Assembly (NCBI RefSeq): GCF_011250635.1
Contig: NZ_JAANNP010000001.1
Location: 1,024,933-1,088,932 of the forward strand
DNA from: Motilibacter deserti
GTDB taxonomy: Bacteria; Actinomycetota; Actinomycetes; Motilibacterales; Motilibacteraceae
Direction of reading: 5' to 3'
DNA length: 64,000 nucleotides
Of this stretch, positions 1 to 64,000 are shown in pieces; position 1 is the first letter of the stretch; the number at the start of each line of letters is the position of its first letter. The notes under the pieces are model-generated. The model made no database searches, was not told where the DNA came from, and was given only the letters and a program-made list of their open reading frames with translations. The position numbers and the translations under genes were made by a program.

Positions 1-885
1 GACGGCCCCGGCCGTGCCGGGCGCCAGGATCTGGAGCAGCCGGCTGCCGCTGCCCTGCAGGACGGCCGGGACCACGACGCGAGATGCCGGCGCGGCGGCA
101 GCAGGCACCCAGTCGGTGCCGAGCGGCTGCAGGCCGTCGTACTGGTCGTCGCGCAGCGCGGCCGACACCCGCCCCTCGCGCGCCACCACGTGCACGCCGT
201 AGCGGTCGGCGGGCGCCGCGGCGTCGAGCCGGAGGACCTGCTGGGAGCGCGGGCCGACCCCTACCGAGCGCAGCGTCGGCGCGTCGAGCGGGCCGTCCGG
301 CCCCCACAGCTCCACGTCGACGACCGCCGCGGCCTCGTCGGGGTTGGTCAGGAACAGCGTCGCGCTGCGCCCCACCTCGGCCCCGCCGCCGACGAGCCAG
401 GTCTCGGTGCCGGCTCGGTCGCACCCGCCGAGGGCGATACCGCGCCCGAGCCCGGTTCCCGTGCGCGAGAACTGCGCCGCGGCGAGGCCGGGGGCGACCG
501 CTCCCGTGCCGCGGGTGAGGACCGGCCCGGTCTGCGGGACCACGGGGGCGACGACGGCCCGCCCCCGCGTACGCGACAGCTCGGCGCCGCCCGCCTGCTC
601 CAGCCGCCCGCGGCCGGCGAGCCGGTCGACGGTGAGCTGGCCGCGGACGTCCTCGGCCCGCTCGGCCGGGGCGGCCGCCGCGATGACCGACGAGGTCACG
701 CCGGTCGCCGAAGGGGCAGGGCAGGCGAGCGCGGCGGCGGCGACGGGCACCGAGCGCGCGCCCGCCGGTGACGAGGAGACGGGCTCGGGCTTGATCGCGC
801 GGGCCGTGCCGACGCCCGCGGCGAGCACGAGCAGGACGGCGGCGAGCGCGAGCCCCGGCCCGGGCCGGCGTGAGGTGCGGGTCAT
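1..885 (-). CDS. DUF5719 family exported protein (partial, C-terminus beyond left edge)
   Basis: An open frame runs from an ATG at 885 down to base 1 without a stop, so only the first 295 residues are seen. After a short basic start (MTRTSRRPG) comes one hydrophobic segment (residues 9-30), consistent with a signal peptide or membrane anchor. A beta-rich region with ETWLVGGG and DWVP motifs follows, which I recognise as DUF5719-like. The ATG overlaps the stop of the upstream glycosyltransferase by four bases (ATGA), so the two are translationally coupled. In actinobacteria this family normally sits directly behind a large GT2 glycosyltransferase, which suggests a cell-envelope role. The biochemical function is unknown. 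Family assignment is from memory of the motif and context. Confidence 0.8.
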   Translation of the reverse strand, partial: MTRTSRRPGPGLALAAVLLVLAAGVGTARAIKPEPVSSSPAGARSVPVAAAALACPAPSATGVTSSVIAAAAPAERAEDVRGQLTVDRLAGRGRLEQAGGAELSRTRGRAVVAPVVPQTGPVLTRGTGAVAPGLAAAQFSRTGTGLGRGIALGGCDRAGTETWLVGGGAEVGRSATLFLTNPDEAAAVVDVELWGPDGPLDAPTLRSVGVGPRSQQVLRLDAAAPADRYGVHVVAREGRVSAALRDDQYDGLQPLGTDWVPAAAAPASRVVVPAVLQGSGSRLLQILAPGTAGAV

Positions 886-3800
886 GCGCGGACAGCCTCC
901 GGGACGGCTTCCGCGGCGCCGGTCCGGCGGCGGGCGGACGGCAGCGTGAGCAGCAGCGCGACGGCGGCCAGCCCGATCCGGCCGGCGTCGCCGCGGCTGC
1001 GGGCGTCGTCCTCGTGGGTCACCGACAGCGCGCCGCCACCCGCGGGCAGCGCGAAGGCCTGCGCCCACGTGGCGCCGGCCGGGCCGGGAGCGGCCTGCAG
1101 CGCCTGCCCGTCGAGCGTGGCCCGCCAGCCGGCGTCCCGCGGCTCGGTCAGCACGAGCACCCGGCCCGGCTCGCCGGCGGGCAGCGTGGCCGTCGCACCG
1201 GCCCCGCGCGGGGTCGAAGGCAGCGGCTCGGCGCCGCGGCGGCCGACGAGGCGCAGCGGCGTGGCGGGCGCGGTGGCGACCTCGACCTCCCACAGGGCGT
1301 TGGGCTGCTGCTCGCCGGTCCGCCGCAGCCCCGGCACCGTGTCCAGCGCCCGCGCCAGCGCGGGGTCGACCGGCGCCTGCAGCAGGACGTAGCGGGCCCC
1401 GAAGGCGGGAAGCGCGGCGGCGGCCGTCCCGCCGCGGCCGGACGCGACGTCGGCGACCGCGGCCGACAGGGCGGCCTGCGCCTGCGCCGAGGCCGGTGTC
1501 TCGGCGTCCCCGAGCCGGGCGCCCGTGCCCCGGTCGAGCAGGTAGCTCACGGACGACAGGCCCCCGGAGAGCACCAGGGTGCGCGCCCGCTCCGGCCCGG
1601 CGGCCTCGGCTGCGACGAAGGCGGGCACCACGGAGGCCGTGCGCTCCACCGGCTTCGGCACGCCCACGGAGACCCAGCGCGCGGCGACGACGAGCGGGGC
1701 GAGCGCGGCGACGGCGGCGAGCACGACGGCCGTCGGCTGCCGCCAGCCGAAGCTGCGCTCGCGCAGCCGGATCGACGCCCCCTCCGCCCCCGCGGCCGCG
1801 GCCAGCACGAGCCCGGCGCCGGCGACGAGCGTGGCCGGGCCCGGCCAGCCCGCCACCGTCCCCGCCGGGCCGGAGCCCGTCGGCAGGGGCGTACGCGCGA
1901 CCAGGACGCCGGCGGCCATGCCGGCCAGGGCGACGGCCCAGCCCGCGGCGACCAGGCCGGGGCGCGGGCTCCAGCGGGCCACGAGGACGGCTCCGAGGGC
2001 CGCCAGCAGGAGCGGCAGGGTGAACGCGAGCGGGTAGGACCCCGGGCCGCCCGGGTGCAGCAGCACCACCGCGAGCGGGTCGAGGCCCGGCACGCTCAGC
2101 CCGGGCGCGGTCAGCCCCGTCTCGGCCGCCAGCCGGCGCGGCTCGTCCACGAGCCGGGCGGCCTCCGGCGCGAGCAGCGCGGCGGGCAGCCCGAGCAGCA
2201 CCAGGGCCCGGGCCGCGGTCGCCAGGGCGGGGCGTACGCCGTGGCGGGCGGCCGCCCCGACCCCGCCGACGGCGAGGACCGCGGCGAGCGGCCAGAGCAC
2301 GGGGACGAACGCGCTGGCGACGGCGAGCAGGAGGCCGGCCGCCCAGCAGGCGCGCCAGGCGGTGCGCCCGCGGCCGAGGGCGGCCGCACCCGCCCGGGCG
2401 AGCAGCGGCAACAGGACGAGCGTGGCGGCGGTGCCGACCCGGCCCGTAGCGACGGCGCCGGGTGCCGCGGGCAGCAGCGCGTACGCCGCGACGGCCCAGC
2501 AGCGCACCGCGCGCGAGCTGACGACGGGGCGCAGCGCGACGTACGCCGTCAGGGCCGCGAGCGGCACGGCGCCGAGCAGCAGCACGTCGACGGCGAGCGG
2601 GGCGCGCCCGCCGAGCAGGCCGGCGAGCAGGCCGAGCGGGACGAGGTACGCCGGCGCCTGCGCGCCGCTGCCGACGCCCACCGCGTGCCACCCGGCTCCG
2701 GCGGCCGACAGCAGGTCGCTCGCGCCCTCCGGCGCGGGCAGCAGCGCCCCGCCGGCCAGGCTGCCGGAGCCCACCAGCCGGCGGGTGGCGAGCAGGGTCA
2801 GCAGGCCGAGGGCCAGCACGAGCAGCGTCGAGGGGCGCACCAGCAGCCGGTGCAGCAGCGACGGCCGGCCGACGGGCAGCTCCTCGACCGCCTCGGCCAC
2901 GGGGCCGGTCTCGAGCGAGTCCGTGGGGTCGGGGGCGCCGGGGCTCGCCGGGCCCAGGGCCGCGGCGGCGGCGTCGCGCAGGTGTCGCAGGGCCGATCCG
3001 GGGCGGGCGAGGAAGGGGCGTACGGAACGGCTGCCCACGCGCCGGGTGCGGCGCCGCCGGGACCGCCCGCGCAGCAGCGCGCCGGGCGCGGCCAGGGCGG
3101 CCGGCAGCGCGAGCGCCTCCGCGGCGGCCCCGCGCGGGTCGCGCCCGAGCAGCAGCGTGCAGACCCGGAGCAGGGTGCCGGCCCCGAGGCGGAGCAGCAG
3201 CAGGGGCAGCGCCCAGCCCGCGCCGTTGAGCAGCAGCACCCGCAGCGCCGCCCGCCGGTCCGCCCGCGGCGCGGAGCCGCGTACGGCAGCGGGACGGCGC
3301 CACCCGCGTCGGGCGGCGGCGGCGTGGACGAGCACGGAGTCGGTGGCGCAGACCACGCGGTGGCCGGCGGCGCGGGCGCGCCAGCCGAAGTCGACGTCGT
3401 CGCGGAAGAGCGGCAGGGAGGGCTCGAGGCCGCCGAGCTCCTGCCACACGTCGGCGCGGACGAGCATTCCGGCGGTGTTGACCGCGAGCACGTCGCGCAA
3501 GCCGTCGCGCTGGCCCTGGTCGACCTCGGCGCGGTCCAGCCCGGTCTCGAGCCGGCCGCTGCCGGCGATCGTCACGCCCACCTCGAGCAGCCGGCGCGGG
3601 CTCCGCCAGTCCAGCAGCTTCGGGCCGAGAACGGGTGCGTCGGGGGCGGCCGCGGCGGCGGCCAGCAGCGCGCGCAGCGCGTCCGGGCGCGGGGCGGCGT
3701 CGTCGTGCAGGAGCCACACCCATCCGGGCGCGTCGTCCCCCGACACCGCCGGGCCGAGGGCCGCGAGCCCGGCGGCGACGGACGCACCGAAGCCGGAGGT

Positions 3801-4283
3801 ACGCGGCGCGTCGACCACGCGGTCCAGCTCGCCGCGCGCCACGGCCGCGTCGAGCAGGGCACGGGTGCCGTCCGCGCTGCCGGCGTCGACGACGACGAGG
3901 CGGTCGGGCCGGAGCCGCAGGCGGCGCAGCGCGGCCAGCGTGGTCGGCAGCCAGGACTCGCCGTCGTGGCAGACCAGGACCGCTGTCACGGCGCCGGGCG
4001 CGAGCGGGGCGAGCGCGGGGTCGGCCGCGGGCTCGTCGTCGTCGGGAAGGAACGGCGTCAGCGTGACGGCCCCGGCCTGCCCCGCCGCGGGCGTGTCGAG
4101 GGCGGCGCGGCTTCCGGGACGGCCAGCGCCGGTCGGCTCGGCCTTCCCCGCCGGCCGCAGCCGGGCGACGGTCGCAGACGCGGAACGCACTCGCAGAGCC
4201 TGCCCCAGCGGGTGCGCCGTTCTGCGGAGGCTCGCCGGGCACGGCCGGGTGACCCGAGCCACGCCGCGGCGAGTGGTCCCCAC
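882..4283 (-). CDS. Large GT2 glycosyltransferase with C-terminal polytopic membrane region
   Basis: About 1130 residues. The N-terminal third carries a GT-A/GT2 domain from about residue 95: a VTAVLVCHDGESWLP strand, VVVDAGSADGTRALL (nucleotide-binding Asp) and FRDDVDFGWRARAAGHRV (acceptor-side ED/W motif). The remainder holds many hydrophobic segments with short loops, then a periplasmic-looking beta-rich stretch near the C-terminus (VLVLTEPRDAGWRATLDG). This size and architecture are usual for the actinobacterial envelope glycosyltransferase that precedes DUF5719. The true start is uncertain: the GTG at 4283 gives a low-complexity N-terminus, and a GTG at 4190 is an alternative. The gene begins 14 bases after the ribokinase stop, so the two may be co-transcribed. 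Donor and acceptor cannot be told from sequence. Confidence 0.85.
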   Translation of the reverse strand: MGTTRRGVARVTRPCPASLRRTAHPLGQALRVRSASATVARLRPAGKAEPTGAGRPGSRAALDTPAAGQAGAVTLTPFLPDDDEPAADPALAPLAPGAVTAVLVCHDGESWLPTTLAALRRLRLRPDRLVVVDAGSADGTRALLDAAVARGELDRVVDAPRTSGFGASVAAGLAALGPAVSGDDAPGWVWLLHDDAAPRPDALRALLAAAAAAPDAPVLGPKLLDWRSPRRLLEVGVTIAGSGRLETGLDRAEVDQGQRDGLRDVLAVNTAGMLVRADVWQELGGLEPSLPLFRDDVDFGWRARAAGHRVVCATDSVLVHAAAARRGWRRPAAVRGSAPRADRRAALRVLLLNGAGWALPLLLLRLGAGTLLRVCTLLLGRDPRGAAAEALALPAALAAPGALLRGRSRRRRTRRVGSRSVRPFLARPGSALRHLRDAAAAALGPASPGAPDPTDSLETGPVAEAVEELPVGRPSLLHRLLVRPSTLLVLALGLLTLLATRRLVGSGSLAGGALLPAPEGASDLLSAAGAGWHAVGVGSGAQAPAYLVPLGLLAGLLGGRAPLAVDVLLLGAVPLAALTAYVALRPVVSSRAVRCWAVAAYALLPAAPGAVATGRVGTAATLVLLPLLARAGAAALGRGRTAWRACWAAGLLLAVASAFVPVLWPLAAVLAVGGVGAAARHGVRPALATAARALVLLGLPAALLAPEAARLVDEPRRLAAETGLTAPGLSVPGLDPLAVVLLHPGGPGSYPLAFTLPLLLAALGAVLVARWSPRPGLVAAGWAVALAGMAAGVLVARTPLPTGSGPAGTVAGWPGPATLVAGAGLVLAAAAGAEGASIRLRERSFGWRQPTAVVLAAVAALAPLVVAARWVSVGVPKPVERTASVVPAFVAAEAAGPERARTLVLSGGLSSVSYLLDRGTGARLGDAETPASAQAQAALSAAVADVASGRGGTAAAALPAFGARYVLLQAPVDPALARALDTVPGLRRTGEQQPNALWEVEVATAPATPLRLVGRRGAEPLPSTPRGAGATATLPAGEPGRVLVLTEPRDAGWRATLDGQALQAAPGPAGATWAQAFALPAGGGALSVTHEDDARSRGDAGRIGLAAVALLLTLPSARRRTGAAEAVPEAVRA

Positions 4284-4297
4284 CTGCGGCCGGGCCG

Positions 4298-5239
4298 CTA
4301 GGGCCGGCGCGCCCCGGGGGCCCAGCCGGCGTACCGCGCCACATCGTCGCGCTCGGGCATCGCCGGCTGGGCTCCGCGCCGCGTGGTCGCCAGGCCGGCG
4401 ACCGCCACCGCCCAGTCGACCGCGGAGCGCAGCGCCTCCCCGCGCGCGAGCGCGTCGGCCAGGCCGGCGCAGAACGCGTCGCCCGCCCCGATCGCGTCAT
4501 GGGCCTCGACGGGCGCCGCGGCGACGTGCTCGGCCGGGCCGTCCCGCGGCACGAGCAGCGCCCCGTCGGCCCCGAGGGTCACCACGACGTCGACCCCGGC
4601 CAGCAGCCGGGCCGCTCCCTCGGCATCGGCGAGCGAGCCCGGCGCGGGGCGCCCGGTCAGCAGGCCGAGCTCGGTGCGGTTCGGGACGAGGACGTCGACC
4701 GCCTCCAACAACCCGGCGTCGAGCGGGGCCGCCGGCGCCGGGTTGAGCACGACCCGCGCCCGGCCCGACGCCCGGGCCAGCTCGGCCGCCCGGAGCACGC
4801 ACTCGAGGGGCACCTCGAGCTGGCAGAGCACGACGTCCGCGGCCGCGAGCACGGACGCGGCCGCGGTGACGTCCGCCGGTGTGAGCCGTGCGTTCGCCCC
4901 CGGGCTGACGACGATGAGGTTCTCCCCCTCCTCGTCGACGGCGATGAACGCGGCGCCGCTGGGAGCGCCGGCGGTCGTCCCGACGTGCTCGATGCCGACA
5001 CCCTCGCTGGCCAGGGTCGCGAGCAGCGACCGCCCGGCCTCGTCGTCGCCCACCCGGGCGACCAGGGACACGTCGCACTCGAGACGGGCCGCGGCGACGG
5101 CCTGGTTCGCGCCCTTCCCGCCCGGGAAGCTCATGCGGTCGCCCCCGAGCACGGTCTGCCCGGGCGCGGGAAGCCGTTGCACCGGGACGATGACGTCCTC
5201 GTTGCAGCTCCCCACCACGACGACGCTGGGGTCTCTCAC
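4298..5239 (-). CDS. rbsK: Ribokinase (PfkB family carbohydrate kinase)
   Basis: 313 residues, the usual ribokinase length. It should phosphorylate ribose to ribose-5-phosphate with ATP in the cytoplasm. The N-terminal PfkB signature is clear (VVVGSCNEDVIVPVQRLP, then FPGGKGANQAVAAARL, the substrate-binding GGKGAN loop). The C-terminal signature AHDAIGAGDAFCAGLADALA contains the catalytic Asp in GAGD. The GTG at 5239 is chosen because it is preceded by GGGAG and starts exactly at the first beta strand. No ribose ABC transporter or LacI regulator lies next to it, so it is an orphan here. Specificity for ribose over another sugar or nucleoside is inferred from the family. Confidence 0.9.
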   Translation of the reverse strand: MRDPSVVVVGSCNEDVIVPVQRLPAPGQTVLGGDRMSFPGGKGANQAVAAARLECDVSLVARVGDDEAGRSLLATLASEGVGIEHVGTTAGAPSGAAFIAVDEEGENLIVVSPGANARLTPADVTAAASVLAAADVVLCQLEVPLECVLRAAELARASGRARVVLNPAPAAPLDAGLLEAVDVLVPNRTELGLLTGRPAPGSLADAEGAARLLAGVDVVVTLGADGALLVPRDGPAEHVAAAPVEAHDAIGAGDAFCAGLADALARGEALRSAVDWAVAVAGLATTRRGAQPAMPERDDVARYAGWAPGARRP

Positions 5240-5440
5240 CAGGCCACTCCCGTCGACGGCGTCCGGGCGACGGACGGACCTTGGCACACGCCCGCGCCGG
5301 TGCGCACGTCCACGCGCGCACCGAAGCGCGAACGGACAGGGAGAACGCTCTTGCCCGCGCCACCTCGATCGGCGATCGTCAGAAGCGGCGATATCTGCCT
5401 CAGCAGCTTCAACGACGAAGTCCCTGCGTTGGAGGTCCGC

Positions 5441-8248
5441 ATGTCGGCTCGTTGCGCCGTCTCCCGCCCGCCCACCCGCTCCGGCCGCCGGCTGCTGGCG
5501 CTCGCCGCGGCCGTGCCCCTCGTCCTCGTCGTCGACGCGGCGACGCTCCCGCCGCCGGCCGGGGCGGCTGCGTACACCGTCAACAGCCTGGGTGACGGCG
5601 GTGACGCGGTCCCGGGCAACGGCGTCTGCGAGACCGGCCCCGGCAACGGCGTCTGCACCCTGCGGGCGGCTCTCGACGAGGCGAACGCCGGCGCCGGCGC
5701 GGACGTCGTCACCGTGCCGGCCGGGACGATCGCCGTGGGCGACGTCCTCGAGATCGACGCGAGCGTCGAGGTGGTCGGCGCCGGCGCGACGACGGTCCTC
5801 GACGGCGGCGGCAGCGCCGGGGTCCTGCGCATCAGCGCGGGGGCCGTGACCGTCCGCGGCCTCGTCGTGGAGGACGGCGACGACAGCTCGGCGGGCGGCG
5901 GCGTGCGGGTCGGCGGCGGCACCGTCGAGCTGCGCGACATCGTGCTGCGGGACAACTCCGGCTTCACCGGTGGTGGCGGCCTCTACGTCGGGCCGGCCGC
6001 GACGGTGACCGTGCGCCGGGCCTCCATCGTCGACAACCACGCCACCGGCGCCTTCGGCGGCGGGCTGTGGAACCAGGGCTCGGCCTGGGTCTACGACACG
6101 TTGATCGCCGGCAACGACTCGAACCGCGCGGGCGGCGTGCGCAACGACGGCGACCTCAACCTGCGCAACGTGACGGTCAGCGGCAACACGGTCCACTCCC
6201 CCGACGCGGGCGTCGGGGGCATCTCGCAGAACGGGTTCGCCTTCCTCAACAACGTGACCGTGACCCTGAACACCGGTTCGGGCAACATCGCGGGCAGCTT
6301 CCGCGGCGGTGGCATCCAGACCAGCAGCGGCAGGACGACGGTGATGAAGAACAGCATCGTCTCCGGCAACAACGGCGCAGGCGGGCCCGCCGACTGCGAC
6401 GGGGCGTTCACCGCGGACAGCCGCTACAACCTGCTCGGCGACACCACGGGGTGCACGCTGCCGGCGTCGACGGCCACGTGGAAGCTCGGCGCCAACCCTC
6501 AACTCGGCCCGCTGGCGAACAACGGCGGCCCGACGCGCACACACCTGCCGGCCGCTGCGAGCCCCGTCGTCAACGCGGGCGCGCCGGTGACGCCGGGCGG
6601 CCCGGCGGCCGACGCCTGCGAGGCGGCCGACCAGCGCGGGATCCCCCGCCTCATCTGCGACATGGGCGCGGTCGAGCGCGAGGTCGCGGTGCCCGGCACG
6701 TTGACCGTCAACACCACGGCCGACGCCGTCGACACCCTGCCCGGCAACGGCACGTGTGCCACGGGCGGCGGCCTCTGCTCACTGCGTGCCGCGGTGCAGG
6801 AGTCGAACGGCCTGCCGGGACGGCAGACGATCGAGGTGCCCACGGGGACGTACAACCTCACCATCCCCTCCGCGGGCGAGGGCGGCATCGACCCGGCCGC
6901 CGCCGGCGACCTCGACCTCACCGACGACGTCACGATCCTGGGCGCTGACCGGGCCGGGACGATCGTCGACGCCAACGACCACAGCCGGGTGTTCGAGGTC
7001 GCCCCGCTGCAGGACGCGGACATCAGCCACCTGACGGTCCGGGACGGCACGGACAGCAGCGGCGGCGGCATCAGCGTCGTGACCGCGGACCTCACTCTCG
7101 ACGACGTAGCCGTGGCGGACAACGTGTCCACCGGCGCCGGGGGCGGCATCGGCACCAGCGGCATCGACGAGGTGCTCACGATCACGGGCTCGATCGTGCG
7201 CGACAACACGGCGAGCTTCGGCGACGGAGGCGGGATCGACGCGTCGGGAACCGTCCAGATCAGCGACAGCCTGGTGCACGACAACACCGCGAGCTTCGCC
7301 GGCGGCGGGATGCGGCTGACGGGCTCGTCGGTCGTACGCCGCGTCACGGTCCGCGACAACACGACCCTCGCCGGGCCGCTGTCCAACGGGGGCGGGATCA
7401 GCGCGAGCGGGGCCACGATCGAGGACTCGACCGTGTCCGGCAACGACAGCGGCGGCCACGGCGGGGGCGTCTTCGGCAGCGGCACGACGCTGCGCAACTC
7501 GACGGTCTCGGGGAACACGGCGGCCACCTCGGGCGGCGGCGTCTCGACGAGCGGCACACTCACCCTCGTCCACGCCACCGTCACGGCGAACACCGCAGTG
7601 GACAACGGTGAAGGAGCGTTCGCCTTCGGGTCCTCGGCGTCCATCTCGCTGCGCAACACCATCCTGTACGACCCCGGCGACGACGCCGAGTGCAGCGGGG
7701 TCGTCCCGGCTTCCGCGGGCGGCAACATCGCGCGCGACGGCTCCTGCGGGCTCACCGGAGCGGCGGACCAGCCCGCCACCAACCCGCAGCTCAACGCGCT
7801 CCTGGACAACGGCGGGCCCACGCGGACCCACCTGCCGTCGGTCGGGAGCCCCGCCGTGGACGCGGCCTCGTCGGCGGGCGTGGCCGCCGACCAGCGCGGG
7901 GTCGCGCGGCCGCAGGGCGCGTCGTTCGACATCGGCGCGGTCGAGGGCAGCGGCGCCCCGGCCCTGCCGCTAAGCGTCGCCGGGCAGACGGTCCCGGTCG
8001 GCCCGAACCGCCCGTTCGCCGCGGCCGTCGCGGTCGTGTCCGCTCCGGGCGTGCCGGTCTCGGCGCTCTCCGCGCTCATCGCCTGGGGCGACGGGACGAC
8101 GAGCCCGGGCGCGGTGGCCGGCCCGGCCGGCGCCCCTGCGGTGTTCGGCTCGCACGCGTACGCCGCCCCCGGGTCCTACATGGTGACCGTGACCGTCACC
8201 GGGCCGACCGGCAGCGTCATGACGACGTCGACGGTGACGGTGACCTGA
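5441..8248 (+). CDS. Secreted parallel beta-helix protein with two CSLREA segments and a C-terminal PKD-like domain
   Basis: 935 residues starting at an ATG with GGAGG five bases upstream. The N-terminus is a signal peptide (RRLLALAAAVPLVLVV, cleavage near PAGAAA). Two modules follow. Each opens with a CSLREA-type motif (CTLRAALDEANAG near residue 70, CSLRAAVQESNGLPG near 445) and continues into right-handed beta-helix coils rich in repeated GGGI/GGGV and DNT/GNT turns. Each ends in a conserved NGGPTRTHLP...SP.V.A/DQRG.PR tail (residues about 350-410 and 785-830). The last 90 residues (IAWGDGTTSPG, FGSHAYAAPGSYMVTVTV) are a PKD-type domain. No LPXTG or membrane anchor is seen, so the protein is probably released. 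It may bind or cleave polysaccharide, but no catalytic residues can be assigned. The duplicated architecture implies internal duplication. Confidence 0.88.
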   Translation: MSARCAVSRPPTRSGRRLLALAAAVPLVLVVDAATLPPPAGAAAYTVNSLGDGGDAVPGNGVCETGPGNGVCTLRAALDEANAGAGADVVTVPAGTIAVGDVLEIDASVEVVGAGATTVLDGGGSAGVLRISAGAVTVRGLVVEDGDDSSAGGGVRVGGGTVELRDIVLRDNSGFTGGGGLYVGPAATVTVRRASIVDNHATGAFGGGLWNQGSAWVYDTLIAGNDSNRAGGVRNDGDLNLRNVTVSGNTVHSPDAGVGGISQNGFAFLNNVTVTLNTGSGNIAGSFRGGGIQTSSGRTTVMKNSIVSGNNGAGGPADCDGAFTADSRYNLLGDTTGCTLPASTATWKLGANPQLGPLANNGGPTRTHLPAAASPVVNAGAPVTPGGPAADACEAADQRGIPRLICDMGAVEREVAVPGTLTVNTTADAVDTLPGNGTCATGGGLCSLRAAVQESNGLPGRQTIEVPTGTYNLTIPSAGEGGIDPAAAGDLDLTDDVTILGADRAGTIVDANDHSRVFEVAPLQDADISHLTVRDGTDSSGGGISVVTADLTLDDVAVADNVSTGAGGGIGTSGIDEVLTITGSIVRDNTASFGDGGGIDASGTVQISDSLVHDNTASFAGGGMRLTGSSVVRRVTVRDNTTLAGPLSNGGGISASGATIEDSTVSGNDSGGHGGGVFGSGTTLRNSTVSGNTAATSGGGVSTSGTLTLVHATVTANTAVDNGEGAFAFGSSASISLRNTILYDPGDDAECSGVVPASAGGNIARDGSCGLTGAADQPATNPQLNALLDNGGPTRTHLPSVGSPAVDAASSAGVAADQRGVARPQGASFDIGAVEGSGAPALPLSVAGQTVPVGPNRPFAAAVAVVSAPGVPVSALSALIAWGDGTTSPGAVAGPAGAPAVFGSHAYAAPGSYMVTVTVTGPTGSVMTTSTVTVT

Positions 8249-8519
8249 GTCCCCCGCGCGCGAAGGGGCGGTGCAGGGCGGGAGGCTCCGCCGCCCGGCC
8301 TGCGGACCACGAGCCGGCGGATGAGCCCGGGCCGGTGGTGGATACGTGGGGCGTGCGGATTGAGTACCTGCACCGGAGCACCGAGTAGGAGCGCGGGAAC
8401 GGACGAGTAGCGCCTACCCATGCGCGCGGGCGTTGCGGCCCCGATGCTCGAAGGGCCGCTCCGACCGGGACGGCGACGTCCCCTGCCACACCTGCAGGGC
8501 CGAGCCGAAGGGCACCCCA

Positions 8520-9068
8520 ATGCCGCGCAAGATCGAGCACACCAACGACTCCGTCCGCCGCGTCCTCTCCCTCGTCGGCGCAGGCGCCATGGCGGTGAGC
8601 GTCTTCGGCGGAGCCTCCGGCACCGCCGACGCCGCGACCGGGCTGCGGACGCTGGACTTCACCTACGGGAACCTCACGGTGTTCGAGGACGACGAGCCCT
8701 ACAGCTGGTGGGACACCCGCGAGACCTTCAACTACGCCAACTGGCCGGACCTCCATCTCGCCCAGGGCGGCCCCGCCGCGACGCTCGTCGATCACCGTTG
8801 CGTGGGCGGGGAGGTGCGCAGCGAGCTGACGATGTCCGCGAGCCGGCCCACGTCGCTGCCGTCGGGCACGATCCGCGCGACCGTCACGCTGAAACTGTAC
8901 GAAGGCACCAGCTGCAGCACGCAGGACCTCGAGGACCAGCGGACCGTCGTCGTCGACGTGGCCCCCGGACAGTCCCGCAATGTCTCCATCTCCCTGGAGA
9001 ACGACGAGTGGGGCGGCGGGGACTGGGCCTACCTGGACCGGCTGACGTTCCAGAACGACGCCGGCTGA
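8520..9068 (+). CDS. Small secreted protein of unknown function
   Basis: 182 residues from the ATG at 8520; a longer in-frame start exists but would precede the signal peptide with unlikely sequence. A signal peptide is evident (VLSLVGAGAMAVSVFGGASGTADAA). The mature part is acidic and beta-rich with several Trp/Tyr residues (YSWWDTRETFNYANWPDL, EWGGGDWAYLDRLTF) and two Cys residues (VDHRCVG, GTSCST) that could form a disulfide outside the cell. I do not recognise the family. It lies between the beta-helix protein and the metallophosphoesterase, all on the same strand and all exported, and is closed by a strong hairpin terminator. The ribosome site is weak (GAAGG). Confidence 0.75.
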   Translation: MPRKIEHTNDSVRRVLSLVGAGAMAVSVFGGASGTADAATGLRTLDFTYGNLTVFEDDEPYSWWDTRETFNYANWPDLHLAQGGPAATLVDHRCVGGEVRSELTMSASRPTSLPSGTIRATVTLKLYEGTSCSTQDLEDQRTVVVDVAPGQSRNVSISLENDEWGGGDWAYLDRLTFQNDAG

Positions 9069-9077
9069 CCCGCGCTC

Positions 9078-9108
9078 CCGCGGCCGGCACGACCGGTGCC
9101 GGCCGCGG
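9078..9108 (+). terminator. Strong GC hairpin after the small secreted protein
   Basis: A perfect 13-base inverted repeat (9078-9090 and 9096-9108, CCGCGGCCGGCAC and its complement) with a five-base loop lies ten bases after the stop at 9068. There is no U-tract, as is common for actinobacterial terminators. It separates the secreted-protein gene from the metallophosphoesterase gene. Confidence 0.75.
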
Positions 9109-9236
9109 AGGCCCGCTCCAACGACCCGCCACTCGGCATTCGCGGAATCTTGGGAGCTCGTTCACTCGCACGCGGGTTTCCCGTCGGGCGCAGGCTGCAG
9201 CGTCGGCACGTCCCAGACCCTGCCCCCGGAGACCTG

Positions 9237-11564
9237 ATGACCAGTTCGGCCGACACCTCGTCCACGACCGGCCTCTCCCGCCGCTCGCTCCTGGGCGCCG
9301 CGCTGGCGGCCCCCGCCGTCGCGACGCTCCCCGCGATCGTCGCCCCCGGCACCGCGTCCGCGGACAGCGCGCCGTACGGCCGCATCGATGCCGAGAGCCC
9401 GCGCTTCACGCTGGCCGTGCTGCCCGACACGCAGTACCTCTTCGACTCCGACGCCTCCGATCCCACGCCGCTCGCCGAGACGTTCCACTACCTGCTCAAG
9501 CAGCGCAAGGACGACAACATCGTCTTCATGACCCACCTCGGTGACGTCACCGAGCACGGGACCCAGGACGAGATCAGCCTCGCCGCGCAGACGTTCGACG
9601 CCGGGCTGTCCAACCAGATGCCCTACAGCGTCCTCGGCGGCAACCACGACGTCTCCGGGGACGACCAGCGCGGCAGCACGCCGTACCTGCGGGCCTTCGG
9701 CCCCCAGCGCTTCGCGGGCATGCCGACCTTCCGCGGCGCCTCGCCCGACGGCTACAACAGCTACCACGTGGTCCGCGCGGGCAACCGCGACTGGCTGATC
9801 CTGGCGCTGGACTGGCGGCTCTCGGCCAAGGGCGTCGCGTGGGCGCAGGGCGTCATCGACGCCAACAAGAGCCTGCCGGTCATCCTCACCACGCACGACC
9901 TGGTGGGACCGACGACCGGCGGCCAGGCCGCGCTGTCGTCGAACGGGCAGTACCTCTGGGAGAACCTGATCCGCAAGAACGACCAGGTCTTCCTCACCCT
10001 CAACGGCCACTACTGGCCGCCCGCGCGCACGGTCCTCACGAACAACGCCGGGCACCCGGTCCACGCCCACATCACGAACTACCAGGACCGCTACTACGGC
10101 GGCGCCGGCATGATCCGGCTCTACCACTTCGACCTCGTGCGCAACGTGGTCGACGTCGAGACGATCGCCCCGTGGTTCCTCAACCGCGACCCGCAGAAGC
10201 GCACGCCGCTCGAGGCCGAGACGATCGAGCTCACCGGCGACGACGACCGCTTCAGCATCGAGATCGACTTCGCCGAGCGCTTCAGCGGCTTCGCCCCGGT
10301 GGTCGCGCCCGGGCCGCGCCCGGCGAGCGCGGTCATGCCGCGCGGCACCCTGGCGTACTGGCGCTTCGACGCAGCGGGCATGGCGGGCGCGGGCACCGCG
10401 GGCGCCACGGTCGCGGCGGGCGTCACTGTCAAGGACCTCACGGGCAACGGCAACGACCTCGTCAGCAAGTACATCGGCCAGGTGGGGACGCCCTTCGGCA
10501 TCCCGGGCAGCATCGCGTCGCGGGTCGTCGAGATCACCGCGAGCGGTGAGAACCCGCCGAGCGAGACCTCGGTCAACCTCAACGACGTCAACGGCGGCAG
10601 CAAGTGGCTGGTCCGCGCGACCACCGGCTGGGTCCGCTACCGCCTCGACGCGGCCGTCCGGGTCGTCGGCTACGCCCTCACGAGCGGCAACGACGCCCCC
10701 GGCCGCGACCCGCGCGACTGGAGGCTGGAGGGCTCGAACGACGGCAGCGCCTGGACGACCGTCGACACCCAGTCCGGTCAGACGTTCTCCGGCCGCGGCC
10801 TGACGAAGCAGTATCAGGTGGCCACGCCCGGGGCGTACTCGTACTACCGGCTCAGCATCACCGCCAACAACGGCGACCCGCTGATCCAGCTGGCCGAGCT
10901 CCAGCTGTCGAACGACCCCAACGGCCCGGTCCCGCCCGGCTCGTCGGTCCTCAGCTGGTCCGACGACCACATGGAGGGCCAGCCCGCGCACGCCAGCCTG
11001 CGCTTCAACGGCGGGCAGGGGCCCAACCGGGGCGCGATCCTGGAGTCGGTGCAGAACGCGAAGATCAACAGCGAGAAGTTCCTGTCCGGCTTCACGATCG
11101 AGGCGTTCGTCAAGCTGCCCCAGCCGTTCGTGGGAAGCCACGCGTGGATGGGCATCCTGAGCTGGGAGGGCAACAACGGCCGCACCAGCGGCTACACGCC
11201 CAACGAGCCGCCGTGCAGCCTCAACCTCTCCGGCGAGCGGTTCCTGCAGTTCGTGCTCTACCCGGAGCTCGACGTGGCCAACAACCCGACGCACTGGAGC
11301 CACGCGCTCCCGACCGGCGAGTGGCAGCACGTCGCGATCGTGAACGACGGCAAGCGCTCGACCGTCTACGTCAACGGCTCGAAGATCGCCCGCAACCCCG
11401 CGGCGTCCGCCCGCGGCATTCACACCCTCGGCAAGCCGTTCGTCATCGGCGCGACCCAGTCGAACGAGACGTTCGGCCAGGGGTTCTACGGCTGGATCGG
11501 CGACGTGCGCGTCTGCACCCGCGCCCTTCAGCTCAAGGAGTTCCTCAAGCCGTACGACCGCTGA
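9237..11564 (+). CDS. Tat-exported metallophosphoesterase with discoidin-like and LamG-like modules
   Basis: 775 residues from an ATG preceded by GGAG. The N-terminus is a twin-arginine signal (LSRRSLLGAALAAPAVA), implying export of a folded, metal-loaded enzyme. Residues about 55-330 are a calcineurin-like phosphoesterase: AVLPDTQYL, HLGDVTEHG, GGNHD, TTHDLVG and LNGHY supply the metal ligands. The first motif reads D-T-Q instead of the usual D-x-H, as in some extracellular members. Residues about 430-565 resemble an F5/8 type C (discoidin) domain (RDWRLEGSNDGSAWTTVDT, YSYYRLSITANNGDP). The last 200 residues are a concanavalin/LamG-like fold (GEWQHVAIVNDGKRSTVYVNG). The two accessory modules suggest carbohydrate or surface binding. 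The substrate is unknown. Confidence 0.88.
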   Translation: MTSSADTSSTTGLSRRSLLGAALAAPAVATLPAIVAPGTASADSAPYGRIDAESPRFTLAVLPDTQYLFDSDASDPTPLAETFHYLLKQRKDDNIVFMTHLGDVTEHGTQDEISLAAQTFDAGLSNQMPYSVLGGNHDVSGDDQRGSTPYLRAFGPQRFAGMPTFRGASPDGYNSYHVVRAGNRDWLILALDWRLSAKGVAWAQGVIDANKSLPVILTTHDLVGPTTGGQAALSSNGQYLWENLIRKNDQVFLTLNGHYWPPARTVLTNNAGHPVHAHITNYQDRYYGGAGMIRLYHFDLVRNVVDVETIAPWFLNRDPQKRTPLEAETIELTGDDDRFSIEIDFAERFSGFAPVVAPGPRPASAVMPRGTLAYWRFDAAGMAGAGTAGATVAAGVTVKDLTGNGNDLVSKYIGQVGTPFGIPGSIASRVVEITASGENPPSETSVNLNDVNGGSKWLVRATTGWVRYRLDAAVRVVGYALTSGNDAPGRDPRDWRLEGSNDGSAWTTVDTQSGQTFSGRGLTKQYQVATPGAYSYYRLSITANNGDPLIQLAELQLSNDPNGPVPPGSSVLSWSDDHMEGQPAHASLRFNGGQGPNRGAILESVQNAKINSEKFLSGFTIEAFVKLPQPFVGSHAWMGILSWEGNNGRTSGYTPNEPPCSLNLSGERFLQFVLYPELDVANNPTHWSHALPTGEWQHVAIVNDGKRSTVYVNGSKIARNPAASARGIHTLGKPFVIGATQSNETFGQGFYGWIGDVRVCTRALQLKEFLKPYDR

Positions 11565-11574
11565 CGACAGTGCT

Positions 11575-11612
11575 GGACAGGGCCGCTTCCGCACCGCGGG
11601 GCGGCCCTGTCC
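11575..11612 (+). terminator. Hairpin terminator after the metallophosphoesterase gene
   Basis: A perfect 12-base stem (11575-11586, GGACAGGGCCGC, pairing with 11601-11612) and a 14-base loop begin 11 bases after the stop at 11564. A C-rich stretch follows but no T-run. Confidence 0.75.
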
Positions 11613-11777
11613 CCTCTCGCCCGGCTGCTGTGGTTCAGCGCGGCTTGACCCCTTCAGCGCCGAGCGTTCACGTGCGGTTCATCCGCCCGTCCCTTGCTGA
11701 CCCGGGAACCGCAGCGTCGCGGGAGCACTGTTCAGGGGCAACGACCTCCGGCGGCCATACAAGGAGCAGTCCCCGAC

Positions 11778-13511
11778 ATGGGCCACAGCCACGGGCACGA
11801 CCACCACCACGACCACGACCACGACCACGACCACGGGCACGGGTCCGCGCACCCGACGCCCGAGGCCGTCGACACATCGATCCCGGACTCCGAGCTCAGC
11901 CCGCGGGACCTGTCCCGCCGCACGCTGCTCCGCAACGCCGGGCTGCTCGGCGCGGGCGCCGGCGCGATGAGCGTCTTCGGCACGGGCGTCGGCACCGCCG
12001 CCGCGGCCTCCGGGGGCAAGGCCAAGGCCGTCGAGGACGACGAGCTGACGTACGTCGCCGGCGACCACCACATCCACACCCAGTTCAGCTCCGACGGCAT
12101 GTACCGCGTCGAGGACCAGGCCCGTCGCGCCGCCGAGTACGGCCTGGACTGGATGGTGGTCACCGACCACGGCAGCGCCGCCCACGCGAAGATCGGCGTG
12201 GAGAAGGTCAACCCGGAGATCGTCGCCTCCCGCGAGGCCAACCCGCGCACGCTCGTCTTCCAGGGCCTGGAGTGGAACATCCCGGCCGCCGAGCACGGCA
12301 CGGTCTTCGTGGCCCCCGGCCCCAACGAGGTCGCGGTGCTCAAGGAGTTCGAGAACACGTTCGACGGCTCCGTCACCGGGACGTCGAGCGGCGTCCCGGG
12401 GGCGCCCACCACGCCCGCCCGCGAGGCGCTCGCCATCACGGGTATCCAGTGGATGGCCCAGCAGAAGCAGGCCGGCCGCGTGCAGGACGCGATCATGTTC
12501 GCGAACCACCCCGCCCGCCTCGGCATCGACAGCCCGCACGAGATCCGCGGCTGGCGCGACGCCGCCCCCGGCATCTTCACCGGCTTCGAGGGCGCTCCCG
12601 GGCACCAGGCCGCCCAGCTCGAGGGTGGGGCCCGTGGCGCGTACGGCAACTCCCCTGGCGCTGCGAGCTTCCCCGCCTACCCGCTGGCGTCCTACCGCAC
12701 CCACGGCGGCTTCGACTGGATGACCGCCACCGTCGGCGGTCTGTGGGACTCGCTGCTGGCCGAAGGGCGCCCGTGGTGGATCACGGCCAACTCCGACAGC
12801 CACTCGAACTACGGTGACCGGTTGGTGCGGGGCGCGTTCGGCCCCGGCGAGGACTTCAACACGCTGGGCCAGTACAACGACCCGATCGACTCGGGGGTGC
12901 CGCAGCTCGACCGCTCGGACTTCTGGCCGGGGCAGTACAGCCGTACCCACGTCGGCGTCAGCAGGTTCGGCTACCTCGACGTCATGTCCGGCCTGCGTGC
13001 GGGCCGCATCTGGGTGGACCACGGCCAGCTGATCGACGGCATCGACGTGCGGCTGCGGCTGCGCGGCAGCGAGCAGCGCACCGCCACGCTCGGCGGCGTG
13101 CTCACGGTGCCCCGGGGCTCGCGGGTCGACCTCGAGGTCACGATCGACCTGGCCAGCCGGCCGAACCTTGCCGGCGAGATGCCGCGGCTGCGCCGCGTCG
13201 ACGCGATCGCGGGCGCCGTGACGGGCCTGTCGACGGACAAGGACAGCTTCCGCGCGCCGCAGACGACGGTCGTGGAGTCCTTCGAGGTCAGCCAGGCCTC
13301 CGGACGCGTCGAGCTGTCCATGCGCTTCCGCCCGGTCGAGGAGGCCTTCTACGTCCGGCTGCGCGGCACCGACGCCAACCGGACCGGGGTGGGCTTCTAC
13401 GGCGCGTCCGTCGACCCCGAAGGCCCGGCCATGGACATCCCGGGCCAGGGGAGCCCGTGGGAGGACCTGTGGTTCTACACGAACCCGATCTGGGTGAACG
13501 TCACGCCGTGA
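11778..13511 (+). CDS. Tat-exported PHP-type metallohydrolase (CehA/McbA-like) with a His-rich N-terminus
   Basis: 577 residues from an ATG with AAGGAG eleven bases upstream. The first 25 residues are an extreme His/Asp/Gly run (HGHDHHHDHDHDHDHGHG) placed before the twin-arginine motif (DLSRRTLLRNAGLLGAG). The catalytic part begins at GDHHIHTQFSSDG, a PHP-like H-x-H metal motif. It continues with WMVVTDHGSAAHAK, QGLEWNIPAAEHGTVF, MFANHPARL and ITANSDSHSN, which supply further His/Asp metal ligands. This order fits CehA/McbA-type metallohydrolases of the PHP superfamily. The C-terminal third is beta-rich. The substrate is unknown; relatives cleave carbamate or phosphate esters. It overlaps the next gene by four bases (GTGA), so the two are probably partners. 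Confidence 0.85.
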   Translation: MGHSHGHDHHHDHDHDHDHGHGSAHPTPEAVDTSIPDSELSPRDLSRRTLLRNAGLLGAGAGAMSVFGTGVGTAAAASGGKAKAVEDDELTYVAGDHHIHTQFSSDGMYRVEDQARRAAEYGLDWMVVTDHGSAAHAKIGVEKVNPEIVASREANPRTLVFQGLEWNIPAAEHGTVFVAPGPNEVAVLKEFENTFDGSVTGTSSGVPGAPTTPAREALAITGIQWMAQQKQAGRVQDAIMFANHPARLGIDSPHEIRGWRDAAPGIFTGFEGAPGHQAAQLEGGARGAYGNSPGAASFPAYPLASYRTHGGFDWMTATVGGLWDSLLAEGRPWWITANSDSHSNYGDRLVRGAFGPGEDFNTLGQYNDPIDSGVPQLDRSDFWPGQYSRTHVGVSRFGYLDVMSGLRAGRIWVDHGQLIDGIDVRLRLRGSEQRTATLGGVLTVPRGSRVDLEVTIDLASRPNLAGEMPRLRRVDAIAGAVTGLSTDKDSFRAPQTTVVESFEVSQASGRVELSMRFRPVEEAFYVRLRGTDANRTGVGFYGASVDPEGPAMDIPGQGSPWEDLWFYTNPIWVNVTP

Positions 13512-14149
13512 TCGACACCGCCGTTCCCGCCGTCCCGCTGGCCGCCGCGCCAGCGGGACGGCGGGTCGTCGGCGCGACCCGGTTGGACGCCGACGCCCAT
13601 GACGCCGAGCACCTGCTCGCAGACCTGGTCAGGGTCGTGGCGGCGAACGACCCGAGCGTCGTCGCCTGCACGCACCTGGTCAGCTCGCCCTGGCGGCACG
13701 TGGCCGTCTCCGTCTCGTTCGCGGCGGCCGGCCCTGCCGGACCGGAGCTGGTCGCCGGCCTGGCGGCCGCACTGGGCGAGGACGTGGCCCTGGCGGCGAT
13801 CGGCCCCGGCCCGGTCACCCTGCACCGCGGGCCGGACCAGGGCCGGCGGGGCGCGCGGGAAGCGGCGGTCGAGCACGCCACCCGCAGCGAGGGCAAGGTC
13901 GTCGTCTTCCCGGGGCAGCAGGCGCTGGTCGGGGAGCTACCGCTCGCCGAGGTGCTCACCGCGTCCGCGGTGGAGCAGATCGAATGCCTGTCCGGCGCGT
14001 ACGAGCCCGACAGCACGCTGCGCGTCGTCGGAGGCTTCGTGCGGCCGCGGCTGCGTGCGGGGGCGATGGTGCTGCACTGCAGCTCCCCCGGCCCGCGCGA
14101 GCTGGTTCCGTGGGAGATGGAGAACCCGCCGCAGTGCGGGGGTCACTGA
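13508..14149 (+). CDS. Unknown protein translationally coupled to the PHP metallohydrolase
   Basis: 213 residues. The GTG at 13508 overlaps the stop of the metallohydrolase, giving GTGA coupling. No signal peptide or membrane segment is seen, so the product should stay in the cytoplasm although its partner is exported. It begins with an Ala/Val-rich leader. A mixed alpha/beta region follows (HLLADLVRVVAANDPSVVA, RHVAVSVSFAAAGP), then VVVFPGQQALVGELPLAEV and a C-terminal segment with Cys residues (CSSPGPRELVPWEMENPPQC). I do not recognise the family. A role in maturation, regulation or coupled metabolism of the PHP enzyme is inference from the overlap alone. Confidence 0.7.
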   Translation: MIDTAVPAVPLAAAPAGRRVVGATRLDADAHDAEHLLADLVRVVAANDPSVVACTHLVSSPWRHVAVSVSFAAAGPAGPELVAGLAAALGEDVALAAIGPGPVTLHRGPDQGRRGAREAAVEHATRSEGKVVVFPGQQALVGELPLAEVLTASAVEQIECLSGAYEPDSTLRVVGGFVRPRLRAGAMVLHCSSPGPRELVPWEMENPPQCGGH

Positions 14150-14431
14150 CTACTCGTCGCGCACGGGCCGCGCGCCGGCCGCGCCGTGCTCCGTCGCGTC
14201 TCGGGTCGTCGCGTGGTGGGTCGTCGCGTCGTGCGTCACGGGGAAGGCGCCGGGCGCATCGGGCCGGTCGGCGAACAGGTAGACCAGCGTCCGCGTACGC
14301 CCCGGCTGCGGTGCGCGCTCGGCTCGGGTGACGTCGCGGACCGGCACCACCACCTCCATCGACGTGTCCGAGCCGGACACGTGGGCCCGCTCGGGAACCT
14401 GGGGGCCGGTGGGGAACTGGCTGGCCGTCAT
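14150..14431 (-). CDS. Small unknown protein with a His/Thr-rich tail
   Basis: 93 residues from an ATG at 14431 preceded by AGGTGG. The N-terminal half (TSMEVVVPVRDVTRAERAP, RTRTLVYLFADRPDAPG) looks like a folded beta strand pair. The C-terminal 25 residues are low complexity, an imperfect iteration of THDATTHHATTRDATEHG. It converges head-on with the preceding plus-strand gene with no spacer. It lies downstream of the MMPL gene but behind a hairpin. No family recognised; a real gene is likely because of the ribosome site and codon use. Confidence 0.55.
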   Translation of the reverse strand: MTASQFPTGPQVPERAHVSGSDTSMEVVVPVRDVTRAERAPQPGRTRTLVYLFADRPDAPGAFPVTHDATTHHATTRDATEHGAAGARPVRDE

Positions 14432-14465
14432 CCGCCCACCTCTCGATCGCTGGTCCGACCTTTGT

Positions 14466-14516
14466 GACAGCGCGCGCGGCGGGCCCGGCATTCCGCCCGG
14501 CCCGCCGGTCGCTGTC
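14466..14516 (-). terminator. Two-part hairpin terminator downstream of the MMPL gene
   Basis: Outer arms GACAGCG (14466-14472) and CGCTGTC (14510-14516) enclose inner arms GGCGGGCC (14478-14485) and GGCCCGCC (14499-14506). On the minus strand the structure starts nine bases after the MMPL stop at 14525. It separates that gene from the small gene at 14150-14431. Confidence 0.65.
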
Positions 14517-14524
14517 CCAAGAGG

Positions 14525-16741
14525 TCAGCGCAGGACGAGCTCCTCGTCGCGCGGGTCGTCCTTCTCGAGGGCCTCCCGTGCGTCGTGCCGCTCGAGGCTC
14601 GCGCCCTCGATGTCGACGTTCGGCAGCAGCCGGTCGAGCCAGCGCGGCAGCCACCAGGCGCGGGTGCCGAGCAGCGCCATGACCGCGGGGACGATCGTCA
14701 TGCGCACGACGAAGGCGTCCACCGCGACACCGAAGGCCAGCGCGAAGCCGATGCTCTTGATCGTCGCGTCGTGGCCGAAGACGAAGCCGGCGAAGACCGA
14801 AGCCATGATCAGTGCTGCCGCTGTCACGACGCGGGCGCCGTGGCGGAAGCCGCCGATCACCGACTCGTCGGGCGACGCGCCGTGCACGTGGTCCTCGCGC
14901 ATCCGGCTCACGAGGAAGACCTCGTAGTCCATCGCGAGCCCGAACAGCAGGCCGATGAGCAGGATCGGCAGGAAGCTCAGGATCGGGCCCGTCTGCTGCA
15001 CGCCGATGAGGTCGGCGAGCCAGCCCCACTGGAAGACCGCGACCAGCGCGCCGAACGTCGACGCCAGGCTGAGCAGGAAGCCGAGCGTCGCCTTCAGCGG
15101 CACGAGGACCGAGCGGAACGCGATGGCGAGCAGCAGCAGGGCGAGGCCCACGACGACGGCGAGGAAGACGGGCAGCGCCCCCAGCAGCTTGGCGGACACG
15201 TCGATGCCGACGGCGGTGTTGCCGGTGACGTACAGCTCGGCGCCCGTCGCCTGCTCGAGCGCCGGGCGCTCGTCGCGGATGGCCTCGACCAGGTCGTTGG
15301 TCGACGCCTCCGACGGGCCGCCCTGCGGCACCACCGTGACGATCGCGGTCGTGCCGTCCTCGTTGAAGACCCCGTCGGTGACGGTGACGACGCCGGGCAG
15401 GCCCTTCAAGGTCTGCACGGTCTGCGCGGCGGCGCCCTGCGGGTCGTCCGCGGACGTCGCGTCGACGACGACGGTCAGCGGCCCGTTGAAGCCGGGGCCG
15501 AAGCCCTCCGAGAGCAGGTCGTAGGCCTTGCGCTGCGTGGTCTCGGCGGCGAGGCCGCCCTCGTCGCCCATTCCGAGCCGCAGGTCGAGCGCGGGCACCG
15601 CGACGACGCCGAGGCCGATGACCGAGGCGAGCAACACCGGAAGTGGTCGTCGGGTGATGCCGCGTGCCCAGCGGGTGCCGAAGCCCTCGTTCGCGGTCAG
15701 CCGCGCCTGCCGGCCGCGCAGGCCGGGCACCGGCCAGCGGTTGAACCGCGTCCCGGCGGCACCGAGCAGCGCGGGGACGAGCGTCAGCGCGACGAGCACG
15801 GCGACGCCGACCATCGCGGCGGCGACGAGGCCCATCGTGGTGAGGAACGGGATCCCGACCACCGCGAGCCCGGCGAGCGCGATCATGACCGTCGCACCCG
15901 CGAAGACGACCGCGCTGCCGGCCGTGCCGACGGCGCGCCCCGCGGACTCCTCCGGGGACATCCCGTCGGCCAGCTGCTGCTTGTGCCGGACCGCGATGAA
16001 GAGCGCGTAGTCGATGCCCACCGCGAGCCCGATCATCAGGCCCAGCGTGGGCGCGGTGCTCGTGAGGTCGACGACCGCCGACAGGGCGAAGACGCCGGCG
16101 CTCCCGACGGCGACGCCGATCAGCGCGGTCAGCAGCGGAAGGCCGGCCGCCAGCATCGAGCCGAAGGTGACCGCCAGCACCACCAGCGCGACGAGCACGC
16201 CGATCGCCTCGGTGGCACCCTGCTCCGGCACGGCCTGCGTGGCCTCGCCGCCGAACTCCACCTGCAGGCCCGCGTCCCGGGCCGGCTCGGCAGCCGCCAG
16301 CAGCTGCTCGCGCGCCGCGTCAGTGATCGCGTCGGCCTGCACGCCGTACGTCACCGTCGCGTACGCGACGCGGCCGTCCCGCGAAACCGCGGAGGCGGCG
16401 TACGGGTCGCTCACCGCCACGATCTGGTCGGCCTGCGCGGCCTTGGCGAGGACCGACTCGACCTGCCCCTTGGCCTCGGGGTCGGTGACCTGCTCTCCCG
16501 CGGGCGCCGCGACGACGATGCGCGCGGTCGCCCCGCCGGCGCCGCCCGTGGGGAAGCGCTCCTGCAGCAGCTCGGTCGCGGTGACCGACTCCACTCCGGG
16601 GATGGTGAGCTGGGCGTCGGCGCTGCGCGAGAACGCGCCGGCGAGCCCGCCGAGGACGACGAGCAGCAGCAGCCAGGCGCCCACGAAGGACTTCTTTCGC
16701 CGGAACGCGAGGCGCCCCAGCCGATACAGATGCCGTGCCAT
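14525..16741 (-). CDS. MMPL/RND-family transporter
   Basis: 738 residues from an ATG at 16741 with GGGAG upstream. The arrangement is the MMPL one: TM1 (SFVGAWLLLLVVLGGLAGAF), a large extracytoplasmic loop (residues about 40-180), a five-helix block around 190-350, a second loop, then a second block around 540-700 (LLGALPVFLAVVVGLALLLLAIAF). The motif GLAVGIDYALFIAVRHKQQ and its counterpart GLAMDYEVFLVSRMRED carry the Asp-Tyr pair involved in proton coupling. It is likely an exporter of lipids or hydrophobic toxicants driven by the proton gradient. It lies downstream of the two-component genes on the same strand, with a directly repeated 14-mer in between that may be the regulator's site. The substrate cannot be told. 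Confidence 0.9.
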   Translation of the reverse strand: MARHLYRLGRLAFRRKKSFVGAWLLLLVVLGGLAGAFSRSADAQLTIPGVESVTATELLQERFPTGGAGGATARIVVAAPAGEQVTDPEAKGQVESVLAKAAQADQIVAVSDPYAASAVSRDGRVAYATVTYGVQADAITDAAREQLLAAAEPARDAGLQVEFGGEATQAVPEQGATEAIGVLVALVVLAVTFGSMLAAGLPLLTALIGVAVGSAGVFALSAVVDLTSTAPTLGLMIGLAVGIDYALFIAVRHKQQLADGMSPEESAGRAVGTAGSAVVFAGATVMIALAGLAVVGIPFLTTMGLVAAAMVGVAVLVALTLVPALLGAAGTRFNRWPVPGLRGRQARLTANEGFGTRWARGITRRPLPVLLASVIGLGVVAVPALDLRLGMGDEGGLAAETTQRKAYDLLSEGFGPGFNGPLTVVVDATSADDPQGAAAQTVQTLKGLPGVVTVTDGVFNEDGTTAIVTVVPQGGPSEASTNDLVEAIRDERPALEQATGAELYVTGNTAVGIDVSAKLLGALPVFLAVVVGLALLLLAIAFRSVLVPLKATLGFLLSLASTFGALVAVFQWGWLADLIGVQQTGPILSFLPILLIGLLFGLAMDYEVFLVSRMREDHVHGASPDESVIGGFRHGARVVTAAALIMASVFAGFVFGHDATIKSIGFALAFGVAVDAFVVRMTIVPAVMALLGTRAWWLPRWLDRLLPNVDIEGASLERHDAREALEKDDPRDEELVLR

Positions 16742-16865
16742 GTACGTCTCTCCCGAGCTCGATGCAGCTCGGCCGCCCGCGCGACGGACGGGCCGAGTCC
16801 AACGTCGTCCAGCATGCGGAGAACGGCGGCGCGAGGCGTCGTCCGCGAGCAGGCAATCGCGCGTA

Positions 16866-16907
16866 CTACGCCTGCAGTACGTCGCAGCGCGGGCTACGCC
16901 TGAGGTA
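16866..16907. promoter_or_regulatory. Direct repeat, candidate response-regulator binding sites upstream of the MMPL gene
   Basis: CTACGCCTGCAGTA (16866-16879) and CTACGCCTGAGGTA (16894-16907) match at 12 of 14 positions and are 28 bases apart start to start. The second copy overlaps the last codons and stop of the response-regulator gene. Both lie 125-166 bases upstream of the MMPL start. Paired, same-orientation motifs upstream of the target of an adjacent NarL-type regulator suggest an operator. This is inference from position and repetition. Confidence 0.5.
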
Positions 16908-17580
16908 TGGCGTCGCCGGCGCGGACGAGCCCGGACTGGTACGCCATCACGACCAGCTGCGCCCGGTCGCGCGCGCCGAGCTTGGTCATGGCCCGGTTGA
17001 CGTGCGTCTTCGCCGTGAGCGGCGAGACCGTGAGCCGGGCGGCGATGTCGTCGTTGCTCAGCCCTAGGGCGACGAGCACGACGACCTCGCGCTCGCGCTC
17101 GGTGAGCGACGTCAGCTCCGGGGACACGACCTGCGGGGCGGCCTCTTGCGGCTGCGCGAGGAACCGCGCGATGAGGCTCGCGGTCGCGCGCGGCGACAGC
17201 AGCGCCTCGCCGGCCGCGACGACGCGCACGGCGTCGAGCAGGTCGACGGGCTCGACGCCCTTGCCGAGGAAGCCGCTCGCCCCCTTGCGCAGGGCCGCGA
17301 GGACGTAGTCGTCGGCCTCGAACGTCGTCAGCACGATCACGCGGACGCCGGGAAGCTCCGGGTCGGTCGTGATCTGCTCGCACGCCGTCAGCCCGTCCGT
17401 GCCGGGCATGCGGATGTCCATGAGGATCACGTCCGGGCGGAGCCGGCGGGCCTGCTCGACCGCTTCGGCACCGTCTCCGGCCTGGGCGACGACCTGCATG
17501 TCCGGGGCGCTGCCGATGAGGGCGGCGAAGCCGGCGCGGATGAGCGCCTGGTCGTCGGCGAGGCCGACGCGGATCGTCAC
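16894..17580 (-). CDS. NarL/LuxR-family response regulator
   Basis: 228 residues. The GTG at 17580 overlaps the kinase stop (GTGA). Residues 1-120 are a receiver domain: acidic pair in GLADDQAL, phospho-acceptor Asp in DVILMDIRMPGTDG, conserved Thr in VIVLTTFE and Lys in GFLGKGVEP. Residues about 160-222 are a LuxR-type helix-turn-helix (LTEREREVVVLVALGLSNDDIAARLTV...TAKTHVNRAMTKLGARDR). It acts as the DNA-binding partner of the sensor kinase encoded immediately upstream. The likely target is the MMPL gene downstream, given the repeats at 16866-16907. Confidence 0.93.
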   Translation of the reverse strand: MTIRVGLADDQALIRAGFAALIGSAPDMQVVAQAGDGAEAVEQARRLRPDVILMDIRMPGTDGLTACEQITTDPELPGVRVIVLTTFEADDYVLAALRKGASGFLGKGVEPVDLLDAVRVVAAGEALLSPRATASLIARFLAQPQEAAPQVVSPELTSLTEREREVVVLVALGLSNDDIAARLTVSPLTAKTHVNRAMTKLGARDRAQLVVMAYQSGLVRAGDAIPQA

Positions 17581-18767
17581 CGCGGCGCCCCTGCCGTCCC
17601 CGTCACGGCCCTCGGCGCGAGCGGGAGCTCGGCGCGGACGACGAAGTGGCCGCCCTGCACGCCGGCGTCGAGCGTCCCGCCGACGGCCTCCACGCGCTCG
17701 CGCATCCCCACCAGCCCGTGACCGGTCCCGTCGCCGCTCGCACCCCTGCCCCACACCGGGTTGCTCACCATGAGCACGAGCACCTCGGGCAGATAACTGA
17801 TCTCGAATTCAGCACTTCCGGTGCCGTGCTTGGCGGCGTTCGTGAGCGACTCCTGGGCGAGGCGGTACGCCGTCAGGTCCAGCAGCGCCGGCAGCGCGAC
17901 CGGCTGGCCGACGACCTCCCAGTGCACGCGCAGCCCGGCCCTCCCCATCGACTCGACGAGCTCGCCGACCCGCTCGAAGCCCGGGGCGGGTGTGACCGGC
18001 GCGCCGTCCTCGTTCGTCCGCAGCACGCCGAGCAGGGCGCCCATCTCCTCGAGCACCTGCCGGCTCGCCCCACGTACGTGGCCGACCGCCTCGCGCGCCT
18101 GGGCCGGGTCGGTGTCGAGCAGGTGCAGTGCGACACCCGACTGCACGTTGACGACCGAGACGTGGTGCGCGACGACGTCGTGCAGCTCGCGCGCGATGCG
18201 CAGCCGCTCCTCCGCGACCCTGCGCTGGGCCTCCTGCTCGCGGGACTGCTCGGCGCGCAGCGCGCGCTCCTCCGCGGCCGCGAGGACCGCGCGGTGGCTC
18301 TGCACGGCCAGCCCCACCGCGGTGGCGAGCGCGCTCCACGTGACCGCGCCGTACGTCTCCCCCTGCTCCCAGTTGTCCAGGTCGGCGAGGAGCAGCGCGG
18401 CGATGGAGACCGCGGCCGTGACGGACGCGAGCTCGAAGGCGCGTCGGCGCGGCGTGCGGACGACGAGCGAGCCGAGGGCGACGACGGTCGGGAGGTTGGC
18501 GGTGGTGGGGCTGCCCGCGTGCCAGACGCCCAGGCCGCCGCAGACGACCGTGGCGGCCCAGACCGGGAACGGGTAGCGGCGGCGCAGCACGAGCGCGGCG
18601 CAGCCCAGGATCACGAAGGCCTGGGTGCCGGCGTCCGGCGGCGCGATGTGCCCGGGCTTGTCGTCGGGGACGAGGTAGGCGAGGACCAGGACCTGCAGCG
18701 CGAGCAGGGCGTCGGCCGCGAGCGGGTGCACGCGCAGCCACGCCTTGACCGTGGCGAGGAGGCGCAT
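17577..18767 (-). CDS. Sensor histidine kinase (HisKA_3 type)
   Basis: 396 residues from the ATG at 18767; a GTG nine bases upstream is an alternative. The N-terminal 150 residues hold four or five hydrophobic segments with no large external loop, typical of intramembrane-sensing kinases. The dimerisation/phospho-acceptor motif is RIARELHDVVAHHVSVVNVQ (His in ELHD) near residue 195. The ATPase part has an N-box-like stretch (QESLTNAAKHGTGSAEFEI) and a G-box (GTGHGLVGMRERVEAVGG). It phosphorylates the overlapping response regulator. The signal is unknown; the downstream MMPL exporter suggests membrane stress or a lipophilic compound. Confidence 0.92.
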   Translation of the reverse strand: MRLLATVKAWLRVHPLAADALLALQVLVLAYLVPDDKPGHIAPPDAGTQAFVILGCAALVLRRRYPFPVWAATVVCGGLGVWHAGSPTTANLPTVVALGSLVVRTPRRRAFELASVTAAVSIAALLLADLDNWEQGETYGAVTWSALATAVGLAVQSHRAVLAAAEERALRAEQSREQEAQRRVAEERLRIARELHDVVAHHVSVVNVQSGVALHLLDTDPAQAREAVGHVRGASRQVLEEMGALLGVLRTNEDGAPVTPAPGFERVGELVESMGRAGLRVHWEVVGQPVALPALLDLTAYRLAQESLTNAAKHGTGSAEFEISYLPEVLVLMVSNPVWGRGASGDGTGHGLVGMRERVEAVGGTLDAGVQGGHFVVRAELPLAPRAVTGTAGAPR

Positions 18768-18850
18768 GGGCCTCACGATAGGTCCGGCGCCGCGTCCCAC
18801 GTCGCGAGACAGCGTTGCCTCGACGATGGGACGATCCGCTGCCCCGCTGC

Positions 18851-18856
18851 TAGCGT
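18851..18856 (+). promoter_or_regulatory. Possible -10 element (TAGCGT) for a near-leaderless transcript
   Basis: TAGCGT fits the actinobacterial TANNNT -10 pattern and ends eight bases before the ATG at 18865. No ribosome site lies between, so the transcript may be leaderless. No convincing -35 is seen. Confidence 0.35.
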
Positions 18857-18864
18857 CCGCGATC

Positions 18865-19821
18865 ATGACCCGCCACGTCCTGCCGCTCGCCCCGTTCGAC
18901 CCGCTGGAGGGCACCCTCGTCCGCGGGCCCGAGCGCGACGAGCCGGGCTACTGGGCGGGGTGCCCCGGTGTGCTGCACGAGGACGGCCGGTTCTGGCTGA
19001 CCTATCGAGAGCGCCGGCCCCGCGGCGCCGCCCCCGAGCGGGGCTGGCGGTGCGCCGTCGCGGCCAGCTCCGACGGCGTGCGCTTCACCGACGTCTGGTC
19101 GGTGCACAAGGACGAGCTGGGCACGTCCTCGATGGAGCGCTTCTGCCTGACCCGCCGCCCGGGCGGCGGCTACGTGCTCTACGTCAGCTACGTCGACCCG
19201 GCCGACAACCGCTGGCGCATCGACGCGGTGGAGGCCGACGACCCCGCCGGCTTCGACGTGAGCACCCGGCGCGGCGTCCTGACCGCCGCGACGACCGGCA
19301 CCGAAGGGGTCAAGGACCCGTACGTCGTGCAGGCGGGGCCGGTGACGTACCTGTTCGCCAGCTACGCGGCCGCCCGCGCCGAGCTTCCCGCCGACGCGCA
19401 CGGGACCGCCGACATCTACAACGTCGGGGCGACGACCCACCCGACCGGGCTCGCGACGAGCACCGACGGCACCCGCTTTCGCTGGCAGGGCGAGGTGCTC
19501 GGCGTGGGGACCGGCTGGGACCGCTACCAGGCTCGACTGGGCACGGTCGTGCCCGTGGACGGCGGGTTCGTCGGGTTCTACGACGGGTCGGCGTCCCACA
19601 AGGAGAACTACGAGGAGCGCTGCGGCGTCGCCGTCTCCGGCTGCTTGACCGACTGGCGCCGGCTCGACGAGGCCGGCCCCTGGGTCGTCGCGCCCGGGGG
19701 CACGGGCTCGGTGCGCTACCTCGACGCACTGGTCCTCGACGGGCAGTGGTGGCTCTACTACGAGCTGAGCCGCCCGGACGGCGCGCACGAGCTGCGGGTG
19801 CGGCAGGTCCCCGCGGCCTGA
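18865..19821 (+). CDS. Five-bladed beta-propeller protein, glycosidase-like (GH43/GH130-type fold)
   Basis: 318 residues, no signal peptide. Repeated blades show the pattern of GH43/GH130-like propellers: GVLHEDGRFWLTYRERRP, GYVLYVSYVDPADNRWRID, KDPYVVQAGPVTYLFASYA, GTVVPVDGGFVGFYDGSAS and DALVLDGQWWLYYELSRPDG. Asp in KDPYV and other blade acids could be catalytic, but no definitive set can be named. It stands alone and is divergently arranged from the sensor kinase (97 bases apart). The product would be a cytoplasmic glycoside hydrolase or phosphorylase, or a binding protein. Fold assignment is moderately sure; activity is not. Confidence 0.65.
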   Translation: MTRHVLPLAPFDPLEGTLVRGPERDEPGYWAGCPGVLHEDGRFWLTYRERRPRGAAPERGWRCAVAASSDGVRFTDVWSVHKDELGTSSMERFCLTRRPGGGYVLYVSYVDPADNRWRIDAVEADDPAGFDVSTRRGVLTAATTGTEGVKDPYVVQAGPVTYLFASYAAARAELPADAHGTADIYNVGATTHPTGLATSTDGTRFRWQGEVLGVGTGWDRYQARLGTVVPVDGGFVGFYDGSASHKENYEERCGVAVSGCLTDWRRLDEAGPWVVAPGGTGSVRYLDALVLDGQWWLYYELSRPDGAHELRVRQVPAA

Positions 19822-19852
19822 TCTGCGGGCCGCGCGGGCCCCGACGCGAGGA

Positions 19853-20830
19853 CTACCGCAGCGCCTCGGCGGTGATGGACAGGGACCGCAGCCGGCCCTC
19901 GGTCGTCGGCGCCTGGTGGACGGTGATGAGCTCGTCGGCATCGGCGTGCTTCACGAACCCGTCGAGGTAGTCCGCGACCTCGAGCCCGGTGCCGACCGCG
20001 GCGTAGGTGAACATCGAGTCCACGTGCTGGCCGGCGCCGGACCGCAGCAGCTGGTCGGCCTCCTCGTCGGTGAGGGTGCGGCCGCGGCCGAACAGGCCCA
20101 CCGCCATCGTCCGCCGCACCGCCTCGAGGTTGTCCCTCGCCTGCTCCATGCTGTCGGCCGCGATGACGTTGACCCCGGCGATCACGTAGGGCGCCTCGAG
20201 CTGAGCCGACGGCTTGAACTGCCGGCGGTAGGTGGCGACCGCTGCCTCCAGCGCCTGCGGGGCGAAGTGGCTGGCGAAGGCGTACGGCAGCCCGAGCGCC
20301 GCGGCCAGCTGCGCGCCGAACAGCGACGAGCCGAGGACGTACAGCGGGACGTTCGAGCCCTTGCCGGGGACGGCGTCGACCCCCGGGACGCGGGACTGCC
20401 CGGCCAGGTAGGCCTGCAGCTCCAGCACGTCCTGCGGGAACGAGTCGGCCGAGCCGGGGTCGCGGCGCAGGGCGTACATCGTGTTCTGGTCCGAGCCGGG
20501 GGCGCGTCCGAGCCCGAGGTCGATGCGGCCCGGGTACATCGCCTCGAGCGTGCCGAACTGCTCGGCGATGACCAGCGGGGAGTGGTTCGGCAGCATGACG
20601 CCGCCGGCGCCGAGCCGGATGGAGGTCGTCTGCGCCCCGACGTGCGCGATCAGCACGCTCGTCGCCGACGACGCGATGGTCGGCATGTTGTGGTGCTCGG
20701 CGTACCAGACGCGCAGGTAGCCGAGCTGCTCCGCGCGCTGCGCCAGCGCGACGCTGGCGGCGAAGCTGCTGCCGGCGGTCTGCCCCGCGGGGATCGGGGC
20801 GAGGTCGAGGACGGACAGCGGGATGCGCAT
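19853..20830 (-). CDS. LLM-class flavin-dependent oxidoreductase (luciferase-like)
   Basis: 325 residues beginning [16 protein letters not shown] at the ATG at 20830. It is a bacterial-luciferase TIM barrel: [36 protein letters not shown] and [23 protein letters not shown] are hallmark stretches of the MsnO8/YhbW-like subgroup. Such enzymes use FMN, or in actinobacteria often F420, to reduce or oxidise small molecules. The start of fbiA is only about 0.8 kb away, so F420 use is tempting. However, the FMN-dependent subgroup has the same signature, so the cofactor is not settled by sequence. It lies about 97 bases after whiB on the same strand. Confidence 0.9.
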
Positions 20831-20927
20831 GGGGGAGCCTTTCGGGTCGGTCGCCCCTGGGCAACGTCCGGCAGGGCCGCCTGGCTTCCCGTCCGCGACC
20901 AACCGGCCCTGCGCCCAGGGCCCCGGC

Positions 20928-21374
20928 TCAGACCGCCTGGCGGCGCAGCTTGCGGCGCTCGCGCTCGGAGAGACCGCCCCAGATGCCGAAGCGCTCGTCG
21001 TGGGCCAGCGCGTAGTCCAGGCACTCGGACCGGACCTCGCAGCTCAGGCAGACCTTCTTGGCCTCCCGGGTGCTTCCGCCCTTCTCCGGGAAGAACGCCT
21101 CGGGGTCGGTCTGCGCGCAGAGCGCCCGCTCCTGCCAGCGCAGCTCCTCGTCCTGCTCGTCCGCCGTGAGCTCCACCAGCGCCAGCGGGTCGGCCGCCGA
21201 AAGCGTGACGTCCGCGACCTCCCGGAGCTCCGGGCGCGCGGCCGGGCCTGCGTCGACCAGGGCGTCGCCGACGGTGTCGGCCAGGGGGTCGGGGCCGGCG
21301 TCGACAGCCGCCGGAGCACCCCACGACACGTCCTCGAGCCGCCCGAGGGTCAGGGGCTCCTCGATCTCGTGCAT
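20928..21374 (-). CDS. whiB2: WhiB-family iron-sulfur regulator (WhiB2/WhmD-like)
   Basis: 148 residues from an ATG preceded by GGGAGG. The C-terminal 80 residues carry the WhiB signature: a first Cys in [17 protein letters not shown], then [10 protein letters not shown] (C-x2-C-x5-C) for the 4Fe-4S cluster, the GIWGG turn and a basic tail ([11 protein letters not shown]). The N-terminal 65 residues are an acidic, low-complexity extension seen in WhiB2/WhmD relatives. WhmD/WhiB controls septation or sporulation in actinobacteria. The divergent position directly beside fbiA matches the mycobacterial whiB2-fbiA order, which supports the WhiB2 assignment. A perfect 8-base hairpin (21400-21420) lies 25 bases upstream of the start, in the probable 5' leader. 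Confidence 0.9.
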
Positions 21375-21399
21375 TGCGCCTCCCGTACGTCTGCCTGAC

Positions 21400-21420
21400 G
21401 CCCGGCCCGGTAGGCCGGGC
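21400..21420 (-). promoter_or_regulatory. Hairpin in the probable whiB2 5' leader
   Basis: GCCCGGCC (21400-21407) and GGCCGGGC (21413-21420) form a perfect 8-base stem with a 5-base loop, 25 bases before the whiB2 ATG. It could be an attenuator or mRNA-stability element, or chance in GC-rich DNA. Confidence 0.3.
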
Positions 21421-21630
21421 GGTCTTCCCGGACGATCACTGATCTCGACCCGCCGGAGCGGTGGCTCCGGCCTCAGCGCATCCGGGGCCGGTCAGGCCGC
21501 CGGAATGACACGCCTGAAATTACACGCGCGTCGCTGCCCTCCCGTCAAGCCCGGGGGTGGTAGGGACCGGGATCCGGCCCGTCGGGCACCCTCTGCGCGC
21601 CCGCCCGCAGGGGTGCACGAGGATGGCCGG

Positions 21631-22632
21631 GTGCGCATCGTCGTTCCTGCCGGCGGCACGGGCGGCGCCCGGTTCGTCCGTGGCCTGCTCGCCGCTCTCG
21701 CCGACTCCAGCGGCACCGGCGCGCCGGGTGAGGGCTGGACGGTCACCGTCATCGGCAACACCGGCGACGACCTCACGATGTGGGGGCTTCGCGTCTGCCC
21801 CGACATCGACACGGTGCTCTACACCCTGGGCGGAGGCATCGACGACGAGCGCGGCTGGGGCCGCGTAGGCGAGACCTTCACGGTCAAGGACGAGCTGGCG
21901 GAGTACGACTCCCTCCCCACCTGGTTCGGCCTCGGCGACCGGGACCTCGCCACCCACCTGACCCGCACGGCCCTGCTCGCGGACGGGGCGACGTTGTCAG
22001 AGGCGACCGCCGTGCTCGCCGCGCGGTGGGAGCTGCCCGGGCGCGGCGTGCGGCTTCTGCCCATGAGCGACCAGCCGGTCGAGACCCACGTGCGGCTCGT
22101 GCCGCCCGGGGAGGACGCGCCCCGGCTCGTGCACTTCCAGGAGTACTGGGTCCGCTGGCGCGCCGAGCCTGCAGTCGAGGCCGTCGTGTCGGTCGGGGCC
22201 GAGGACGCCGTCCCGGCGCCCGGGGTGCTCGAGGCGATCACCGAAGCCGACTTCATCCTCCTGCCGCCGAGCAACCCGGTGGTCTCGATCGGCAGCGTGC
22301 TGGCCGTGCCGGGCATCCGCACGGCGATCGAGGAGAGCCTCGCGCCCGTGGTGGGCGTCTCCCCCATCGTCGGCGGGCAGGTCGTCCGCGGCATGGCGGA
22401 CAAGCTGCTGCCGGCGATCGGGGTCGACGTGTCCGCGGCCGGCGTCGGGCTGGCCTACGGCCCGGGCCTGCTCGACGGGTGGTTGATGGACACCTCCGAC
22501 GCCGCGGACGTGGACCGGGTCGCGGCCGCCGGCATCGCGTGCCGCGCGGTGCCGCTGATGATGACCGACGTCCCCGCCACGGCCGAGATCGCCCGCCAGG
22601 CGCTCGCGCTCGGGGAGCTGGTCGAGCAGTGA
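21631..22632 (+). CDS. fbiA: F420 biosynthesis: phosphoenolpyruvate/2-phospholactate transferase FbiA (CofD)
   Basis: 333 residues. It transfers the phospho-enolpyruvyl or phospholactyl group of a GDP/GTP-activated donor onto Fo to give (dehydro-)F420-0. The CofD fold is clear: the N-terminal [16 protein letters not shown] nucleotide loop, [53 protein letters not shown] and [19 protein letters not shown]. The GTG at 21631 is chosen because it starts at the first beta strand with GAGGA seven bases upstream; a GTG at 21613 is possible. It overlaps fbiB by four bases (GTGA) and is divergent from whiB2. Confidence 0.95.
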
Positions 22633-23951
22633 CGCCGGCCGCGGGCGGGGAGCTGACCGTCGTGCCGGTCCTCGGCCTGCCCGAGGTGCGCGCCGGCGAC
22701 GACCTCGCGGCGCTGCTCGACGCGTACGCCCCCGAGCTGCTCGACGGCGACGTGCTCGTCGTGTCGAGCAAGGTCGTGGCCAAGGCCGAGGGCCGGCTGC
22801 GGGTGGGGATGTCGCGCGCGGAGGCCGTCGCCGCGGAGGCGGTCCGCGTCGTCGCGGCCCGCGGCGAGACCCAGATCGTCGAGACCCGGCACGGGCTCGT
22901 CATGGCCGCCGCCGGCGTCGACGCGAGCAACGTCGACGAGGGCACCGTCCTGCTGCTGCCGGAGGACCCCGACGCCTCCGCCCGGCTGCTGCGGGCGGCG
23001 CTGCGGGAGCGGCGGGGCCTGCGCCGGCTGGGCGTCGTCGTGAGCGACACCGCCGGGCGCACGTGGCGCGAGGGCCAGGTCGACCTCGCGATCGGCGCCG
23101 CGGGGGTCCTGCCCGCGCTGGACCTGCGCGGCACGCCCGACGCGGGCGGGCGCCGGCTCGACGCCACCGTCATCGCCCTGGTCGACGAGCTGGCCTCGGC
23201 CGCCGAGCTGGTGAAGGGCAAGGCCGCCGGCGTCCCGGCAACGGTCGTCCGCGGCGCGCCCGGGCTGCTGGACGACGACGGGCCCGGCGCCCGCGCGCTG
23301 GTCCGGCCCTCGGCGGACGACATGTTCCGCCTCGGCTCCCGCGAGGCCCTCGCCCAGGGCCGCCGGGAGGCCGTGCCCGCCCGGCGTACCGTCCGCAGCT
23401 TCACGGCCGAGCCCGTCGACCCCGCGGCGGTCCGGCGTGCGGTCGCGTCCGCGCTGACGGCCCCGGCGCCGCACCACACGACGCCGTGGCGCTACGTCCT
23501 GCTCGAGAGCGAGCCGGCCCGGGTGCGCCTGCTCGACGCGATGCGCGAGGCCTGGGTGCAGGACCTGCGGGCGGACGGCCGCCCGGCCGAGGAGATCGAG
23601 CGCCGCATACGCCGGGGCGACGTCCTGCGCCGCGCGCCCTACCTCGTCGTCCCCTGCCTGGTCGCCGACGGCGCGCACGCCTATCCGGACGCCCGCCGGG
23701 CCGCGGCCGAGCGCGCGATGTTCCTGCTCGCGGGCGGCGCGGGCGTGCAGGCGCTGCTCGTCGCGCTGACGGCCGAGGGGCTGGCCTCGGCCTGGGTGTC
23801 CTCGACCCTCTTCTGCGCCGACGTCGTCCGCGCCGAGCTCGGGCTCGCGGGCGACTGGGAGCCGCTCGGCGCAGTGGCCGTCGGGCACGCGGCACAGCCC
23901 CCGGCCGAGCGCGCGCCGCGCGACCCGGACGACTTCGTCCTCGTGCGCTGA
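22629..23951 (+). CDS. fbiB: F420 biosynthesis: FbiB, gamma-glutamyl ligase plus nitroreductase-like domain
   Basis: 440 residues, GTG start overlapping the fbiA stop. Residues about 1-240 are CofE-like F420-0:gamma-glutamyl ligase ([59 protein letters not shown]). Residues about 250-440 are an FMN-binding nitroreductase fold ([44 protein letters not shown]). The two-domain form is the actinobacterial one. The first domain adds the poly-glutamate tail; the second reduces dehydro-F420-0. The presence of both fbiA and fbiB shows that the organism makes F420. Confidence 0.95.
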
Positions 23952-24058
23952 CGGCTCTGCTCGTCGGCCGCGCGGCTCGGCTCGCCGGGCACCGCCGCGC
24001 CCGACGCCACGTCTCTCCGGCGCCCTGTCCCTGGACGCCCCGTTGCCGCCGCCGCCCC

Positions 24059-24132
24059 GCCACGTCCCCTGACGCCTTGCTGCCGCCGACGCCCCGCCAC
24101 GTCCCCCGACGCCTTGCTGCCGCCGACGCCCC
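24059..24132. repeat. 37-bp tandem repeat, two copies plus a degenerate third
   Basis: The unit starts GCCACGTCCC(C/T)(C/T)GACGCC and ends TGCCGCCGACGCCCC. The copies begin at 24059 and 24096, differ at one position, and a shortened version follows to about 24152. It is non-coding and adjacent to the fbiB end. Confidence 0.7.
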
Positions 24133-24159
24133 GTCTCCGCCGACGCCCCGCCCCGCGGT

Positions 24160-24214
24160 GATCACGGGCTTCGGCTCAACGACACCGGCGTGTCGTGCGC
24201 CAAGTCCCGTGATC
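24160..24214 (+). repeat. Compound inverted repeat, possible fbiB terminator or mobile repeat
   Basis: Outer arms GATCACGGG (24160-24168) and CCCGTGATC (24206-24214) enclose a perfect inner stem ACGACAC (24179-24185) and GTGTCGT (24190-24196) with a CGGC loop. It could fold as a two-tier hairpin. It could serve as terminator for fbiAB, or be a copy of a dispersed intergenic repeat. Confidence 0.6.
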
Positions 24215-24301
24215 CCCGAGCACTGGTGGCGCCGTGACGCAGGGCGGGCAGCGCGGTGCATGCTGGAGCCCCAGCCACCATCGCCCGTTCCGGAGGCCCC
24301 G

Positions 24302-24637
24302 ATGATCCTGCTCCGCCGGCTGCTCGGCGCGACGCTGCGACGCGCCCGTCACGAGCAGGGCAAGACGCTGCGCGACGTCGCGGCCGCCGCCGACGTGTCC
24401 ATCGGCTACCTGTCCGAGATCGAGCGCGGCCGCAAGGAGCCGTCGTCGGAGGTCGTGGCCGCCGTCTGCGCGGCGCTCGGGCTCAGCCTCTCCGACCTGC
24501 TCGGTGAGCTGCACGGCCAGGTGCAGGTGCTCGAGCTGCGGTCCTCGGCGCAGCGCGCCCCCGTGCAGGCGCTGCGCCCGCTCCCCCCGTACGCCCGCCC
24601 CGGCGCGCCGACGGAGGCCTCGCTGCTGGCGGCGTGA
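24302..24637 (+). CDS. clgR: XRE-family regulator, ClgR-like
   Basis: 111 residues from an ATG with GGAGG upstream. The N-terminal 65 residues are a Cro/CI helix-turn-helix ([42 protein letters not shown]). The [14 protein letters not shown] stretch and the following [21 protein letters not shown] are close to what I recall of ClgR, the activator of clp protease and membrane-stress genes in actinobacteria. The C-terminal tail ends in TEASLLAA; small non-polar C-terminal residues are typical of ClgR, a Clp substrate. A PspC-domain gene is convergent immediately downstream (six bases), which supports a stress role. The symbol is inferred by similarity. Confidence 0.8.
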
Positions 24638-24643
24638 GCCCGC

Positions 24644-24892
24644 TCAGGCGGCGGCGACCCGGCCGCCGTACCCGCTCGTCGAGCGCTCGCTCGGCATCAG
24701 CACCCAGAGCAGCGGATAGAGCAGCAGCTGACTGCCGGGCAGCACCAGCAGCGCGAGCACGAAGAGCAGACGGGCGGGCCACGGGTCCAGGCCGAGCCGG
24801 CGGCCGAGGCCCGCACATACGCCGGCGAGCACGCGGCCCGAGCCGGCCCGGACGAGGCCTTCGCGGCGGAGCCGGTCGTGGATGCTGTTCAT
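24644..24892 (-). CDS. PspC-domain membrane protein
   Basis: 82 residues from an ATG preceded by GGAGG. The PspC motif is plain: RVLAGVCAGLGRRLGLDPWPARLLFVLALLV, followed by a second hydrophobic helix (LLLYPLLWVLMPSER). It is a small inner-membrane protein of the envelope-stress type, converging on the ClgR-like regulator. Upstream of its start lies the 14-bp tandem repeat array. Confidence 0.88.
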   Translation of the reverse strand: MNSIHDRLRREGLVRAGSGRVLAGVCAGLGRRLGLDPWPARLLFVLALLVLPGSQLLLYPLLWVLMPSERSTSGYGGRVAAA

Positions 24893-25022
24893 GGGTTCCT
24901 CCAAGAGTGGTGTCCGCGGACGACTACGACGATGGCCGAGGAGGCGGGGCGGGCACATCGGGGAGCACCCCTGGCCCCGCCCTGAGCCGCCCCTGACGGG
25001 CGCTGGCCCGCGCCTCCGGGAA

Positions 25023-25106
25023 GCCACCGAGACGAAGCCACCGAGACGGAGCCACCGAGACGGAGCCACCGAGACGGAGCCACCGAGCCGGAGCCACCGA
25101 GATGCG
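25023..25106. repeat. 14-bp tandem repeat, six copies
   Basis: Six consecutive copies of GCCACCGAGACGGA. Copies 2-4 are perfect, copies 1 and 5 each differ by one base, and copy 6 is degenerate at its 3' end. The array lies between the divergent PspC and DUF427 genes, ending 30 bases before the DUF427 ATG. It is non-coding as far as can be seen. Confidence 0.9.
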
Positions 25107-25136
25107 GTGCGCCGCTCGCCGTCGCACGATGCGCTC

Positions 25137-25631
25137 ATGCAGACCCGACGCATCGAGCCGCAGCCCGGGCAGGAGTCGGTGTGGGACTACCCGCGACCGC
25201 CCGCGGTCGAGCCGTCCGACGAGCACGTCCTGATCGAGCTCGGCGGCGCAGTCGTCGCCGAGACCAGAAGCGCGATTCGCGTTCTGGAGACCAGCCATCC
25301 GCCGACCTACTACCTGCCGCGCACGGCGTTCGCCGACGGGGCGCTGGAGCCGGCGCCGGGCTCGTCGTGGTGTGAGTTCAAGGGCCGGGCGGCGTACCTC
25401 ACCGTCGTGGGCGGGGACGAGCGGGCGGAGGCGGCGGCCTGGACGTACCCCTCACCCTCGCCCGGCTTCGAGGCGCTGCAGGGCCACGTCGCGGTCTATC
25501 CGGGCCGGATGGGCCGCGTCACGGTGGACGGCGAGCAGGTGACGCCGCAGGAGGGGGGCTTCTACGGCGGGTGGGTGACCTCGCGGGTCGTCGGGCCGTT
25601 CAAGGGCGCCCCCGGGACCTCCGGCTGGTGA
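25137..25631 (+). CDS. DUF427 domain protein
   Basis: 164 residues beginning MQTRRIEPQPGQESVWDYPRPP. The DUF427 signature is clear: VLIELGGAVVAETRSAIRVLETSHPPTYYLPR, SSWCEFKGRAAYLTVV, AAWTYPSPSPGFEALQGHVAVYPGRM and a C-terminal PQEGGFYGGWVTSRVVGPFKG. The family is a small beta-barrel of unknown biochemical role, common in actinobacteria. The gene ends six bases before the convergent beta-glucosidase stop. Confidence 0.9.
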   Translation: MQTRRIEPQPGQESVWDYPRPPAVEPSDEHVLIELGGAVVAETRSAIRVLETSHPPTYYLPRTAFADGALEPAPGSSWCEFKGRAAYLTVVGGDERAEAAAWTYPSPSPGFEALQGHVAVYPGRMGRVTVDGEQVTPQEGGFYGGWVTSRVVGPFKGAPGTSGW

Positions 25632-25637
25632 GCGCGG

Positions 25638-27104
25638 CTAGGCCGCCGGCAGCGCGTTCGCCTCGATCACGCGGCGGTAGAAGTACGCACTGTCCTTCGG
25701 GGTCCGGCGTTGGGTCGCGTAGTCGACGTGCACGATGCCGAACCGCTTGCGATAGCCGTACGCCCACTCGAAGTTGTCCAGCAGTGACCAGACGAAGTAG
25801 CCCCGCACGTCGACGCCGTCGGCGATCGCGCGGTGCACCGCCTCGAGGTGCCGGCGGAGGTAGTCGACGCGCAGCGGGTCGTGCACGCGCCGGTCGGCGG
25901 ACACCTCGTCGTCGAAGGCGGCGCCGTTCTCGGTGACCATGACCGGCAGCCCCGGCGCGTCCCGCGCCACCCGGGCCAGCACGTCGTACAGCCCGGACTC
26001 GTCGACGGGCCAGCCCATCGCGGTGTACGGCCCCGGCAGCGGCACGAACTCGACCCCCTCGCACCCGGGCCAGGGTGACGCGGCCCGCGGCCCGTGGCCG
26101 TCGGCGAGGGACGGGGCGCGGCCGGAGGTGGGGTCGAAGGCGCGGACCGCGACCGGGTTGTAGTAGTTGACCCCGAGCATCGTGACCGGGGAGCTGCGCG
26201 CCGCGTCGAGGTCGCCGTCGCGGACGAACGACCAGTCCGTCACGGCGGCGGTGTCCTCCAGCAGGTCGGCGGGGTACTCCCCCGCGAGGAGCGGCCCGAG
26301 GAAGACGCGGTTGCCGACCGCGTCGACCCGCCGCGCGGCGTCGACGTCGGCCGGGTCGGAGGAGCCCGGGCGCACCGCGTGCACGTTGAGCGTCACGCCG
26401 CGCTCGGCACCGCCGACGTGGGGTGCGATCGCGCCCATCGCGAGGCCGTGGGCGAGGTTGAGGTGGTGGGCGGCGCGCAGGGCCGTCGCGCCGTCCGTGC
26501 GGCCGGGCGCGTGCACGCCCGAGCCGTAGCCGAGGAACGCCGTGCACCACGGCTCGTTGAGCGTCGTCCAGGTCCCGACCCGGTCGCCTAGCTTGCGGGC
26601 GACCGCCGCGGCGTAGTCGGCGAAGCGGTAGGCCGTGTCCCGGGCGCCCCAGCCGCCGGCGTCCTCGAGCCGCTGCGGGAGGTCCCAGTGGTAGAGCGTG
26701 GCCACCGGCGCGATGCCCGCGTCGAGCAGCGCGTCCACGAGCCGGCTGTAGAAGTCGAGCCCCTTGGCGTTGACGACCCCCGAGCCGTCCGGGACGACGC
26801 GCGGCCAGGCCACCGAGAAGCGGTAGTCGGTGAGGCCCAGCCGGCCCATGAGCGCGACGTCGTCGCGGTAGCGGGCGTAGTGGTCGGCGGCCACCGCCCC
26901 CGTGTCGCCGCCGGCGACCTTGCCCGGCAGCGCGCTGAAGGTGTCCCAGATCGACGGCCCCCGCCCGTCGGCGTCGACCGCCCCCTCGACCTGGTACGCC
27001 GCGGTGGCGGCACCCCAGCGGAACCCGGCCGGGAAGCCCCGCCCGCCCGCTGGCGCAGGCTCCGGCGCAGGCTCGGGCGTCGGCCGGACGGCCTCGGCGG
27101 TCAT
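25638..27104 (-). CDS. GH1 beta-glucosidase
   Basis: 488 residues; typical GH1 length is 440-480. It hydrolyses beta-linked glucosides or galactosides in the cytoplasm, since no signal peptide is seen. The N-terminal signature [20 protein letters not shown] is present. The acid/base Glu is in WTTLNEPWC and the nucleophile Glu in [10 protein letters not shown]. The [27 protein letters not shown] stretch provides sugar-binding Glu/Trp. The ATG at 27104 is chosen; an ATG at 27143 would add 13 basic residues. The first 25 residues are a Pro/Glu/Ala-rich linker. It is monocistronic here, with no sugar transporter next to it. Confidence 0.93.
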
Positions 27105-27263
27105 GAGCTCGTCACTCGCTCTCCCTCGGCGTGGGACGGGCATCGGCGCGGCGACGGGACGGCGACGAGCACCGCCGCCGGAACCGCTTCCGAAAGACTC
27201 TCCCCGCGCGCTGCTTCGCAGGTCAAGCACGGATAGCGGACGAAGGGCCGGCGAAAGGCCTCG

Positions 27264-28274
27264 TCACAAGCGGCGGAAGTCGCGCGGGGCGAAGCGCGGC
27301 GCCCGCCGCGGCACCCGCACCAGGCCGGCGCCCGCCGCCAGCTCGATCAGGCGCACGGCCCGCTGGCGGTGCCCGGCGTAGGGCTCGAGCAGCTCGAGCA
27401 TCCCCGCGTCGTCGACCTTCTGGCCGACGAGCGCGTGGCCGACGAGCCCCGGGACGTGCAGGTCACCGACGGACGGGGAGTCCGCGTCGCCGTGCGAGCG
27501 CTGCAGCGTCTCCGCCGCCGTCCACACGCCGATCCCGACGACGGAGCGCAGCGCCCGCTCGGCGACGGACATCTCCCCGCCGACCCGGCGGGGCAGGTCC
27601 TGCGTCGTCGCCTCGAGCTTGTGCGCGACGGCGCAGGCCGACAGCACCGCCCGCGACCGCTTGCCGTCGACCCCGGCCCGGTGCCAGTCCCAGGACGGCA
27701 CGCGGAGCCACTGCTCGGGGCCCGGCGGCACCCGCAGCCCCTCCGGCGCCGGACCGGGAGCCGGCTCGCCGTACCACCGCACGAGGTCGCGCCAGGCCCA
27801 CCGCGCCTCGGTGCTGGTGACCTTCTGCTCGAGGATCGCCGGGACGAGGGCCTCCATCACGCGCCGCGACCGCGGTGCCCGCCATCCGGGCCAGCGCCGG
27901 TAGGCCTCGACCAGCAGCGGGTGGCGCGGCTCGAACCCCGCCGGGTCGTCGTCGACGCCCAGCAGCCCGGGCACGCTGTCCAGCGCCCAGCCGGCGCCCG
28001 GCCCCCAGGCGCGCGCGTCCACAAGGGCGTCCTGCGGGCGCGTCAGCAGGCGCAGGGACGCCGGGCCCTCGGGAGTGCGTACGCCGCGCCAGAGCGCCCC
28101 GTCCGGCGTCCGCGCCCACGTCGGGTCGCCGGAGCCGCGGCGCATCGGCCCGAGCACGACGGACAGGTCGACCGGGTGTGGCGAAGCCCACGAACGGGCG
28201 GCCTCGCCGCATGGCTGCGGCAGCTGGGCGCTGCGTTCAGCGACGGTCCGGGAACTCTCGAGCGCCTGCTGCAC
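27264..28274 (-). CDS. DNA-3-methyladenine glycosylase family protein (HhH-GPD superfamily)
   Basis: 336 residues from a GTG at 28274 with GAGGATGGGG upstream. The fold is recognised by PAILEQKVTSTEARWAWRDLV, the helix-hairpin-helix SVVGIGVWTAAETLQRSHGD and the catalytic-Asp region DSPSVGDLHVPGLVGHAL. This fits an AlkA-like base-excision glycosylase that removes alkylated bases. The N-terminal 90 residues (VDLSVVLGPMRRGSGDPTWARTPDGALWRG) form the beta-rich part found in this actinobacterial subfamily. It is divergent from the DUF3105 gene. Confidence 0.88.
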   Translation of the reverse strand: MQQALESSRTVAERSAQLPQPCGEAARSWASPHPVDLSVVLGPMRRGSGDPTWARTPDGALWRGVRTPEGPASLRLLTRPQDALVDARAWGPGAGWALDSVPGLLGVDDDPAGFEPRHPLLVEAYRRWPGWRAPRSRRVMEALVPAILEQKVTSTEARWAWRDLVRWYGEPAPGPAPEGLRVPPGPEQWLRVPSWDWHRAGVDGKRSRAVLSACAVAHKLEATTQDLPRRVGGEMSVAERALRSVVGIGVWTAAETLQRSHGDADSPSVGDLHVPGLVGHALVGQKVDDAGMLELLEPYAGHRQRAVRLIELAAGAGLVRVPRRAPRFAPRDFRRL

Positions 28275-28391
28275 GTCCCCATCCTCGTCGAAGCTTCGGC
28301 CGGAAGTGCTTTCTCTCCGTAGGGTGTCACCCGGTCTACACGCACAGCGCAAGCGAACCGGCCGGCTCCGGCCGGGTCGAGAGGAGCATGA

Positions 28392-29126
28392 GTGAGCAGC
28401 AGGACGCGGGGCTCGGAGAAGTCGCGCAAGGAGACGCTCGAGGCCATGCGCCGCGAGCAGCGCTCGGCCGAGCGTCGCAAGACCCTGCTCTTCGTCGGCA
28501 TCGCCGGCGTGGTCGCGATCGCGCTGGTCGGCGTCGCGACCTTCGGCTTCCTCCGGGAGCGGGCCAACGACCCGGCGTCGAAGGCGTTCTCGACCTTCGG
28601 CGCGAGCGCGGCGGCCGCCTCCTGCGACGAGATCATCTCCGAGGAGGCCACCGGCAGCGCGGTCCACATCGGCCCCGGCACCGACCAGCCGGACAAGACG
28701 ACGGTGGAGTACGCGACCGCCCCGCCCACGTCCGGCGAGCACCTCGCCAACTGGGACATCACCGGCCGCAACTTCTACACGACCGAGGACGTCCCGCCGG
28801 TCGAGCAGCTCGTCCACAACCTCGAGCACGGCTACAACATCCTCTGGTACGACGACACGGTCGGCAGCGACCAGCGCGACGTCCTCGAGGGGCTGGCCAC
28901 CCGCGCCGCCGCGATGGACGAGGCCGCCGGCAAGATCAAGGTCGTCCCGTGGGACGCCTCCCGTGGCGCGTTCCCGGACGGCAAGCACGTCGCCTTCTCG
29001 CACTGGGGCGGCGGCGACAAGCAGATGGGCCACCGCCAGTACTGCGGCGAGCTGTCCGGCGAGGCGTTCGAGAGCTTCATCAAGAAGTACCCGCGCACCG
29101 ACGCCCCGGAGCCCAACGCGTCCTGA
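28392..29126 (+). CDS. DUF3105 membrane-anchored protein
   Basis: 244 residues from the GTG at 28392 with GAGGAG ahead; an ATG at 28388 is in another frame. A basic, charged N-terminus (SRTRGSEKSRKETLEAMRRE) precedes one transmembrane helix (TLLFVGIAGVVAIALVGVATF). The extracytoplasmic domain carries the DUF3105 hallmarks: PPTSGEHLANWDITGRNFY, EQLVHNLEHGYNILWYD and VAFSHWGGGDKQMGH, with conserved His residues that could bind metal. The function is unknown. It heads a run with the ABC transporter genes, whose first gene follows with no real gap. Confidence 0.88.
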   Translation: MSSRTRGSEKSRKETLEAMRREQRSAERRKTLLFVGIAGVVAIALVGVATFGFLRERANDPASKAFSTFGASAAAASCDEIISEEATGSAVHIGPGTDQPDKTTVEYATAPPTSGEHLANWDITGRNFYTTEDVPPVEQLVHNLEHGYNILWYDDTVGSDQRDVLEGLATRAAAMDEAAGKIKVVPWDASRGAFPDGKHVAFSHWGGGDKQMGHRQYCGELSGEAFESFIKKYPRTDAPEPNAS

Positions 29127-29212
29127 CCGGTCCGCTGCCCGGCACGCACCGTCCGCCGCCCGCCCCTGCCCGGGGCCGGGCGGCGGACGCGTCTGCGCCC
29201 GCGCTCGAGGCC

Positions 29213-30022
29213 GTGTCCGTGCGCCGCCGGGTCGGCGGGCGCGACGTCCTCCTCGACTGCTCGGCCCGCTTCGTGGCGGGCTCGCTGACCGCCGTCGTCG
29301 CGCGCAACGGCGCCGGCAAGTCCGTGCTCGCGCGCGTCCTCGCCGGGGTGGACCGGCCCGACGCCGGGGACGTACGCCGCCCCGCGCGCTCGGCGTTCTT
29401 CCTGCCCGAGCGGCCTCCCGCCCCGCCCGGCCTCGACGCCTCCCGGCTCGCCCGCGCGCTCGCGCCCCGCCTCGCCCCGCCCGCGGCGCGCACCGGCGCC
29501 GCGTCCCGGGTCGCGCCCGCGCTCGACGCGCTCTCGCTCGGCGGGCCGCCCGACGCCCCGCTCGACCAGCTGAGCAAGGGCAGCCTGCAGAAGGCCCACC
29601 TCGCGGTCGCCGCGGCGCTGCGCCCGGTGCTCGTCGTGCTCGACGAGCCGTTCTCCGGCATCGACGCCGACGCCCTCGGTGCCGCCCTCGACCTCGTCCG
29701 CGGCCTCGCCGCCGGCAGCAGCGTCGTGGTGCTGACCGCGCACCGTCCGGTCCCGGGGGTGGACTGCCTCGCCCTGACGGACGGCCGGCTGGCCGCGCTG
29801 GAGCCGGCGCCGCCGGCGTACCTGCTCGACGTCTTCCCGTCCGCGCGTGCCGGCGCCGTGCTGGCCGCACCTCTCGCGGCGGCCGGCGCGACGGTCCAGG
29901 CGGCCGCCGAGGGCCTGCTGCGCGCCCGCGTCCCCGAGCCTGCGCTGCCCGCCGTGCTGCGCGCGGCCCTCGACGCCGGGCTCGAGGTGCGGCGCCTGGT
30001 CGAGGACGTGGACGCGTGGTGA
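29213..30022 (+). CDS. ABC transporter ATP-binding protein (divergent motifs, uncertain start)
   Basis: 269 residues from the GTG at 29213. Nucleotide-binding motifs are present but altered: the Walker A is VARNGAGKSVL instead of GPNGAGKST, the signature is LDQLSKGSLQKAHLAVAAAL, Walker B is VLVVLDEPFSGID and the switch His is in VVVLTAHRP. The frame stays open back into the DUF3105 gene and encodes a plausible first strand (ALEAVSVRRRV), but no ATG, GTG or TTG precedes 29213. The true start may therefore be a CTG near 29123 or this GTG. The last 80 residues are an Ala/Leu-rich C-terminal domain. It overlaps the permease gene by four bases (GTGA). Confidence 0.82.
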   Translation: MSVRRRVGGRDVLLDCSARFVAGSLTAVVARNGAGKSVLARVLAGVDRPDAGDVRRPARSAFFLPERPPAPPGLDASRLARALAPRLAPPAARTGAASRVAPALDALSLGGPPDAPLDQLSKGSLQKAHLAVAAALRPVLVVLDEPFSGIDADALGAALDLVRGLAAGSSVVVLTAHRPVPGVDCLALTDGRLAALEPAPPAYLLDVFPSARAGAVLAAPLAAAGATVQAAAEGLLRARVPEPALPAVLRAALDAGLEVRRLVEDVDAW

Positions 30023-30684
30023 GCCTGCTGCTGGTCCTGCTGCGGCTGCTCGTGTCCTCGCGGCGGTGCCTCGCCGCCTGGACCGTGTACGCCGCGCTGC
30101 TCGCCGCGGTCTACGCCTCGGACGCCGGCCCGCCGCTGCCGGCGTACGCCTCGACGGCCGGCGCTCTCTGCGCGGTCGCGCTCTGGATCGTGCTCACCGG
30201 CTTCGTCACCGACCGCTCGACCACCTCGCTGCTGGCGGCCGCCGCGGGCGGCGCAGCCCGGCTGCACGGGCTGCAGGCCGCGGCCGGGCTCGTGGCGTCG
30301 CTGCCGCTCGTGGCCCTCGCGGTCGGCTGGGGCTGGGCCGCGGGACCGCACCCGGCGGCCTCCCGCACGCTCGCGGTCGGACTGCTCGCCCATCTGGCCG
30401 CGGTCCTCGTCGGCGGCGGCGTCGGCGCGCTGGCGTCGCCGCCCGTGCTGCGCGACCGGGCGCTCTGCCTCGCCGTCGCCGTGGGCGCGCTCGTCCTCGC
30501 CTTCACCGTCCCGCCGGCGACCCCGCTCGGGCCGCTGCTGCGCGGGCTGAACGCCCGGTCCGCGGGGCTCGCGGACGCGGCCGCCTGGGGCCTCGCGGCG
30601 GCCGGATGGGGGCTCGTGCTCACCTGCGCCGGCGCGGTCGTGGCCCACCGCCGCAACAGCTACGGGACCGGCGCGCCCTCCTAA
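30019..30684 (+). CDS. ABC-type membrane protein, partner of the upstream ATPase
   Basis: 221 residues with about six hydrophobic helices (for example AGALCAVALWIVLTGFV, LVASLPLVALAVGWGWAAG and ALCLAVAVGALVLAFTV), no signal peptide and a short hydrophilic tail (AHRRNSYGTGAPS). The GTG overlaps the ATPase stop, so they form one transporter. The sequence is not similar to a family I can name beyond ABC-2-like membrane proteins. The direction and substrate are unknown; two-gene systems of this form are usually exporters. Confidence 0.75.
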   Translation: MSLLLVLLRLLVSSRRCLAAWTVYAALLAAVYASDAGPPLPAYASTAGALCAVALWIVLTGFVTDRSTTSLLAAAAGGAARLHGLQAAAGLVASLPLVALAVGWGWAAGPHPAASRTLAVGLLAHLAAVLVGGGVGALASPPVLRDRALCLAVAVGALVLAFTVPPATPLGPLLRGLNARSAGLADAAAWGLAAAGWGLVLTCAGAVVAHRRNSYGTGAPS

Positions 30685-30818
30685 AGGCCGAGACAGAAGA
30701 CGCGAATCTCGCTGCCGGCATCGGCCGTCGCTCGAGCGGTCGGGAAGGCTCTGTCACCGCCGCTGCCTAGACTCCGGCCCCGTCGCGTGCACCGTGCACG
30801 CCGGACAGGGGGAAATTC

Positions 30819-31496
30819 GTGAAGCAGGTACGCCACCGCACCGTCAGCCGCAGCGCGCTCGGCGTCGCGCTCGTGCCGCTCCTCGCCGCCGGGGCGCTGC
30901 CCGCGTCCGCAGCGACGGCGTCCGCCGCGCCGACCGTGAAGTCGGTCAAGGTCGCGGGGAAGATGCGCCCCGACACGCTGCTGACCTGCGCGGCCGTCGT
31001 CCGTGGTGCGGACCGCGTCCGCTACACGTGGCTGGTCAACGGCACGACGGTGCTCGCGGACCAGGCGTCGCCGGAGCACCTGCTCACCGGCGACATGCCG
31101 TGGTCCGGCGCGGTCAGCTGCCGGGTGCAGGCCACGAACGGCTCCGGCACCGCGACCCGGACGAGCGTCGTGCGCTGGACGCGGGGCGGGCGGCCGCTGG
31201 ACAACGTCGTGCGCCCGACGATCAGCGGGGCCTTCGAGGTCGGCCAGCTGCTGACGGTGGACCCGGGCACGTGGACGCCCAGCCCCGACGACTTCTACAT
31301 CACCTGGATGCGTGACGGGAAGGAGATCCACCCGCAGGGCAACCCGGACTACTACGTCACGGGCGAGACCTACCGAATCAAGCCGGAGGACCTCGGCCAC
31401 CGCATCTCGGCGCTGGTCGAGGCGGACAAGGTCAACTACAGCGCCAAGGGCCTGCGGGAGACCCACCGTGAGAAGGTGCGCGCGCCGCGCGGCTGA
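30819..31496 (+). CDS. Secreted protein with two Ig-like repeats
   Basis: 225 residues from a GTG preceded by GGGGGAA. The signal peptide is [26 protein letters not shown]. The mature part has two roughly 85-residue repeats of the kind found in actinobacterial surface proteins: GKMRPDTLLTCAAVVRGADRVRYTWLVNG, then GAFEVGQLLTVDPGTWTPSPDDFYITWMRDG with RISALVEADKVNYSAKG. The first repeat has a Cys pair (LLTC, VSC) that could form the usual disulfide. There is no anchor, so it is probably released. A possible -10 (TAGACT) is at 30768-30773. Function unknown. Confidence 0.82.
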   Translation: MKQVRHRTVSRSALGVALVPLLAAGALPASAATASAAPTVKSVKVAGKMRPDTLLTCAAVVRGADRVRYTWLVNGTTVLADQASPEHLLTGDMPWSGAVSCRVQATNGSGTATRTSVVRWTRGGRPLDNVVRPTISGAFEVGQLLTVDPGTWTPSPDDFYITWMRDGKEIHPQGNPDYYVTGETYRIKPEDLGHRISALVEADKVNYSAKGLRETHREKVRAPRG

Positions 31497-31599
31497 GCGC
31501 GGGGGCGGTGGTGCACGGAGCCGGCGTGTATCACCGCCCCGGCCCCTCGCCTCTGCAGGAGCGGACGACCCACCGTTCTGCGATCGGGAGGGGCAGGCC

Positions 31600-33093
31600 A
31601 TGCCGCACGGACACGCACAGCTGGGCGAGTCGACGCCACGGTCGAGGTTCTACGACACCGGCAGGTTCGGCCGCCTCTTCCCCACGCTGCCGCCCTTCGC
31701 GCCCGACACGCCGCTGATGCGCGACGCGCTCGCCGAGCTGGGCGCGCGCGGCGGCCCGATGGACGCGCAGGACGACCTGAGCGACCCGGTCACCCTCATC
31801 ACGGATCCCGCGAAGAGCCTGCGGAACCCCGACAACCCGGCGGCCACCGCGGGCATGACCTTCGTCGGGCAGTTCGTCGACCACGACATGACCTTCGACC
31901 CGACGTCCAGCCTCGCCCGGCGCCAGGACCCGGAGGCGATCCGCAACTTCCGCGTCCCGGCGCTGGACCTCGACAGCGTCTACGGCGGCGGGCCGGTCTG
32001 CTCGCCCCATCTCTACGACCAGTCCGTGGACGCCGGGCGGACGACGATGCTCGTGGACGAGTGCCCGGGGTCCGCGGCGGTGTCCGTCGAAGGCACGACG
32101 AGGTACGACCTGCCGCGCAACCGGCAGAACGTGCCGCTGACCGGCGACCCGCGCAACGACGAGAACCTCGTCGTCTCCCAGTTCCACCTGGCGGTCCTGC
32201 GCTTCCACAACCGGGTCGTGCAGGACGTCAAGGCCGAGCTCGGAGCGGGCTACACGCTCGACGAGGTCTTCGCGGAGGCGCAGCGGACCGTGCGCTGGCA
32301 CTACCAGTGGATGATCCTGCACGAGTTCCTGCCGAAGACCGTCGGCCAAGCGACCGCCGACGACGTCCTGCACAACGGCCCGAAGCACTACACCTGGCAC
32401 AACGACCCGTACGTCCCCGTGGAGTTCTCGGTGGCGGCCTACCGCTTCGGGCACTCGCAGGTGCGGCCGAGCTACCGGGCGAACTTCGGCACGAGCGTCA
32501 CGGACCCGGCGCAGCAGTTCTTCGGGCTGATCTTCGACCCGACCGCACCGGACGGCGACGACCCGCCGGACCTGCGCGGAGGGAAGCGGGCGCCGCGGCG
32601 CTTCATCGACTGGCAGACCTTCTTCGACTTCGGCGACGGGCGGTCGCGGCACAACAAGCGGATCGACACCACGCTCTCCTCGGTCCTGTTCGACCTGCTC
32701 GGCCAGCCGGCCGGCCAGCCGACCTCGCTCGCGACGCGCAACCTGCTGCGCAACCTGACCATGTGCGTCCCCTCGGGGCAGCGGATCGCGGCGGCGATGC
32801 GGCTGCCCGTCCTTGCCCCCGCCGACCTCGAGGACCTGCGCGAGGTCCACCTCGAGAGCCGCACCCCGTTGTGGTTCTACGTGCTGCGCGAGGCCGACGT
32901 GCAGGCCGACGGCCAGCACCTCGGCGCCGTCGGCGGGCGCATCGTCGCCGAGGTGATCTTCGGCCTCATCGCGGGCGATCCGCAGTCCTACCTGCAGCAG
33001 GACCCGGACTGGCGGCCGACGTACGGCAGCGACGGCGAGTTCGGGGTCACGGACCTGCTGCAGGCAGCCGGGGTGGTGGCAGCCCTCCCCTGA
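31600..33093 (+). CDS. Animal-type haem peroxidase
   Basis: 497 residues from an ATG with GGGAGG upstream. Hallmarks of the peroxinectin-type (animal haem peroxidase) family are seen: FVGQFVDHDMTFDPTS (distal His in DHD), PALDLDSVYGGGP, ENLVVSQFHLAVLRFHNRVV, PVEFSVAAYRFGHSQVRPSY (proximal His in FGHS) and the C-terminal TPLWFYVLREADVQ. It oxidises halides or phenolics with hydrogen peroxide. No signal peptide is visible, so it is either cytoplasmic or exported by a non-classical route. Neighbours give no pathway hint; the convergent gene ends 18 bases further on. Confidence 0.9.
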   Translation: MPHGHAQLGESTPRSRFYDTGRFGRLFPTLPPFAPDTPLMRDALAELGARGGPMDAQDDLSDPVTLITDPAKSLRNPDNPAATAGMTFVGQFVDHDMTFDPTSSLARRQDPEAIRNFRVPALDLDSVYGGGPVCSPHLYDQSVDAGRTTMLVDECPGSAAVSVEGTTRYDLPRNRQNVPLTGDPRNDENLVVSQFHLAVLRFHNRVVQDVKAELGAGYTLDEVFAEAQRTVRWHYQWMILHEFLPKTVGQATADDVLHNGPKHYTWHNDPYVPVEFSVAAYRFGHSQVRPSYRANFGTSVTDPAQQFFGLIFDPTAPDGDDPPDLRGGKRAPRRFIDWQTFFDFGDGRSRHNKRIDTTLSSVLFDLLGQPAGQPTSLATRNLLRNLTMCVPSGQRIAAAMRLPVLAPADLEDLREVHLESRTPLWFYVLREADVQADGQHLGAVGGRIVAEVIFGLIAGDPQSYLQQDPDWRPTYGSDGEFGVTDLLQAAGVVAALP

Positions 33094-33111
33094 GGTTGCA
33101 TGCACGCATCG

Positions 33112-34458
33112 TCAATCGCTGATCGCGACGACAGGTGTCGTCACCGGGGACGCGGCCGGGCCGTCGAGCAGCCGGGCGAGGAGGAGCACGAGGCGACGCA
33201 GCACGGCGAGGAGCAGCGCGGCCGACGCCAGCCCGACGACGGCGGAGGTGGCGCGGCCCAGGTGGACCGGGGGCGGGTCGGGGCTCGTGAACGTCAGCCC
33301 GCTGGCGGCGGCCTGCTGGGCGACGTCCATCGCCAGCGTCTGCCACGGCGGGCGGAGCAGGGTGCGTGCCGACGACGCGCCGGCCGTCACCTCGACCAGG
33401 TCGGCGCGGCGTACGACGGCGAAGCCGGTGTCGGTGTCCGTCGGCTGCGTGGCGTAGTCCTCGGGCCGGTAGGCGATGGCGACGACCCGGTCGCCCGCGC
33501 GCCAGCCGACCGCGCGCAGCGTCACGGCGTCGCCCACGGTCGGGAACGCGGCCGGCCGCAGCGCGCCCGTCGACGCGTCGACGAGGCGGAACGTCCAGCG
33601 CCGGGCCGGCGGCGGCCCGGACGGCACCGACACCGCGACGGACTCCCCGTCCGGGGACCAGGCGGCCTTGCCCCCCAGCTGCGCCCCGGGCGGGAGCGTG
33701 GCCTGCAGCGCGGTCCAGCCGTCGGCCACGTCCACGACGACCAGCTGCCCCTCCACGACGTACGCGATCCGCCGCCCGTCCCCGCGCACGGCCACCGCGC
33801 TGCCCGGGACCAGGCCCGCCGCGTGGTCTGCGACGCGCTGGAACGTCCCGGTCGCCAGGTCGAGCACGCCGAGCCCGCCGGCCGGCCCGGCCAGCACCAA
33901 CCCGTCCCCGTCCGGCATCCACGCCAGGACCGACCAGCCGGAGGGGACGAACTCGCCGTCAGCGGGGGCGGCGCCGGGCATCGGCACCTCGCGGTGCCGG
34001 CCCGTCCGCAGGTCCTGCACGTCGACCGAGGCGGCGTAGCCGGACCGGCCGGCCGGGCTCACCGTGCGGGTGCCGTCCGGGGACAGCAGCAGGTCCTCGC
34101 CCGGATGCCACTCGTCACGGCCCTGCCGCTCGGTCATGCGGTCGCCCCCCGGCCCCACGAGCGCCGCGGCGTTGGTGTCGCCCAGCCCGACGTACGGGAA
34201 CTGCGAACCGTTCATCACGACGGCCGCCCGCCCCCGCGGGCCCTCGTCGTTGTCCGGGGTGAGCCAGCCGGGGTTGTGCAGCCGGTCGGGCAGGCCCAGC
34301 GGGCCGCCGTCGTCCCGCGTCCGCTCGGCGTCCAGCCCGACGAGGCACGCCGAGAGCGCCCACGCGAGGAAGGCCGTCAGCGCCAGGAGCGCCGCGAGCC
34401 GTAGCCGCCAGGGCGCAGCCTCCCCCGGTGGCCCCGGTGCAGCCCCGTCCCCCACCAC
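33112..34458 (-). CDS. Membrane-anchored beta-propeller (TolB/WD40-like) protein
   Basis: 448 residues from the GTG at 34458, which has GGGGGG eight bases upstream. A transmembrane helix near residue 15-40 (LRLAALLALTAFLAWALSACLVGL) precedes an extracytoplasmic six- to seven-bladed propeller. Its repeats include LLLSPDGTRTVSPAGR, SVLAWMPDGDGLVLAG, VAVRGDGRRIAYVVEG and AAWSPDGESVAVSV. A second helix near the C-terminus (SAVVGLASAALLLAVLRRLVLLLARLL) leaves a short tail inside. The catalytic function, if any, is unknown. It lies 70 bases behind the NDP-sugar pyrophosphorylase on the same strand. Confidence 0.8.
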   Translation of the reverse strand: MVGDGAAPGPPGEAAPWRLRLAALLALTAFLAWALSACLVGLDAERTRDDGGPLGLPDRLHNPGWLTPDNDEGPRGRAAVVMNGSQFPYVGLGDTNAAALVGPGGDRMTERQGRDEWHPGEDLLLSPDGTRTVSPAGRSGYAASVDVQDLRTGRHREVPMPGAAPADGEFVPSGWSVLAWMPDGDGLVLAGPAGGLGVLDLATGTFQRVADHAAGLVPGSAVAVRGDGRRIAYVVEGQLVVVDVADGWTALQATLPPGAQLGGKAAWSPDGESVAVSVPSGPPPARRWTFRLVDASTGALRPAAFPTVGDAVTLRAVGWRAGDRVVAIAYRPEDYATQPTDTDTGFAVVRRADLVEVTAGASSARTLLRPPWQTLAMDVAQQAAASGLTFTSPDPPPVHLGRATSAVVGLASAALLLAVLRRLVLLLARLLDGPAASPVTTPVVAISD

Positions 34459-34528
34459 TGCGTCCCCCCGACGTCGACTGCCAGGAGGACGCGCCAGCGT
34501 GCGCCGGAGGTTCTGTCGCGGCTCCCCC

Positions 34529-35605
34529 TCAGGACGCGTCGCTGCTGAACCGCACCGCCTTCTCCGGGAGCTCGGCCCCCGCCCACACCCGCGCGCCGGC
34601 GAGCAGCTCGTTGTGCGCGCCGATCCGGGCGGCCTCGCCCACGACCACGCCGTCGAGCACCGTCTCGCGGCCCACCGCGGCGCCCGCGCCGACGACCGAG
34701 CTGCGGACCACCGCGCCGTCCTCGACCACGGCGCCGTCGAGCAGCACGCTGCCGTCGACGACCGCTCCCGCCCCGACCGTCGCACCGGCCCCGACCGTCG
34801 AGCCGCCGGTCACCTGGGCGTCGGCCGCGACGTGCGCCCCCTCGAGGACGAGCCGCTCCCCCACCGGGCCGGGCAGCGCGGTCGACGCGATCGTGCCGAG
34901 GACCAGGTCGCGCGAGCCCTTCACGAACGCCTCGGGCGTGCCGAGGTCGAGCCAGTACGCCCGCTCGACGTAGCCGTAGACCGGCGCCCCCGCCTCGAGC
35001 AGCCCAGGGAACGTCTCGCGCTCGACCGAGACGACCTTGCCGGCCGGGATCGCGTCGATGACCGAGCGGCGGAAGACGTAGCAGCCGGCGTTGATGCGGT
35101 TCGTCGGCGGGTCCGGCGTCTTCTCGAGGAACTCGAGGACCCTGCCGTCGTCGTCGAGCGGCACGCAGCCGAACGCGCGCGGGTCGTCGACCTCGGTCAG
35201 GTGCAGCGTCACGTCGGCGTCGTGCTCGCGGTGCAGCGCCAGCTGGGCGCCGATGTCGTGCCCGGACAGCACGTCGCCGTTGAAGATGACGACCGGGTCG
35301 TCCGGCCCGCTCTCGAGCAGGCCGGCGACGTTGCGGATGCCGCCCCCGGTGCCGAGCGGCTCGGTCTCGGTGACATACGAGATGCGCAGCCCGAGCTGGG
35401 ACCCGTCGCCGAAGTGGGCGGAGAACGTCTCCGCGCGGTACGACGTGGCGAGCACGACGTGCTCCACGCCGGCCGCTGCGGCCCGGGCGAGCTGGTGGGT
35501 CAGGAACGGGACCCCGGCGGTCGGGATCATCGGCTTCGCGCAGGTCAGGGTCAGCGGCCGCAGCCGTGTCCCCTTGCCACCGACGAGCAGGATGGCCTCG
35601 AGCAT
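34529..35605 (-). CDS. NDP-sugar pyrophosphorylase, mannose-1-phosphate guanylyltransferase-like
   Basis: 358 residues from the ATG at 35605. The N-terminal nucleotidyltransferase shows ILLVGGKGTRLRPLTLTCAKPM (nucleotide loop and Lys), TETEPLGTGGGIRN and VIFNGDVLSGHD (metal Asp). From about residue 255 a left-handed beta-helix of hexapeptide repeats follows (VGAGATVGAGAVVDGSVL). Length and layout match the mycobacterial GDP-mannose enzyme named ManB, which also lies near whiB2/fbiAB. GTP/mannose-1-phosphate is therefore the likely pair, though a glucose or other sugar nucleotide cannot be excluded. It supplies activated sugar to the glycosyltransferases around it. Confidence 0.88.
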   Translation of the reverse strand: MLEAILLVGGKGTRLRPLTLTCAKPMIPTAGVPFLTHQLARAAAAGVEHVVLATSYRAETFSAHFGDGSQLGLRISYVTETEPLGTGGGIRNVAGLLESGPDDPVVIFNGDVLSGHDIGAQLALHREHDADVTLHLTEVDDPRAFGCVPLDDDGRVLEFLEKTPDPPTNRINAGCYVFRRSVIDAIPAGKVVSVERETFPGLLEAGAPVYGYVERAYWLDLGTPEAFVKGSRDLVLGTIASTALPGPVGERLVLEGAHVAADAQVTGGSTVGAGATVGAGAVVDGSVLLDGAVVEDGAVVRSSVVGAGAAVGRETVLDGVVVGEAARIGAHNELLAGARVWAGAELPEKAVRFSSDAS

Positions 35606-35633
35606 GGGTCCCCTCCCAGAAGGCCGGTCGGCC

Positions 35634-36641
35634 TCACCGTTCGCGCTGGCGCCGGGGGTGCCCCGGCGCTCCGGCGCCATCCTCCCAGGCCGCCGCCCCC
35701 GCACCGTCGAGCGACGCCCCGCGCCCGGCGCGCCAGCCGAGCGCCGCCGCGCCGGCGGTGACCACGTCCCCGGCGGTCATGAGCAGGCGGGACACCAGCG
35801 CGACCGCGGTGCCGTCGTGCGTGGCGAGCACCGGCGACAGCAGTGCCACCAGCGCGACCTCGCGCGCGCCCGCGCCGGCCGGCGCGACGATGAGCAGGAA
35901 CCCCGCGCACCAGGCCAGCGCGAAGCCGCCCACCGCGAGCGGGAGCGTCCGGCCCGCCGGCGCACCGAGGTCCACCGCAAGCAGCTCGACGTGCAGCCCG
36001 AACGCCACCCACGACACGACCGACCAGGCGAAGGCAGTCATCGTCCCGCGGCCGGTCAGCGGCTGCTCCGGCGGCTCGCGCCGGGCGAGCGTCAGCACAC
36101 GCGTGAGCAGCGGGTTGAGCACCCCGGGGTGGAGCAGCAGCAGGAAGAGCGGCGCGAGCAGCACCACCCAGCGGTAGCCCGCCGCCTCGTCGCTCGCGAA
36201 CGGCAGCGCGACCGCGCCCACCAGCAGGCCCGCGCCGAGGTAGACGAGGATCGTCAGCGCGATCGCGGACGCGCTGCGCCGGCGCGGCACCCCGGCGTCG
36301 CGCCCCATCTCCATCTGCGCGAGAACCGGCCACAGCGAGCCGGGGAGGTACTTGCCGAGCTGGCCGACGAAGAAGATGCGCGCCGCCGCGGGCACCGGCA
36401 GCGGCGAGCCCATGTCCGCGAGGAGCGCGCGGTAGGCCAGCATGCTGCCGACCAGCCCGACCAGGACCGCCAGCAGCGCGCCTGCCAGCGTCAGCGGCGC
36501 GAGCTCGGCCAGCGACTCGGAGACCTCGCCCCACTGGGAGGCGACGGCGTACGCGGCGAACGCGACGACCGCGGCGAGGAACGCCACGCGCACCCAGCGG
36601 CTGCCGAGAAGCGCGCGCACCCGTTCGCTCCTCACCGGCAC
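35634..36641 (-). CDS. Flippase-like polytopic membrane protein (LPG synthase TM-region family)
   Basis: 335 residues with eight or so hydrophobic helices and the family motif ARIFFVGQLGKYLPGSLWPVLAQMEMG, recognisable as the lysylphosphatidylglycerol synthetase TM region/UPF0104 type. The later motif is FLLIVAPAGAGAREVALVALL. Such proteins are often encoded beside glycosyltransferases and thought to flip or handle lipid-linked sugars. The start is one of two GTGs (36641 or 36635); the ribosome site is weak. It ends 28 bases before the NDP-sugar pyrophosphorylase, so it is likely in the same operon. Confidence 0.85.
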   Translation of the reverse strand: MPVRSERVRALLGSRWVRVAFLAAVVAFAAYAVASQWGEVSESLAELAPLTLAGALLAVLVGLVGSMLAYRALLADMGSPLPVPAAARIFFVGQLGKYLPGSLWPVLAQMEMGRDAGVPRRRSASAIALTILVYLGAGLLVGAVALPFASDEAAGYRWVVLLAPLFLLLLHPGVLNPLLTRVLTLARREPPEQPLTGRGTMTAFAWSVVSWVAFGLHVELLAVDLGAPAGRTLPLAVGGFALAWCAGFLLIVAPAGAGAREVALVALLSPVLATHDGTAVALVSRLLMTAGDVVTAGAAALGWRAGRGASLDGAGAAAWEDGAGAPGHPRRQRER

Positions 36642-36728
36642 GAGCCTAGCCGCGGGTTAGCCTGCGGCTGGCGCCGGCGACGGGGACGGCGCCCGCCCGG
36701 CCTGCCCCCGTCCCGGACAGGAGGCCCC

Positions 36729-37796
36729 GTGCCCCGCTCGACCCTCCGCTCGTACGCCCTGCGCGCCGGCCTCGCCGCCGCCCTCGTGGCGCCGCTGGCC
36801 GCTTCGCCCGGGACCGCTTCCGCCGCGGGGCTGCGCCCGGTGGCGGTGCCCGGGACCGTGGGGGTCGACGTGAGCAAGGAGCAGACGGGCGACGCGCTCC
36901 CCGACGCCAGCCGGGCGCGGTTCGGCGTGGTCAACGTCAACGGCGGCAACTTCGGCCTGGTCAACGGGGACTTCGCCCGGCAGTGGTCGTGGGCGAAGTC
37001 CCTGCCCGGCGCCCCGCAGCTCTACCTCACGCCGGCCAACCCCGGCCCCGGCGGCGTCTACTGGGGCAAGGGCGGCCCGAAGGCGTGCAACGGCGGCAAC
37101 ACCGTGGGCTGCGCGTACGACTACGGCTGGGTCGGTGCGCGGCAGGCCGTGGCGTGGGCGCGCGCCGGCGGGCTCGCCAGCGGGCAGAAGGCCCAGTGGT
37201 GGATCGACATCGAGGACGACGCGACGTGGAACGACGCGCGCCCGGACCTCAACGCCGCGGTGCTGCGCGGCGTCCGTGACGCGCTCCGCGCGAGCGGCAC
37301 GGCCAGCTCGGTCGGCGTCTACGTCCTCGCGGCCCACTGGCGCTCGCTCGTGGCGCCCACCGCCGCCCGGCAGAAGCAGGCAGCCGACCTCGCGGCGCTC
37401 CCCGTCTGGGCCGTCGCCGGCGGGGCGGCGACGTCCGGGCAGGCGCGCCGCCGGTGCTCCGAGCCGTCGTCGACCGGCGGCACCGGGCCGGTCGTGCTGG
37501 CGCAGTCGTTCGCCGAGCCGGGCGAGATCAGCGTCGACATCGTCTGCCCGGTCAAGCCGGTCGGCAGCGTGCGCGTGACCAGGGCGGGCGTCGCGGCTCT
37601 GCGCGGCACCGCGCTGCCGGGGACGAAGGTCTCCCTCACGGTCAGCCAGCGTGGCCGGGCGGCGCGGACGGTACGCGCGACGGCCGGCGCCACCGGCAGC
37701 TGGGCCGTCAACGTCCGGTCGCTCGCCCCGAAGGCCGGCGGCACCGTGCGGGTCAGCGGGTCCTCGCGCACCGTCACGCTGCTGCCGGCGCGCTGA
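36729..37796 (+). CDS. Exported GH25-like (DUF1906-type) TIM-barrel protein
   Basis: 355 residues from a GTG with AGGAGG ahead. Signal peptide YALRAGLAAALVAPLAASPGTASAA. The mature domain has the glycosidase-like core seen in DUF1906/GH25 proteins: GVDVSKEQTGDALPD, FGVVNVNGGNFGLVN, QLYLTPANPGPGG, QWWIDIEDDATWND (acidic DIED) and VGVYVLAAHWRSLVAP. This points to a muramidase-like or wall-binding role outside the cell. The last 80 residues (PGTKVSLTVSQRGRAARTVRATAG) are a beta-sandwich repeat. It is eight bases before the GT-B gene, so it starts an operon with the next two genes. Confidence 0.8.
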   Translation: MPRSTLRSYALRAGLAAALVAPLAASPGTASAAGLRPVAVPGTVGVDVSKEQTGDALPDASRARFGVVNVNGGNFGLVNGDFARQWSWAKSLPGAPQLYLTPANPGPGGVYWGKGGPKACNGGNTVGCAYDYGWVGARQAVAWARAGGLASGQKAQWWIDIEDDATWNDARPDLNAAVLRGVRDALRASGTASSVGVYVLAAHWRSLVAPTAARQKQAADLAALPVWAVAGGAATSGQARRRCSEPSSTGGTGPVVLAQSFAEPGEISVDIVCPVKPVGSVRVTRAGVAALRGTALPGTKVSLTVSQRGRAARTVRATAGATGSWAVNVRSLAPKAGGTVRVSGSSRTVTLLPAR

Positions 37797-37804
37797 GCCG
37801 CGCC

Positions 37805-38944
37805 GTGCGCGTCCTGTTCTTCGGCACGTACGACGTCCGTGCCCATCCCCGGGTCGGGGTGCTCGCCACCGGCCTCGCCCGGCACGGGCTCGACGTCCGC
37901 CAGCTGAACGCGCCGCTGGGCATCGGCACCGCCGGCCGCGTCGCCGTGCTCCGCCAGCCGTGGCGGCTGCCCGGGTTCGCGCTCACGCTGCTCTCGCGGT
38001 GGGCGTCCCTGGCGTGGCGGGCGCGGCGGCTGCGCGGCGCGTCGGCGCCGGACGTCGTGGTGGTCGGCTACCTCGGCCACTTCGACGTGCTGCTGGCCCG
38101 CCGGCTCTTCCCGCGCTCACGGATCGTGCTCGACCACCTCATCGGCGCGAGCGACACGGCGCTCGACCGCGGCGAGTCCGGCGGCGTCAAGCAGCGCCTG
38201 CTGCGGTCGCTCGACGCCGCCGCGCTGTCGGCGGCCGACGTCGTGGTCGTCGACACGGAGGAGCACCTCGGCACGCTGCCCCCGGAGCACCGGCGTCGAG
38301 GCGTGGTCGTGGCGGTGGGAGCGCCTGACGCATGGTTCGCACAGTCCGCTGCGGCGAACACTGCTTCTGGTGTCGAGGACCCGCTGCGCGTCGTGTTCTT
38401 CGGCCTCTTCACCCCGCTGCAGGGCGCCCCGGTCGTCGGTCAGGCGCTCGCCCTGCTCGCGGGCGAGCCCGTCGAGGCCACGCTCTACGGCACCGGGCAG
38501 GAGCTCGAGGCCGCGCGGGCCGCGGCGGGCGGCTCCGCCTCCGTGACGTGGCAGGACTGGGCCGCCCCGGAGGACCTCCCCCGGCTCGTGGCGGCGGCGG
38601 ATGTCTGCCTCGGGATCTTCGGCACCGGCCCCAAGGCGCTGCGCGTGGTGCCGAACAAGGTCTTCCAGGGTGCGGCGGCCGGCTGCGCGGTCGTCAGCTC
38701 CGACACCGACCCCCAGCGGCGCATGCTCGGGGACGCGGCGCTCCTGGTGCCGCCCGGCAACGCGGAGGCGCTCGCGGACGCGCTGCGGGCACTGGCCGGA
38801 GACCGCATGCTGCTGCGGGAGAAGCGGGCCGCGGCGCGCGAGCTCGCGGAACGCGCGTTCCGCCCCGAGCGGGTCGTCCTGCCGCTGGTCGCGGTGCTCA
38901 CCACAGGGGCCGGCGCGGGCGGCCTGGAAGGATCGGCGTCGTGA
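37805..38944 (+). CDS. GT-B glycosyltransferase (GT1/GT4 type)
   Basis: 379 residues, GTG start. A Rossmann N-terminal domain (VRVLFFGTYDVRAHPRVGVLATGL, APDVVVVGYLGHFDVLLAR) is followed by the C-terminal nucleotide-sugar domain. The latter carries LRVVFFGLFTPLQGAPVVGQAL, ADVCLGIFGTGPKALRVVPN and KVFQGAAAGCAVVSSD. In GT4 enzymes this region is the ExFG...E site; here the corresponding acidic residue is not obvious. It transfers a sugar from a nucleotide donor to an envelope glycan or lipid. It is coupled to the methyltransferase (GTGA overlap) and to the exported GH25-like protein upstream. Confidence 0.85.
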   Translation: MRVLFFGTYDVRAHPRVGVLATGLARHGLDVRQLNAPLGIGTAGRVAVLRQPWRLPGFALTLLSRWASLAWRARRLRGASAPDVVVVGYLGHFDVLLARRLFPRSRIVLDHLIGASDTALDRGESGGVKQRLLRSLDAAALSAADVVVVDTEEHLGTLPPEHRRRGVVVAVGAPDAWFAQSAAANTASGVEDPLRVVFFGLFTPLQGAPVVGQALALLAGEPVEATLYGTGQELEAARAAAGGSASVTWQDWAAPEDLPRLVAAADVCLGIFGTGPKALRVVPNKVFQGAAAGCAVVSSDTDPQRRMLGDAALLVPPGNAEALADALRALAGDRMLLREKRAAARELAERAFRPERVVLPLVAVLTTGAGAGGLEGSAS

Positions 38945-39675
38945 CGACGCAGCTGCCCCCGCTCACCGCCAACGCCTGGCTCCGCTGGGACACGGTCTCG
39001 CGGCTGCTCCCGGCCGAGCGCCCGCTCGACGTGCTCGAGGTCGGGTGCGGCCAAGGTGCTGCCGGGGCCCGGCTCGCCGCGCTCGGGCGCTACGTCGGGG
39101 TCGAGCCGGACGACCGGTCGTACGCCGTGGCCGTCGAGCGCGTCGGCGCGGCCGGCGGGGCGGTGCGGCACGGGTCGCTGGAGACGCTCGCGCCGGACGA
39201 GCGCTTCGACCTGGTGTGCGCGTTCGAGGTGCTCGAGCACATCGAGGACGACCGCGGCGCGCTGGCCTCCTGGGTCGACCGGCTGCGGCCCGGCGGCTCG
39301 CTGCTGCTGTCGGTGCCGGCGTACCAGCACCGCTTCGGCGCCGCCGACGAGCTCGTCGGCCACTACCGGCGCTACGACCCGCCCGCGCTGCGCCTGCTGC
39401 TGCGCGAGGCCGGGCTCGACGACGTGGACCTGCGGCTCTACGGCGCCCCGCTCGGCTACGCGTTGGAGGCCGCCCGCGACGCGCTCAGCGCGCGCAAGCT
39501 CGCCGCGGCCGGGTCGATGGCGGAGCGGTCGGGGCACAGCGGGCGCTACCTGCAGCCGTCCGAGACGTGGCAGAGCGCGCTGATCCGGGTCGGCACCCGG
39601 CCGTTCCGCGTCGCGCAGCGCGCGTTCCCGACGCGGGGGCCGGGGATCGTGGTGCGGGCGCGCAGGCCGGCCTGA
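38941..39675 (+). CDS. Class I SAM-dependent methyltransferase
   Basis: 244 residues. The GTG overlaps the glycosyltransferase stop. Motif I is VLEVGCGQGAAGARLAALG, followed by the acidic VGVEPDD, then FDLVCAFEVLEHIEDD and the post-III motif LRPGGSLLLSVPAYQH. This is the Methyltransf_11/23 type that often modifies sugar lipids or O-antigen-like polymers. The acceptor is unknown; coupling to the GT-B gene suggests it methylates the same glycan or its lipid carrier. Confidence 0.88.
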   Translation: MTTQLPPLTANAWLRWDTVSRLLPAERPLDVLEVGCGQGAAGARLAALGRYVGVEPDDRSYAVAVERVGAAGGAVRHGSLETLAPDERFDLVCAFEVLEHIEDDRGALASWVDRLRPGGSLLLSVPAYQHRFGAADELVGHYRRYDPPALRLLLREAGLDDVDLRLYGAPLGYALEAARDALSARKLAAAGSMAERSGHSGRYLQPSETWQSALIRVGTRPFRVAQRAFPTRGPGIVVRARRPA

Positions 39676-39711
39676 CGCGCTTGTCGGGGCGCCGCGGGCC
39701 GGTCGGTCTCC

Positions 39712-40791
39712 TCAGCCCGCGGCCGCCGGGTCCTTCACGAGGTCGGCCAGCGGCACGGGCCGCGTGCTCGTCGGTACGTCCAGGTGCGGGGGCTCGTGCA
39801 TGAGGACGCGGTCGCGCCCCCGGCGCTTGGCCTCGTAGAGCGCATGGTCGGCGCGGGCCGCCGTGTCCTGGGGACGCTCCCCGCTGGTCCGGGTGGCGAC
39901 CCCGCCGGAGAACGTGACACCCGGGCAGGCCGCGGACCACACCGTGGACAGTCGCTCGACGAGCCGAGCGGCTTCGCCGCTGGACGTCTCGGGCAGCACG
40001 AGCATGACCTCCTCGCCGCCGTAGCGGTAGGCGACGTCGCGCTGGCGGAGCACCGCGCGGACGGCGCTGCCGAACTGGCTCAGCACCGCGTCCCCGCCCG
40101 CGTGGCCGAGGGTGTCGTTGAGGCGCTTGAAGTGGTCCAGGTCGAGCATCGTGACGGCGTCCCCCGGCTGGAGCAGCCCGAGGTCGACGTCGAGCCGCCG
40201 GCGGTTGTGCAGGCCGGTGAGCGCGTCGGTGTCGGCCTCGCGGCGCAGCAGCATCCCGTTGCGCCGGTGCCGCGCGGCGAAGTCCGCCAGGAGCAGGGCG
40301 AGCAGGGTCCACACCGTGAGCGCGCCGGGGAGACGGGCAAGGAGGGGGCCGGACACCCCGCCGTTGGACAGGACGTACAGCGGCAGCATCGCGGGCACGA
40401 AGGCCAGCGCGGCACGGCGGCTCTGGGTGAGGCCGGCGTAGGTCGCCGCGAGGGTGAACAGGCCGTTGTACGCCGCGTTAATCGGCGCCGAGCCGTGAGC
40501 CATGCCCGTCACGGCGAGCGCCGCCATCCCGAGCACGGGGAAGCCCAGCAGTGCCACCGGAGGCAGCGTGCGCCACGGCAGCAGCAGGGCCAGCGCAGCG
40601 ATGCCAAGGGCCACGACCTGGGCGACGGCGGCGGTGACGAGGAGCTGGCGCCCGGGCGAGAGCAGCCAGTGCGTCGACAGCACCAGCGCGGCGCAGGTGA
40701 GCACGAGGCCGGCACCGAGCCGCGCCGGCGCCAGGCGCAACGGGCGCAGGTCATCAGGTCCCGCGTCGAGGGCGCCAGCCGTTGCCGTCAT
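39712..40791 (-). CDS. Membrane diguanylate cyclase (GGDEF)
   Basis: 359 residues from an ATG with AGGGG upstream. Six hydrophobic helices occupy residues 25-175 with no recognisable sensor domain. The cyclase follows at about 190-345: DTDALTGLHNRRRLDVDL, MLDLDHFKRLNDTLGHAGGD and the active loop YRYGGEEVML (GGEE variant of GGDEF, active in most relatives). An RxxD inhibition site is not obvious. It makes cyclic di-GMP from two GTP. In actinobacteria this controls development and motility. It is monocistronic and convergent with the methyltransferase. Confidence 0.92.
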   Translation of the reverse strand: MTATAGALDAGPDDLRPLRLAPARLGAGLVLTCAALVLSTHWLLSPGRQLLVTAAVAQVVALGIAALALLLPWRTLPPVALLGFPVLGMAALAVTGMAHGSAPINAAYNGLFTLAATYAGLTQSRRAALAFVPAMLPLYVLSNGGVSGPLLARLPGALTVWTLLALLLADFAARHRRNGMLLRREADTDALTGLHNRRRLDVDLGLLQPGDAVTMLDLDHFKRLNDTLGHAGGDAVLSQFGSAVRAVLRQRDVAYRYGGEEVMLVLPETSSGEAARLVERLSTVWSAACPGVTFSGGVATRTSGERPQDTAARADHALYEAKRRGRDRVLMHEPPHLDVPTSTRPVPLADLVKDPAAAG

Positions 40792-40975
40792 GCGGCCCCT
40801 GTCGGCGCCCCGAGAGGCCGACCTTAGTGATCCGGCCGGGTGACATCTCCGACGCTGTCGCGACCTCGGCGCGGCAGCGGCTTCCTTGTGGCGGGAACGT
40901 GCCGTAGCCGGCGAAACCTGGTCGTGCGGCACGCACCGCACTGCGGCCCGCGCGAGCGGAGGCCAGGCTGTTGCG

Positions 40976-41401
40976 GTGGCCCTTCCCGCACCGGACGCCC
41001 TGCTCGCCGCCGCCTGCCTGCACCTCGGCTTCCAGCTGACCGTGACCGCCGTCGTCTACCCGGCTCTGACCGAGGTCTCCGAGGCCGACTGGGCGCGGGC
41101 GCACTCCGCTCACGGGCGGCGGGTCACCCCGGTCGTGGCTCTGGTCTACGGCCTGCTGGCGGCCGCTTGCCTCTGGGCCCTCGCCGCCGGGCCGCACGAC
41201 CCGCTGCTGTTGCTCTCGACAGCTGGCGCCGGCTGCGCCGCCCTCGCGACCGCGCTCGTCGCGGGTCCGGCGCACGGCCGGCTCGGCCGGGAGGGCCGCA
41301 GCCCCGGGCTCGAACGTCGCCTTCGTCGTGCTGACGGCGTACGGCTCGATGGGGCGTTCGTCTGCGCAGCGGCGGCGCTCGCGTACGCGCTGACCGGGTG
41401 A
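40976..41401 (+). CDS. Small integral membrane protein
   Basis: 141 residues from the GTG at 40976. GGAGG lies 13 bases upstream, a little far; an ATG at 40886 would add thirty residues of unlikely sequence. Four hydrophobic segments are seen (LLAAACLHLGFQLTVTAVVYPAL, VVALVYGLLAAACLWALA, LLLSTAGAGCAALATALVAG, AFVCAAAALAYAL). The pattern HLGFQLTVTAVVYPALTEV resembles DUF1772-like membrane proteins. The function is unknown. Confidence 0.65.
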   Translation: MALPAPDALLAAACLHLGFQLTVTAVVYPALTEVSEADWARAHSAHGRRVTPVVALVYGLLAAACLWALAAGPHDPLLLLSTAGAGCAALATALVAGPAHGRLGREGRSPGLERRLRRADGVRLDGAFVCAAAALAYALTG

Positions 41402-41505
41402 CCCGCCACCGCGGTCGGAAGCAGGACGTGCTCCCCTCGGGCCGCGTCGTGAGGGCGGCATCCGCGGCCGTTGCTGCCGGGACGGACGTGGTCCACGATG
41501 CTGCG

Positions 41506-42309
41506 ATGCACCCGTTGCTGGCGGCCGCGTCGTGGGAAGCCGTCGAGGACGCCGACGCACGGTTCGCGGCGCTCGGGCGCGCGCTGGAGGAGTTGGGCGC
41601 CGAGCGGCTGGAAAGGGAGGCCGCTCTGCTCGCTCGCTCGCCCATCGGCGACGAACGGCAGGTGGGGCTCGACGCGCTCGCTGTGTTGATCCAGGCCGAC
41701 GAGCGCCTGGTCCCGCTCGCGGTCGCCCTGACCCGCGGGCTGCACGCCGACCCGGACGAGGACACGCGCTGGTCCGCCGCGCACCTGCTCGCCGGCTCAG
41801 GGCATCCGGACGCGGCCGGGCCTCTGTGCGCGTTCGCGCAGGACGCGGACGGCGACGTCCGTTGGCAGGTGGCCTACGGGCTGCCCGAGATGATCGCCGC
41901 TGCGGACGGGGGCCCGGAGGTCGCCGTGCACACGTTGATCCAGCTCATGCAGGACGCAGACGGCGACGTGCGGGACTGGGCGACGTTCGGGCTCGGGGTG
42001 AAGACGACGGTGGACGGGGCGCAGGTGCGTGCCGCCCTGGCGGCTCGGCTGCAGGACCCCGAGGGCGAGACCGCCGGGGAGGCCCTCGTGGGGCTGGCTC
42101 GACGAGGCGACCCACGCGTCCCGGGCCTCATCGAGCAGCGGGTCGAGCAGGGCGACGTCGGCAACCTGGTGGTGTCCGCGGCGGAGGCGTATGCGCAGCC
42201 CTCGTGCTGCACCGCGCTCCGGCAGCTGGAGCGCGAGGGATGGTCGGACGAGGCGTTCCCAGACCTGTTGGAGCGCGCCATCGCAGCGTGCTGCCCGGCC
42301 CCGAGCTGA
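41506..42309 (+). CDS. HEAT-repeat protein
   Basis: 267 residues from the ATG at 41506. A GTG at 41398, overlapping the previous stop, would give 303 residues, but that added segment looks unstructured. Helical repeats of about 30-35 residues are visible: RWSAAHLLAGSGHPDAAGPL, GDVRWQVAYGLPEMIAAAD, GDVRDWATFGLGVKTT and GEALVGLARRGDPRVPGLIEQR. They form a HEAT/PBS-lyase-type scaffold for protein binding. There is no signal peptide. No partner is apparent; its role is unknown. Confidence 0.78.
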   Translation: MHPLLAAASWEAVEDADARFAALGRALEELGAERLEREAALLARSPIGDERQVGLDALAVLIQADERLVPLAVALTRGLHADPDEDTRWSAAHLLAGSGHPDAAGPLCAFAQDADGDVRWQVAYGLPEMIAAADGGPEVAVHTLIQLMQDADGDVRDWATFGLGVKTTVDGAQVRAALAARLQDPEGETAGEALVGLARRGDPRVPGLIEQRVEQGDVGNLVVSAAEAYAQPSCCTALRQLEREGWSDEAFPDLLERAIAACCPAPS

Positions 42310-42361
42310 GACCGCCGGCACGAGCGGTCGCGGGCCGCGCCGCCTCACCGGCCCCGGGCCG

Positions 42362-42401
42362 CACGACGCCCGGACATCCGCAAGGGTGTCCGGGCGTCGT
42401 G
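42362..42401. terminator. Perfect bidirectional hairpin terminator
   Basis: A perfect 15-base inverted repeat (42362-42376, CACGACGCCCGGACA, pairing with 42387-42401) has a 10-base loop. It lies between two convergent genes: the HEAT-repeat gene stops at 42309 and the amidase gene stops at 42439. It can therefore terminate both. Confidence 0.88.
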
Positions 42402-42438
42402 AGCAGCGAGGGGCGCCGGTCTCGCTCGTGGTGACGCT

Positions 42439-44907
42439 CTAGCGGCGGACCTTCAGCGCCGGGACGGTGTCGGGGGCGACGTGGCCGTCGGCGACGTTCT
42501 CGAAGGCGTACGCCATCCCGACCAGCTGGGCGTCGGACCATGCCCGGCCCAGCAGCTGGAGGTTGATCGGGGCGCCGTTGGCGTCCGTGCCGGCGGGGAA
42601 CGCGATCGTCGGGACGCCGGAGCTGCCGGAGGGGGTGTCCTGCCGTCCGAAGCTCGAGCGGTTGCCGCCGCCGTCGTTGAGGCTGATCTCGGACAGCAGG
42701 CCCGGGTAGACGACCGCGTCCAGCCGGTAGGTGTCCATCCACGCGGCGATGTTCTTCTGGTACTGCGTCCGGTAGTTGCGCCAGGCGGTGGCCTGGGCCT
42801 CGGTCATCCGCGTCCGGCCGTCGCAGTAGCTGGTCGGGTAGCGGGTGTAGGGCAGCTTCTTCTGCGAGCACACGACATCGGCCGGCGAGTCGATGCCGAG
42901 CTGGGTGTCCAGCTCGGGGTGCGAGGCGATGTAGCGCGCCCAGCCCTCGTAGTTCACGTCGCCGCTCGGGCGCGAGGGCGCCGTCGGCCCGGCGGGCAGC
43001 TCGACGATCTCGGCGCCGGCGGCCTTCAGCTGGGCCAGGGCGGCCTTCGACGCGTCGATCGTGGTCGACGTGCCGTAGGGGTCGACCCAGGCCGAGGGCA
43101 GGTAGCCGATGCGCTTGCCCTTGAGGGCGTCGGCCTGCAGGACAGAGCGCCAGTCCGCCGGCCGGTGGCTGCTGGCCTCGGCGGTCTCCGGGTTGAGCGG
43201 GTCGGTGCCGGAGACGGCGTTGAGGATGTCGGCCAGGTCCGACACCGAGCGGGTCATCGCGCCGGCGTAGTCCTGCAGCCAGCTCAGCGGCATCACGCCA
43301 CGGTCGGACTGCATCCCGTCGGTGCCGCGCAGGGTCACCAGGCTCGCGGCGCTCGCCGGGGCGTACAGGGAGTCACCGGTCTGGGAGCCCAGCGCTGCCG
43401 CGGTCATGCTCGTCGCCGTCGCCACGGCCGAGCCGCCGGAGGAGGCGAGCGCCGAGCGGGAGGGGTCGAAGGCGTTCCAGACGGTGCCATAGGCGCTGTC
43501 GGAGTAGCTGCCGCTGGTGGCGTACTCCTCCATGCTGGCCTTGCCGATGATGATCGCGCCGGCCTTGCGCAGCTGCGCCACCTGGTAGGCGTCGTCCTTC
43601 GGGCGGAAGCCCTCGAAGGTGAGCGAGCCGTTCGTGGTCGGCATGTCCTTGGTGTCGTAGAGGTCCTTCACCGCGATCGGGATGCCGAGCAGCGCGCTCT
43701 TGGCACCGGCGCGCCGCTTCTGGTCCGCGGCGGCGGCCTGCTTCAGCGCGTCGCTCGCCACGGTGGTGAAGGCGTTGAACCCGAACTGGCCCTCGTCGTA
43801 GGCGGAGATGCGGTCGAGGTAGGCCTGCGTGATCTCCTTCGACGTGGTGCGGCCGGCCTCCATGTCCGCCTGCATCTCGCCGATCGTCTTGTCCACGACG
43901 TCGTAGGACGACTTGGTCTCCAGCTTCGGGGCCTTGCCGTCGTTCGGCTGGTTGACCCGCGTGGTGTCGCGGCCCCGGCAGTCGCTGGTGCGGGCCGCCG
44001 GGACGTTCGCGATCGTGCACACCTGGTTGTGGGACAGGCCGTCGAGCATCGGCGTCGCGGCGAGGGTGCCGGCAACCCGCGACACCGTGGCGAGCTCCCC
44101 CGCGAGCGTCGCGGCGGTGACCGGCCTGCCGACGACGACGTAGTGCAGCAGCGAGGCGCTGGTGCGGGCCGGGAGCGTCAACGTGTTCACGTACGCCGGG
44201 AAGTTCGCCGCGTGGCCCGTGGTGCCCATCGGCTGAGTGAAGGTGTCGCGCAGCCAGTTGCCCGTGCGGTCGAACTTGCCCACCACCGTGGCGCTCGGGC
44301 CGCCGGTCGTCGCGCCGGTCGCCGACGTCCCGCTGGCCGTGGCGGTCCACGTGTCTCCGGTCGTCACCGCGGCGTCGCCGTCCGACGTCGCCACGACCCG
44401 GCTGGCGTTCGTGCCGGTGGCGCCGTAGCCGGTCTGCCCGCCGAAGGCGACCTCGACAGTGAGCGGCTGGTGCGTGGTGTTCGTGAACGTGTCGAGCCAG
44501 CGCCCGTAGGAGCCCGCCTGCTCGATGGCGATGTCGCGCGAGATCGTGACCCCGCCGAGGTTGACCGACCGGGTCGTCGTGAACCGGCCCTCCGCGGTCT
44601 GCTTGAGCCCGAACCCGCGCATCAGCTCCCCGTTGAAGCGGGGCGCGGCCGGGGAGTCGACCCGGACGCGGATGCCGCCGTACCCGTTGAGCAAGGTGGA
44701 GTACGCCGCGAGCACCCCGGTGCCGGTCTGGGTGGCCCGGATGCTGCCGGTGTCGGCGCCGGGCGGAGCCGCGTCCTGGATGCCCCAGGCGGTGCCGGCG
44801 GCGTCGGTCACGTAGGTGAACGCCCCCGCTGAACCCGGAGGCACGAGGACCACGGCGGCCGAGAGCGCGGCGACGGCCAACGACGTCGCCTGCAGCGTAC
44901 GCTTCAC
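42439..44907 (-). CDS. Secreted amidase-signature protein with a large N-terminal domain
   Basis: 822 residues from a GTG preceded by GAGGAGAG. A signal peptide (TLQATSLAVAALSAAVVLVPPGSAGA) is followed by about 290 residues of beta-rich sequence that I cannot assign (VTISRDIAIEQAGSYGRWLD, TFTNTTHQPLTVEVAFGGQTG). From about residue 345 comes the amidase signature family. It has the catalytic Lys in GIPIAVKDLYDTKD, the cis-Ser in SALASSGGSAVATATSM and the nucleophile Ser in LGSQTGDSLYAPASAASLV, with the C-terminal GVPTIAFPAGTDANGAPINLQLLG. It likely hydrolyses an amide outside the cell, with unknown substrate. The N-terminal module roughly doubles the usual 450-500-residue length. Confidence 0.88.
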   Translation of the reverse strand: MKRTLQATSLAVAALSAAVVLVPPGSAGAFTYVTDAAGTAWGIQDAAPPGADTGSIRATQTGTGVLAAYSTLLNGYGGIRVRVDSPAAPRFNGELMRGFGLKQTAEGRFTTTRSVNLGGVTISRDIAIEQAGSYGRWLDTFTNTTHQPLTVEVAFGGQTGYGATGTNASRVVATSDGDAAVTTGDTWTATASGTSATGATTGGPSATVVGKFDRTGNWLRDTFTQPMGTTGHAANFPAYVNTLTLPARTSASLLHYVVVGRPVTAATLAGELATVSRVAGTLAATPMLDGLSHNQVCTIANVPAARTSDCRGRDTTRVNQPNDGKAPKLETKSSYDVVDKTIGEMQADMEAGRTTSKEITQAYLDRISAYDEGQFGFNAFTTVASDALKQAAAADQKRRAGAKSALLGIPIAVKDLYDTKDMPTTNGSLTFEGFRPKDDAYQVAQLRKAGAIIIGKASMEEYATSGSYSDSAYGTVWNAFDPSRSALASSGGSAVATATSMTAAALGSQTGDSLYAPASAASLVTLRGTDGMQSDRGVMPLSWLQDYAGAMTRSVSDLADILNAVSGTDPLNPETAEASSHRPADWRSVLQADALKGKRIGYLPSAWVDPYGTSTTIDASKAALAQLKAAGAEIVELPAGPTAPSRPSGDVNYEGWARYIASHPELDTQLGIDSPADVVCSQKKLPYTRYPTSYCDGRTRMTEAQATAWRNYRTQYQKNIAAWMDTYRLDAVVYPGLLSEISLNDGGGNRSSFGRQDTPSGSSGVPTIAFPAGTDANGAPINLQLLGRAWSDAQLVGMAYAFENVADGHVAPDTVPALKVRR

Positions 44908-45245
44908 GAAATGCTCTCCTCAGCATGCGAGACCGGCATCTCGTCATCCGATCGGGCGGACGGCACACTCGCAGCTGCGTGTTGCCGGGCCGTGACGGGA
45001 CATGTCGCCGGGGTTACGGCTGCAGTGGGTCCGGATCAACGCCGCGGAGTGGCTGGCTTTGGAGTCGTGGAGCGCGGGCGCCTGCCCATGTCGCCCGAGT
45101 CAAGATCGTCAACGACTGGCCGCGTCGCCGAGGGGGCCAGTCGCTGCCGAGGCGTTGGCGGGTCATTCAGGTTGTTCCGCGTGGAGGCGAGCGGCGAAGA
45201 TCCTCAGGCGGGTCCACGCGGGGCCGCGAGGGCCTGACGAGGGGC
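44908..45245. other. Intergenic region between amidase and CPBP genes, nothing recognised
   Basis: No gene, repeat or clear promoter is supported. A plus-strand frame at 44911-45237 reads as low-complexity and overlaps the ribosome site of the amidase gene, so I do not call it. The two divergent genes must have their promoters here. Confidence 0.5.
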
Positions 45246-46028
45246 ATGACGGTGGACGTAAGCGGTACTCGTCCCAGGCGCGCGCTGTCGTACGCAGCGT
45301 TCGGCGCTGTCGTGGTGGCCTACCTGGCCATCATCGCCGGCGTGGGGAGGCTCGTCAGAGCTGTCGCCGACCTGGACGACGAGCTGACAACCACCCGGGG
45401 CGTGCAGCTCACCATGTGGGTGCCGCTAGGGCTGGCCCTGCTGTTCACCTATGCCGTCGTCGCAGTACTCGGCTGGTGGCGCCCGGTCCTGCGCGACGAC
45501 CGGCCGGTGCGCCGGTGGGTCTGGGCGGTGCCGGTCATCTTCGTGGTCTGCATCGCGCTCGCGATCGACTACGCCGCCCTGGGGGACAAAACCGTTGGCT
45601 ACGTGCTCGCGCTGCTCATCGCGACACAGCTGGTCGGCTGGGGCGAGGAAGGCATGTTCCGCGGCATCGGCGTCACCACATTGCGCGACCACGGCCTGTC
45701 CGAAGGCAAAGTGGCCCTGTGGTCGAGCATGGTGTTCGGCGCGGTGCACATCGTCAACGCGCTGGGCAGCCGCGGGGCACAGGCCGTGCCCCAGGCCATC
45801 GCAGTCAGCTTCGCCGGCTACTTCTTCTACCTGATCCGGCGCGCGTCCGGCGGCAACTGGCTCAACTCCGTCATTCACGGATTGTTCGACTTCTCGATCC
45901 TGACCGGAACGGTCATCCTCGTCGACCAGGAGGCGTACGTCGGCGCTCTAGCCGCGATCCTCGCCTACCTCGCCTGCGCGGTCCTGGTCCTTGCCCGCCG
46001 CCGCTCCATCGACCCGACACCGACCTGA
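45246..46028 (+). CDS. CPBP-family intramembrane metalloprotease
   Basis: 260 residues from an ATG with GAGGGG directly ahead. Seven or eight hydrophobic segments carry the three CPBP motifs in order: EEGMFRGIG (EExxxR), FGAVHIVN (FxxxH) and NSVIHGLFDFS (HxxxD). Glu and His residues bind the zinc. Family members include Rce1-type and bacteriocin self-immunity proteases. The gene is alone. Its codon use is intermediate between the core region on its left and the AT-richer island on its right. The substrate is unknown. Confidence 0.9.
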   Translation: MTVDVSGTRPRRALSYAAFGAVVVAYLAIIAGVGRLVRAVADLDDELTTTRGVQLTMWVPLGLALLFTYAVVAVLGWWRPVLRDDRPVRRWVWAVPVIFVVCIALAIDYAALGDKTVGYVLALLIATQLVGWGEEGMFRGIGVTTLRDHGLSEGKVALWSSMVFGAVHIVNALGSRGAQAVPQAIAVSFAGYFFYLIRRASGGNWLNSVIHGLFDFSILTGTVILVDQEAYVGALAAILAYLACAVLVLARRRSIDPTPT

Positions 46029-46123
46029 GTTCGGCGACGTCATCCGCTCGCGATCGAGCGTCCGCACCTCCGTAGGAGAGCCAGCCCGTCACGCCACGTC
46101 GGCGGCAAGACCGTGAGGTGTCG

Positions 46124-46633
46124 TCAGTCGTCGAAGACGGACCAGCAGATCGCGTTGCGTCTGGCTTGGTCTTCGAGCACCAGCTCCCGGATGCGCTCCG
46201 GGAGCCGCTCGCGCTGCCAGTCGCGCTCCAGCCGTCCGGTGGTGGGACCGGCCGTGGCCGCTGCCCGCGCCGCCTTGATCGCGTAGGCGGCGGCGCCGAG
46301 GTCGTGCTCGGGCACGTGAGGCACGCACGCGGCCTGGCCGGCGGCGTAGGCGGCGCAGCGGGCAGCCCCCCGGAGCGGGCGAGCCGCTCCCATCGCGTGC
46401 CCACCGCGAGCTCGGGCGTCCATCATCTGCACGCTGCCGACGGCCCAGGCGCGTGCTGCCTCGACGGCATCGCGTGGGCGGGTGTCCGAGGGCTGTTCGG
46501 CCTCGAAAAGGTGCAGCACGTGTTCGGCGCAGTCAGCGGCCCACAGGGCGAGGAGCTGATGATCCTCGTCGGTGAGTTCTCCGCCGCGGCGGATCGTGAC
46601 CAGTCGCGGGTCGCGGACCTTCGGGAGGATCAC
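46124..46633 (-). CDS. Putative immunity-type protein, orphan
   Basis: 169 residues from a GTG. The N-terminal stretch VRDPRLVTIRRGGELTDEDHQLLALWAADCAEHVLHLFEA resembles the small actinobacterial putative immunity proteins (Imm-5-like group), helical throughout, with the later RDWQRERLPERIRELVLED. No toxin gene lies beside it, so a cognate toxin, if any, is elsewhere. It sits just outside the AT-richer region. The assignment is from memory of the motif, so moderate. Confidence 0.6.
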   Translation of the reverse strand: MILPKVRDPRLVTIRRGGELTDEDHQLLALWAADCAEHVLHLFEAEQPSDTRPRDAVEAARAWAVGSVQMMDARARGGHAMGAARPLRGAARCAAYAAGQAACVPHVPEHDLGAAAYAIKAARAAATAGPTTGRLERDWQRERLPERIRELVLEDQARRNAICWSVFDD

Positions 46634-46804
46634 GTGACCAGCCTGCCAGCAGCGGGGCAGCCGGGGCCAACCTTCCGCTACAGCCAGCGGTCATCGGCAG
46701 GACCGGGCACCCGCGGCCGCGCCACGTCGGCGGCATGGCCGGATGTTGCCGCAGCAACTAGTCGACGGCAGGGCATACTCCATCCCCCCGTCGTGTGGCG
46801 GCCG

Positions 46805-49360
46805 CTAGCCCGAAGGTGAATCATCCAACCGCCGCATAAGTTGCGCGAGGTTGTGTACCGCCATGAGCTCGCCGTCCTTGTCACGAATGGACACAAAGCC
46901 TTGGCGGGCCGACTCCAGAGCCTCTTGTGCGGCTGGGTAGGCACTCATGAACATCAAGGCAAGGCCCTTGTTCATGTACACACTCGCTTCGCCGCGCTCA
47001 TCGCGGACGTCTTTGTACGCGCTCATCGCGTCGTCGAATATTGCCAGTGACGTCTTCGGGTCGCCCGACTGACTGATGGCCGTAGCAAGCTGTGCTGTCG
47101 TGGACGCCTCTGCCCACCGCGCGCCATTCGCTCTGTGTATCGGTAGCGCCATCGAAAGCGCATGGACCGCATTTCGGTACTGCCCGCTCTCCCGGTATGC
47201 GATGCCGAGGTTGGTCAGCGCGAACCCGGACGCGAATGGCCTGCCCTGCTCTTGATGATAGCGAATAGCCCGGCGAAGGGGTCCGATGCTCGCGGCGACA
47301 TCCCCGCGCCTGCGTAGGGCCTCTGCAAGACCGACGAGCACTGTAGATTCTTCCTCCCATCTGTCCCCGAGCGGGAGTTCGCGAAGGGCTTTGAGAGCAC
47401 GCTGGTGGGTGCGAACAGCTTCGTCGAAGCGTCGAAGCGAGGAAAGAGTCAGGGCGGAATTATTTAGTGTGACCGCAATCTTTAAGTTGTCCGCTAGGCG
47501 CTCGGCCGCTTTCTGTGCCAGGCCGAGCAGCCCTAGCGTGGTTTCGTACTCCCGTCGCAGGGATAGATAAGGTACAAGCGAATTGCCGAGATGCCAAGCG
47601 CCGTCAAAGAGTTCGAGCTCCAAAGCCGCGGCAACGGCGCCGACCAAAGCCACGCGCTCGCCATCCATCCAAACGAGCGCACTAGTTCTGGAGTCGAGCA
47701 GATCTCCGGGCTCCGGCTCACCCATCCCGTTTATCCAAGCGTTGAACTGGTCCACTCGCCGTTGATACTGCATCAACAAGCGATTGAACGCATCCCTCCG
47801 GTCGTGCTCGGACTCGGCAAGCGCTAGCTCTTCTCGAGCGAACAGACGAAGTAGGTCGTGCATCCTCCACAGGTTCCCGTCAACGGACTCGAGCAGATTG
47901 GCTACGCGTAGTTGGCGGAGCAACCTCTTGGCGTCGGTGCTCCCGATATCAGCTAAGTGCTCAAGCGCATTTGACGAGATGTGGCCGCCGGGATGCAGTG
48001 ACAAGAAACGGAACGCGCGTGACACCTCGCTGGTTAGACGTACATAAGAGCTGCGAAACACGCCGCGAACAGCAGCATCCTCATACTGCAGGCCCTCAAG
48101 TCGGGTGGCCTCAGCTTGCAGTTCGTCGGCCAACTCTCCGGGCGATAGATTCGGAAACGCAACGAGGGTCGCCTTGACGACGTTCAGAGCCAGCGGAAGC
48201 CCGGCGCATAAGTGCGCCAGGTGGATCAGGTCCTCTTTGGCATGGTGCTCAGCGTGTCCCATGCCATTCCTACTATTCGCCAGGAGTTGCACTGCCGTAT
48301 CCCCGGGAAGAGGGGAAAGGTTTAGTGTCTCGGCCGAAAGTCGGGGGCCGATCTCGTGCCGTGACGTGACGATGACTCGGTGCATACTTTGATTTGGTAG
48401 GAGTGGCAGTACTTGGCGCGCGTCGAGAACATCATCGAACAACAGTAATACAGGGCGTCGTGCGAGTTCACGCTCATGCAGCAGCGCGTGGTACTGAGCT
48501 GAGTGTACAGAGCTGTCGTCGGCGATCTCCGCGTGGCCAAGCGCTTGCAGCAAAACACCGAAGACTCGATGAGGCCCAACCGAGTCAGTGAGATGCGACT
48601 CGTGGGCACGGAAGTCAACCCGGACCGCGCCACCAGTGAAGTGTTTGACCGCAATCGCCGCTGCTGCGGAGGCTAGAGCCGTTTTGCCGACACCGGGTAG
48701 ACCCGTGACGGCAAGCACTCCAGCTGAGCTATCGTCGGCGAGAAACGACTTGAGAAGTGCTAGCTCGGCAGTGCGTCCAACGAGAGGGTCAGTGAGACGC
48801 GTGGCCGCGTATAGTGGTGTCACGATCGGCAGCCCATGGTCGCCTGCCGTGGCCTCCCGCAAATCGCGAACGAAATCCGCATAGGCCTTGGCCTCTGACG
48901 ACGCGCTTATGTTCAGGAATCGTTCACGCAGTTCGGCCATCTGTGGCGCGTCCAGGATCACGCATATGCGCTCAAGGTGATAGATCTCCGAGCCGCATGG
49001 CACAGTATCGGTAAGACTGTTGCGCTCACTTAGGCTGAGTGCCTGATTAGTTACGAAGGCAATTCCCTGAGCCTGATTCGCTGCGACGCCGTGAAGGTCC
49101 TGTACGAACTTGCGCCTGATCTCGCTGAAAGACCGTTGCTCCGCGGGAAAATATGACGCCATGATCCACTTCTCGTCTCCGCGCCACATGATTGCGTCTT
49201 TCGCGCCGTCAGGGCCTCCGCGAGGGTGACTCGGGTCGAGCCGCACGAACCCCTCCGCGATCATGAGTTGCGCGGAAAGTGCCTCAGCTCGGGCCTGACC
49301 GTCGCTCCATGCCGTGAGTCGCCTGCGCGTCTCGTCCCACTGGGGCCTCACGAACGGCAC
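46805..49360 (-). CDS. STAND ATPase: unassigned (possibly nuclease-like) N-terminal domain, NB-ARC, TPR repeats
   Basis: 851 residues from a GTG at 49360. Residues 1-180 are an unassigned domain: FVRLDPSHPRGGPDGAKD, DEKWIMASYFPAEQ and GIAFVTNQALSLSER, which has the feel of a restriction-endonuclease-like fold (P50-D51 and D62-E63-K64 are PD and DxK candidates). Residues about 195-420 are NB-ARC: Walker A GLPGVGKT (220-227), Walker B PVLLLFDDV (303-311), TSRHE (332-336) and GLPLAL. A winged-helix segment (MHDLLRLFAREELALAES) follows. From about 600 there are TPRs (LGLLGLAQKAAERLADNL, AVRTHQRALKALRELP, YRNAVHALSMALPIHRANG). The layout is that of anti-phage Avs-type or regulatory STAND proteins. 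Codon use is AT-richer than in the flanks, suggesting transfer. The defence role is inference. Confidence 0.88.
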   Translation of the reverse strand: MPFVRPQWDETRRRLTAWSDGQARAEALSAQLMIAEGFVRLDPSHPRGGPDGAKDAIMWRGDEKWIMASYFPAEQRSFSEIRRKFVQDLHGVAANQAQGIAFVTNQALSLSERNSLTDTVPCGSEIYHLERICVILDAPQMAELRERFLNISASSEAKAYADFVRDLREATAGDHGLPIVTPLYAATRLTDPLVGRTAELALLKSFLADDSSAGVLAVTGLPGVGKTALASAAAAIAVKHFTGGAVRVDFRAHESHLTDSVGPHRVFGVLLQALGHAEIADDSSVHSAQYHALLHERELARRPVLLLFDDVLDARQVLPLLPNQSMHRVIVTSRHEIGPRLSAETLNLSPLPGDTAVQLLANSRNGMGHAEHHAKEDLIHLAHLCAGLPLALNVVKATLVAFPNLSPGELADELQAEATRLEGLQYEDAAVRGVFRSSYVRLTSEVSRAFRFLSLHPGGHISSNALEHLADIGSTDAKRLLRQLRVANLLESVDGNLWRMHDLLRLFAREELALAESEHDRRDAFNRLLMQYQRRVDQFNAWINGMGEPEPGDLLDSRTSALVWMDGERVALVGAVAAALELELFDGAWHLGNSLVPYLSLRREYETTLGLLGLAQKAAERLADNLKIAVTLNNSALTLSSLRRFDEAVRTHQRALKALRELPLGDRWEEESTVLVGLAEALRRRGDVAASIGPLRRAIRYHQEQGRPFASGFALTNLGIAYRESGQYRNAVHALSMALPIHRANGARWAEASTTAQLATAISQSGDPKTSLAIFDDAMSAYKDVRDERGEASVYMNKGLALMFMSAYPAAQEALESARQGFVSIRDKDGELMAVHNLAQLMRRLDDSPSG

Positions 49361-49659
49361 CGTGTCTGCGACCTGACTGGTCTACCCTGCCATCGAGGCC
49401 GCCGCTGACGGTTATCGAGCGGGTTGCACCATGGCCGCTTGAGGGCGGGGTGTTCGACGGCGAAGGCTTGTCGAATCCAGCACATAGGCGCAGCGAGCTC
49501 GTCCTGGGGGTCCTTGCCGCCCGCGGACCGCCGGCCGGTTGCCATGGCGGGGCGCTCCGCTCGCCTCAACCGCATAGGGAAAGTGCACAACTGTACGAGC
49601 GCTCGCCGCTCGACAGCCGCCCGGTCGTACGCCCGCAGGAACTCCCCGTTGATAGTCAC
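49348..49659 (-). CDS. Possible small protein overlapping the STAND gene start
   Basis: 103 residues from a GTG at 49659. It begins VTINGEFLRAYDRAAVERRA and continues as QLCTFPMRLRRAERPA and MCWIRQAFAVEHPALKRPW. It ends 13 bases inside the STAND gene. Third-position G/C is strong, like a core gene and unlike its AT-richer neighbour. No family recognised. It could be the remnant of a gene broken by insertion, or a short ORF coupled to the STAND gene. Confidence 0.4.
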   Translation of the reverse strand: MTINGEFLRAYDRAAVERRALVQLCTFPMRLRRAERPAMATGRRSAGGKDPQDELAAPMCWIRQAFAVEHPALKRPWCNPLDNRQRRPRWQGRPVRSQTRCRS

Positions 49660-50282
49660 GAGTACAGGATGGCAGGGAGATCGACGCAGGCGTGCGTTCC
49701 CGGCGGGGTAGGGCCGAGCAACCTGGGCCACGTGTCGCACAATGACTCCAGATGGGCACGAGCGCCCGGACTTGCTGCCGGTTGCGGCCGGCGGGTCGAC
49801 AGCAGGCACGACCGCACGCGGCATGGATCGCTGAGCGGAAGCCTTGGCTGACGGGGAAGCGGTGGAGCTGGTAGGGGTACATGTGGGTGCTCCCCGGCGC
49901 GGACGCGCCGCGTCTGTCGGCGGCATGTCCGCCTATTGCTCCGAGCAACCGTATGCGCCCGGGCCGCGCGGACTCGTTCGTGGCCGCGTTCCCGTCGGTC
50001 TGACGTGACCGGGCACGGTGAGGCACAGGGGCGAAGTGGGAGGATCCTCGCTCGAAGCAGCAACACGTCCTCCACTGCGCACACCGTCCTCCCTTGCGCG
50101 CTCACGCTTGAAGTTTCTCCTCGGCGTGGTAGACGCAATCTCCGATAGCGACTACCCGTGCCGGCGACTGCACAACGTGAGAGCCTCAGGTTCGGCCGGG
50201 GCGCCGAGGCCGTCCGAATGAGCAGCGGCAGGCACGGCGCGGTGTAGCGTCAGGCAGAACGCAACCGCGCTAGCCTCTGCCG
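49660..50282. other. Unassigned region upstream of the membrane-protein gene
   Basis: No gene can be supported with confidence. Several overlapping frames are open on both strands, for example a minus-strand stretch HMYPYQLHRFPVSQGFRSAI near 49835-49895 with coding-like codons. None has a clear start, ribosome site and continuous body. A decayed gene is possible. The right end holds the promoter of the next gene. Confidence 0.4.
50271..50276 (+). promoter_or_regulatory. Possible -10 (TAGCCT) for a leaderless transcript
   Basis: TAGCCT fits the TANNNT -10 pattern and ends six bases before the GTG at 50283. This places the start of transcription at or next to the start codon. No ribosome site is seen, which also favours a leaderless mRNA. 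No clear -35. Confidence 0.4.
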
Positions 50283-51152
50283 GTGCTCGCTAACCTGCTG
50301 CCGGGGCTGAGGGATTTCCGAACGCCGCTCGCTGCTGGCTACACCCTCGCTATCACTTTGTGGCTGTTGCTCGAAGAGCGTGTCCCCCGAGAAGAACGCG
50401 CCCCCGGCGCTTTGCGTCGCTTGTACGAGCTGGCAGACATCGCCGGTAGGCCAATACTAGTCGCGTTCTTCTCCTTCTGCTGCTACCTTCTCGGCAGCTT
50501 ACTAGTCGTACGGAAGCCACCAGCATTTACGTTGTTTGGTCTGGCGCGATTTCTGCCTGACGTTCTCTTCGTGCAACGGGGGCGTGCCCACTTCCTGAAC
50601 CGGCTACTCTCGGGGGCAGATAAGGACGAAGCACGCGCGACGGTTGTGGCCAACCGGATGCTGCTTGGTCGGCCACGGCATCTGGCCGCTGGCGCTCTCG
50701 CTTTGGGGGGCGCCGCTAGGGTAGATACAGAAACTGCTGATGTGCTTCGTGCTGCCGCGGCGGGAAGAGCGGACGTGGACTCGGAACGGTTACTGATCGT
50801 CATTCGCGACGTCCTGCTCGCGGCGATCATTGAAGAGCGTGAAATCCTGCAGTCCCGACTTCTTGCGCGAAGCAAAGACCTCTGGAGCGAGTACGATCGC
50901 CACCAGAGTGAGGCTGAGTTGCGACTCACACTCGTTGCGCCACTTGCCTTCCTGGCGCTTGTGCTTGCTGGGATTCTCACTCCCTGGGCACTCTTTGGCT
51001 TGCTGCTGGTGGTTCTCCTCTATCGTCAGGGTGTTGCGCGATATCGTGCAGGGCAGGACGTTGTCCTTGCGTCCCTGCTCGCCGGAGAGATCAGCGCCCC
51101 CGCCATGGACGCCTTCACCCAGGCTGTTGCGCGCGCACAGGACGTGACGTGA
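50283..51152 (+). CDS. Membrane protein of unknown function in the AT-richer island
   Basis: 289 residues from the GTG at 50283. Hydrophobic segments at about 15-32 (AAGYTLAITLWLLLEE), 55-76 (RPILVAFFSFCCYLLGSLLVV) and 215-248 (LRLTLVAPLAFLALVLAGILTPWALFGLLLVVLL) flank a long helical central region (residues 85-210). That region includes LLSGADKDEARATVVANRML and DVLLAAIIEEREILQSRLLARS, which could be a cytoplasmic coiled coil. The tail VLASLLAGEISAPAMDAFTQ is amphipathic. I recognise no family. Base composition matches the STAND gene, not the core genes, and its promoter looks leaderless. A membrane effector or sensor role in a defence island is possible but unproven. Confidence 0.7.
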   Translation: MLANLLPGLRDFRTPLAAGYTLAITLWLLLEERVPREERAPGALRRLYELADIAGRPILVAFFSFCCYLLGSLLVVRKPPAFTLFGLARFLPDVLFVQRGRAHFLNRLLSGADKDEARATVVANRMLLGRPRHLAAGALALGGAARVDTETADVLRAAAAGRADVDSERLLIVIRDVLLAAIIEEREILQSRLLARSKDLWSEYDRHQSEAELRLTLVAPLAFLALVLAGILTPWALFGLLLVVLLYRQGVARYRAGQDVVLASLLAGEISAPAMDAFTQAVARAQDVT

Positions 51153-51281
51153 ATCGACCGGCTTCGAAATACCTTTGGCACCAGCAGTTGCGGTCTCCAT
51201 GAGACGAACTGATACTGGTGGTCGAAGTAGCAATTTGAACCCCCGTCGCCGCTTCGACCCCGGCTCGGTTGGCATCGAGGT

Positions 51282-51296
51282 GCCGCCGAGGTGCCT
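51282..51296. repeat. 15-bp direct repeat, left copy flanking the HEPN-like gene
   Basis: GCCGCCGAGGTGCCT occurs here and again at 51872-51886. The two copies lie 69 bases before the start and 9 bases after the stop of the HEPN-like gene. Confidence 0.65.
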
Positions 51297-51350
51297 TGAT
51301 CCGTAAGGGGAGATTCACGTCGCCGATGCTGGAAATAGGGAGAAACCCGG

Positions 51351-51863
51351 ATGATGACGGACGCAGTGCCAGCAGCAACACTTGAGGCCATCGGGCGCGT
51401 TGCTGTGGAATGTACGATGCTCGAGACGATTGTGTGGATGATTGGTTCGGGTGACCCCTTGAGCTTGTTGAAGCCCGCTCCCGATTATGCGAGCTGGCAC
51501 AAGGTGCGGCGCTTGTACTGCAGGCGTACCGGTGCGTGGCCAGAAAACCTGAAGGCGCGCGGAGATCAGTTGCTTGACGAAGTCGAAGGGCTACGTGAGC
51601 TGCGGAACTCGGTTGTGCATGCCCAGCTGATCACTGTCGGGGGGAATCAGCAGTGGGTCCATGCAAGGTCCCACTCGATCAAGCCTTTCGACCATGAGGC
51701 TGTCGAAAGGTTGCTCGACGATATTGAGATTACCGGCGGGCGCGCACTCGCCCTCTTCGCCACGGCACTAGAAAACGGTGTCTACACTCGCGAGGAACTC
51801 GTTGCGGCCTCTGATGAAGAGCAGCTCGAGATGATGAGGTTGATCGACGAGTTGTCGCAGTAG
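51351..51863 (+). CDS. Small HEPN-like protein with RNSVVH (Rx4H) motif
   Basis: 170 residues from tandem ATGs (51351, 51354) with GGGAG nine bases upstream. The protein is predicted all-helical. EVEGLRELRNSVVHAQL contains R-N-S-V-V-H, the R-x4-H signature that forms the RNase active site of HEPN domains. An upstream helix (IGRVAVECTMLETIVWMIG) supplies the partner helix with an acidic residue. Such proteins act in toxin-antitoxin and abortive-infection systems; others are catalytically dead and only dimerise. No obvious MNT-type nucleotidyltransferase partner is adjacent. AT-richer codon use links it to the STAND gene island. A 15-bp direct repeat brackets it. Confidence 0.7.
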   Translation: MMTDAVPAATLEAIGRVAVECTMLETIVWMIGSGDPLSLLKPAPDYASWHKVRRLYCRRTGAWPENLKARGDQLLDEVEGLRELRNSVVHAQLITVGGNQQWVHARSHSIKPFDHEAVERLLDDIEITGGRALALFATALENGVYTREELVAASDEEQLEMMRLIDELSQ

Positions 51864-52165
51864 CACGGGAGCCGCCGAGGTGCCTCTTCGGGGCGGCGTA
51901 ACTGTATGGCATCTTCCCGAGTGCTGTCATCGGCTACTTGTGTACTGGACGCACGGCTCGGGCCTGGCCAGGCTTGGGTCGAGGCGCCTGGCGGGGTCGC
52001 TCTCTCTTCGGCTGCCCGCGGTCGTGTTGGCGTGGCTCTCTCTTGGCGTGCGTCCCGGTGGGCACCGTGACGAGGTGAGGCTCAAGAAGGGTCTGTCCAG
52101 CTCGAAGTAGCGCTGCCCTCCTCGTCGACAACGCAGTTCTCGACGACGAGGAAGGGCACAGCGCG
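51864..52165 (+). ncRNA. IS110 5' non-coding region, candidate bridge-RNA locus
   Basis: The 302 bases between the HEPN-like stop and the transposase ATG hold no gene. They contain GGCCTGGCCAGGC (51961-51973), a 10-base direct repeat GCTCTCTCTT (51999-52008 and 52035-52044) and, just before the ATG, a long imperfect stem. In that stem GCGCTGCCCTCCTCGTCG (52111-52128) pairs with CGACGACGAGGAAGGGCACAGCGC, ending at 52164. IS110-group elements are known to encode a bridge RNA upstream of the transposase. Here the location fits, but RNA ends and loops cannot be set from one copy. Confidence 0.45.
51872..51886. repeat. 15-bp direct repeat, right copy
   Basis: Second copy of GCCGCCGAGGTGCCT, nine bases after the HEPN-like stop; the first is at 51282-51296. 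Confidence 0.65.
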
Positions 52166-53430
52166 ATGGGGCGAGTCATCATCGGAATGGACCCGCACAA
52201 GAGGTCCGCGACGATCGAAGTGTGTGACGAGCGGGAGAATGTTCTAGCTACCGGGCGGTTCGGCACTGACCGCGACGGCTACCGAGAACTGCTGGCCGCG
52301 GGCCGCAAATGGCCGCAGCGGTTGTGGGCGGTCGAGGGCTGCCAAGGCGTCGGTCGTCACCTGGCCCAGCGCCTCGTCGCCGACGGCGAGACGGTGGTTG
52401 ACGTGCCGGCGAAGCTGTCCGCCCGGGCGCGGGTGTTCTCCACTGGGCAGGGCCGCAAGACGGACGCGACCGACGCTCACTCGGTCGCCGTGGTCGCGCT
52501 GCGCACCCCGAGCCTGCGTGTGGTGGTCCTGGACGACGCGACGGTGGCGCTTCGGCTGCTGGTCGATCGGCGAGACGAGCTCGGCGCCGCGCGGACGCTC
52601 ACGGTTAACCGGCTGCATCGCCTGTTGGTCGAGCTGATCCCCGGTGGGGCGAAGAAGTTCCTGTCCGCCACGCAGGCGAAAGCGCTGCTGGCGACGGTCC
52701 GACCGCGCGACGTGGGTGGCAAGACGCGGCGGCAGTTGGCGGCCGAGCTGATCGTCGAGCTCGAGGGCATCGACAAGAAGATCAAGGCCGCGAAGAAGCA
52801 GCTGACCGAGCTCGTCGAGGCCACCGGCAGCACCCTGCGCGACCTCAACGGCATCGGACCCTCCGGCGCGGCACGGCTGCTCGGCGACATCGGCGACGTG
52901 TCCCGCTTCCCCAGTAGAGGCCACTTCGCCTCCTGGAACGGCACCGCCCCGATCGACGCCTCGTCCGGGGACCAGAACCGGCACCGCCTGTCCCGGGCTG
53001 GGAACCGGCGGATCAACCGGGTGCTGCACATCATGGCGATCGTGCAGCTGCGGAACGACACCGACGGCCGCGCCTACTACCGGCGCAAGCTCGCCGCCGG
53101 GAAGACGCCGATGGAAGCAATCCGGGCGCTCAAGCGGCGCCTCTCGGACATTGTCTACCGCCAGCTCGTGGCCGACCAGAAGCGGCAGCGAGGCACCACA
53201 GTGGCGGACCCGGGAGGACACGTGGGGGCGGCTACAAAATCCAGCGCGGCCGGCTACAACCCCGATGCCGGCGCTTCGGACAAGTCACTTCCCGGACCCA
53301 CCGAACGCGAGGCTACGCCTCCGCCCGCGACCGCGAAAGACCTCCAACCCACTCCCGTCCAGGCGCTCTCGGCCTGACCTCTCACGCCGCCCTTGACACA
53401 GAAGGGAGCCAAGAGCGGTCGCCGGCCGCG
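51900..53430 (+). mobile_element. IS110-family insertion sequence (ends approximate)
   Basis: The transposase gene (52166-53377) with long 5' and short 3' non-coding flanks is the IS110-group layout. IS110 elements lack terminal inverted repeats and clear target duplications, so the ends cannot be fixed here. The left end lies somewhere after 51864. A CCTTGACACAGAAGGGAGCC stretch at 53393-53412 resembles the short right end of related actinobacterial copies. Confidence 0.7.
52166..53377 (+). CDS. IS110-family transposase (bridge-RNA-guided recombinase type)
   Basis: 403 residues. The N-terminal DEDD/RuvC-like domain has Asp9 in VIIGMDPHKRSATIEV, Glu in LWAVEGCQGVGRHLAQ and Asp in GRKTDATDAHSVAV. 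The central helical part (LIVELEGIDKKIKAAKKQL) is a coiled coil. The C-terminal Tnp_20 domain contains LNGIGPSGAARLLGDIGD, FASWNGTAPIDASSGDQN (catalytic Ser region) and HRLSRAGNRRINRVLHIMA. Both halves are complete, so the element may be active. Compared with the usual 340-400 residues it has a Pro/Thr-rich C-terminal tail (GPTEREATPPPATAKDLQP). Confidence 0.95.
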   Translation: MGRVIIGMDPHKRSATIEVCDERENVLATGRFGTDRDGYRELLAAGRKWPQRLWAVEGCQGVGRHLAQRLVADGETVVDVPAKLSARARVFSTGQGRKTDATDAHSVAVVALRTPSLRVVVLDDATVALRLLVDRRDELGAARTLTVNRLHRLLVELIPGGAKKFLSATQAKALLATVRPRDVGGKTRRQLAAELIVELEGIDKKIKAAKKQLTELVEATGSTLRDLNGIGPSGAARLLGDIGDVSRFPSRGHFASWNGTAPIDASSGDQNRHRLSRAGNRRINRVLHIMAIVQLRNDTDGRAYYRRKLAAGKTPMEAIRALKRRLSDIVYRQLVADQKRQRGTTVADPGGHVGAATKSSAAGYNPDAGASDKSLPGPTEREATPPPATAKDLQPTPVQALSA

Positions 53431-53464
53431 CCCAGGATCACAGCGGATCAGTGCGTCGTACCTG

Positions 53465-53956
53465 TCAGCAGCGCTCCCCGGCAGACTCGGCCGCGTGCTT
53501 GACGTGCTCGGCGCGCTGGCGCAGTAGGCGCCGCAGATAGGGCGCCAGCACCAGGTGGGCGACGACCGCTCCGAGAGGCCCGGCGGGGGCACTGATGCTC
53601 ATGCGGTCCGTCATCCGGGTGCCTATGGTGCCGCCGGAGCTCGCTGCGTTGGGAGGGGCGTCGAAGAGGTGCTGATGGAGCAGGCTGCGGAAAGGGCCGC
53701 GAACCTGCTCGTCGACGAACAGGTCCGGCCGCCGGTGGACGGTGATGCGACTTGTCATGCGCCAGGGCAAGCCGAAGTGGCGAGCGTGAAAGGTCACCTC
53801 GTCGCCGAGCTTCAAACGGCGCGCGCCACTGCTGGTGATGGCGCGTTCGCCGCTGCCAGCGAGGGAGGCGGCGTGCACATCGACGTCCAACTTCAGGTCG
53901 AACACCACAGAGGGTGCGGCGGCGATATCGGTCACCACCTCGATCACCACGGCCAT
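53465..53956 (-). CDS. SRPBCC (START-like) family protein
   Basis: 163 residues from an ATG at 53956. The helix-grip pattern is seen: AVVIEVVTDIAAAPSVVFDLKLDVDVHAAS, KLGDEVTFHARHFGLPWRMTSRITVHRRP, FVDEQVRGPFRSLLHQHLFD, then the long C-terminal helix PLGAVVAHLVLAPYLRRLLRQR. Members bind hydrophobic ligands, act in polyketide cyclisation or as co-chaperones. No catalytic role can be assigned. It lies beyond the IS110 element, where codon use returns to the core style. Confidence 0.85.
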   Translation of the reverse strand: MAVVIEVVTDIAAAPSVVFDLKLDVDVHAASLAGSGERAITSSGARRLKLGDEVTFHARHFGLPWRMTSRITVHRRPDLFVDEQVRGPFRSLLHQHLFDAPPNAASSGGTIGTRMTDRMSISAPAGPLGAVVAHLVLAPYLRRLLRQRAEHVKHAAESAGERC

Positions 53957-54131
53957 GTCGGGAGCCTAGGCCGACGTCACCGCTCACTTGGCCATCGGCG
54001 TCGCAGGGTGATTAGCGGCACGCTTCTCGGCCATGACCGAACGTGGCTCGGTCGATCATGCAGGGGCCGTGCCTCCACAGCTCAGCGAAGAGGTCACACC
54101 GCGACCACAGCGATCACGCCTGTTGCCGCCC

Positions 54132-54503
54132 TTACGGCGAGGGCGGCCTGCCTGCAACAACGTGTGCCGCAGCATCCTGCTCGCCCCACTCGAGCATGGC
54201 CATGAGCACCGGGCGGATGCTGCGCCCGCGCGCGGTCAGCTCGTAGACCACACGCGGCGGCACCTCTGCATGGACCGTGCGGGTGAGCACGCCCTGGTGC
54301 TCGAGCATCCGCAGCCTGTCGGTGAGCGTCTTCGGGCTTGGGCCGCCGAGCCGTGCTCGCAGCTCGGTGAAGCGGAGCGGGCCGGAGAGCAGTTCACGTA
54401 GCACCAGGGTCGACCACTTGCCCTCCAGGATCTCCAGGGCGCGCTCGACGCCGCAGCCGGCGGCTGGCGCACGGAGCAGCTCTTCCGGAAGCGGTTCCTC
54501 CAT
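54132..54503 (-). CDS. HxlR-family transcriptional regulator
   Basis: 123 residues from the ATG at 54503. A winged helix-turn-helix of MarR/HxlR type: CGVERALEILEGKWSTLVLRELLSGPLRFTELRARLGG, SPKTLTDRLRMLEHQGVLTRTVHAEVPPRVVYELTARG. The Cys near the N-terminus (AAGCGVERA) is the one that senses electrophiles in related regulators. It is divergent from the NmrA-like reductase; the 55-base spacer contains an imperfect palindrome. It likely represses that reductase and itself. Confidence 0.93.
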   Translation of the reverse strand: MEEPLPEELLRAPAAGCGVERALEILEGKWSTLVLRELLSGPLRFTELRARLGGPSPKTLTDRLRMLEHQGVLTRTVHAEVPPRVVYELTARGRSIRPVLMAMLEWGEQDAAAHVVAGRPPSP

Positions 54504-54511
54504 GGTCCCTA

Positions 54512-54529
54512 AGTTACTTGCTAGGTACT
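54512..54529. promoter_or_regulatory. Imperfect palindrome, candidate HxlR operator
   Basis: AGTTACTTGCTAGGTACT matches its own reverse complement at 12 of 18 positions, and its AGT...ACT ends resemble described HxlR sites. It is centred in the 55-base divergent spacer between the HxlR gene and the reductase gene. Confidence 0.55.
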
Positions 54530-54558
54530 GCTTCAGAAGGGGAACTAGCGTCCAGCCC

Positions 54559-55413
54559 ATGACGACCATCGCAGTCACCTCAGCCGCCAGCAGCCAGATG
54601 AGCCCCGTGGTCCGCGCCCTGCGCGAGGCCGGCCACCGCGTACGAGCCCTGCACCGCCCACAGTCACGCGTCCTGGCTTCGTGGGACGAGGCGGCACCGG
54701 CCGACCTGCTCGATCCTGACTCGCTCATCAGTGCCCTCGACGGCGTGCAGGCCGCCGTCGTCGGCCTTCCGTTGGAGTTCGAGGCCCGCCCGGCCATGCG
54801 CCAGGCCGAGAACCTGCTGCTCGCGCTGCAGAAGGCAGGCGTCGGCAGGGTCGTCCTCAACACGGGGACGCCGCTGCCCCCGACTGCCGTCGGGGTCCCC
54901 TTCCTCGACGCGCGACGGTGGCTGGCCGACGAGCTGGCTGTCAGCGGCGTCACTGCCGTGGTGCACCCAGCCGCGACGTACCTCGAGAACCTGGTGGCCC
55001 CGTGGTCCCTGCCCCTGCTGCGCCGGGGCGTGGTCGAATACCCCCTGCCGGCGGAGGCCTCGATCCCGTGGGTCGCCGGGGCCGACCTGGCTCAGGCCGT
55101 CGTCGAGCTCATCGACGCGGAGCGGCCCGCTCGACTGACGGTCGTCGCGGGACCGGAGGACCTGCAAGGCCCTGACCTGGCCCGAGCCCTGTCCGCCGCC
55201 ATGGACCGCGAGGTCGAGTGGCGGACCATCAGTCCTGCGAAGTACGAGCAGCTACTGCGCCCGCACCTCGGCGAGCGCACCGCGGCCGGCGTCGCCGGCG
55301 CCTACGCCGTCCCCGCACCGCCGCCCGCGCTGCCGAGGGACGCCCAGCTCATCCGCGGCCGGACCAGCGCGACGGCCTGGGTGCGCGAGGCTCTTGCCGG
55401 CATCCCCGGCTGA
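54559..55413 (+). CDS. NmrA-like NAD(P)-binding reductase (atypical SDR)
   Basis: 284 residues beginning MTTIAVTSAASSQMSPVVRAL, which replaces the usual Gly-rich Rossmann loop by an Ser/Ala-rich one. Then AVVGLPLEFEARPAMRQAENLLLALQKAGVGRVVLNTGTP, HPAATYLENLVAPWSLPLL, SIPWVAGADLAQAVVELID and a C-terminal part typical of NmrA-like/quinone-reductase-type proteins. It probably binds NADP and reduces a quinone or acts as a redox sensor. Divergent from an HxlR regulator, a common pairing for electrophile or quinone detoxification in bacteria. Confidence 0.85.
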   Translation: MTTIAVTSAASSQMSPVVRALREAGHRVRALHRPQSRVLASWDEAAPADLLDPDSLISALDGVQAAVVGLPLEFEARPAMRQAENLLLALQKAGVGRVVLNTGTPLPPTAVGVPFLDARRWLADELAVSGVTAVVHPAATYLENLVAPWSLPLLRRGVVEYPLPAEASIPWVAGADLAQAVVELIDAERPARLTVVAGPEDLQGPDLARALSAAMDREVEWRTISPAKYEQLLRPHLGERTAAGVAGAYAVPAPPPALPRDAQLIRGRTSATAWVREALAGIPG

Positions 55414-55483
55414 GCTGCGCCCGAGCTGCTGTCGGCTGCGCCGAAGCCGCGGTCGACGGCCCGGCCATGAGACCGCGGACGCG

Positions 55484-56410
55484 TCAGTAGTCGTCGCGCG
55501 AGCGCACGATCAGGTCGGCCAGCAGCCCGAGCACCGCGATGAGCACGCCGGTCACGAAGATCAGCACCGTGTTGCTGGCGAACCGGACCGGGTGGGCGAT
55601 GAGGTCGTAGATGCCCTTGCCCACGCCGACGGTCAGCAGCGTGAGCGCGACCGGCATGAGCACCTTGAGCGGGTTGAAGTACATGACCATCCGCAGCACC
55701 TGCAGGATGTAGCGGTAGGCGTCGCGGACGAACTTGAACTTCGAGGTGCCGGCCCGCTTGGCGTAGTCGATCGGCACGTAGCGCACGTCGTGCTGGTTCG
55801 ACAGGAACGCGAGCGTGATCGTGGTGACGCAGGAGAACCCGGGCGGGAGAAGCCGCATGTAGGGCAGCGCCACCGTGCGCCGGAAGGCCCGCAGCCCCGA
55901 GTTGAGGTCCGGGATCTTGGAGTTGCTCAGCACCTCGGCGAGCTTGCGGATGAACCACTTGGCCGGCACCCGGAGCATGCGGTGCGACCCCTGCTCCGAG
56001 GTACGCGCGCCGACGACCTGGTCGACGGTCGGGTCCTCGTCGAGCATGCGTACGAGCTCGGGTATCCGCTCGTTCGGATAGGTCATGTCCGCGTCGGTCC
56101 ACACGACGATCTCGCCGCGCGCCTGCTGCGTCCCGATGCGCCGCGCCGTGCCCGAGCCACCGTTGCGACGGAAGGGCAGCAGCCGCATGTGGGGGTGCTG
56201 CAGCAGCGCCTCCTGCAGGACGCGCAGCGTGCCGTCGGTCGAGGCGTCGTCGATGACGAGCAGCTCGTAGGCGTAGCCACTGGCCTCGAGCGCCTTGGTG
56301 ATGCGCTCGATCTCGAGCAGCACGTGGTCCTGCTCGTTGTAGCAGGGCAGGACGACCGTGACGTGGACGGCGTCAGCGGTCTGCGGCGTGGAGGCGGGGG
56401 CGCTGGTCAT
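55484..56410 (-). CDS. GT2 polyprenyl-phosphate glycosyltransferase
   Basis: 308 residues from the ATG at 56410. GT-A core: VTVVLPCYNEQDHVLLEIERI, YELLVIDDASTDGTLRVL, RRNGGSGTARRIGTQQARGE, VVWTDADMTYPNERIPEL (DxD-type) and PDLNSGLRAFRR. Two C-terminal hydrophobic helices (VLMPVALTLLTVGVG, NTVLIFVTGVLIAVLGLLADLIV) give it a membrane anchor, as in GtrB/DPM-type enzymes that load a sugar onto polyprenyl phosphate. It is the last of three same-strand genes with the GT-C-like and DUF2079 proteins, which could use that lipid-linked sugar. Confidence 0.9.
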   Translation of the reverse strand: MTSAPASTPQTADAVHVTVVLPCYNEQDHVLLEIERITKALEASGYAYELLVIDDASTDGTLRVLQEALLQHPHMRLLPFRRNGGSGTARRIGTQQARGEIVVWTDADMTYPNERIPELVRMLDEDPTVDQVVGARTSEQGSHRMLRVPAKWFIRKLAEVLSNSKIPDLNSGLRAFRRTVALPYMRLLPPGFSCVTTITLAFLSNQHDVRYVPIDYAKRAGTSKFKFVRDAYRYILQVLRMVMYFNPLKVLMPVALTLLTVGVGKGIYDLIAHPVRFASNTVLIFVTGVLIAVLGLLADLIVRSRDDY

Positions 56411-56463
56411 GACTGTCGAGGAGGCTACCTGCTGCACCCGCCCGCCCTCGCCGCGCCACGTCG

Positions 56464-58584
56464 TCAGACCGTGCGGCCGAGCCAGAGCCGCACCACGAGC
56501 GGGACCGTCTCCTCGGGCCGCGTGAGCAGCTTGCGGTCGTCCTCCCGGGGGCGCAGCCGCACCACCTCCACCGGCTCGACCCCCACCGCCGAGATCCGGC
56601 GCGGATGGTCCGCCGCGACGAGGACGGCGTCGTTGCCCGCGCCGCGGACCTTCGCGACGATCCGGGCGAGCTGGGTGCGGTCGAGCACCCCGACAGTGGG
56701 TACGCCGCAGACCCCGCGCAGCGGCTGGGACCACTCGCGCCGGGCGCGCAGGTCGAGCAGCAGCGCCACCTCGTTGGACCGGAACTGGCGGCACACCTCC
56801 CGCACGGCCGCCGCCTCCCCCACCTCGGTCCGCTCGTCGAGCAGCGGGCGGGACGCCAGCGCCGGCGGCACCAGCAGCGCGAGCGCCCCGACGGCGGCGA
56901 CCAGGACCGCGGCCGTACGCCCACCCACCCCGGGCGAGCGCCCGCGGGCCCAGCGGGCGGCCGCGACGACTCCGGCGGTGGCGCAGAGCGCGACCGCCGG
57001 CAGCACGCCGGGGACCAGCCGCCGGTCCGCCCACGGGTGGTCCGGAGTGATGCCCGGGCGCACGAGCACGAGCAGGCTGGACGCGAGCAGCACCCACAGC
57101 ACCGGCCCCGCCCCCGCGTACGCCCGCTTGCCGCGTCGGCCCCAGGCGGCATGCGCGAGCCAGGCCGCCCCGGCCACGGCGAGCAGGAGCGCGGGCCACC
57201 CCATCCACCAGGCGACCCACTCCGGTGTCCGCTCGGCGTAGGTACGGCTGCCGTCCGGGAAGAGCCCCTCCGCCCGCTGCATACCGCTGACGGCGCGCCC
57301 GCCCGGGCTGGCCGGGTCCTGCCGCCCCCAGTCGAAGACCGGCCGCACGGCCAGCGCGAGCGCGACGACGAGCACCGCGGCGACGCTCAGCGCCGGGCCG
57401 CGGGCGGCGAGCCGGGCCGTCCCCGTCAGGCCGAGCAGCCAATCCGCGAGCAGTTGTAGCTGCCCGCCGCGGGCGAGCCCGACGAGCGTCGCGGCGACGA
57501 CGGCGAGCAGCACGCTGCCCACCGCGAGCGGCAGGACCGAGCCCCGGATCTCCCCGACGTACGGCTCGGCGAGGACCGCCATGTCCAACGCGCCGAGGAG
57601 CACCCCGACGGCGAGCCCGACCGCGAGCGCCCCGCCCTCGGGCCGGCGACGGGCCGCCAGCACGGCGCAGACCGGGATGAGCAGGGCCGCCTCGCGCAGC
57701 GCCTCGACGCGGACGAGCGTCGCCGCGCCGAGGACGCCGCCGGCCAGCAGCGCGGCGCCTACGTGCCAACGGCTCCCCCGCTCGCGGGACGTCACCACGT
57801 CGACCAGCAGGGCGAGACCGCCGAGCAGGACGAGCTGGGCCAGCGGCTCGCTGTAGGTGGACCGGGCGACGTGCTGCACGGGGTAAGCCAGGGCGAGCGC
57901 CGCGCTCGCCAGGGCCGCGGCAGGGCCGCCCAGCAGCCGGGCGGTGAGCCCGCCGAGCGCGAGCAGCGCGAGGCCGCAGAGCACGGCTGGCGCGACGAGG
58001 GCGCCGCGCGTGCCGCCGATCCAGTCCCCGACCGCGACGACCATGTGCTGGCCGGAGAGGAACTGCGGCACGAGCGAGTCGCCCGCCGCGTAGTAGGCAG
58101 GGCTCTCCGCGACGAGCGCGGGGTCCGGCCCGCCGAACGCCGCCCAGTCGACCGGGATGTCGCGCGTCCCGTGCTCGGCGACCCACAGCCCGGTGAGCGC
58201 GTAGGCGCCGGGGTCGCGGCGCAGCACGAGGTGCTCGGAGGAGTACGCGGCGGCGAGCACGCCGGCCCCGACCGCGACCAGCAGGACGACGACCACGGAC
58301 CACCAGGCGACCGGCGGCGCGTTGCGCGCGCCGACCCGCGCGGCGACGGCGGCGGCGAGCAACCCGCAGGGCAGGGCGACCAGGGCGACGGTGAGCGGGA
58401 CGAACGCGCCGAGGGCAAGGAGCGGCCACGCCACGGCCAGCGCGCCGACCACGCCTGCGGCGGGCGCGGCGGACAGCGCGCCCAGCAGCCGGCCGGCCCG
58501 GGCGCTCCCCGCCGGGCGGGGCGGTGCGGCAGGCGCGGGGCGGGACACGCCGGGCGGGCCGGCGACGCTGCTCGGAAGGCTCAC
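56464..58584 (-). CDS. Large polytopic membrane protein, GT-C glycosyltransferase-like
   Basis: 706 residues. The GTG at 58584 overlaps the DUF2079 stop (GTGA). About 12-14 hydrophobic helices. A luminal first loop carries RRDPGAYALTGLWVAEHGT with a D-P pair of the kind that is catalytic in PMT/ArnT-type GT-C enzymes, and LAYPVQHVARSTYSEPLAQLVLL. The C-terminal 130 residues are an extracytoplasmic domain with two Cys (REVCRQFRSNEVALLLDLRA, LRGVCGVPTVGVLD). It would use the polyprenyl-linked sugar made by the next gene. Specific acceptor unknown. Confidence 0.82.
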   Translation of the reverse strand: MSLPSSVAGPPGVSRPAPAAPPRPAGSARAGRLLGALSAAPAAGVVGALAVAWPLLALGAFVPLTVALVALPCGLLAAAVAARVGARNAPPVAWWSVVVVLLVAVGAGVLAAAYSSEHLVLRRDPGAYALTGLWVAEHGTRDIPVDWAAFGGPDPALVAESPAYYAAGDSLVPQFLSGQHMVVAVGDWIGGTRGALVAPAVLCGLALLALGGLTARLLGGPAAALASAALALAYPVQHVARSTYSEPLAQLVLLGGLALLVDVVTSRERGSRWHVGAALLAGGVLGAATLVRVEALREAALLIPVCAVLAARRRPEGGALAVGLAVGVLLGALDMAVLAEPYVGEIRGSVLPLAVGSVLLAVVAATLVGLARGGQLQLLADWLLGLTGTARLAARGPALSVAAVLVVALALAVRPVFDWGRQDPASPGGRAVSGMQRAEGLFPDGSRTYAERTPEWVAWWMGWPALLLAVAGAAWLAHAAWGRRGKRAYAGAGPVLWVLLASSLLVLVRPGITPDHPWADRRLVPGVLPAVALCATAGVVAAARWARGRSPGVGGRTAAVLVAAVGALALLVPPALASRPLLDERTEVGEAAAVREVCRQFRSNEVALLLDLRARREWSQPLRGVCGVPTVGVLDRTQLARIVAKVRGAGNDAVLVAADHPRRISAVGVEPVEVVRLRPREDDRKLLTRPEETVPLVVRLWLGRTV

Positions 58585-60017
58585 GGGCGCCGCAGCACCG
58601 CGTAGCTGCCGTTGTCGAGCACGAGCTCGTAGCCGCTCGCCTGCAGCAGCCGCACCCGGTCGCGCTGCACGGCGAGCGAGTCGATGGGGAACGACGAGCG
58701 CGCGACGTCCACCACGACCCAGGGCGCGTCCCGCGGGGTCTTGTCCAGCAGCAGCACGGTGCCGCGGTCGGCCAGGTGCGGGCCGATCTCGTTGTCCGCC
58801 TCGACCGTGACGCCGGCGGGGACCAGCGCGACGGCCTGGGCGGCGGCTTGCTCGTGGGCGTCGAGCCGCCAGGTCTCCCGGTCGGCCAGGTCGGCGAAGG
58901 GGAACTTCGCGCACAGCACGACGGCGGCCAGCACGGCGTACGCGGCGAACGCCTGTCGCCAACGACGGGGCAGCCGGCGGGCCGCCTCCACGGCCGCGAC
59001 GACGAGCACCGGCAACAGGACCGCGTTGTAGTGCTGCTCGAGGCCCCAGTGGTTCGGGTTGGACGAGATCGCCCGCTCCCCCAGCTGCGGCAGCGTCAGC
59101 AGCACGACCGGCGATGCCAGCGGCAGGAACGCGAACGGCGCGAGCAGCCAGAGGACCGTCTGCTCCTTCTGCACGGGCGAGAAGACGACCTCGAACGTGT
59201 CGACCGGGTTCGGCAGCGCCGCGAAGAACGCCTCGTAGTAGTCGCCGTCCGGCGAGCCGTGGCCGTAGAACGCCGGCACGATCACGGACGTCGAGAGGTA
59301 CGCCCCGGCGAGGCCGGCGACCGCCAGCCACACGCCCAGCTTGCGCCACCCGCGCAGCGCGAGCAGCACGCCGAACATGACCGTGACGAAGCCCATGTCC
59401 TCCTTGACCAGCATGAGCGAGGCCGCCCACGCCGCCGCCTGCCCGGGCCGCCTCGCCTGCAGCCGCTCGCACGCAAGCAAGATCAGCGGAACAGCAAAGA
59501 CCACTTCATGGAAGCCGACTACGGATGCTTCCTGCAGCGGCCACGCCAGCCCGGTCGCGACGGCCACGGCGTACGCGATCCCCGGGCCGAGCACGCGGCG
59601 GGCGATGACCCACGCGACGCAGATCGAGACGGCGATGAGCCCCGCCTGGGCCAGGATCAGCATGCGCGGGTCGTCCCAGACCCAGTAGAGCGGCGCGAGC
59701 AGCACGAGGATCGGCGAGAAGTGGTCGCCGAGCGCGATCAGGTCGGGCCCGACGTCGAGGTGGACGCCCAGGGCCGGCTGCACCGGGGCGCCCCACCCGG
59801 CGTACCCCCGGACCGTCTCGTCGAAGAGCAGCAGGTCCCAGGAGCCGACCCGGAAGTTGCGGTAGGCGAGCAGGCCGAGCGTGGCGTGCACCGCGGCCAG
59901 CGCGAGCGCGACGGCCGGCACCGCCACGGCGTGCGGGCCGCGCAGCCTCCGGCCCGGGGCCCGCGCGGCGCGCTCCTGCTGCGGCGGGCGCTCGAGCAGG
60001 GGTGGGCGCTCCGTCAC
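58581..60017 (-). CDS. DUF2079 membrane protein, GT-C-like
   Basis: 478 residues from the GTG at 60017. DUF2079 landmarks: the first loop NFRVGSWDLLLFDETVRGYA, GDHFSPILVLLAPLYW, GFHEVVFAVPLILLACERL and LVKEDMGFVTVMFGVLLALRG. There are around ten helices. A C-terminal soluble part of about 110 residues (VTVEADNEIGPHLADRGTVLLL) lies outside. The family has a GT-C-like first loop and is suspected of glycosyl transfer. It opens the operon with the two glycosyltransferases downstream; the divergent TIGR03089 gene starts 50 bases away. Confidence 0.88.
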   Translation of the reverse strand: MTERPPLLERPPQQERAARAPGRRLRGPHAVAVPAVALALAAVHATLGLLAYRNFRVGSWDLLLFDETVRGYAGWGAPVQPALGVHLDVGPDLIALGDHFSPILVLLAPLYWVWDDPRMLILAQAGLIAVSICVAWVIARRVLGPGIAYAVAVATGLAWPLQEASVVGFHEVVFAVPLILLACERLQARRPGQAAAWAASLMLVKEDMGFVTVMFGVLLALRGWRKLGVWLAVAGLAGAYLSTSVIVPAFYGHGSPDGDYYEAFFAALPNPVDTFEVVFSPVQKEQTVLWLLAPFAFLPLASPVVLLTLPQLGERAISSNPNHWGLEQHYNAVLLPVLVVAAVEAARRLPRRWRQAFAAYAVLAAVVLCAKFPFADLADRETWRLDAHEQAAAQAVALVPAGVTVEADNEIGPHLADRGTVLLLDKTPRDAPWVVVDVARSSFPIDSLAVQRDRVRLLQASGYELVLDNGSYAVLRRP

Positions 60018-60053
60018 CCGCGCGACGGTACAACGTGCGGCTGGGGAGAGGCC

Positions 60054-60059
60054 TACGCT
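60054..60059 (+). promoter_or_regulatory. Possible -10 (TACGCT) for a leaderless transcript
   Basis: TACGCT fits TANNNT and ends seven bases before the GTG at 60067, with no ribosome site between. This suggests a leaderless mRNA for the TIGR03089 gene. Confidence 0.4.
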
Positions 60060-60066
60060 GCGGCAC

Positions 60067-60828
60067 GTGGCCTCCCCTGACACCCCCACCGGCCTGCTCC
60101 GCGACGCGCTGACCGCGGACCCGGCCCGCCCGTTCGTCACGTTCTACGACGACGCGACCGGCGAGCGGGTCGAGCTCTCGGTCCTGACCTTCGACAACTG
60201 GGTCGCCAAGACCGCGAACCTGCTGCAGGACGAGCTGGCGGCCGAGCCCGGGCAGACGCTCGCGCTCGTGCTGCCCGCCCACTGGCAGGCCCCGGTATGG
60301 CTGCTGGCCGCCTGGTCGGTCGGGCTCGTGGTGCATCCGGTACGCCCCGGCGACCCGGTCCCGGCGGCCGACGTGGTCGTCACGGGCCGGGACACGCTGG
60401 ACGCGGCGACGGCAGCCGGGGCCGGGGAGGTCGTAGCCCTCGGGCTCCGCCCGGCGCTGCTCGCGGCGACGACCCCCGGCCCGGCCCTGCCCGCCGGGGT
60501 CGTCGACGGGGACGCCGACGTGCCGCCGCAGGGTGACCGGTTCCTCGCCGTCAGCTGGCTGGCGGCGGACGCGCCGGCCCTGATCGCTGGAGGCGCCACG
60601 TTGACGGCCACCGATCTCGCCGCCGCCGGGCGCGACGCGGCGCAGCGGCTCGGGGCCGGCCGGGGCGTACGCCTGCTGACCGACCGCGCCCTCGACGACG
60701 CCGCCGCGATCGCCGACGTCCTGCTCGCCCCGCTCGCGGTCGGCGGGTCGCTCGTGCTCTGCCGCAACCTCGACCGGGACCGGCTCGAGCACCGGCGCGA
60801 GGTGGAGCAGGTCGCCCTCGTGGTGTGA
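60067..60828 (+). CDS. TIGR03089 family protein
   Basis: 253 residues from the GTG at 60067. It resembles a truncated AMP-binding (acyl-CoA synthetase-like) N-terminal domain: ARPFVTFYDDATGERVELSVLTFDNWVAKTANLLQDEL, ALVLPAHWQAPVWLLAAWSVGLVV. It lacks the C-terminal subdomain and the adenylate Gly-rich loop of real ligases. TIGR03089 proteins are actinobacterial, of unknown function, and usually lie beside envelope glycosyltransferase genes, as here. Confidence 0.88.
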   Translation: MASPDTPTGLLRDALTADPARPFVTFYDDATGERVELSVLTFDNWVAKTANLLQDELAAEPGQTLALVLPAHWQAPVWLLAAWSVGLVVHPVRPGDPVPAADVVVTGRDTLDAATAAGAGEVVALGLRPALLAATTPGPALPAGVVDGDADVPPQGDRFLAVSWLAADAPALIAGGATLTATDLAAAGRDAAQRLGAGRGVRLLTDRALDDAAAIADVLLAPLAVGGSLVLCRNLDRDRLEHRREVEQVALVV

Positions 60829-60917
60829 GGCGGCCTCGCGCGGCTGCCGACGTCAAGGGCCCGAGGAGCTGGAGGCCGAGCCGCGGCAGGGGGTCCTTCG
60901 TCCCGGCCCGACCCCGC

Positions 60918-62519
60918 TCAGGCGGCGTGCACGACCTGCCCCGCGACGACCGTCGCCAGCACGGGCACGTCGGGCAGCTCGTCCGGCGCGCAGGCCAGCG
61001 GGTCGGCGCCAAGCACCGTGAGGTCGGCGCGCATTCCGACGGCGACGCGGCCGGAGACGGCCTCCTCGCGCAGCGCGTACGCCGGGGCGCGGGTCATCGC
61101 GGCCAGCGCCTGGGCCGGGGTCAGCGCCTGCGCGGCGTCGCCGTACGTCCCCCGTCCCGACCCGATCGGGGCGCGCAGCGCCGCGCTCGCGAGGGTGCGC
61201 CGCGGGTCGCTGCTGCTGATCGGCCAGTCCGACCCGAGGGCCAGTGGGGCCCCGGCGGCGAGCAGGTCGCCCAGCCGCCAGGCCCGGCGTACGCGGGCCG
61301 GGCCGACCCGGACGGACCAGGTGTCGGACAGCCCGGGGTCCGACCAGTCCATGTGCGCGGGCTGCACCGACCCGACGACGTCGAGCGCCCGGAAGCGCTC
61401 GACGTCGGCGTCCGCGAGGACCTCGAGGTGCTCGACCCGGTGCCGCGCCGCCCGGGGCCGCGGCGCGAGCGCGTAGGTGTCGAGCGCGTACGTCACGGCC
61501 GCGTCCCCGATCGCGTGGGTCCAGGTGGGGAGCCCGGCACGGGCGGCTGCGACGACGGCCTCCCGGTAGTCGCGGGGGTCCAGCCACTGCGGCTCGCGGC
61601 ACTCGCCGCAGGCGTCGGGCTCGTCGAGCCAGGCGGTGCCCGCGTCGACGACCCCGTCGAGGAACGCCTTCACCGCGGCGACGCGATAGCGCCGGCCGGG
61701 GACGGCGGCGCGCGCCGCGGCGAGCGCGACCGTCTCGCCGGCCGTGCCTGCGGTGCACCACGGCGCGGTCACGACCCGCAGCGGCAGCTTGTCCTCGGCG
61801 TCGAGCAGGGCGAGCGCCTCGTGCGTCGCCCCCCACGAGTCGAGCACGTGCACGCCGGTGAGCCCGGTGGCCGCCTTCGCCCGCAGCAGCGCCTCCAGGC
61901 GGCGGGCCAGCTCCGGCACGGCCACGGCCGGCAGGGCGCGCGAGGCCAGCGCGACGGCCGACATCTCCCGCACCACCCCCGCACCGTCGACCGCCACCGT
62001 CGACCGGTCGGCGAAGCGCTCGGCCCCGGTGAGCCCGGCGAGCCGTACGGCGGCCGAGCTGAGCAGGACGGTGTGCAGGTCGGCCAGCCAGACCCAGGCG
62101 GGGCGCCCTGCGACCGCCGTGTCGACGGCGCGGGCGGCGGCGGCCAGGTCGTCCACCGCGCCGTAGTCCAGCCCGTACGCGAGCACCCACTCATCCGGGC
62201 CGGAGGCCGCAGCGCCGGCCGCGAGGGCCGATGCGAGCCCCTCCTGGCCGGACACCGCGGACAGGTCGAGGCCGCGCTCCTGCTCCAGCCCGATGCCCAG
62301 GTGCACGTGGGCATCGACCAGGCCGGGCACGACGACCTGTCCCGGCGTCTCGAGCACCCGGGTGCGGCTGCCGATCGTGGTCTTCACGTCGCGCTCGTCC
62401 CCCACCGCGACGATGCGGCCGGCGCTGACGGCGAGAGCGGTGGCCGGGGCGGCACCCGGGACGAGGGTGTGCACCCGCGCGCCGAGCACGACCAGGTCAG
62501 CCTCCATGACCGCGCTCAT
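60918..62519 (-). CDS. Amidohydrolase family protein (YtcJ-like)
   Basis: 533 residues from the ATG at 62519, overlapping the permease stop (ATGA). Metal ligands of the amidohydrolase barrel are in order: VPGLVDAHVHLG (HxH), LPTWTHAIGDAAV, RHRVEHLEVLADAD and ALGSDWPISSSDP (Asp). There is also AAVKAFLDGVVDAGTAW. The N- and C-terminal small beta-sandwich (ADLVVLGARVHTLVPG, VGMRADLTVLGADPL) is typical. It hydrolyses an amide or similar bond in the cytoplasm. Coupling with an APC permease suggests that it degrades a compound imported by that permease. Confidence 0.9.
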   Translation of the reverse strand: MSAVMEADLVVLGARVHTLVPGAAPATALAVSAGRIVAVGDERDVKTTIGSRTRVLETPGQVVVPGLVDAHVHLGIGLEQERGLDLSAVSGQEGLASALAAGAAASGPDEWVLAYGLDYGAVDDLAAAARAVDTAVAGRPAWVWLADLHTVLLSSAAVRLAGLTGAERFADRSTVAVDGAGVVREMSAVALASRALPAVAVPELARRLEALLRAKAATGLTGVHVLDSWGATHEALALLDAEDKLPLRVVTAPWCTAGTAGETVALAAARAAVPGRRYRVAAVKAFLDGVVDAGTAWLDEPDACGECREPQWLDPRDYREAVVAAARAGLPTWTHAIGDAAVTYALDTYALAPRPRAARHRVEHLEVLADADVERFRALDVVGSVQPAHMDWSDPGLSDTWSVRVGPARVRRAWRLGDLLAAGAPLALGSDWPISSSDPRRTLASAALRAPIGSGRGTYGDAAQALTPAQALAAMTRAPAYALREEAVSGRVAVGMRADLTVLGADPLACAPDELPDVPVLATVVAGQVVHAA

Positions 62520-64000
62520 CGCACACCGCTGGTGAAGGAGGCGGCGCAGGCGACACGGCGGTGCGGCCGGGCCACCAGGAGGTAGAACGTCCCCGCGGCG
62601 AGCGCCAGGACGGTCACGAGGACCGCGGCCCAGACCTGGTACCACGGCGCCCCGGGCGGGGCGAGCTGCGCCCGCGGCCACGCGACGTTGACGAACTCGA
62701 ACCCCAGCCAGGCCACGGCGGCGACGTTGAGCACCAGCCCGCGCCGCGCCCGGCGAGCGCCCCCGGCCGGCGCCCAGGTGCCGGCGAGCCGGCCGAGCAG
62801 CGCGGCGACGGCGATCAGCAGGAAGACGAGGTACGCGACGGCGGTGCCGAACGCGAGCAGGCTGCCCATCGCTGTGGAGTCCAGGCCGAGCAGCAGCCCC
62901 GCGCCTCCGACCAGCGTCACGCCCGCGATCGCCCCGACCGGCGCCTGGTGGCGGTTGAGCCGCTGCAGGGCGCGCGACCCCGGGAGCACCTCGTCGCGCG
63001 ACATCGACCACATCATGCGCGCCGTCGCCCCCTGCGCCGCCAACCCGCAGGCGAGGAAGGCGACGAGCACGAGCACCGCGAACGGCTTGGTCGCCCAGCC
63101 GCCGAAGCCCTGGGTCACCGCCGTGGTCACCGGGTCCACGTCGGCGCCGGCCGGGACGAGCGCGGGGTCGGGATGGGCGAGCGTGACGGCGACAGCGTCC
63201 AGCACGACGATCGCGCCGACCGAGAGCAGCGCCGCCCACACGGCGCGCGGGACGTGCCGGGCGGCGTCGCGCGTCTCCTCGCTCGAAGCGACACAGGCGT
63301 CCATGCCGAGGAACGCCCAGCCCGCGACCGCGAGCACGGCGAGCCCCGCCGCGATCGACGAGCCGCCGAACGCCGCCTCGGTGCCGAACGAGTCCGTCAG
63401 GACCGAGAAGCCCTGCTCCCGGAAGGCCAGCAGGAGAACCAGCCCGACGACGACCGAGGCCACGATCTCGGCCGCGATGCCGAGGGAGACCAGCCGGCGC
63501 AAGGGCTCGATGCCGTACGTGTTGGCGACCGAGCAGGCGACGAGAAACGCCGCCGCGGTCGCGACGTGCAGGGCCGGGCCCGGGGTGCCGCCGAGCACCG
63601 CCCACACCCATGGCGCCGCCAAGTAGGCGATCGTCGTGTTGGCCGCGAGGAAGGCGCACAACGACAGCCATCCCGTCATCCACGCGTACCTCGCGCTGGG
63701 CAGGACGCGTCTGGTCCATTGATAGGCGCCGCCCGCCACCGGGAAGCGCGCGGCGAGCTCGGCGTAGACCGAGACGAGGCAGGCCTGGCCGGCGAGGGCG
63801 ACGGGCAGCGCCCACACCCAGAGGCCGCCTGCGACGGCGAGCCCGACGAAGGCGACGCCGTAGAGCCCGACGACAGGCGAGATCGTCGCGAAGCCGATCG
63901 CGAGGTTGCCGCGCATGCCCAGGCTGCGGCGGAGCTGCTGCTCGTAGCCGAGCAGGCGCAGGCGCGCGGCGTCGTCGCTCGTGGTGGCGTCATAGGTGGT
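62516..64000 (-). CDS. APC-family amino acid/polyamine permease (partial, N-terminus beyond right edge)
   Basis: The frame stays open to the right edge. The 28 codons before the internal ATG at 63916 encode AARLRLLGYEQQLRRSLG, the usual cytoplasmic leader of actinobacterial APC permeases, so the real start is just past base 64000. About 12 helices are visible, with FATISPVVGLYGVAFVGLAVAGG (TM1, helix break), FPVAGGAYQWTRRVLP and GMDACVASSEETRDAARHVPRA. It takes up an amino acid, amine or related compound by proton symport or exchange. The stop overlaps the amidohydrolase start. Confidence 0.92.
   Translation of the reverse strand, partial: TTYDATTSDDAARLRLLGYEQQLRRSLGMRGNLAIGFATISPVVGLYGVAFVGLAVAGGLWVWALPVALAGQACLVSVYAELAARFPVAGGAYQWTRRVLPSARYAWMTGWLSLCAFLAANTTIAYLAAPWVWAVLGGTPGPALHVATAAAFLVACSVANTYGIEPLRRLVSLGIAAEIVASVVVGLVLLLAFREQGFSVLTDSFGTEAAFGGSSIAAGLAVLAVAGWAFLGMDACVASSEETRDAARHVPRAVWAALLSVGAIVVLDAVAVTLAHPDPALVPAGADVDPVTTAVTQGFGGWATKPFAVLVLVAFLACGLAAQGATARMMWSMSRDEVLPGSRALQRLNRHQAPVGAIAGVTLVGGAGLLLGLDSTAMGSLLAFGTAVAYLVFLLIAVAALLGRLAGTWAPAGGARRARRGLVLNVAAVAWLGFEFVNVAWPRAQLAPPGAPWYQVWAAVLVTVLALAAGTFYLLVARPHRRVACAASFTSGVR

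Follow-up and report, generated by a model that had tools for sequence, protein, structure and literature searches.

A gene at 11778-13511 (+) in the window, as we call the whole 64-kb stretch of Motilibacter deserti DNA analysed here, encodes a metallohydrolase precursor in which a His-rich tail stands ahead of the RR motif of a predicted Tat signal. Comparison of homologous sequences indicates that the tail is a family trait across actinobacteria and not a local repeat. The reading we favour, at a probability of about 0.45, is that this tail handles metal: it would work on the cytoplasmic side as the precursor folds, and would be left behind at export. Metal binding by the tail, like any role in metalation, is something that we infer from sequence.

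The open reading frame specifies 577 residues with the N-terminus MGHSHGHDHHHDHDHDHDHGHG, and the translated N-terminal part reads MGHSHGHDHHHDHDHDHDHGHGSAHPTPEAVDTSIPDSELSPRDLS-RR-TLLRNAGLLGAG. Sequence and alignment give the order of the precursor as His run, RR motif, hydrophobic stretch, A-x-A site and PHP-fold metallohydrolase. A first-pass annotation of this DNA had placed a His/Asp-rich run ahead of the RR motif of a metallohydrolase, and this was confirmed, the string it quoted corresponding to residues 5-22. We took the ATG at 11778 as the start because a Shine-Dalgarno-like AAGGAG, read directly at 11761..11766 (+), lies ahead of it and homologues have Shine-Dalgarno-like sequences in the same place. 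When the starts of homologues were compared, as had been suggested along with that claim, the tail was found to begin at a conserved Met, with the Shine-Dalgarno-like sequence upstream at the same position before most starts. A similar sequence was looked for at an upstream in-frame TTG (11694), and none was found; the next ATG downstream of 11778 falls beyond the RR motif. The stop codon occupies 13509-13511 (+). The M. deserti genome has just one full-length copy of the gene, a second match (E 7e-4) covering residues 27-157 only. The neighbouring gene at 9237-11564 codes for a calcineurin-like metallophosphoesterase with F5/8-type C and LamG-like domains, in which an RR motif is present (LSRRSLLGAALAAPAVA) and a His tail is absent.

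The tail itself (residues 1-22; 11778..11843, +), delimited by translation and family comparison, is a His/Asp/Gly segment with 11 His and 5 Asp; 12 His lie ahead of the RR motif, which begins 25 residues after the tail (R47). At the His frequency of the mature part (2.7%), the binomial chance of finding at least 11 His in 22 residues is 2.6e-12. Part of the tail DNA consists of tandem copies of a 6-base unit (CACGAC x 6.7, 11796-11835), so that slippage could produce such a run locally. We nevertheless consider the tail to be neither chance nor a local repeat, because homologues keep a His-rich tail with other interleaved residues. The residues between the His vary by genus, giving HP in Microbispora (where starts were placed by hand at MSEGH if the automatic choice was downstream), HG, HA or HD in Streptomyces, and HD, HP or HE in Nocardioides. 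Among 66 tail-bearing members, the N-region counts 35-63 residues with 6-16 His (median 11), and His makes up 54% of the run, Gly 15% and Asp 10%, with Lys and Arg together below 1%; by these sequences, the composition of the run differs from that of an ordinary basic N-region. In four Micromonospora/Phytohabitans loci (L004, L006, L008 and L046), a second His/Asp/Gly cluster, e.g. HDHGPGGDHG, occurs past the likely cleavage site and would remain on the exported enzyme.

A contig scan for the family used six peptide patterns, one of them the His run itself, so its counts lean towards tails. For this reason we made a tail-free search, with residues 90-577 as the query against 393 genomes of the class, and scored a tail wherever at least 6 His occurred within 60 residues ahead of the RR motif. 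The search returned 51 matches from 43 genomes, and 31 of these had a tail (L131, whose RR motif was not readable, being counted among the tail-less). At 57% identity or more, the tail was present in 30 matches out of 30.

Tail-free matches, named genomes and relatives together made a family set of 109 distinct sequences, 104 of which entered a quick maximum-likelihood tree (L027, L030, L045, L059 and L062, cut, masked or missing the N-terminus, were left out). The rows of the tree comprise 66 with a tail, 35 without and 3 unclear. L007, L132 and L090, with 4 His each, were not labelled, L007 (Amycolatopsis) being a close homologue at 59% identity; L031 and L032 were labelled tail-less by hand, their His lying upstream of the likely start. 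On the 101 labelled rows, the minimum number of changes between tail and tail-less is 3, a count that does not separate gain from loss. Three groups lack the tail. One is an outgroup of 11 rows at ~36% identity; another is a clade of 12 labelled rows that includes many paralogues from Streptomyces, with starts like MTEQQLPxWADP; the third, again with 12 rows, is a Lentzea/Kribbella/Clavibacter clade. Tail-less clades retain the RR motif and all the invariant candidate ligands, and the existence of three such clades implies that neither catalysis nor Tat export seems to require the tail. The run is far from absent in all relatives, the outcome that the first-pass annotation had named as speaking against its idea: 66/101 labelled members and 31/51 tail-free matches carry it.

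At the codon level, 23 disjoint close pairs gave 183 identical, 19 synonymous and 24 changed His codons, corresponding to an N/S ratio of 0.16 of a crude neutral expectation, the value for neighbouring codons being 0.83. With a nucleotide alignment, the changed and synonymous counts were 22 and 17 for His, and 59 and 24 for the neighbours. In eight pairs of equal length, compared free of alignment, 68 His codons were identical, 5 synonymous and 15 changed; the changed:synonymous ratio was 15:5 for His and 12:10 for the neighbours. These pairs put His at 0.38 of neutral and the neighbours at 0.43, using the neutral value from the 23-pair test, and 0.38 is the safer figure. In an earlier count over overlapping pairs, the contrast between His and neighbours was absent from the raw ratios. 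The idea that His codons are held more tightly than their neighbours was dropped, the contrast being gone in the eight alignment-free pairs. Overall, the codon counts indicate that purifying selection acts on the His codons, albeit without proving selection on His alone.

The mature enzyme (12009..13508, +) comprises a PHP domain and a C-terminal beta-sandwich, assigned with PF02811 and by structural comparison. The PF02811 profile scored 34.3 bits against a cut-off of 26.4, and the AlphaFold model showed the PHP fold when compared with solved structures, the closest being 3e38 (Z 18.9, rmsd 2.8, 221 aligned) and 2anu (Z 18.4, rmsd 2.5, 201 aligned); for the beta-sandwich, aligned structural rows lie at ~415-577. 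Seven residues that we take to be the PHP metal ligands (H98, H100, H131, E165, H244, D340 and H342) are invariant in 47 members, tail or no tail; the first candidates, H98-x-H100, are encoded at 12069..12077 (+). Against NF038032 (CehA/McbA family metallohydrolase), the protein scored 71.7 bits, under the NCBI cut-off of 80, and 47/47 aligned members matched at E <=0.001. The PHP fold and invariant His/Asp/Glu ligands are common to PHP-domain metallohydrolases (PF02811; 3e38, 2anu; NF038032), whereas the predicted Tat export and the long His-rich N-region set the M. deserti protein apart.

Between tail and enzyme lie a linker (residues 23-46; 11844..11915, +), defined by alignment and model and bearing the motif D-x(2)-[VI]PD-x(2)-LSP, and, as judged from conservation, the RR motif (R47 R48) with the hydrophobic signal part up to a putative A-x-A cleavage site near A76/A77 (11916..12008, +). 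In 47 aligned members R47 and R48 are invariant and A76 is at least 90% conserved; the hydrophobic stretch ends in AAAA near residue 77. Sequence and alignment together display the RR motif, hydrophobic stretch and A-x-A site by which Tat substrates are recognized, and Tat export of the PHP enzyme is predicted from them.

Within the linker, D32 and P42 are invariant in 30 aligned N-terminal parts. In the full-length AlphaFold model, which was built from 47 rows and has a mean pLDDT of 87.2, order begins at about residue 90, and pLDDT values are below 50 for residues 1-25, predicted to be disordered, and for residues 58-87. The linker scored 91 (residues 31-40) and 84 (residues 41-50) in this model, and 85 and 88, respectively, when the N-terminal 89 residues were folded alone. 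Docking of the linker onto the enzyme was accordingly dropped as an explanation, the same order appearing in the isolated segment and being local, and, with no docking, nothing positions the tail close to the active site. Tail-less paralogues (L088, L089, L122-L129 and similar, many of them from Streptomyces) retain a linker of the form WADPxVxxxxLDPQGxSRR.

As controls we used 30 loci each of PhoD and of PhoX (which we take to be the DUF839 phosphatase) from related genomes. The family open reading frame was found in 26 PhoD and 28 PhoX loci, with an RR call in 26 and 27, respectively; the start was not found at 4 PhoD loci and 1 PhoX locus, and a few of the control RR calls look spurious. 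At least 5 His ahead of the RR motif occurred in 0/26 PhoD and 0/27 PhoX Tat loci, meaning that, by sequence, the His tail is limited to the PHP enzymes within this comparison.

A survey for HxHxHxH together with RRx(hydrophobic), blind to His tails of any other pattern, hit only the PHP gene in the M. deserti genome (two overlapping forward matches) and gave matches in 73/98 relative genomes, mostly in chance frames. Among the matches listed (L167-L204), nine had a hydrophobic stretch in the same frame: the main family (L168), a second, distinct PHP-Tat family (L197, L198), transporters that are presumably RcnA-like (L199, L200, L203, L204), and others (L184, L201). L181 and L187 are likewise RcnA-like, and the RcnA-like in-frame loci have an internal loop. 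The second PHP-Tat family has a short His tail ahead of the RR motif in two genomes of one genus, with MSDADHEHRHGHH...SRRDVL and MSDAEHEHPHPHPH...TRRDVL (L197 at 270-1616, -; L198); a third near relative has a shortened stretch only (MCDADHEHGDDEG), and more distant relatives have none. Searches of the open-licence PMC literature turned up no account of a His-rich segment preceding an RR motif. We class the M. deserti segment with the His-rich metal-binding tails, as a conserved variant whose position is unusual.

The Tat system transports folded proteins, so the metals of the PHP site must be acquired before export, in the cytoplasm. By the established topology of Tat substrates, the far N-terminus does not cross the membrane and is removed together with the signal peptide; the tail would accordingly remain cytoplasmic and go with the signal. 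The precursor would have an extended cytoplasmic N-region, made of a disordered His-rich tail, a short conserved linker and the RR motif; the tail would bind divalent metal while the enzyme folds in the cytoplasm, help the PHP site to obtain the right metal set, and be discarded together with the signal at export. It might load the site by donating metal from a high local concentration, or serve as a decoy that holds off tight-binding metals. The data fit both variants equally; loading, which we slightly favour, is itself improbable, and the decoy a little more so.

The first-pass annotation had gone as far as a built-in metallochaperone. The order of the segments, their conservation and the absence of the tail from PhoD and PhoX lend this reading partial support; three tail-less clades, which keep both ligands and Tat motif, speak against a required loader. 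That the tail is a throw-away metallochaperone which supplies metal in cis to a multi-metal PHP site, or guards that site, a device that two separate PHP-Tat families would have acquired, is a tentative proposal with the odds against it. Metal handling in general is favoured by the tail in all 30 near homologues, its 54% His, the purifying selection on its His codons, its limitation to PHP enzymes among the controls, with a short tail in the second PHP-Tat family, the PHP fold with its invariant ligands, and the precedent of MncA described below. Against it stand the tail-less clades, which make the tail dispensable in some lineages, as well as PhoD and PhoX, Tat-exported metalloenzymes that manage without such a tail, the loss of the His/neighbour codon contrast in the alignment-free pairs, and the local nature of the order in the linker.

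One alternative, improbable in our estimate, is that the tail, with metal or a chaperone bound to it, hides the signal or delays its use until folding is complete, keeping unfilled enzyme from being exported. Such gating of export would suit the conserved, locally ordered linker that joins the tail to the RR motif, and there is a precedent for contact between metal handling and Tat signals: the chaperone SlyD, with its nickel-binding C-terminal domain, attaches to the RR region of Tat signal peptides (PMC11198818). However, the tail-less paralogues keep the linker too. We are just as sceptical that the N-region, as a hydrophilic, disordered segment in which His is incidental, simply maintains the solubility of the precursor or prevents its contact with the membrane; the disorder predicted for residues 1-25, and the free change of the residues between His in some of the tests, agree with that view, but a general hydrophilic spacer does not need 54% His over 66 members, nor His codons under purifying selection. 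Least credible is drift of a CACGAC microsatellite that grows and shrinks at the gene start with little function since, despite the repeat in the window, the varying tail length and two tail-less clades within the main family, the tail persists across genera with differing codons and letters, its place is invariably the very N-terminus, 30/30 near homologues have it, and 3 changes suffice on the 101 labelled rows.

A tail that handles metal would resemble several known systems in part. SlyD also has a metal-binding segment for metalloenzyme assembly; it acts in trans, as a separate protein, like the His-rich metallochaperone HypB, whereas the M. deserti segment is in cis, inside a discarded signal. 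An N-terminal DHDHDHDHDHDH run is carried by a metalloenzyme subunit, thiocyanate hydrolase gamma (2dd4, 3vyg), but this is an unrelated enzyme with no RR in the aligned part, and the match is a low-complexity one (E 0.25). For the periplasmic Mn cupin MncA, folding before Tat export, with metal uptake in the cytoplasm, is described as a means of securing the correct metal (PMC8867077, in the part available), and the likeness lies in Tat export allowing metal to enter in the cytoplasm; MncA has another fold, and a His tail goes unmentioned in that part of the source. Few model systems exist for the open question of how exported metalloenzymes come by the right metal ahead of Tat transport; a conserved cis tail, accompanied in some genomes by natural paralogues that lack it, offers a direct way to test it. 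If the throw-away metallochaperone reading is true, Tat signals can carry a cofactor-handling module besides an address.

Upstream of the gene, two 11-base direct repeats, GTTCACGTGCG GTTCATCCGCC, form a PHO-box-like pair at 11666..11687 (+) that ends 90 bases ahead of the start codon; a weaker third unit, CGTCCCTTGCT (11688-11698, +), adjoins it. The pair was recognized from the upstream regions of homologues and by a repeat score based on letters that we presume to be the PHO-box consensus. It has the top score of the window on both strands, and 0/200 shuffles matched it in the first scoring, which gave a strong signal in some members only. After viewing the upstream alignments, we allowed units 22 apart and re-weighted the score, meaning that the resulting counts are post hoc and, coming from related sequences, not independent: p <=0.05 (dinucleotide-preserving shuffles) was reached in 51/65 tail-bearing and 15/35 tail-less members, with 8/103 random windows and 4/103 reverse-strand sequences as controls. 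By clade, the tail-less counts were 2/12 (MTEQQLP clade), 5/12 (Lentzea/Kribbella/Clavibacter clade) and 8/11 (outgroup). The mean best pair score was 21.0 at spacing 11, 20.1 at spacing 22 and 17.7-19.1 at other spacings from 6 to 29. The same score picked out 12/24 PhoX and 5/18 PhoD controls, a shortfall implying that true sites were missed, or that some of the starts used were wrong, or that not all of these genes are targets.

Streptomyces PHO boxes are 11-base direct repeats bound by PhoP, in the available text of PMC7866108, and direct repeats of this kind, the sequence mark of the PhoP regulon, are what our post hoc scoring finds here. Phosphate control of the PHP gene is likely on this sequence evidence and, as the outgroup also has the repeats, may predate the tail. 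The enzyme is probably a phosphoesterase induced by phosphate starvation. PhoD and PhoX have in common with it a predicted Tat signal, probable PhoP control and probable phosphoester chemistry, but their folds differ and they have no His tail ahead of the RR motif (26 and 27 loci). Both phoD and a Tat-secreted DUF839 phosphatase appear as activated Pho-regulon members in PMC8269224. No description of a secreted PHP phosphoesterase family in the actinobacterial phosphate response was found in open-licence PMC, and a PHP domain goes unmentioned in the main text of two Pho-regulon papers (PMC8269224 among these). The PHO-box-like sites point to such a family in that response. The runner-up in the window, a GTTCA pair at 48911 (+), falls inside a large open reading frame at 46805-49360 (-) and is probably due to chance; by eye, this frame appears to encode a P-loop and a repeat-like C-terminal part (NB-ARC/TPR-like).

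Follow-up and report, generated by a model that had tools for sequence, protein, structure and literature searches.

An Avs4-like STAND protein of Motilibacter deserti, probably a phage-defence receptor, with a variant Mrr-related nuclease-fold domain

Phage terminase, portal or some other phage protein sets off the anti-phage proteins Avs1 to Avs4, whose nuclease effectors then cut DNA and so kill the cell (PMC12931631). Avs4 (AVAST type 4, PDB 8dgf) is a stand-alone STAND ATPase carrying an N-terminal domain of the PD-(D/E)xK fold and a large C-terminal sensor. Exploring the window, i.e. the whole 64,000-nucleotide stretch of Motilibacter deserti DNA analysed here, we found a protein that is likewise built with a nuclease-fold N-terminal domain (hereafter N-domain) ahead of a STAND ATPase. 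Unlike Avs4, it lacks the motif III lysine, its ATPase is an NB-ARC domain with TPRs, it is 851 rather than ~1540 residues long and its N-domain is only 10% identical to that of Avs4 over the aligned part. A PADLOC scan of the protein, read up to E 1, gave no match to an Avs model. The N-domain resembles the Mrr catalytic domain (PF04471) in its motif I Glu, its motif II (GGxDGGxD in Mrr), the order of its strands and its [FV]VTN strand, whereas the QxK of Mrr is replaced by (A/G)x(Y/G/F) and an invariant Lys and Asp are found on the next helix. In DUF506, DUF790, DUF1626 and COG4636, families whose lysine is proposed to have moved to motif IV or elsewhere, motif III has likewise lost its lysine and the helix behind it carries a conserved basic residue (PMC1913061, PMC1189080), but the window N-domain is additionally without the motif III acid and represents another family with other partners. 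The ATPase and TPRs form the same chassis, at about 30% identity, as in the AfsR/SARP and HaaT-type NB-ARC-TPR proteins of actinomycetes, except that a PD-(D/E)xK-like domain stands where SARP or HTH would. The PADLOC model Aga_REase-TIR, which is Argonaute-associated, was matched by 18 of 66 aligned N-domains (best E 3.6e-7), whereas the window N-domain itself was unmatched and the protein has neither Argonaute nor TIR.

A first-pass annotation of this DNA had proposed a candidate anti-phage sensor with a three-part STAND layout, intact Walker A and B motifs and an N-domain of restriction-endonuclease type, and all three elements were borne out by our analysis (Table 1). The plus strand over the same interval is full of stops, and two full-length relatives, in Actinomadura (L014) and Pseudarthrobacter (L017), align with the protein from end to end at 39-41% identity. 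In addition to the Walker motifs, the protein carries TSR (332), GLPLA (387) and MHD (500); judged by its sequence, the ATPase is thus intact. A STAND/NB-ARC ATPase is marked by Walker A, Walker B, GLPL and MHD in the NB-ARC domain and by repeats behind it, all of which the protein has. The Pfam TPR repeats begin at about residue 628. In the full-length AlphaFold2 model, the N-domain and the ATPase are followed by a helical superhelix that reaches residue 844, and the TPR array consists of helix pairs mostly of pLDDT >90. The model is weak in its ATPase half (pTM 0.50), for which no more than three full-length rows were available, and we drew nothing from it on the packing of the domains.

Table 1. 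Features of the STAND locus, in window coordinates
Feature	Position	Strand	Details
STAND protein ORF	46805..49360	(-)	851 aa; GTG start at 49360; no internal stop (ORF listing)
N-terminal PD-(D/E)xK-like domain (predicted)	48908..49360	(-)	residues 1-151 (core about 10-150); AlphaFold2, Foldseek, VIA-align, hhalign
E26, motif I Glu	49283..49285	(-)	invariant 66/66
GGPDGAKD, motif II	49196..49219	(-)	residues 48-55; D51 and D55 invariant 66/66
A68-S69-Y70, place of motif III (QxK in Mrr)	49151..49159	(-)	no acid, no Lys
K84, motif IV position	49109..49111	(-)	helix after strand 3; invariant 66/66
NB-ARC ATPase domain	48164..48754	(-)	residues 203-399; Pfam PF00931 E 2.4e-14
Walker A GLPGVGKT	48680..48703	(-)	residues 220-227
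Walker B PVLLLFDDV	48428..48454	(-)	residues 303-311
TPR array, presumed sensor	46829..47728	(-)	residues ~545-844; Pfam TPR_12 E 8.5e-22; full-length model
Divergent 289-aa protein, hydrophobic segments	50283..51152	(+)	GC3 0.64
170-aa protein	51351..51863	(+)	GC3 0.70; very weak match to DRT-associated HEPN model, E 0.01
IS110-family transposase, edge of acquired segment	52166..53377	(+)	NCBIfam NF033542 E 1.5e-55

Searching the PDB by sequence, we found AfsR (PDB 8k60) to be the best match of the protein, with E 2e-31 over residues 199-539. This match, together with an NCBIfam match to the AfsR equivalog, speaks for an AfsR/SARP-kind regulator specific to one pathway, whose NB-ARC-TPR part would sense a signal and whose N-domain would bind DNA and control transcription. 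So do the N-termini of many of the closest NB-ARC-TPR relatives in the class, which are SARP (e.g. L152, L156, L160, L164-L166, L168, L170-L174, L178) or XRE-type HTH (L167, L169, L175, L177). Other relatives carry TIR-like or DUF4062-like N-termini (L161, L163, L180); all these names were given by reading the sequences (L152-L180) and not from a profile result. Three further relatives (L157, L158, L179) start with short N-termini of the form VVQAGxVHGDV that resemble amyloid signalling motifs; amyloid-motif NLRs have been described in actinobacteria (PMC7889193). Judged by sequence, the kinship of the ATPase-TPR module, closest to actinobacterial regulators and to many NLR-like proteins, counts against the defence reading. 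Given that this chassis serves regulators and NLR-like receptors alike, it is the N-domain that decides the role, and what we found there runs counter to the regulator: the AfsR equivalog score is 167 against a cut-off of 1430, Pfam and NCBIfam scans of the 851-aa protein detected no SARP, BTAD or HTH domain, and the N-domain has a nuclease fold. A regulator, which the first-pass annotation had kept as the main alternative, thus has many relatives on its side but is weakened by the absence of either DNA-binding domain in the window protein; we rejected it as the main reading on the content of the N-domain and consider it improbable.

Neither Pfam, in which residues 1-151 matched nothing, nor profile searches of PDB sequences, which returned chance matches only, placed the N-domain, and Mrr_cat (PF04471) did not match the 851-aa protein, neither at the Pfam gathering cut-off nor below it. 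The fold was assessed on an alignment of 66 rows, comprising the window protein and loci from the collection scans, and an AlphaFold2 model of residues 1-185 built with it (mean pLDDT 89, pTM 0.82). The model consists of a helix (22-35), strands 39-43, 56-60 and 63-70, a helix (78-94), a strand (99-104), a helix (110-118) and a strand (123-127), a predicted order that is the core of PD-(D/E)xK nucleases. Comparing the model with the PDB by Foldseek placed the N-terminal nuclease domain of Avs4 at the top (E 3.8e-4), the only match under E 0.001. VIA-align gave AspBHI (Z 11.6), Avs4 (Z 11.4 over 134 residues at 2.9 A) and MspJI (11.4), followed by AF1548 (Z 10.4), LlaBIII (9.3) and FokI (8.5); since differences in Z under 1 are ties, these values assign the superfamily and no special kinship with Avs4. 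The best named matches in a structure comparison with a viral library were phage restriction endonucleases. The link to Mrr came from hhalign, in which the 66-row profile matched 16 actinobacterial Mrr domains with 95% and E 4.1e-8, and from single members of the family, 16 of the 66 matching Mrr_cat at E below 0.1 (best E 1.7e-5). Together, the modelled fold and the profiles place the N-domain in the PD-(D/E)xK superfamily, linked to Mrr.

The active-site region is where the N-domain departs from Mrr. Across the 66 rows, E26, P43, P46, G48, G49, D51, D55, F71, K84, D88, F102, T104 and N105 do not change, while the invariant residues of the Mrr rows are D34, G36, D38, Q55 and K57. E26 and GGxDGxxD of the N-domain correspond to motifs I and II of Mrr, so that a motif I Glu and motif II Asp (E26, D51, D55), as expected of a PD-(D/E)xK active site, are present. 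The initial proposal of P50-D51 as active-site residues holds in so far as D51 is invariant, but D55, rather than D51, aligns with the motif II Asp of Mrr. D62-x-K64, also put forward as catalytic, was rejected: position 62 is G in 45/66 rows and position 64 is mixed. Alignment of the Mrr sequence DLIATKDGTRTAVQCKRQ (L130) with DAVATKDGKSWVMGVYFP of the N-domain family (L009) is free of gaps, and by it the Mrr QCK falls on GVY, which is A68-S69-Y70 in the window protein, making this the place of motif III; in the AlphaFold2 model the place is held by the beta hairpin 56-60/63-70. No (D/E/Q)xK was found there in the family: every row has A or G at position 68 and one of Y, G and F at position 70, so that both the acid and the lysine are missing in 66/66 rows. 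K84, in turn, sits with D88 on helix 78-94 following strand 3, as seen in the model and the 66 rows, and is a candidate for a relocated lysine. For DUF506, DUF790 and DUF1626 it has been proposed that the motif III lysine moved to this helix (PMC1913061), and migrated active-site residues are known elsewhere in the PD-(D/E)xK superfamily (PMC1189080).

The family-wide absence of motif III means that the N-domain effector may not be a nuclease. Strict conservation of E26, D51, D55, K84, D88, T104 and N105 across phyla is not expected of a mere or dead spacer, and the modelled site would be an active site that has been rebuilt, or else a conserved site for binding. On the first of these, the N-domain would found a branch of the Mrr/PD-(D/E)xK superfamily that is so far uncatalogued, its site formed by E26, D51/D55 and, from the helix, K84/D88 instead of the whole of motif III; many phyla would use it as an exchangeable effector ahead of STAND, MazF and Fic parts. 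We offer this tentatively, at rather less than even confidence. If the defence reading is right, putative cleavage of DNA by the N-domain, with K84 as the relocated lysine, is about evenly balanced against mere binding. On the second, the N-domain would be an Mrr-like module that has lost catalysis and serves to recognise nucleic acid or a phage protein; as a unit for sensing or targeting it would precede many outputs (STAND, MazF, Fic), the output of the window protein being its oligomer or a partner. We regard this as somewhat unlikely. It would account for the loss of motif III in 66/66 rows, and inactive enzyme domains are frequent in published conflict systems (PMC7159879), but seven polar residues, the motif I and II acids included, remain strictly invariant across phyla.

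The fusion partners of the N-domain bear on both options. The N-domain is N-terminal in all intact copies read, and the part downstream differs. An NB-ARC-TPR part follows it in the window protein, L014 and L017, other STAND ATPases in L015 and, by P-loop and alignment, in L022, PemK/MazF in L037 (7992-9017, E 4e-24) and Fic in L072 (7977-9146) and L075 (7992-9125), these toxin fusions coming from other phyla, while many copies continue into regions without a known family. Fusion to the C-terminal toxins PemK/MazF and Fic and to many C-terminal domains without a known family favours the dead module: PemK/MazF and Fic are effectors already, so that the N-domain looks there more like a sensor or targeting unit. 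Against it stand near-stand-alone copies of 164 aa (L016) and about 200 aa (L019, L021), which suggest a self-sufficient activity. In a tree of the 66 N-domains, all five STAND-fused copies fell in one clade of six rows (support 98/87), in which the attached ATPases are of different kinds; we count this grouping in favour of the defence reading. Two further architectures were observed. In L020, L023, L026, L031, L044 and L093 the N-domain is followed by a long Gly-rich region of the GAPGAGGGGGG type and a further tail, an arrangement that recurs in Proteobacteria and Myxococcota. A deeply split clade (100/100; L076, L078-L086, L088, L090, L091, L096) has a common C-terminal region of ~260 aa and includes many phyla and one viral contig.

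A constant N-terminal position and occurrence in both STAND proteins and toxin effectors also characterize effector-associated domains (EADs; PMC8195603), and the N-domain could by analogy be an EAD-kind adaptor recruiting, by homotypic contact, a second protein with the same domain. EADs come in several copies to a locus or genome (PMC8195603), but the N-domain is single-copy in G000, where no second copy was found at E 1e-5, and in every other positive genome searched; one plasmid only has two N-domain places. Since the domain is single-copy, a homotypic adaptor of this type was rejected, and the strict conservation of the nuclease motif I and II acids would be unexplained by it; we consider it very improbable.

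Relatives of residues 1-151 were detected by tblastn and profile searches on plasmids of Rhodococcus, Gordonia, Mycobacteroides and Azospirillum. A profile search of the genome collection with the N-domain found it on 79 contigs, from Actinomycetota, Bacillota, Bacteroidota, Cyanobacteriota, Pseudomonadota, Acidobacteriota and other phyla, and, besides, on four viral contigs. Its occurrence is sporadic, in 6/394 genomes of the class and 4/396 of the phylum, own genome counted. A scan of the collection with the full-length sequence gave no relatives, tblastn against phage records gave no match, and the viral contigs yielded nothing to a single sequence, the four being found with the N-domain profile. 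Some of these relatives lie beside restriction genes: on plasmid pCP2 of R. qingshengii the N-domain gene is located between a DEAD/DEAH helicase, a DUF262 protein and a type I restriction system, and in G054 a disrupted copy adjoins an Mrr gene. PADLOC matches among the neighbours of other N-domain loci were to RmrA, type IV REase, AbiD, SoFic, bSEFIR, HEC-06 and candidate PDC models; the same pooled neighbours also match resolvases, transposases and ordinary enzymes, and no partner is constant. This tally, for which 136 pooled neighbours were scanned with Pfam and PADLOC models, consists of raw counts with no enrichment claimed, and the defence association of the family, real in some loci and uneven, is supportive rather than statistical. 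The first-pass annotation had named as unfavourable to a defence role a DNA-binding or non-enzymatic fold of the N-domain, or homologues in non-defence contexts only; neither outcome occurred, structure prediction having matched PD-(D/E)xK nucleases, Avs4 included, and some homologues having restriction neighbours.

The STAND gene is 60% GC with GC3 of 0.655, as against 0.84-0.98 in most neighbouring genes, in line with the higher AT content and acquired origin noted at the outset; the low GC3 is common to the two genes upstream (Table 1). In the one other Motilibacter genome compared, both flanks, the left one being the amidase, were found but on different contigs; in this sister species the 45.1-52 kb segment was absent, save for IS110 copies and a distant Imm5-like gene elsewhere. 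The low GC3 and the absence from the sister species support, by sequence comparison, horizontal acquisition of the STAND gene. An AfsR/SARP-kind regulator is also at odds with the sporadic occurrence of the gene, its recent acquisition and its absence from sister genomes. The divergent 289-aa protein is a possible co-acquired neighbour; its only plasmid relatives were on Streptomyces plasmids (best 30%). For the 170-aa protein no relatives were found on plasmids. Downstream of the STAND gene, 171 bp away and in the same orientation, lies a gene for an Imm5-like putative immunity protein (46124-46633 (-), PF21805 E 2.2e-38); it is probably outside the STAND system because two relatives have similar DNA (71-72%) at other places. 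No defence island was found in the 64-kb window around the STAND gene, which, like the lack of an Avs model match, counts against the defence reading.

Given that the effector, ATPase and sensor layout of Avs proteins is matched, with NB-ARC as the ATPase, we take the window protein to be, probably, a stand-alone, Avs4-like and NLR-like STAND receptor for phage defence with a variant nuclease-fold effector. From the anatomy, which is what the data establish, we infer each step of the following scheme. The C-terminal TPR superhelix would bind a trigger, plausibly a phage protein, upon which the NB-ARC domain would exchange nucleotide and the protein would oligomerise. The oligomer would gather several of the Mrr-derived PD-(D/E)xK-fold N-domains, and these, once clustered, would act on a target that is presumably nucleic acid, halting the infected cell. 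On our best reading, then, the layout is of a known, Avs4-like kind, set on an NB-ARC-TPR chassis of actinobacteria and with an uncatalogued but widespread Mrr/PD-(D/E)xK branch that lacks motif III in the position of the effector.

STAND proteins are the bacterial relatives of the NLR receptors of animals and plants, and if this reading is true, an actinobacterial ATPase-TPR chassis of the AfsR type bears a nuclease-fold effector and not a transcription factor. The N-domain occurs in many phyla yet is missing from Pfam, and with its invariant residues one could test clearly whether a PD-(D/E)xK enzyme that has lost the whole of motif III may still cut.
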